Source: Chrysochromulina tobinii
Taxonomy: Eukaryota > Haptophyta > Prymnesiales > Chrysochromulinaceae
NCBI GenBank assembly: GCA_001275005.1
Contig: JWZX01001432.1
Coordinates: forward strand, 1-22,547
DNA length: 22,547 nucleotides
Reading direction: 5' to 3'
Part shown: in pieces, positions 1-22,547 of the stretch
How the letters are laid out: every line of letters starts with the position of its first letter
Numbering within the stretch: the stretch's first letter is position 1
Notes under the pieces: model-generated
Told to the model about the DNA's origin: nothing
The model's database searches: none
What the model saw: only the letters and a program-made list of their open reading frames with translations
Program-made: the position numbers and the translations under genes

Positions 1-45
1 GCCGCCACCGCCGATGCCGCCACCGCCGATGCCGCCACCGCCGAT
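1..45. repeat. 15-bp tandem repeat in RBBP6-like tail
   Basis: Three copies of GCCGCCACCGCCGAT run from the window edge. A degenerate version of the same pattern continues to about position 270. On the minus strand it encodes the Gly-Gly-Ile-rich tail of the DWNN protein. Confidence 0.8.
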
Positions 46-1875
46 GCTTCCGCCTCTGCTGCCACCGATCGTGCCGCCACCGCCAATGCTGCCGCCACCA
101 CCCACGCTGCCACAGCCGCCGATGCTGTTGCCGCCACAGCCGATGCTGCCACCGATGCTGCCGCCCATGCCGCCTCCCATGCTGCCGCAACCGCCAATGC
201 CGCCTCCACCGCCAATGCTGCCGCCACCGCCAATGCTGCCGCCGCCACCGCTGACGCTGCCGCCACCGCCGATGCTACCGCCGATGCTTCTACCGCCACC
301 GATGCTACCGCCGATGCTTCTACCGCCACCGATGCTACCGCCGATGCTTCTACCGCCACCGATGCTCCCGACACCGGCGCTCTCGTCCGCCAACGTGCCC
401 GCCTCAGCCACGGCCAGCTCGCCCCGAGATCTCGCCTCAGCAACAGCCGGCTCGCCGTACTCTTCGCCGACACGCGCTTCGGCTCTGTTGGCATCATGCG
501 CACTGGCCCCCGACACGTTGCCTTCGTCGGCCTTGGTACCCAGTGGCTCCAACGGCGCCGACGGGTCTGGGTGCGCAGCTCCGGCCGCCGCCGACTGCTG
601 CGACGCTGGCCAAGCCGATTGACCTCCGCTCACCTGAACCGAGCTGCCTCGCGGTGGCTCATCCCCGGACAGCGCCTCAGAGGTAGCCAGCGACTCAGAG
701 CGGGGCGGCATCCTGCCACTGGCTACCTCGCCCGCCAGTGCAGGCAGCGGCAAGCCTACCTGTCCTGTGGGCTGTTGTTGTCCATGGGCGTGGGTGCGCA
801 TCTGGGCCTGCAGCAGTGCAAACTGCTCCGGGGTTAGGTTCGCGGGGATGCTGGCGTGCATCGGCAGCGGCGCGTGCTGCTGCTGCTGCATCGCCATCTG
901 CTGCTTCTGCTGCTGCATCCGAATCTGCTGCTGCTGCTGCAGCTGGAGCATTTGCTGCTGCTGCAACTGCATCTGCATCTGCATCTGCTGCTGCTGCGCA
1001 GTTGGCATCGACGCAGCCGCCATCACCATCTGCATCTGAAGCTGCATCTGCTGCTGCTGCTGCTGCTGCATCTGCATCTGCTGCTGCTGCTGCTGCTGCT
1101 GCATCTGCTGCTGCGGCTGCTGCGGCGGCGGCGGCGGCAGCTGCGGCGGCGGCGGCGGCGGCGGCGGCTGGCCCATCGTATGGTGCTCGCCCCCTGCGCC
1201 ACCACCCACCGCCTCGGCTGCCGCTTCCTGCGCCTTGAGCACCGCCTCGCGCAGGGAGCGGTTGGGAAGCACCTTGGTACCGTTGGCTTGCCAGTTGACA
1301 CGACAGCTCGGGCACTCGCCTTTCTGCTTGATGTACTGCTGCAGCGGCTCTTTGGAAAATGAGGTGCCGCAGCACGTGGTGATGACCGCATCGACAAAGA
1401 CGCGCCCGCTCAGAGGATCGATAAGCTTGGTGCCGTACGAGCCACCACCCGCCCGCGCTGCCGCCGCCGCGCGCGCGGCGGCTTCGGCGGCTGCGATGCC
1501 CGGCACTGGGAGCATCGCTGCTGCCGCCACCACGTCCGAGGAGTCGGCATTGCCTGCTTCAGACGGGTCGCCAGTGCCTACATTACCGCTGCCCTGACCC
1601 GCGCCCTCCTCGTCCACGGCTGTGCCAACGATGGCCTCGCGCCGCAGTTGTGGAACGCGCTTGACGAGCACGGCCGTATTGCGAGGGATGAGCGCGTTCT
1701 CCTCGTACACTTCACCCGTCTGCGCGTTGGACAGTTCCAGCACGAACAGGTCCTTGCCCTTGACGATCTTCTGCTCTGCGACGATCTTTTCGCGCAGCTC
1801 AATGAGCGGGATGTGGGGGCCGTCGAATTTCACGCTGAACGTGTCGTTGCTTGACTTGAACTTGTACTGCGCCAT
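1..1875 (-). CDS. RBBP6: DWNN + RING/U-box protein, RBBP6/Mpe1/PQT3 family (3' end outside window)
   Basis: The frame is open from the ATG at 1875-1873 to the left window edge, giving 625 codons with no stop, so the C-terminus is missing. Residues 3-75 form a ubiquitin-like DWNN domain: YKFKSSNDTFSVKFDGPHI, then an ELREKIV helix, NAQTGEVYEENALIPRNTAV and the closing VKRVP. An Ala-rich linker follows. Residues about 148-205 form a RING/U-box-like module with TTCCGTSFSKEPLQQYI, CPSCR and LPNRSLREAV. Next come Pro-rich, Gln/Met-rich (about 235-335), acidic/Ala-rich and Gly-Ser-Ile-rich regions. Known family members are E3 ligases or 3'-end mRNA processing factors (RBBP6 in animals, Mpe1 in yeast). 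Two family features are absent: no CCHC zinc knuckle lies between DWNN and RING, and the first RING Cys pair is missing. It is divergent from the channel gene. Family assignment is firm; exact function is inferred. Confidence 0.85.
   Translation of the reverse strand, partial: MAQYKFKSSNDTFSVKFDGPHIPLIELREKIVAEQKIVKGKDLFVLELSNAQTGEVYEENALIPRNTAVLVKRVPQLRREAIVGTAVDEEGAGQGSGNVGTGDPSEAGNADSSDVVAAAAMLPVPGIAAAEAAARAAAAARAGGGSYGTKLIDPLSGRVFVDAVITTCCGTSFSKEPLQQYIKQKGECPSCRVNWQANGTKVLPNRSLREAVLKAQEAAAEAVGGGAGGEHHTMGQPPPPPPPPQLPPPPPQQPQQQMQQQQQQQQMQMQQQQQQQMQLQMQMVMAAASMPTAQQQQMQMQMQLQQQQMLQLQQQQQIRMQQQKQQMAMQQQQHAPLPMHASIPANLTPEQFALLQAQMRTHAHGQQQPTGQVGLPLPALAGEVASGRMPPRSESLATSEALSGDEPPRGSSVQVSGGQSAWPASQQSAAAGAAHPDPSAPLEPLGTKADEGNVSGASAHDANRAEARVGEEYGEPAVAEARSRGELAVAEAGTLADESAGVGSIGGGRSIGGSIGGGRSIGGSIGGGRSIGGSIGGGGSVSGGGGSIGGGGSIGGGGGIGGCGSMGGGMGGSIGGSIGCGGNSIGGCGSVGGGGSIGGGGTIGGSRGGSIGGGGIGGGGIGGGG
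271..360. repeat. 30-bp perfect tandem repeat (3 copies)
   Basis: Three identical 30-bp units sit at 271-300, 301-330 and 331-360. Each begins GATGCTACCGCCGATGCTTC. The unit is a multiple of three, so it adds whole 10-residue Gly/Ser/Ile/Arg blocks to the minus-strand protein tail and keeps the frame. Confidence 0.9.
877..1170. repeat. CTG/CGG triplet-rich tract (poly-Gln/Met and poly-Pro on minus strand)
   Basis: The plus strand shows long runs of CTG interrupted by CAT, then CGG runs near 1123-1170. Read on the minus strand in the DWNN protein frame these give CAG/ATG (Gln/Met) and CCG (Pro). The same tract makes artificial poly-Leu, poly-Ala and poly-Cys frames on both strands. Confidence 0.85.
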
Positions 1876-2214
1876 GCCGCGAAGTCGCGGGGTGTGCACG
1901 AGGCCTCCCGACGCGTTGGGCGTCGTTTTGATCACACAAAACTTAGGAACAACCTGGGCCGGTTTACGGGTACCTTCAAACGCGCTCCATCCACTTTGTT
2001 GACACTTCCAGGCATGCAATTGGGATCTATGTATTGTTCTAATTTGGGTTGTCTTCTTCCCGTTTCTTTTGCGAACCTAGGTTCCTACACGCTGCAGACC
2101 TGCAGTCGAAAGCTGCAACGACGGTCTGGTTGGGAGGAGAGGAGAGCTTCTCTTGGTATAGGGCCTGCAGCTTCTGACGGTCTGTGCCCTTACCGGCGCT
2201 CGAGCGGGCGGGAG
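1876..2214. promoter_or_regulatory. Divergent intergenic region, probable shared promoter
   Basis: This 339-bp stretch separates the divergent DWNN gene (start 1875) and the channel gene (chosen start 2215). It is visibly less GC-rich than the flanking exons, with T-rich stretches at 1990-2080, as expected for a promoter/5'UTR. A small inverted repeat, GTTTTG (1925-1930) and CAAAAC (1937-1942), is present. I see no clear TATA box. An in-frame ATG at 1894 extends the channel frame back through this DNA, but that would leave only 18 bp between the two genes and its translation looks non-coding. Confidence 0.5.
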
Positions 2215-5200
2215 ATGTCAGAACTTGCCACCACGAGTGTGCTTGTGCCCCCTATTGGCGCGGGACCTGAGACCAAGGCAAGGAGTCCGCGTGTCACCAT
2301 CTTGGAGAGCCCTCGAGGGCCTGGCCTGTATTCAAGGACCCGCATCAGCTGCGACAGCCCTCGCCACAGCCCTGGTCTTAGCCTTCGTCGGCCCAGTGAT
2401 CGGCCCAGCAAGGAAACTAACCTGAGCCCTGACAGCTCTTCCCCTCGGAGCAGGAGCCCTTCGCTCCAAAAGTTTGACCCTTTCAAGAGATCGAAATCGC
2501 CAGTAACCCCAGCGGCCCAAGCGGCCCTTGCAAGCTTTGAAGTGGCGCACACTCCGGAGCTTGTGCGGGCTCAGTCTATGGCGAGAAGCATGCTTGCAAG
2601 GAAGAAAGTCAAGGAGACCCTCTCTGCTCAAAAGTCCACATCCTCCTTCCGCGACCTGGACAGATTTTGCAATGCTACGAGGAAGGAGCTCTTAGAGCTC
2701 TTCGTCGAGCCGAACGTGCCTATACGCATTCGCGTCGCATACCCCCCGACAGGGCACGAGAGCCGGGCGGGCTCGTTTCAGATGATTGGACCGCCGGCCA
2801 ATCTTGCGACACTACTCTTGTCGTTTGGGCTCAAGCCAGACGCTGCGGCGCCACAGGGAGTCATTTCGCCCAAGTGCCAAGTGACTCTGCCCGACGAGAT
2901 CAAGCTCGCCGTGGGAATTCCTCTCGCGGCGACGCACTTTGCCTTCCTCTACCCTTTGAGGCAGTTTAAGGATATGAACGTCTCGACCGGCATGAATCTC
3001 TCCGAAGAGATCTGGTGCTTCGCCCTCATCCTCGGCGGCTTCGCATACTTTGCGCACGACGGCGAAATCCTCGCCATCAATGCGATGACCATCGTCCCCT
3101 CGGCGGTCGTCTTGCCCTTCATCGGCCCGTATGCGGTGAGCGCGCGTTCCTCGCTGAGCCTCATGAAGCACAAGCGCCTCACACACGTCACCGTGCACGG
3201 GCTCCTTGACGTGGGCTTCAAGCGTCTTGCTTGGGTGCATCCGGGCGAGCAGCTAGATGTCGAGCACCCGAGCACCGAAGACGAGCACCACGGCGGCCAT
3301 CCGCACGGAGGCTTCGTGTACGAGATGAGCGACGGGCGGGTCGTGCTATTCAGCCTTGTGGCCAACGTGGGGGCACTCAAGGAGGACGAGATCAACCGCA
3401 ACGGCGCCTTTGTGAAGGCGTTCATCAGCGTGCGAAAGCTGTTTGTCGACTCGGTGGACCATCACGAGATGCTCAAGGCCAACCGGTTCCTCTTCCGGCG
3501 TCTGCTCCGCGAGCTTGGAAAGCTGACGGTCATCCTAGGCATCTATTTTGGAGTGAGCTGTGCCTTCTTCTGCCCTGTCCAGAAGTGGACTGCCCTCGAG
3601 GCCATCTACTTTGCATCCGTCACCGCTTCGACAGTGGGGTATGGCGATCTCGTCCCAACCGAATACTGGGCGGCGCGGGCCATCACGATCGTCATGATCT
3701 TTGTGGGAGTCCTCGTCATCCTACCATCCTTGTCCGCGGTGATGACGCTCGCCCTCAAGCAGCTCTCGTACGAAAAGTGGGTTCGCAAGCTGACTCGGGC
3801 AGCCAGCTCACTATCCAGCTCACTCTTCAGACGTAAGGCCCCCATTCTCGTCCGTCAAGAAAAGTCAGTCCAAGATCTTCTTGCTGGGATTCCGGCGCGA
3901 GGGAAACCCAAGCCGAAGCTTAAGCCGAAGCTTGCTCGAAGCCCTCGAAGCCCGGCTTCGAGCACGAACAAGCTTCGGCTTCCTCTGCGATCTCCGCATG
4001 ACGAGGAGAAGGGGACGCCGATCAAGCCGAGGCTTGTTCGGCGTCCAACCCTCGAGGAAAAGGAGAAGGCGGTGCGGCTTGACGCGACCGGGCGCGCGCT
4101 CCTGGAGTCCAGCTGGCGTTTCTATCCGAAGAACCTGGCGCCCTCGCTCTTCCTCAATGTGGTGCTGCAGCTCTGCTCCGCGTATTTCTTCGTGCTCATC
4201 GAGAGGTGGGATTACGGCACCGCCCTTTATCATTGCCTCGTGACCGCCTCCACAGTTGGCTATGGCGACGTCCGTATCAACACCACGGAAGGGCGCTCGT
4301 GGGCGGTCGTTCACGTCCTCTTGTCGTGCGCGCTGCTCGGCAGCACCATCGAGATCTTTGATGACCTGCGCTTGGAGCGCATCAAAGAGTCAAAGATGAT
4401 CGCGGCCCTCAACCAGCAGCTCACGCCTACGCTCCTAAAGCGCATCGAGATCCACTCTGCGGCGCTGCGCCCCGACGTGCGACGCGACGCGGCGGGCGTG
4501 ACCGAGCTTGAGTTTGTCATCAGCATGGCCATCGAGCTTGGAATGGTCGACCTGAAGCAGCTGCAGCCCTTCATTGAGCAGTTCCGGCTTCTCGATGTGC
4601 AGGGCGATGGGCGCGTCGGCATGACCGACCTCAACGCGCTGGTGGCGCTTAATGAGGCCATTAGGAAGGGCTCGGGCGCCGATTCCATTCGGTCGATGAA
4701 TGATCTGCTACTCAAGAAGAAGCACCAAAGTGAAGGCGACGTGACTTGGTGCTCGGCCAGCAGCACAAGGGGCAAAAGGGGCTATGCCCAAGAAGGCCAT
4801 TGGGGCAAGAAGGTCGCTGCCCATCTAGGGAGCACAGGTCTCAGAGCCCCGCCTCCGAAGAAAGCCGACAAGGTGCTCTTTGGGAGTTCCCTCGTGGCCA
4901 TGTGGATAGCCCGTCGTAACCGACGAATCCGCGAGAATCACCGCGAGAGCACGTCGAGTAAGGTTCACCCAGGTCCCACCGCTTCACCAGGACCACTGCC
5001 ATCGCCGACATCATCTTCTCGCAATCTTTTGCCTCGCTTCAATATCTCTCCGACATCATCTTCTCGCAATCTTTTGCCTCGCTTCAACATCTCTCCGACA
5101 TCATCTTCTCGCAATCTTGTGCACTCTCCTACCTTGCACCCGCAAGTGCCTCCTCTATTTCCACCCGTTATTCCACTTGTGGACCCAGCCGAGGATTCAG

Positions 5201-5784
5201 CGGAGGGCGTTGGAATTGCACCTCACGTTCCCGCGCTTTCGATCCCAGCCTGCCGGCCATCCGACGCAGCAACAGGTGGCGGACCGTGGGGTCAAACGTC
5301 AAAACGGTGGTCTCCAACCTTGTCTCGAGAGACATCGGAGCCATCGCCACGTCCAGTAACATCAGCGAGAGTGGTGACCGTTGGTAGCCCAACCCCAATG
5401 CCGCCGTCGCCCGCCGTCGCAGTGGCGCCCGCCGTCGAGGGCCTGGACGACGGGCACGCGTATGTACGGGTGCCGCTCGCTTTACCCGCACGTTCACCGC
5501 TCGCGCCCGAGGCGGCGCACAGCGCCGGCCACGCCCAGCCTTCGGTGCGTAATTCGATGTGCGAGGGCCAGACACGCCGGCACGCCGACGAGGCGACACC
5601 TCTGCCAGAGACGTCGCCACGTTGGGCGCAGGTGTCGCCACGTCGGTCCGCGGAGGAGGTAACTCGCGAGTTGCCTCGCGAGCCGCCCGAGGACACGGTG
5701 CTTAACCTTGGCGCCGAGTCTGCCTTTTCGAACGAGCTCGATGGCTCTGTAGCTCATGCTACTGTGCCAGTACAAGACATGTAG
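2215..5784 (+). CDS. Tandem-pore potassium channel (TPK-like) with C-terminal EF-hand
   Basis: An uninterrupted frame encodes 1189 residues from the ATG at 2215; an in-frame ATG at 1894 is the alternative. Two pore loops each carry the K+ selectivity filter TVGYGD, at residues 473-478 and 680-685. They are flanked by hydrophobic helices (about 435-455, 486-514, 640-663 and 696-715), so the core is TM-P-TM twice, as in plant vacuolar TPK channels. After the second pore, EFVISMAIELGMVDLKQLQPF and the EF-hand loop DVQGDGRVGMTD (794-805) match the C-terminal Ca2+-sensing layout of plant TPKs. Three more hydrophobic stretches (about 230-249, 264-281, 286-308) precede the first pore. The linker between pores is long and Lys/Pro-rich. 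The Ser/Pro-rich tail (about 830-1189) is mostly disordered and holds a 15-residue tandem repeat. The likely role is Ca2+-modulated K+ flux across an endomembrane or plasma membrane; location is not readable here. Confidence 0.88.
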   Translation: MSELATTSVLVPPIGAGPETKARSPRVTILESPRGPGLYSRTRISCDSPRHSPGLSLRRPSDRPSKETNLSPDSSSPRSRSPSLQKFDPFKRSKSPVTPAAQAALASFEVAHTPELVRAQSMARSMLARKKVKETLSAQKSTSSFRDLDRFCNATRKELLELFVEPNVPIRIRVAYPPTGHESRAGSFQMIGPPANLATLLLSFGLKPDAAAPQGVISPKCQVTLPDEIKLAVGIPLAATHFAFLYPLRQFKDMNVSTGMNLSEEIWCFALILGGFAYFAHDGEILAINAMTIVPSAVVLPFIGPYAVSARSSLSLMKHKRLTHVTVHGLLDVGFKRLAWVHPGEQLDVEHPSTEDEHHGGHPHGGFVYEMSDGRVVLFSLVANVGALKEDEINRNGAFVKAFISVRKLFVDSVDHHEMLKANRFLFRRLLRELGKLTVILGIYFGVSCAFFCPVQKWTALEAIYFASVTASTVGYGDLVPTEYWAARAITIVMIFVGVLVILPSLSAVMTLALKQLSYEKWVRKLTRAASSLSSSLFRRKAPILVRQEKSVQDLLAGIPARGKPKPKLKPKLARSPRSPASSTNKLRLPLRSPHDEEKGTPIKPRLVRRPTLEEKEKAVRLDATGRALLESSWRFYPKNLAPSLFLNVVLQLCSAYFFVLIERWDYGTALYHCLVTASTVGYGDVRINTTEGRSWAVVHVLLSCALLGSTIEIFDDLRLERIKESKMIAALNQQLTPTLLKRIEIHSAALRPDVRRDAAGVTELEFVISMAIELGMVDLKQLQPFIEQFRLLDVQGDGRVGMTDLNALVALNEAIRKGSGADSIRSMNDLLLKKKHQSEGDVTWCSASSTRGKRGYAQEGHWGKKVAAHLGSTGLRAPPPKKADKVLFGSSLVAMWIARRNRRIRENHRESTSSKVHPGPTASPGPLPSPTSSSRNLLPRFNISPTSSSRNLLPRFNISPTSSSRNLVHSPTLHPQVPPLFPPVIPLVDPAEDSAEGVGIAPHVPALSIPACRPSDAATGGGPWGQTSKRWSPTLSRETSEPSPRPVTSARVVTVGSPTPMPPSPAVAVAPAVEGLDDGHAYVRVPLALPARSPLAPEAAHSAGHAQPSVRNSMCEGQTRRHADEATPLPETSPRWAQVSPRRSAEEVTRELPREPPEDTVLNLGAESAFSNELDGSVAHATVPVQDM
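5005..5119 (+). repeat. 45-bp tandem repeat in channel tail (about 2.5 copies)
   Basis: Units starting CCGACATCATCTTCTCGCAA begin at 5005, 5050 and 5095, the last one partial. Each unit encodes 15 residues starting PTSSSRNLLPRFNIS. The first two copies differ by one base (AATATC versus AACATC), so the duplication is recent. Confidence 0.9.
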
Positions 5785-5960
5785 CACAGCATACTTATTT
5801 GCATTTACATGTACTCGGTAGTCGGTAGTTGTCACGACGGGCGGTACAAGACATGTAGCACAGCATACTTATTTGCATGTACATGTACTCGGTAGTCGGT
5901 AGTTTTTACGACGGGCAGTACAGGACTTTTACGACGGGCAGTACAGGACATGTAGCGCTC
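5771..5960 (+). repeat. 74-bp tandem duplication overlapping the channel stop codon
   Basis: Copy 1 (5771-5844) and copy 2 (5845-5918) both begin TACAAGACATGTAGCACAGC and differ at only a few bases. A 23-bp internally deleted copy follows at 5919-5941, and a fourth, truncated copy starts at 5942 with TACAGGACATGTAGC. The channel's TAG stop (5782-5784) lies inside copy 1, so the repeat unit includes the last coding codons and the 3'UTR. The 264 bp between channel and ankyrin gene (5785-6048) otherwise hold a CA-rich stretch near 5990-6010 and nothing else I recognise. Confidence 0.85.
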
Positions 5961-6048
5961 CTACAAGTAGTCGGTGGGATCACAAATTCACACACACATT
6001 CACACACATTCCCTGGGCGAGCGGAATCGTGGCGCTTCTGGTGCTGGG

Positions 6049-6696
6049 ATGTCGACGTCCGTCGTCGACGAGCGTGATTCAGACGGACGGACTGCGCTAC
6101 ACCGTGCGGCAGCGGCGGGGCGCTTGGATCTTGTCGAGGATGCGATAAAGCGCGGAGCAGCCACCGACACCAAGGATGATGGTGGCTGGCGGCCGTTGCA
6201 CTCGGCGGCCTCAGCTGGACACACGGAAGTGGTCGCCTTTCTTCTGGGTCCAAGCGGCGGCGATATCGAGGTCAACAGCCGGGTGGACGGATCCGGCTCG
6301 ACTGCACTCATTTTTGCCGCGTCCAAGGGCCACGCCGACGTGTTGCGCGTGCTGATCGAAGCAAAGGCGGACCTGCTTGCGCGTGACGCGTCCAAAGCGA
6401 CCGCGTTGCATCGCGCCGCTGGTCGTGGGCACGCCCTCATCATACCGATACTCATAAATGCCATGCGTCACCACGCTGGCACCATCGAGGAGCGCGACGG
6501 CAACGGCCAGACGGCCTTCCATGTCGCGTGTACCATGGAGGAATGGAATGCGTGCATCGCACTCGCGGAGGCGGGCGCCGACATCACGACGGTGGATAAC
6601 GAAGGCAACGCAGCAGCCATGTTGCTCTCGCCGAGCCTGCGCAACCAACTCGGGCTCGTGGAGAAGGAAGCGGAAGGCGAGGCGATGCAGGAGTAG
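6049..6696 (+). CDS. PSMD10: Gankyrin-like ankyrin-repeat protein (26S proteasome assembly chaperone PSMD10/Nas6)
   Basis: A 215-residue protein starts at the ATG at 6049; the frame is closed upstream by a TAG at 5968-5970. Ankyrin repeats follow one another: residues 12-44 (DGRTALHRAAAAGRLDLV), 46-80 (GWRPLHSAASAGHTEVV), 83-115 (GSTALIFAASKGHADVL), 117-150 (ATALHRAAGRGH), 153-185 (GQTAFHVACTMEE), then a degenerate cap from 186. The order and the phrases KDDGGW-PLH-AASAGH, AASKGH and ATALHRAAGRG follow gankyrin closely. In animals and yeast (Nas6) this protein binds the Rpt3 ATPase C-terminal domain during proteasome base assembly. Compared with human gankyrin (226 residues) the first ankyrin repeat is missing, so either it was lost or a 5' exon lies upstream. 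Generic ankyrin proteins are the alternative, but the repeat-by-repeat match favours gankyrin. Confidence 0.78.
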   Translation: MSTSVVDERDSDGRTALHRAAAAGRLDLVEDAIKRGAATDTKDDGGWRPLHSAASAGHTEVVAFLLGPSGGDIEVNSRVDGSGSTALIFAASKGHADVLRVLIEAKADLLARDASKATALHRAAGRGHALIIPILINAMRHHAGTIEERDGNGQTAFHVACTMEEWNACIALAEAGADITTVDNEGNAAAMLLSPSLRNQLGLVEKEAEGEAMQE

Positions 6697-7213
6697 GCGC
6701 GGGCCAATCTTACCGTCCTACCGTCCTACTTCCTACTGGCGATCGCGCAATCGGGCGGCGGTGGAGGGGTCTTGTGGTTCGGGCGCGCGTGTTGGCGGAT
6801 GCGGGTGCTTCCAAAAGTACCGGTAACAATCGACACAAGTCTCCCACTCCGAACACCTTATCGGGGCGGACCCACCCCCCCGCCTCCCTCGTCCCTGTCG
6901 GGTTGGTTTCACACCAGACACATAGCGAGGCGCTCCCCTCTCGCCTGTGGCGTCTGAGCGACAAGCCAGGAGATCTCACCTCCTTAGCGGCGCCCAGCTT
7001 GCTGGCCTCCTGCCAGTAGTCACCGGGCGCGCTCGCATGAGGCCATGAGCGCCATAGATGAGAATCGCAGTACTTTGTCGACCCGTTTGAACTTTTCACA
7101 CATGGTCGAAAGACGCGCGACAATAGAGACCACGTAATGGCAAATAAACGTGATCGTGAGCGCGGCTCGAGAGTTCGTCTAAACGCGCCCGGCGCGACGC
7201 GTGTGTCGGCAAC
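6697..7213. other. Intergenic region between gankyrin-like and BEACH genes
   Basis: The 517 bp between two plus-strand genes should hold the 3' end of the gankyrin-like gene and the promoter/5'UTR of the BEACH gene. The 3' half (about 7040-7145) is less GC-rich than the coding DNA. The BEACH start context is CAACATGGCG, a good eukaryotic initiation context. I see no RNA gene, TATA box or mobile element. A short minus-strand frame at 6733-6978 is discussed among rejected items. Confidence 0.5.
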
Positions 7214-10200
7214 ATGGCGTCAGCCACGGCGGCTTCGGCTGCTGGTCCTGTGACATCAGCAGCTGCTGCTGCACTGCTCAGCAATGATGGCCCGGCCTGG
7301 CAGGCGGCCGCTGCCGTGCTCATCGGCCAAGTGCTCACGGGCGACCCTCGGTACAAGTCGGTGGCCGCGATTGGCGATATCCGGCGTGCGGCAGCCTCGA
7401 GCGCAACAGCCCGCAGTTTGCTTGTCGGCAGCACTGCGTTAGTGACGGGTCTCGCTGGTGTGCTGCGGCCGCTTACCGATCGGTCATGCTACCAGCTGAG
7501 CCATCAGCTGCCATCAGCTGAGACCATGGCTGCCGCCGAGGTTGCTGAAGCTGTCGTGTGGCTCTTTGGCTGGCTGCTGCCCGTTCCGCAGAACGCGGCG
7601 GTGCTGCACGTGCGCGGCGACGCCGCGCTGCTGCTACGGATGTCGCGCCAGGGCGCCACTCGCGGGCTGCGCCATGCGGCCCTCGTCGCGTACACGATCC
7701 TTCACGTCGCCGACGGCTCGGCGACGGACGTCGCCTCAGCCATCGAGGCTCTCATCGCGTCGACGAGAGAGGGCATCGCGCTCGTGAGGGCGCGCGTGGC
7801 GGGCGCCGACACAAATGATGCGTCGTGGCGTGTTGTCAGCTGCCTGAGCGCCTTGTGGCACCTGCTCGGAGGTCGGAGCATGCCCCATCCCGACGGCATC
7901 AGGCGGGATGTGAGCGCGCCTAGTTCGGTGTTGGCGATTTCGTCACTCCGGCGCGCGGCGCGCGAGGCCTTTGAGCGGGCCGATGGGCTGCTGCGCCTCA
8001 AGGAGCTCATCGGTGCGCTCGACGCCGCATTCATTGGCGACGCCATCGATGCGTCTTCCGCTTCCCCATCCGCCGCGCAGGCCACCGCGCAGGCCGCGGC
8101 GCATTCACAAGCGCATTCACAAGCGCATTCACAAGCGCAGGCACAAGCGCAGGCACAAGCGCAGGCACAAGCGCAGGCACAAGCGCAGGCGGAGGCGCTC
8201 TGGCTCTTGCGTGCGGCGCTGCGAGTGCTCGGCGCGTCGGTGCGCTCGGAGCCCGAGCTGGCAGCGCGCTCGTGGGCGTTCTTGGGCGGCACCGAGGGGG
8301 TCGTCGCCCTCTTGGGCGGCTGCGGCTTGCTGCACAGTGGGCACGCGATCTCCGTGCTCGAGGAGATCCTCGAGCTCACCTCGGGATCGGAGGCGCAGCT
8401 CTGGGCAGCGGCGGCGGTTGTGCTGCGCCTGCTGCCGCGGCTGCTTCGTGACGTGGCGGCGGCAGCCTCACTCCTCGAGGCAGTCGAACGACGAGCGCTG
8501 AGCAGCGAGGCTACTGCGGTGCAGCTCTCCCGCGCTGGCTTGCTCTGCGCGGCCGTCCACCTCCTACGTCAGTTGTGGAAGGGCATCGATGCGTCGTCTT
8601 GGGCGGATCGCGTGCACGATGCAGCAGCGGACGACGAGTCGGCTGCCAACGAGGAGCCGCGCCCGAGTGCAGCCGTGCCCGAGCACGTCGCGGCCGGTGC
8701 AGCGTCGCGTCCAGTTTCGTCAGCTTCGGCGGGCTCGCCACTGCTGCGCACGCTGCTGCGCTTGACGGTGCGCCTGGCGCGTGCGTGGAGCTCGCCGCAG
8801 GAGGTGCGGCTGCTGCTGCAGGCGGCGGCGGGCGCCGACGACGTCGCAGCTGGGGCTGACGGAGCGGCCAGCCCGTCGTCAGTGCGCTGGCTCGCCCTGC
8901 TCGTCGCGGCGACCCGTCCCGTAGGCCCATCCCTCCCCTACATGCACCTCTCGCCGCCCGACGAGAGGGCTTCCAAACATGGATTGGTGGCCGAGACGGC
9001 GCTCCTGAAGGTGGGGATGCTCGAGCGTGCGTGGCCACCCGCGGCGGGCTATAGCGCGGGCGCGTGGGTGCGTCGGCCCCCGCTCCCATCCGGCGCTCAA
9101 GGTGGCGCTCAAGGTGGCGGCTCGTATGTGGACGAGCCGCCTTTTGCGCTCTTCGCGTTTGAGACGGCCGATGGGAGGAGCCGTGTCGTCTGTGAACTAC
9201 ATGCTGCGGCAGGTGGGAGTGCAAGCCTGACGCTGGTGACGGGCTCGAGCGCGAAGACGATGCGTAAGGGCGTCGCGCTGCCGTTGGTGCCCGGCAACTG
9301 GCATCACGTGTGCCTCGTGCATGAGCGGCGTCGACCTCTCAACGCGTCCCCGCTCGTTGTCTACGTCGACGGCGTCGCGCACTTCCGCGGTACCTTTCAG
9401 TTCCCTCCGTTTGACTGCTGCCACTCCGTCGACGCCAAGGTGGGCTATGTCAACGCGGATGAGCTCGGCGGCGGCGGCGGCGGCGGCGGCGACGGCGAGG
9501 GCGGCGGCGAGGGCGGCGGCGAGGGCGGCGGCGGCGGTGAGGGGGGCAGAGGCGGCGCACGCGCCCTGGGATGGCACCTCGGCCCCCTCTTCGTCGCGGA
9601 GGTGTTGCTGAGCGACGCGCAGGTGCGTGAGGCGTGTGCGATGGGGTGCTCGCCGCCCTGGGTGCTTCCACAGCTCGGTGAAACGCAGATCGACGAGCTG
9701 CGAGTCGAGATCATGACGTGCTGGTTGCAGTCGGCGATGGCCACGTCAGCGGCGGCCATCGAAGCGGCCGTGAGCTCGAGTGGTGGCGGCACAGTAGAGA
9801 GCCACGAGCTTCGGATTCCGCCCGCCAAGATCCTGATGCTGCTCAACGGCCACTTTGACGAAACGCCATTTGACCAGAGGGAGCCGGCGCGCGTGCGCCC
9901 GCGCAGCCTGCCGCAGTCCCTCGCGGCGGCGGGTGGCCCCGCAGCGCTCTTGATGGTGGTCCGCCACGCCAACGACACACGGAGTCTGGTGCTCGCCCTG
10001 CGTCTCGTGGGCCACTTCCTCACGCTGCATCCGCTCAACGTGCGCGCGCCTGATGACGGACGAGCATGTTCTGATGATGACCTCTGACGACCTCTGATAT
10101 GACGCCCTTGATTGCCTCCCTCATCAGTTGCGCCTGATGACGGACGAGCATGCGGACTTTGGGTTGCGCTTCCTCTTACGCGCCAAAGCGCAGCCCTTGC

Positions 10201-13200
10201 TCGCCGAGGCGCTCTGCGACGCGTTGCTCGAGCTCTGCTGCAAGCAGCACCCACGCACCGCCGCGGCCGCGCGCGCGTTTGACGAAGCCCTTGAGGGCCT
10301 TGCGGCGTCCGCGGGCGCGCTGGCTGACGAAACGGACGAGCTCGCTGAGCACCTGCTCGCCGTGCACATCTCGCCCACATCTCGCGAGCATCAGCCGGTA
10401 CTCGCCAACCGCTCACTGCTCAAGGTGCAGCCGCTCGATAGCGCGCTCTGATGACCTCTGATGACCTCCGATGACGCCATGGATTGCCTCCCTCATCAGG
10501 TGCTGCTGCTCGATAGCGCGCTCTGGGCGCGCGCGACGCCCAAGGCGCAGCGCCACTGGCTGCAGCGGCTGCATGGGCTGCTGTCGGAGGACGAGGTGGG
10601 CACCTCCAATGCCAGCTACCTTGTGGATGCCGGCATGCTCGACAGCATGATGACGCTGCTGGCTTCGGGTCGGCTGCTCGCGGGTGGATGCCATCTGCTG
10701 GCTGCGCGGCTCGTGCTGCGTACGTGGCACTCAGTCCAGTTCTCGATGGAGGTGACGCGGCGAGTGCATGACTTCCTCGCGGCCACCGCCCGCCCGCAGC
10801 ATGCGGACGTGCAGCTGCTCTGCGTGCGCATGCTCGCGCGCATGGTGGAGCACGCGAGCACTTCGCTCGGGGAGGTGGTTTCGTCACGCGCCGCCGCGAG
10901 CGCTGCCACGCGCGCCGTGGTGGCCACGCCGGCGGCAGCCGGCGAGCCGGCGCCGCCGGCCGAGTCTGCGGGCGTACACGCGGGCGCGAGGGCGGTGCTG
11001 GCGGTACTCCAGCCGCCGCTGCTCCTCTCGTTTCTGCAGCCCGAGCACGGCGGACACAACAAGGTTCTCGTCGCGGCGGTCATGCGCTTGATCGTCAATC
11101 TGCTGCTGCTCTCGCAACGGTACCCGGAGCATGTCACCTTTGCGAAGCAGATGGGCGAGTCCCGAGGGTTTGAGAAGCTCTTCGGCGTTCTCCCGTTGCA
11201 TGCGGGGGTACCGGACGTGTACCTATCCCTCCTCGCGCTCGCCACCAGCCAGACGCTCGACACGGTGGAGAACAAGGCGCCGCCAGAGACGGCGGAGCAG
11301 CTGGCCGAGGCCTGTGCGCTGCTCCAGCTCACCTGATGACCTCTGATGACCTCGGATGGCCTCTGATGACCTCAGATGACCTCAGATGACCTCTGATGAC
11401 ATCTGATGGCCTCTGATGGCCTCTGATGGCCTCTGATGACATCTGATGGCCTCTGATGGCCTCTGATGACCTCTGATGACCTCTGATGACATCTGATGGC
11501 CTCTGATGGCCTCTGATGACCTCTGATGACCTCTGATGGCCTCCCTCATCAGGTGCGCTGCTCCTCGCCACGCCCTCCGCCTCGCCCTCGACGCCCCGAC
11601 GCCCCAGCATCTCGTCGCCGCTCGGCACGGCGCTCGGCTTGCCCCAGGGCGCTCTCGCGCGCGCCGCCGCCGAGGCAGCGGCGCGGCTGCAGCAGCGTGC
11701 GAGCGGCAGCAGCAGCAGCAGCAGCGGCGCAGCCAGTGGCACGCCAAGCGCTCGGGACGTCGCCGAGGATGGCGCGGCTCCGGCGATTGAGTGGATCCCG
11801 ATCAGCCTCGGATTGATAGCCGTCATGTGCCGTGAAGCCCTTCGCACCAAGCGCGCCCCTCCGAGCACGAGCGCCGCATCGAGCGGCTCGACGAGGGACG
11901 AGGGCGCCGTACCGAGCGCCGCCGACGGCTTTGAACTCGTGGGTGCCGAGGCGACGTCCACGGAGCTCACCGTGAGCAGCAGCAGCAGCAGCAGCAGCAG
12001 CCGCGAGGGTGAGGCAGCTGGCACACCAACGGTCGACCGCGCCGTCCCGGTCGACCGCGGCGGCGGCGGCGGCGGCGGCAGCAGCAGCGGCAGCACGGCC
12101 GCTGGGGTGTCGAGCGCACACATGGAACGCGAGCAGGCGGCGGCGAGCGCGTTGCATCTCTTTGTGGCGGTGCTGCCCTCGCTCCGAACACTCGTGATGA
12201 CCTCTGATGACTCCTGATGACCTCTAATGACGCCCTTGATTGCCTCCCTCATCAGGTGTTGCCCTCGCTCCGAACACTCGTGATGACGGCGTCCATCTTC
12301 GAAGGGGTTCTCCTATCTCCCGCCTCCGAGCTCCTAGGCCGCCTGTGTGCCTCGCTCGGTGCTGTGTGGCTGAGCACCTCCGCCTCGGGCGCCGCCGCCT
12401 CGTACGCTGTCACCGCCGTTCCCTCGTCCGCGCATTCGGGCAGCGCGCGCGCGCTGCCGAGCGCCGTGCCGAGCGCCACGACCGCCCCGACCGACCAAGG
12501 TGGCAGCGCCGTACTGGGCAGCTCGACACCGCGCCCATCGACGGACGTGGTCAAGGCAACGGTCGAAGGGGACGCGGCGCTGGATGCCCTCGTGGAGATG
12601 CTCAGTACGGCGCTGCTCGATGTGCCGTCGACGCTCGTCTCAAGCGCCGGCCAGACGAGCCTCGATCTGCTCATGGATCCGCTCCCCTCCCTCGCTCATT
12701 CACGGATCGCCTTTGACGTGTGGCTGCGCTTCCGCTGTCTGCTGATTCGAAAGCTCTTCAGTGCGCTGCACCAGGGGCTGATGAGTCGTTCGGGACCCTT
12801 GACGGAGGCGCATGCAAAGGCGCTTGCGCTCCTCTACCGGCGTGTCCTCCGGTTGCAAGCGATCGTGATCCACCCCGTGGACGCGGCGACGCCATCTCCC
12901 TCGAGCTCCTCGATATCTTCTTCGATCTCATCGAGCACCCCCGACGCTGCCACGTCGAGCACAAGAGACGTCACGTCCCCGGCTGGCTCTGCTGACGCGC
13001 CGCCTCCACCGCCACCAGTGCCCCCAGCACACTCAGCACCCCCGCCGCCCCTGCCGCCTCCACCGACGGCGCCACGGGCACCGCAGGCCCCAGATCAGGC
13101 CTCAGAACAGGCCACTGATCTGCTGCCGCACGCGGAGATGCTCGCCGTCGTCCTCATCCTGCTCGAGCGCGGTGTGGGCGATGAGCGGCACCGGCTCGTC

Positions 13201-16200
13201 GCGAGAGCGGCGGAGGTGGCGGCCAAGGTGGCCGAGAAGAAGGAGGAGGCCAGGGCGGCCGTTTCGAGCCTCGTCTCCTGGGTCAAGGCCAAATCGGGCA
13301 AGTTTGCGGTGCCCGAAACGGCCGCCGAGACGGCGCCCAAGCCGACGCCGAAGCCGACGCGCGTGACCGACGTGCCGACGGTGCTCGCCCTCGCACTCCG
13401 CCTGCTGTGCGCGCGCTTTCCGCCACGCGAGCCGCGTGCGTCTTCGGAGACGTTGCTGCCGCTCCTCGGCGACGTGGCGATGGTTGTGACGACCCTCTCG
13501 ATGGGCCGCGACGAGGAGTCGCTCGACCACGTGGTGCTCGCGCAGCAAAAGGAGGTCGTCGGCGTGCTCGCGTGGCGCCTCTTCTGCCTCTTCGACCACC
13601 CCGACCGCGACGTGCAGCGCGGCGCGATCGCCCAGTGGGTGGCACTGCTCAACACGGCGCGCTGGCTCGAGCGCGAGGCCTTCGGCGAATCGCCCCTCCT
13701 CTTCAATTGGCAGCCGTTGCACGCGGGCAACCTCACGGCCACCTCATACGGGGCCTTCGTCGAGGCGCACCACGCGGATACGGCCGCACTCTTCCGAACG
13801 AGCATCGAGCTCTTCTCGATGCACGAGGAGGAGAGCTTGCGGTCCGAGGCGGATGCTTGGGTGGCGACGTTTACGCGTGAGCAGGGCTCGCGCCTTGCCG
13901 TTGAGCATGGCATGCGACGCGCCGCCGCCAAGTTGCTCGACGAGTGCCGTGCCTCCTCCGCTGGGCTCCTCGAAGGCTGCACCAACGCTTTCGAGCGTCG
14001 GCAGCGCGCCGTCGCGAGCGCCGAGATGGCGCGCGACGCCGACCACAGCCGAGCAGTCGGCCTGACGTTGCAGCGCTACGAGCTCGCCGTGGCCTGCTAC
14101 ACGCCCGCGCCGGACGACGTGCTGCGCCGACCTGTCAAGTGGGCTCTGGACGTGCATTGCGTCTCGGATCAGGGCATGCGTCGCAAGCTAGAGCGGCTAG
14201 TCGAGCCCATTGAGGTGGTGGCACCGCCAGCGCCGCCGCTGAGCGCAGCGCCGTCGCGGGCGCCGAGCTCGCCCGCCACGCCGTTGAAGGCGGTGCCTGT
14301 GACGGCCGCAGCGGCCTCGGGCGCTGTCTCGGGCGAGGCCGACACAGCACCGGCCGACGATCATGGCGCCGCCGCCATCCCCGTCGCCGGCGCCACCCCC
14401 GTCGCCGGCAGGGAGCCCGTGGGGGCGAGCGAGGACAAGGAGGCTGTTGACAAGGAGGCTGCTAACAAGGAGGCTGCTAACAAGGAGGCTGCTGACAAGG
14501 AGGTCCCTGCGAGTGTGGAGCGTAGCTTGACCCTTCCCCGCATGGCTCGTGGGCTGACCTTTTGGCTCGCGCCCAAGATCGAAGCTCCGGTAGGGGTGCC
14601 TGCTGGTCCGCAGGGTGAGCGGCTGACTGAATTGCTCGACTGCCCCTCGCTTCGCAAGCCGTCCGACGTGGTGAGCGTCGCGCACGTTCGCGGCCTCGAT
14701 GCGGCCAAGGCCCTGCTCGCTCTGCTCCCCGGCTGCATTGCCCTCCTGTACGGATACACGCTCGGCACGCCCGATGCCGATGGCTTCCTCACCGCCATCC
14801 CGAGTGGCAACGCTGGCAACAGCGCCGGCGAGGCGCCCACGTGCATCTCGACGCCGTCGGCGGCGGCGGCCTCGGCCGAGGCGTTGCAGCAGCACCTCGC
14901 GCGGCTCGATGACGTGGCCGCCGTGCGGTTCGGGCTCGCGCCCCACGCGCCCAAGTACCGGCGCATCTCGTACATGGAGCTCGCGGAGGTGGCGCGACGG
15001 CGCTACCAGCTGCAGCCCTGGGCCATCGAGATGTGCCTGCATGATGGCGAGACGGTGCTGCTGTACGTGGTCGAGGGGGAGGCGGCGCGCGACGCGCTCT
15101 ACGCACGGCTGCTCGCCATCGTGCCCAAGAACGGCGCCGCCGACGGCCTCGCCGAGCCTTCGTCGGGCGTGAGCGCGCTCGGTACGGCGCGCTCGTTGCT
15201 CTCGTTCACCTCCGAAAAGGCGGAGCTCATCGACGCGTGGCAGCGCGGCGCCACCAACAATTTCGAGTACCTGATGCAGCTCAACACGCTCTCCGGGCGC
15301 TGCTTCGACGACCTGATGCAGTACCCAGTCTTCCCGTGGGTGCTGCGCGAGTACGACAAGCCGGCGATCAACCTTCGCTCGCCCGCGTGCTACCGCGAGC
15401 TCTCGCAGCCGATGGGCGCCCAGACGGACGCGCGGGCGGCACAGTTTCGTCAGCGCTACCTCGACTGGAGCTCGTCGGGCGAGGACACGCCGCCCTTCCA
15501 CTACGGCACCCACTACTCCTCCGCCGCGGCCGTCAGCTCGTACCTAATTAGGTTAGAGCCCTTCTCGGCCCTCCACTGCGCGCTCCAAGACGGGCGCATC
15601 GACCTGGCCGACCGGCTCTTCCACTCCGTCGGCGAGGAATGGAAGCTTGCGAGTGGCGAGAGGGGCTCGGACACGGGCTGCGTCAAGGAGCTCGTGCCAG
15701 AGCTCTTCTACCTATGGGAGGCGCTGCTGAACCTCAACGGCCTCGAGCTCGGCCGTCGGCAGGACGGCACCGCACTCAACCACGTGGCACTGCCGCGCTG
15801 GGCGCGCGGCTCGGCGTGGCGGCTCGTGCGCACCCTCCGGCAGGCGCTCGAGGCGCCGCACACGAGCCGCGAGCTTCCACAGTGGATCGACCTCATCTTC
15901 GGGTGCATGCAGCAGGGCGAGGCCGCCGTGGGCGCTCTCAACGTCTTCCTGCCCGTCACGTACATCGGAGCCGTCGATCTCGCGAGCCTTGACGAAGGGC
16001 GGCGCGCCGCGGCCCTGTCGCAGATCCAGCTCGTCGGCCAGACGCCCCAGCAGCTGTGGACCAAGACGCCCCATCCGGCCCGCCAGGCGGCCGCCGCGCT
16101 CAATACGGTGCCGCTCATCCCCCTCCTTGTCGCCCTGGCCGCCAACCAGCACCTCCTCGCCACCCGAGAGACCTCGAGCGAGCCGCCGGCCAAGCTGCCC

Positions 16201-17529
16201 GTGCTAGGGATCCTAGTGAGCCCGGGCGGCGAGCGCATCACGCCCTTGCCGCGCCAATCGGCCGCGCTGCCCCGGGCGTCACTCATCGTACGCTGGGGCT
16301 TTGCGGATGGCAGCCTGCGTTTCTACCGGCGTGAGAAAGGGAGCGCCACCTTCTTCACGCCCAACGCCGCCGCGCAGCCGACGCCCTCGCTGCTCATGGC
16401 GCGGCTGCACGGCGGCGAGGTGATCGATGCATGCTGCGTTTCGTCAGACTCGGGATGGCTCGCGACGGGTGACCGCACCGGCGGCGTGGCCGTGTGGCGC
16501 CTCAAGCACCGGCAGACCGGCGTGGCGATGCGCGCGCACGGGCGGCTCGCGGGGCATGCAGCCCCTATCGTGCACCTCGCCATCTCCGTGGCGCACCGCG
16601 CCCTCGCGAGCGTGGCCGCAGACGGCGTGATGCTCCTCTGGGACCTGCGCAAGTGCCTCCTCATGCATGCGCTGCGCGTGGCTCCGGACACGTCGGCGCC
16701 TCTCGGCGCTGGCGCCGCGCGCAGTGCAGGGGGCGGAGGGGGCGTGCACGGCAGCGGCAGCGGCGGCGGTGGCGGCGGTGGCGGCGGCGGCGGTGGCGGC
16801 GGCGGTGGCAGCGGCGGCGGTGGCAGCGGCGCCGGTGGCGACGGCGGAGCAGGATGCGGTGTCGGAGGCCTGAGTGGCGGTGGCGAGCCGTGCGCGTCGT
16901 CTCGCGGCGCCGTGGCGGGCGCCGTGGCGGCGCTGTGTATGATCGAGGAGACGGCGGAGACGCTCGTGGCGACGCCCACCCAGCTGCAGCTTTGGTCGGC
17001 CAATGGCTCGTTGCTGGCGGCGAGTCGCGATGCCTTCCCCCGCCCCACGTGCCTCACGCTGCTCCGCACGCCTGAGTGGATGGTCGAGACACTGCCGATG
17101 GTGGCGAGCGGACACTTGGACGGCACGGTTCGCTTCTGGACCATCCGCGAGCCTCAGCAGGCGCCGACGCTGCCCGAGCTCCCCCGCGCGCTCTCGCGCC
17201 TGCCGGTGCGCGCCTTTGGCCTGCCTGCGTGGGAGCTGAGTGAGCTCCGTCCTCTGCGCCTCGAGCGCGCCATCTCGAGCGCCGAGGGTGCCGCGGCGGT
17301 GGCAGTCACAAGCGTGGGCGTCGGCGAAGGCTACGAGAAGCTCCTCTGGACCGCCGATGCCAGCGGCGGCGTGCGTTCCTGGCGCGTTCCCGGCGCTGAG
17401 GCCGCTGGGGTGGATGGAAGCACCAAACCGCCGCCGCCGCCGCCGCCGGATGATAGCCCATCCAGACCCAGGCTCGTGAGCGTGAGCATGAGCGAGGCCA
17501 GCGAGAAGGTGACGATGATGCAGTTTTGA
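7214..17529 (+). CDS. Giant BEACH-WD40 protein, LYST/LvsB-like, five exons
   Basis: Exons 7214-10039, 10128-10424, 10500-11313, 11553-12169 and 12256-17529 join in one frame to 3275 residues; intron phases are 0, 0, 1 and 0. The N-terminal half is Ala/Leu-rich helical, armadillo/HEAT-like. A concanavalin A-like domain lies at about 636-810 (FAFETADG, WHHVCLVHERR, LGWHLGPLFVAE). The pre-PH motif KWALDVHCVSDQGMRRKLER (about 2145-2165) precedes a PH-like domain (about 2402-2477, RRRYQLQPWAIEMCL). The BEACH domain spans about 2506-2797: NNFEYLMQLNTLSGR, DLMQYPVFPWVL, FHYGTHYSS, VKELVPELFYLWEALLN, LPRWARGSAWRLV, QWIDLIFGC. WD40 blades follow (about 2904-3220; GVMLLWDL, GHLDGTVRFW). BEACH proteins act in vesicle fusion/fission and lysosome-related organelles; LYST is the Chediak-Higashi protein. 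LYST-type rather than neurobeachin-type is my inference from PH-BEACH wording. Poly-Gly insertions interrupt the ConA and WD regions. Confidence 0.9.
8101..8184 (+). repeat. 12-bp in-frame tandem repeat (7 units) in BEACH gene
   Basis: Three units of GCATTCACAAGC are followed by four of GCAGGCACAAGC. They encode alternating HSQA then QAQA in the N-terminal region of the BEACH protein. The frame is preserved and the region is probably a flexible linker. Confidence 0.9.
9466..9556 (+). repeat. GGC-rich tract, poly-Gly/Glu insertion in ConA-like domain
   Basis: A run of GGC codons broken by GAC and GAG codes for Gly with occasional Asp/Glu. It sits between the strand GYVNADEL and the conserved LGWHLGPLF, which are adjacent in ordinary BEACH proteins. 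It looks like a loop expansion. Confidence 0.85.
10040..10127 (+). mobile_element. Introner intron 1 (88 bp) in BEACH gene
   Basis: Phase-0 intron from GTGCGC (10040) to CATCAG (10127). It holds an upstream copy of the exon sequence GCGCCTGATGACGGACGAGC (extending 3 bp further), repeated just after the acceptor. The element core then carries TGATGACCTC-like decamers and ends GATTGCCTCCCTCATCAG. Splicing restores LNLRLMTDEHADFG. Without splicing the frame stops at 10087. Confidence 0.85.
10425..10499 (+). mobile_element. Introner intron 2 (75 bp) in BEACH gene
   Basis: Phase-0 intron from GTGCAG (10425) to CATCAG (10499). The 5' end of the intron (GTGCAGCCGCTCGATAGCGC) duplicates the start of the next exon (GTGCTGCTGCTCGATAGCGC) with two differences and continues about 6 bp. 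Two or three TGATGACCTC decamers follow, then the family end GATTGCCTCCCTCATCAG. Splicing gives LLKVLLLDSALWARA. Confidence 0.88.
11314..11552 (+). mobile_element. Introner intron 3 (239 bp) with expanded decamer array
   Basis: Phase-1 intron from GTGCGCTGCTCC (11314) to CATCAG (11552). The same 12 bases GTGCGCTGCTCC restart the next exon at 11553. The interior is almost wholly decamer repeat. The 3' end is CCTCCCTCATCAG as in the other three copies, but the GACGCC...GATTG segment is replaced by decamers. Splicing gives EACALLLATPSAS. Confidence 0.85.
11333..11540 (+). repeat. 10-bp tandem array inside intron 3 (about 21 units)
   Basis: Units are CTCTGATGAC and variants (CTCTGATGGC, ATCTGATGGC, CTCAGATGAC, CTCGGATGGC). 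Order analysis shows a higher-order pattern, with ATCTGATGGC recurring at intervals, so blocks of several units were duplicated together. The array is not CRISPR: there are no spacers. Confidence 0.95.
12170..12255 (+). mobile_element. Introner intron 4 (86 bp) in BEACH gene
   Basis: Phase-0 intron from GTGCTG (12170) to CATCAG (12255). About 32 bp of exon beginning GTGCTGCCCTCGCTCCGAAC is repeated after the acceptor with a single difference (GTGTTG). TGATGACCTC-like units and GATTGCCTCCCTCATCAG follow. The near-perfect duplication makes this one of the younger insertions. Splicing restores FVAVLPSLRTLVMTASIF. Confidence 0.9.
14434..14508 (+). repeat. 15-bp tandem repeat, KEA-rich linker in BEACH protein
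   Basis: Five units related to GACAAGGAGGCTGCT encode DKEAV, DKEAA, NKEAA, NKEAA and DKEVP. They lie between the MRRKL pre-PH motif and the PH-like domain. Charged helical linker, in frame. Confidence 0.85.
16729..16860 (+). repeat. GGC/GGT tract, poly-Gly insertion in WD40 region
   Basis: More than 35 nearly consecutive Gly codons broken by Ser, Ala and Asp lie between the WD blade ending LLWDLRKCLLMHALRV and the next blade (VAALCMIEE). This is a long disordered loop on the propeller. Confidence 0.85.
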
Positions 17530-18495
17530 ACTGGGCGTCGGGGCGTGGGAACTGTGGTGTGTTTGAAGAGGTGACTCGTGCTCTGTGGGGCACGGCAACA
17601 CCCCAAGTGCCGCTGCCGGCGGATGTGGAAAGCAGTGGGGTGCCGAGCACGCGGCAGCGGCGCCCCTGGCGAGTGGCCCTGGCCAGTGCGCGCCACGCGC
17701 GGCCCCGCGGACCGCGGCGGTGAGACGGTGAGACGTGACTCAAACACGATTCGCATGATTTTGTATGCGCTACTTCGACAGGATTGGGCGCGGGCGTGAT
17801 CCGTTGATCGTCGGATCTGCCGAGTGCCGTGGGTGCGCGCCGAGCCACGAGCACGATCGTGCAGACGCTGCGCGACTCTGTCACACCGACGTTTGGCCTC
17901 GTCCGACGCACCCGCTCCCGGCTCCCCCGCCGACGGTGGACGGACGGCAATGAGGAGTGCAGCCTCAGTCTGCGCTCGAGACTCGCACACGAAAACGCGC
18001 TTTCGAGCAATCGAGGCAGGGTGGCCGAGGCACGAGGGACAAAGGGGGAGAGTCGGACCGGTCCGGCGGGGCCGGAACTTCGGACCGTTTCATTTGCCGG
18101 TTTGCGTTTCGGTCACTTTTCTCCCCTCACATCAAGGTTGCACGCCACAATCACACCACATCAAGCACACTCACGCCGCGCTCGCCTACGCCACTTCACA
18201 GCACCCCTTTCCGTATTCCGTCCGCTACGCTCATACCGAGATACACAGGGCGTGAACGCAGTATCATTACCGCTCGCTACACACTAGTTCGCTCCGAGTG
18301 CCTTCAAGCTTCATGCATTGGCACACATCTCACAGTTGCAGCTGAAAGCCAGCCTTTCCTTGCACTGCTTTACGAATCGAGGCCTCCCCTTCCTCTTTGA
18401 GATAGTTGTCACAAAGACTGCGCGGCACAAGGGTCGATGTCTGATCAATCACTTTGGAAAAGCAGGGGAGTTCGAAAAACAGGGGAGTCGCAAAC
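17530..18495. other. Convergent intergenic region
   Basis: The 966 bp between the ends of the BEACH gene (plus) and the SKP1-LRR gene (minus) should contain both 3'UTRs. Short frames exist on both strands but none has a recognisable domain. A box-A-like GGTGGCCGAG at about 18020 has no matching box B, so I call no tRNA. GC content falls to the right (18110-18495). The minus-strand part 18311-18440 may hold an extra terminal exon of the SKP1-LRR gene. Confidence 0.5.
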
Positions 18496-18499
18496 TTAC
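18441..18499 (-). other. Possible alternative last intron of SKP1-LRR gene
   Basis: The annotated stop TAA (18498-18496) overlaps a consensus donor, GA/GTAAGTTT. A pyrimidine-rich stretch and GATCAG acceptor lie 59 bp on. Splicing there would replace the last residue with about 43 basic and Cys-containing residues, ending at TGA 18313-18311. The other introns of this gene do not use GTAAGT donors, so both ends remain possible. Confidence 0.3.
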
Positions 18500-21400
18500 T
18501 CCATTTTTGTCAGCGCGCCATTAACGCGCAGGGCGTCGGCGATTGCAGTGATGCCCTCTGCAGTGTAGGTGCCGCTGACGCGGCCGGATGGATGTTGGAC
18601 CACTCCGCAGAGAGCGGTTTTGGAGAGGTCCAGGCTCGTCAGCCCGCCGTTGACGCGCAGAGCGTCGGCAATCGCTGTGATGCCCTCTGCAGTGTATGTT
18701 CCTTGGCCATATTCATTGATGCCGCACAGGTGGTTGCCTGAGAGGTCCAGCTGCAATACCATTCAAAGCAAGCAAGGGTTAGAACATAGAAAAGGCTCAT
18801 CTAGGGGGGTCAGAAAGCGAGCACCTGTGTCAGGGCGCCTGTGACAACGGCCTGTGACAGGTCCGACGCCAGCAGGATTGCATCAGGCGGCTTGAGGTTC
18901 TGCTTGGAGAAGTCAGCGGTGGTCTGGTCGCGCCGGATGCCGCAGAGCGAGATGCCCTTCTGCTTGGCGACCTCAGCGAGCATCTTGGCGGACTTCTTAT
19001 TGAGCCGATTGCCCAGGAGGTTGGTCACCGTCAGCCCGCCGTTAACGCGAAGGGCGTCGGCAATCGCTGTGATGCCCTCGGCGGTGTAGGTGCCACCGCG
19101 ATAGATCACTCCACAGAGTGCGTTGTGCGAGAGGTTCAGCTGCAATACCATTCAAAGCCAAGGCAAGGGTTAGAGAACAAGAAAGGCATCTCGAGGGGGG
19201 CAGAAAGCGAGCATCAGCGAGCACCTGTATCAAGGCGCCATTGACGCTGATCAAGGAGGCGATAACAACCAAAGAGGCAACGCCAATATTCTTGCGAGAG
19301 AGGTCGAGCGTCTCGACGGGGTCGGTGCCCTTGAGCTTCTTGACAGAAAGAGCATACCCGTCCAAGTTCACCTATGCACGAGGGACCTCCAGAAGTCAGT
19401 GCATGTGCTGAGGGAGCACAGCTGAGCTCAGCGTACCTCCGTCAGCGCGCCTGTGACAACGGCCTGTGACAGGTCCGACGCCAGCAGGATAGCATCGGGC
19501 GGCTTGAGGTTCTGCTTGGAGAAGTCAGCGGTGGTCTGTTCCCGCTGAATGCCGCAGAGAGAGATCCCCTTCTGCTTGGCGACTTCAGCGAGCATCTTGG
19601 CGGACTCCGCATCCAGTTGATTGCGCAGGAGGTTGGCTACCGTCAGCCCGCCTGTGACGGCCACCATGGCCGCCACTGACTTTGCTCCCACTGGACCGAT
19701 GCCGTTGTCCTCGAAGTTGAGCGACGCGAGCTTGATCTCTTTGTTGCTCTTGATGGCCTCGCAGACTGCGTTTACGCCCTCATCCCTGAGGCTGTTGAAC
19801 GACAAATTCAGGGCCGTCAGCGCGCCGTTGACAACAAGAGCGGCGGCGAGCTCCTTGATGCCCGTCATGTCCCTACCACGGTTAGTGAGATGATTTTCGG
19901 ACAGGTCGACGCTCGTCAGCGCGCCGTTGACGCGAATGGCGTTGGCAATCGCTGTGATGCCCTCGGCGGTGTAGGTGCCTTGTTGGTTGTGAAAGCTGAT
20001 GTCATTCCAGATGCCACACAGATGGTTTCTGGAGAGGTCGATGCTTGTCAGCCCGCCATTGACGCGCAAAGCGTCGGCAATCGCCGTGATGCCCTCTGCA
20101 GTGTAGGTGCCGCCGTAGGCGTTCACTCCGCAGAGTGAGTTGTTGGAGAGGTCCAGGCTCGTCAGCGCGCCTGTGACAACGGCCTGTGACAGGTCTGACG
20201 CCAGCAGGATCGCATCGGGCGGCTGGATGCGCTTGTTGTGGAAGTCAGCGGTGGTCTGGTCGCGCTGGATGCCGCAGAGCGAGATGCCCTTCTGCTTGGC
20301 GACCTCAGCGAGCATCTTGGCGGACTCCGCATCGAGCTGATTGCCCAGGAGGTTGGTCACCGTCAGCGCGCCGTTGACGCCAAGAGCGGCGGCGAGCTCC
20401 TTGACGCCCGTCATGTCCGTGCCGTAGTTTGTGAGGTGATTTCCGGACAGGTTGATGCTCGTCAGCCCGCCTGTGACAACGGCCTGTGTCAGGTCCGACG
20501 CAAGCAGGATCGCATCAGGCGGCTTGAGGTTCTGCTTGGAGAAGTCAGCGGTGGTCTGGTCGCGCTGGATGCCGCAGAGTGAGATGCCCTTCTGCTTGGC
20601 GACCTCAGCGAGCATCTTGGCGGACTCCGCATCAAGCTGATTGCCCAGGAGGTTGGTCACCGTCAGCGCGCCATTGACGCTGATCAAGGAGGCAATCACA
20701 ACTGAAGAGGCAACGCCAAGAATCTTCCACGAGAGGTCGAGCATCTCGACGGGGTCGGTGCCCTTGAGCTTCTTGACAGGGAGAGCAAACCCATCCAAGT
20801 TCACCTATGCGTGAGGGACCTCCAGAAGTCAGTGCAAGAGGGAGCACATCTGGGCTGAGGAGCTCAGCGTACCTCCGTCAGCGCGCCGTTGACGCCAAGA
20901 GCGGCGGCGAGCTCCTTGACGCCCGTCATGTCATCACCGTAGTCGGTGAGATTGTTATCGGACAGGTCAACGCTCGTCAGCGCGCCCATGGCAGGAATGA
21001 GATACGAAATGAGCATGACCGCAGGCCCACGGAGCCCCTTATTGCACAAGTCCAGCACTGGCAAGGTGTCCTCCCGCATGTGCTGCACCGGAATGCCGAA
21101 TGCCACACCTGAGCCCGCACATGCGACGGCTGCGATCGTCAGCTTCAACGGTGCCTCTCCGTCGCCTGAGATGCAGCTGTGCAGAGCAGCCTTAGCAGTT
21201 CCACGAAGCAACGAAGGCGGCGGCAGCGGAACGTCAGCAAAGCCGAACGGGGGCGGCGGCGGAGCGTTAGCAAAGCCGCCGAACAGGCCGCCATCAAAAG
21301 GATTTGGGGCACCAAATGCATCAAAGCCGCCGAAAAGGCCGCCACCAAAATGATTCGCCTCCTGGACGCCCAGATTTGCGGCCCGTACTTTCGCCACGTC

Positions 21401-22351
21401 CACCACAAAGCCGTAGCCATGGAGGCGCGCCAGCCCTGGCAGCATCCGCCCCGCTAAGGCCGCGTCCCCGGGACGGCCGGCCTCGATGAGCAGCTCAACG
21501 TCCAGGTCGGTGATCTCTTCCAGATGTGTGGGTGCCGGCTGCCCGCGGCCACGGCACAGGCGCGAGCAGAGGGCATGCCGCGACAGTGCACGCCAAAACC
21601 GATTCACGCCCTTGAGCTCGCACAGCGTGGCCACGTCCACCATTTCCAGGGCAGACTCCCTCGCATCCGTAGTGGCTGGCACTCCCGAGAGCGAGGGCTG
21701 CCGCAAAGGTGCGAGTGGTGCGGTGGAGCTGGCCACGCCGAGCTGCTGCGGCGCCTCGTAGCCTTCTGGCAGAAACGCCGACTCAGCGAGTGCCGCCTTG
21801 AGCTCGGCGCCATCAAAGTCGCTACCCGCGCCAAGCAGCGCACGGAGCTCGTCAGCATTCTTGCCGTTGACCCAGGAAGCGATGACAGACTGATTGTGCT
21901 CGAGCAGCATAGGGGCATCCAGAAACAGGGCGCCCTCGACGTGTTCCATGAGCTGCAACAGCGAATGCTCATCAGAACTCGGCGACAATGGATTGCCGGC
22001 GTAACCCTCGTATCGGAGCTCCTCAAACGACTTGTTTTGGTGTTGCTCCATCCGATGCACACCGGGGACGCCAAGTGCGCCCAGCATCTCCGGCATGCGA
22101 ACCAGCGCGCGAAGCGTCGAGGCTGTGACAATGGGCACCGGATACACGCCGTCCTCGGAGCTGGCATCGTCCATGAGATCCTTCAAATGACCAGCGAGTC
22201 GAGCCACCTCGCGAGACATCGTGACCTCTTCTCCGTCTCGCGCTCGCACGCGGATTGGCTCATCATCACGTGTGGCCTTCTTCGCCGCGGGCGCCTCTTC
22301 CTGCTCCTCGGCGTGCGATCCAGCTACGATCGTCTCGCCCGAGAGGCTCAT
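18496..22351 (-). CDS. SKP1-like + F-box-like + leucine-rich-repeat fusion protein, five exons
   Basis: Minus-strand exons 22351-20873, 20804-19437, 19371-19225, 19139-18825 and 18750-18496 join, all at phase 0, into 1187 residues. Residues 31-190 resemble SKP1: IRVRARDGEEVTMSREVA, a PVPIVTASTLRALV segment, then LLQLMEHVEGALFLDAPMLL and WVNGKNADELRALLGAGSDF, the counterpart of SKP1's GKTPEEIRKTFNI region. Residues about 230-267 (ESALEMVDVATLCELKGVNR, then FWRALSRHALCSRLC) fit the L..D..L....V.R.W..L F-box pattern. A Gly/Phe/Pro linker (about 345-395) follows. From about 440 there are some 20 ribonuclease-inhibitor-type LRRs (GALTSLDLSNNSL, EGITAIADALRVN), with a recurring KQKGISLCGIQRDQTTADF cassette. 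The start at 22351 is preferred over an upstream in-frame start at 22537 because the SKP1 part begins soon after. SKP1 bridges Cullin-1 and F-box proteins; here they are one chain. Cullin binding is inference. Confidence 0.82.
18751..18824 (-). other. Intron 4 of SKP1-LRR gene (74 bp)
   Basis: Phase 0, donor GTGCTC at 18824, acceptor GGTATTGCAG ending at 18751. It joins GALTQ to LDLSGNHL. It is closely related to intron 3 of the same gene. Confidence 0.85.
19140..19224 (-). other. Intron 3 of SKP1-LRR gene (85 bp)
   Basis: Phase 0, donor GTGCTC at 19224, acceptor GGTATTGCAG ending at 19140. It joins GALIQ to LNLSHNAL. It shares TTGAATGGTATTGCAG and CTAACCCTTGC with intron 4. Confidence 0.85.
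19372..19436 (-). other. Intron 2 of SKP1-LRR gene (65 bp)
   Basis: Phase 0, donor GTACGCTGAGC at 19436, acceptor GCATAG ending at 19372. It joins GALTE to VNLDGYAL. It is nearly the same sequence as intron 1, including ACTGACTTCTGGAGGTCCCT. Confidence 0.87.
20805..20872 (-). other. Intron 1 of SKP1-LRR gene (68 bp)
   Basis: Phase 0, donor GTACGCTGAGC at 20872, acceptor GCATAG ending at 20805. It joins GALTE to VNLDGFAL, so the LRR pattern runs on without a break. Without splicing the frame stops at once (20866-20864). Confidence 0.88.
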
Positions 22352-22547
22352 CGTGCGTACACGCCGTAAGTCGACCAACAGATCGTTGCTTTCGCGACAG
22401 CGTTCTGTACCTGCGGTGAGCCGGGGGAGGCGACAATTCGGTGCCGGTAGAACCCCACAGGTGCGCCGGAGTCCGCGGACTCCGGCGCCATTGGCCAGTA
22501 CTGGCTGAGCTCTCGGCTGCCGACGCGGCCATCCCACCTGCGCGAAC
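22352..22547 (-). promoter_or_regulatory. Upstream region of SKP1-LRR gene with 26-bp palindrome
   Basis: The 196 bp between the chosen start and the window edge should hold the 5'UTR and part of the promoter. It contains a perfect 26-bp palindrome at 22463-22488, with left arm GCGCCGGAGTCCG. The reading frame stays open through it back to 22537, so an N-terminal extension of 62 residues cannot be excluded. I see no TATA box. Confidence 0.4.

What the first reader, a model, noticed from the sequence alone, without database searches (positions are those of the whole stretch)
18496..22351. SKP1, F-box-like and LRR domains fused in one protein: a possible one-chain SCF substrate receptor
Seen: a SKP1-like segment (residues 31-190) with the GK-x-x-E-x-R motif of the SKP1 dimerisation/F-box-binding region, then an F-box-like helix set (about 230-267), then about 20 LRRs. 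Known: in SCF ligases SKP1 is a separate adaptor that binds Cullin-1 and an F-box protein, and FBXL proteins read substrates with LRRs. Inference: the fusion would lock adaptor and receptor together, bypass exchange of F-box proteins, and create a dedicated receptor. The LRR array looks recently diversified, as in sensor or recognition proteins. I know of no described SKP1-F-box-LRR polypeptide, though I cannot search.
Basis: partly seen in the sequence, partly recalled or inferred. Interest (0 to 1): 0.87.

Follow-up and report, generated by a model that had tools for sequence, protein, structure and literature searches.

The report
Natural single-chain SKP1–F-box–LRR protein family
A microscopic alga appears to make a large family of proteins in which two normally separate parts of a protein-destruction machine (the SKP1 adaptor and the F-box target reader) are built as one chain with interchangeable recognition repeats, an arrangement I otherwise met only in an engineered protein.

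Summary
The minus-strand gene 22351–18496 (five phase-0 GT–AG exons, 1,187 aa) encodes a SKP1-like domain, an F-box-like three-helix segment and leucine-rich repeats (LRRs). A family profile matches solved SKP1s (33 of 34 hits, best E 8.9e-10), and the predicted fold matches SKP1 complexes in the 50 rows listed. Pfam misses both parts at its cut-offs. The F-box-like segment aligns with 30 F-boxes of the same genome better than with any of 100 column shuffles. It is no one-off: 77 places in the genome match its F-box-like segment, 64 with a SKP1-like piece upstream; six of six paralogs tested carry LRRs in the same open frame. A second clade joins the same cassette to a different repeat, BspA-like LRR_5. 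The cassette is under purifying selection. Contig lengths point to Chrysochromulina tobinii. Eight literature searches listed no natural fusion; an engineered Skp1–linker–TIR1 with the same part order works in fission yeast. Best reading: a one-chain SCF-type receptor. Cullin binding and ligase activity are inferred, not shown.

The parts
18496..22351 (-). whole gene, five exons, 1,187-aa protein
   Evidence: GT-AG, all phase 0, open frame to a stop; paralogs have the same parts in one uninterrupted frame
20873..22351 (-). exon 1: SKP1-like, F-box-like, linker and first LRR (493 aa)
21782..22261 (-). SKP1-like domain, residues 31-190
21998..22087 (-). residues 89-118, insertion after the third helix, letters in 12 or fewer of 74 aligned rows, low model confidence
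   Evidence: many Skp1 sequences have insertions there (PMC1257465, passages)
21671..21781 (-). linker between SKP1-like and F-box-like parts (residues 191-227)
   Evidence: pLDDT under 50 for residues 176-224; SAP domain inserted near here in some relatives
21551..21670 (-). F-box-like three-helix segment (residues 228-267)
   Evidence: hhalign to 30 F-boxes of the same genome: score 27.5, 0 of 100 column shuffles reach it, best shuffle 15.06; reversed controls and five other windows 11 or less
21371..21550 (-). conserved block after the F-box-like segment (residues 268-327), present in both clades
21236..21355 (-). Gly/Phe/Pro-rich low-confidence linker before the LRRs (residues 333-372)
   Evidence: pLDDT under 50; sequence
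20873..21058 (-). first LRR region in exon 1 (from about residue 432)
   Evidence: sequence
19437..20804 (-). exon 2: main LRR array
   Evidence: Pfam LRR_6 E 2.5e-8, LRR_1 E 7.2e-8
19225..19371 (-). exon 3: LRR; lies in an exon-plus-intron duplication (19230-19403 with 20663-20836)
18825..19139 (-). exon 4: LRR
18496..18750 (-). exon 5: LRR, stop codon

Best explanation
It is a natural single-chain adaptor-plus-receptor of the SCF kind. The N-terminal SKP1-like domain (POZ fold plus C-terminal helices) would receive, within the same chain and over a linker of about 40 residues, the F-box-like helices that follow. The resulting module would dock on a cullin of the CUL1 type through the SKP1-like domain, and the LRR array would hold the target for ubiquitination. 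The SKP1-like/F-box-like cassette is a fixed chassis that the genome has copied dozens of times and joined to two different repeat scaffolds, LRR_6-type LRRs and BspA-like LRR_5, which would give a repertoire of dedicated receptors that need no free SKP1. Shown: part order, predicted fold of the SKP1-like domain, F-box profile similarity, copy number, scaffold swap, purifying selection. Inferred: intramolecular docking, cullin binding, ubiquitin ligase function, and the nature of the targets (a sensor or defence role is a guess).
Against: No Pfam F-box hit for any of 13 slices, none in PDB by profile. Skp1 stays below the Pfam cut-off in this protein. A single clade-2 sequence gives no SKP1 hit in PDB and no Pfam Skp1 or F-box hit, and clade 2 alone gives a weak SKP1 profile match (probability 32%). 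The F-box region of the window's own model is at pLDDT 58-73 by blocks, and the SKP1-like C-terminal helices fall from 71 to 38. 13 of 77 F-box-like places lack a SKP1-like piece, and 14 of 123 SKP1-like pieces lack an F-box-like one downstream, at the thresholds used. The residue of human SKP1 that I recall as a CUL1 contact, N108, is not kept. No cullin could be assigned to CUL1. No transcript or protein evidence.
Confidence: 0.6

Rival explanations
1. The SKP1-like and F-box-like domains are real but have lost cullin binding. The protein is an LRR sensor or scaffold that uses the POZ fold for self-association, or is a decoy that competes with SCF.
For: Divergence from SKP1 below the Pfam cut-off; the position of human N108 is not kept in the family (that it is a CUL1 contact is recalled); some relatives carry SAP or BRCT domains, which may point to nuclear roles.
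Against: The whole cassette, not the POZ core alone, is kept under purifying selection; SKP1-type C-terminal helices are predicted in clade 2; an F-box next to SKP1 has no obvious use in a mere dimeriser.
Confidence: 0.25
2. The segment after the SKP1-like domain is not an F-box in function; the SKP1-like domain works as a BTB-type receptor on CUL3.
For: A CUL3-like gene in one full frame is present (the CUL3 name is my reading of the sequence); Pfam and PDB searches do not name an F-box; BTB proteins commonly have the order BTB domain, linker, C-terminal repeats (PMC1257465, passages).
Against: Listed structure and profile matches are to SKP1, not to CUL3-type BTB domains (lists capped at 50 rows for structures); the next segment matches F-boxes of the same genome and none of five other windows does.
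Confidence: 0.1
3. Ordinary LRR protein (annotated nlrc3, nod3, RanGAP-like or surface antigen-like) and the SKP1/F-box resemblance is chance.
For: These are names given in public records.
Against: Profile E 8.9e-10, Foldseek probability 1.00, shuffle and reversal controls, added support from clade 2; one C. tobinii relative is itself named s-phase kinase-associated protein (P0012).
Confidence: 0.04

Closest known systems
Engineered Skp1-TIR1 fusion of the improved auxin-inducible degron in fission yeast (PMC3048574, passages read)
   Same: Same order on one chain: SKP1, short linker, F-box, LRR; active in cells.
   Different: Man-made; here natural, about 40-residue linker, strongly diverged SKP1-like and F-box-like parts, dozens of copies, two repeat scaffolds.
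FBXL proteins with free SKP1 (SKP2, FBXL3, TIR1/COI1; recalled) in SCF ligases
   Same: F-box followed by LRR array as substrate reader.
   Different: There SKP1 is a separate, shared and exchangeable chain; here a SKP1-like domain is fused N-terminally; F-box below Pfam detection.
BTB-type CUL3 receptors (BTB-BACK-kelch and kin)
   Same: POZ fold and substrate-reading repeats on one chain, so adaptor and receptor are merged.
   Different: POZ domain here is of the SKP1 kind with SKP1-like C-terminal helices, followed by an F-box-like segment.
NLRC3/NOD3 (names in public records)
   Same: LRR array.
   Different: No NACHT or NB-ARC hit in exon 1 or exon 2 by Pfam.

Membership tests
SKP1 (SCF adaptor) | POZ fold of the SKP1 kind | tested here: met
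   (predicted models and profiles)
SKP1 (SCF adaptor) | two C-terminal helices that bind the F-box | tested here: inconclusive
   clade-2 model aligned to SKP1 chain residues 5-160, but in the window's own model helix 182-189 lies in a stretch with pLDDT under 50
SKP1 (SCF adaptor) | passes Pfam Skp1 cut-off | tested here: not met
   13.5 bits against 22.3; 30 of 74 relatives match at E up to 1, best 0.0022; paralog L004 18.1 bits
SKP1 (SCF adaptor) | free-standing protein made of the core fold plus C-terminal helices | tested here: not met
   fused to F-box-like and LRR parts
SKP1 (SCF adaptor) | binds CUL1 | not testable with these tools
   no complex prediction on hand; contact positions only recalled
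FBXL (F-box/LRR receptor) | F-box three-helix segment | tested here: met
   profile-profile with controls, predicted helices
FBXL (F-box/LRR receptor) | matches a Pfam F-box model | tested here: not met
   0 of 13 slices; none among the 25 of 56 families shown for 74 relatives
FBXL (F-box/LRR receptor) | LRR array after the F-box | tested here: met
FBXL (F-box/LRR receptor) | recruits SKP1 in trans | not testable with these tools
   needs binding data
NLRC3 / NLR | NACHT or NB-ARC domain | tested here: not met
   no such hit in exon 1 or exon 2 at E up to 10
CUL3 BTB receptor | BTB domain closer to CUL3-type than to SKP1 | tested here: inconclusive
   listed rows are SKP1 complexes; rows below the 50 listed were not seen

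The most novel reading that the evidence does not exclude
Chrysochromulina has re-engineered the SCF ligase: a covalent SKP1-F-box chassis, copied dozens of times and mounted on two unlike repeat scaffolds, forms a receptor repertoire (possibly immune-like) that works without, and may have largely displaced, a free canonical SKP1, which four searches of the draft assembly did not find.
Probability: 0.2. Interest if true: 0.92.

Novelty: new variant of a known kind. Interest (0 to 1): 0.76.

Why it matters
SCF ligases are the textbook case of a shared adaptor and exchangeable receptors. A lineage that hard-wires the adaptor to each receptor, and keeps doing so across dozens of genes and two repeat scaffolds, makes it testable how much exchange matters, and offers natural designs for one-chain degraders. 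It would also give a function to a large set of algal proteins now filed as nlrc3, nod3, surface antigen-like or hypothetical.

Tried and rejected
Rejected: that the SKP1 likeness is chance. That the fusion is a gene-model error: six of six paralog frames tested have it without introns. NLR membership: no NACHT or NB-ARC. Viral or phage origin: no match in phage records and none confirmed among 56 pattern matches in viral contigs; the viral fold library gave only SKP1/BTB-like rows, best E 4e-3. Defence-system models: none for exon 1. RNA families: none at gathering scores. Positive selection on LRRs: not supported.

Led nowhere or weak: Pfam and PDB for the F-box slice; NCBIfam, no hit on exon 1; single clade-2 sequence to PDB and Pfam; search for published CUL1 contact residues. 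Structure rows other than SKP1 complexes were not among the 50 shown. Literature: ten searches, of which eight (all but 55 and 62) bore on the fusion or the organism; they were seen as listings, some capped (10 of 16,561, 10 of 97, 20 of 27). Passages were read in PMC1257465, PMC4403949, PMC12085832, PMC4580454, PMC3048574, PMC5678704. The C. tobinii genome paper has no occurrence of ubiquitin, F-box, leucine, NLRC3 or Skp1 in its main text.

Slips: read loci of minus-strand matches in the wrong direction (one search also had a wrong pattern), so A2 and A3 used only plus-strand loci; corrected. A1 used 74 sequences (window exon 1 and 73 of the 120 listed proteins).

Full report
What is there. 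The gene lies on the minus strand, 22351 to 18496, in five exons with GT-AG borders, all in phase 0, and encodes 1,187 residues. Its order is: SKP1-like domain (31-190), linker, F-box-like helices (228-267), a conserved block (268-327), a Gly/Phe/Pro-rich linker, and LRRs from about 432 to the end. The organism is very probably Chrysochromulina tobinii, a prymnesialean haptophyte: contig lengths of the window's own genome (C418 11,952; C790 25,159; C2110 103,779) equal those listed for C. tobinii proteins P0005, P0012 and P0072. This is an inference from lengths.

F-box-like segment. No Pfam F-box in 13 slices and no PDB hit. I therefore compared it with native F-boxes: 30 loci of this genome that match PF12937 (sequences). 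The family slice (137 of 150 sequences, those with the motif and enough length) aligns with them over 34-35 columns, score 27.5, probability 75%; the best of 100 column-shuffled F-box profiles reached 15.06. Reversed profiles gave 9.6 and 11.0, and five other windows of the protein gave 7.6-8.1, whereas the window 205-330 gave 27.7. With both clades together the score is 29.2, probability 85%; clade 2 alone 21.9, probability 44%; no shuffle of 100 reaches either. Predicted helices fit a three-helix F-box, at pLDDT 58-73 by blocks in this protein and 69-92 in clade 2.

Constraint and repeats. Among 17 cassettes read from loci, all 135 of the 136 pairs that fell in the dS range counted have dN/dS below 1, median 0.47, highest 0.80; the window against 16 others gives 0.28-0.53. 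The LRR array has grown by recent duplication: four copies of a 249-nt stretch, three of them 83-88% identical to the fourth, and an exon-plus-intron duplication at 90%. Repeat pairs give no consistent sign of positive selection.

Machinery. Three cullin genes pass the Pfam cut-off, with two weak pieces on a fourth contig, C2240: CUL3-like on C691 (my reading of the frame), CUL4-like on C2249, and one on C128 with near-equal scores to CUL4, CUL3 and CUL1. An RBX1 exon is present (69% over 39 residues). F-box matches number 103, 45 of them over the cut-off. A canonical SKP1 was not found with human SKP1, ASK1, Pfam PF01466 or a codon pattern; the PF01466 answer itself warns that it does not show absence; the best human-SKP1 match is a member of this family, the best ASK1 match a different divergent frame (L041). 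The assembly is a draft, so this is not a claim of loss.

Mechanism. The most likely reading is a one-chain SCF receptor: SKP1-like and F-box-like parts pair in cis, the POZ face meets a cullin, the LRRs hold the target. The strongest outside support is the engineered Skp1-16-residue linker-TIR1 protein of fission yeast, which has the same order and depletes its target better than TIR1 alone (PMC3048574, passages). Docking, cullin choice and activity are inferred.

Novelty. [quoted passage not shown] Searches of a library of open papers with SKP1, F-box, LRR, haptophyte and fusion terms listed no natural SKP1-F-box-LRR chain; listings were partly capped and subscription papers were not searched. 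Where a hit names an organism it is C. tobinii or a Chrysochromulina genome labelled Chrpa1, but only 120 of 246 and 120 of 182 hits were listed in two of the three searches, so wider distribution is open.

Noticed in passing
L075 (C2133), L076 (C205) and 18 further places: Second clade: same SKP1-like/F-box-like cassette joined to BspA-like LRR_5 repeats, two of the hits named surface antigen-like in C. tobinii records.
   Followed up: yes
whole genome G000: No canonical SKP1 found in the 53-Mb draft assembly although an RBX1 exon, cullins and many F-box matches are found.
   Followed up: partly
L041 1408-2193: A 261-aa reading frame with a divergent SKP1-like stretch (31% over residues 6-127 of ASK1, E 0.005).
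   Followed up: no
P0097, P0134: Relatives of the cassette with a PF09070 domain (recalled as PFU, a ubiquitin-binding domain of PLAA/Doa1 proteins).
   Followed up: no
window 2-2019 (-): DWNN-domain protein (PF08783 E 1e-20), recalled as typical of RBBP6-type ubiquitin ligases, on the same contig.
   Followed up: no
window 12217-17529 (+): BEACH domain plus WD40 protein (PF02138 E 2.6e-94).
   Followed up: no
window 1894-5784 (+): Ion channel with two PF07885 stretches and a long tail; ankyrin protein next to it at 5974-6696.
   Followed up: no
window 19230-19403 and 20663-20836: Exon-plus-intron duplication, 90% identical over 174 nt, inside the LRR array.
   Followed up: partly
window 21236-21355 (-) and 22001-22051 (-): Gly/Phe-rich stretch before the LRRs reminiscent of FG repeats, and a sub-threshold Nup98 GLEBS match at residues 101-117 (E 0.0085-0.022).
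   Followed up: no
PMC12085832: Chrysochromulina parva virus CpV-BQ1 is reported to encode six F-box proteins and four E3 ubiquitin ligases, a possible opponent of such receptors (passages).
   Followed up: partly
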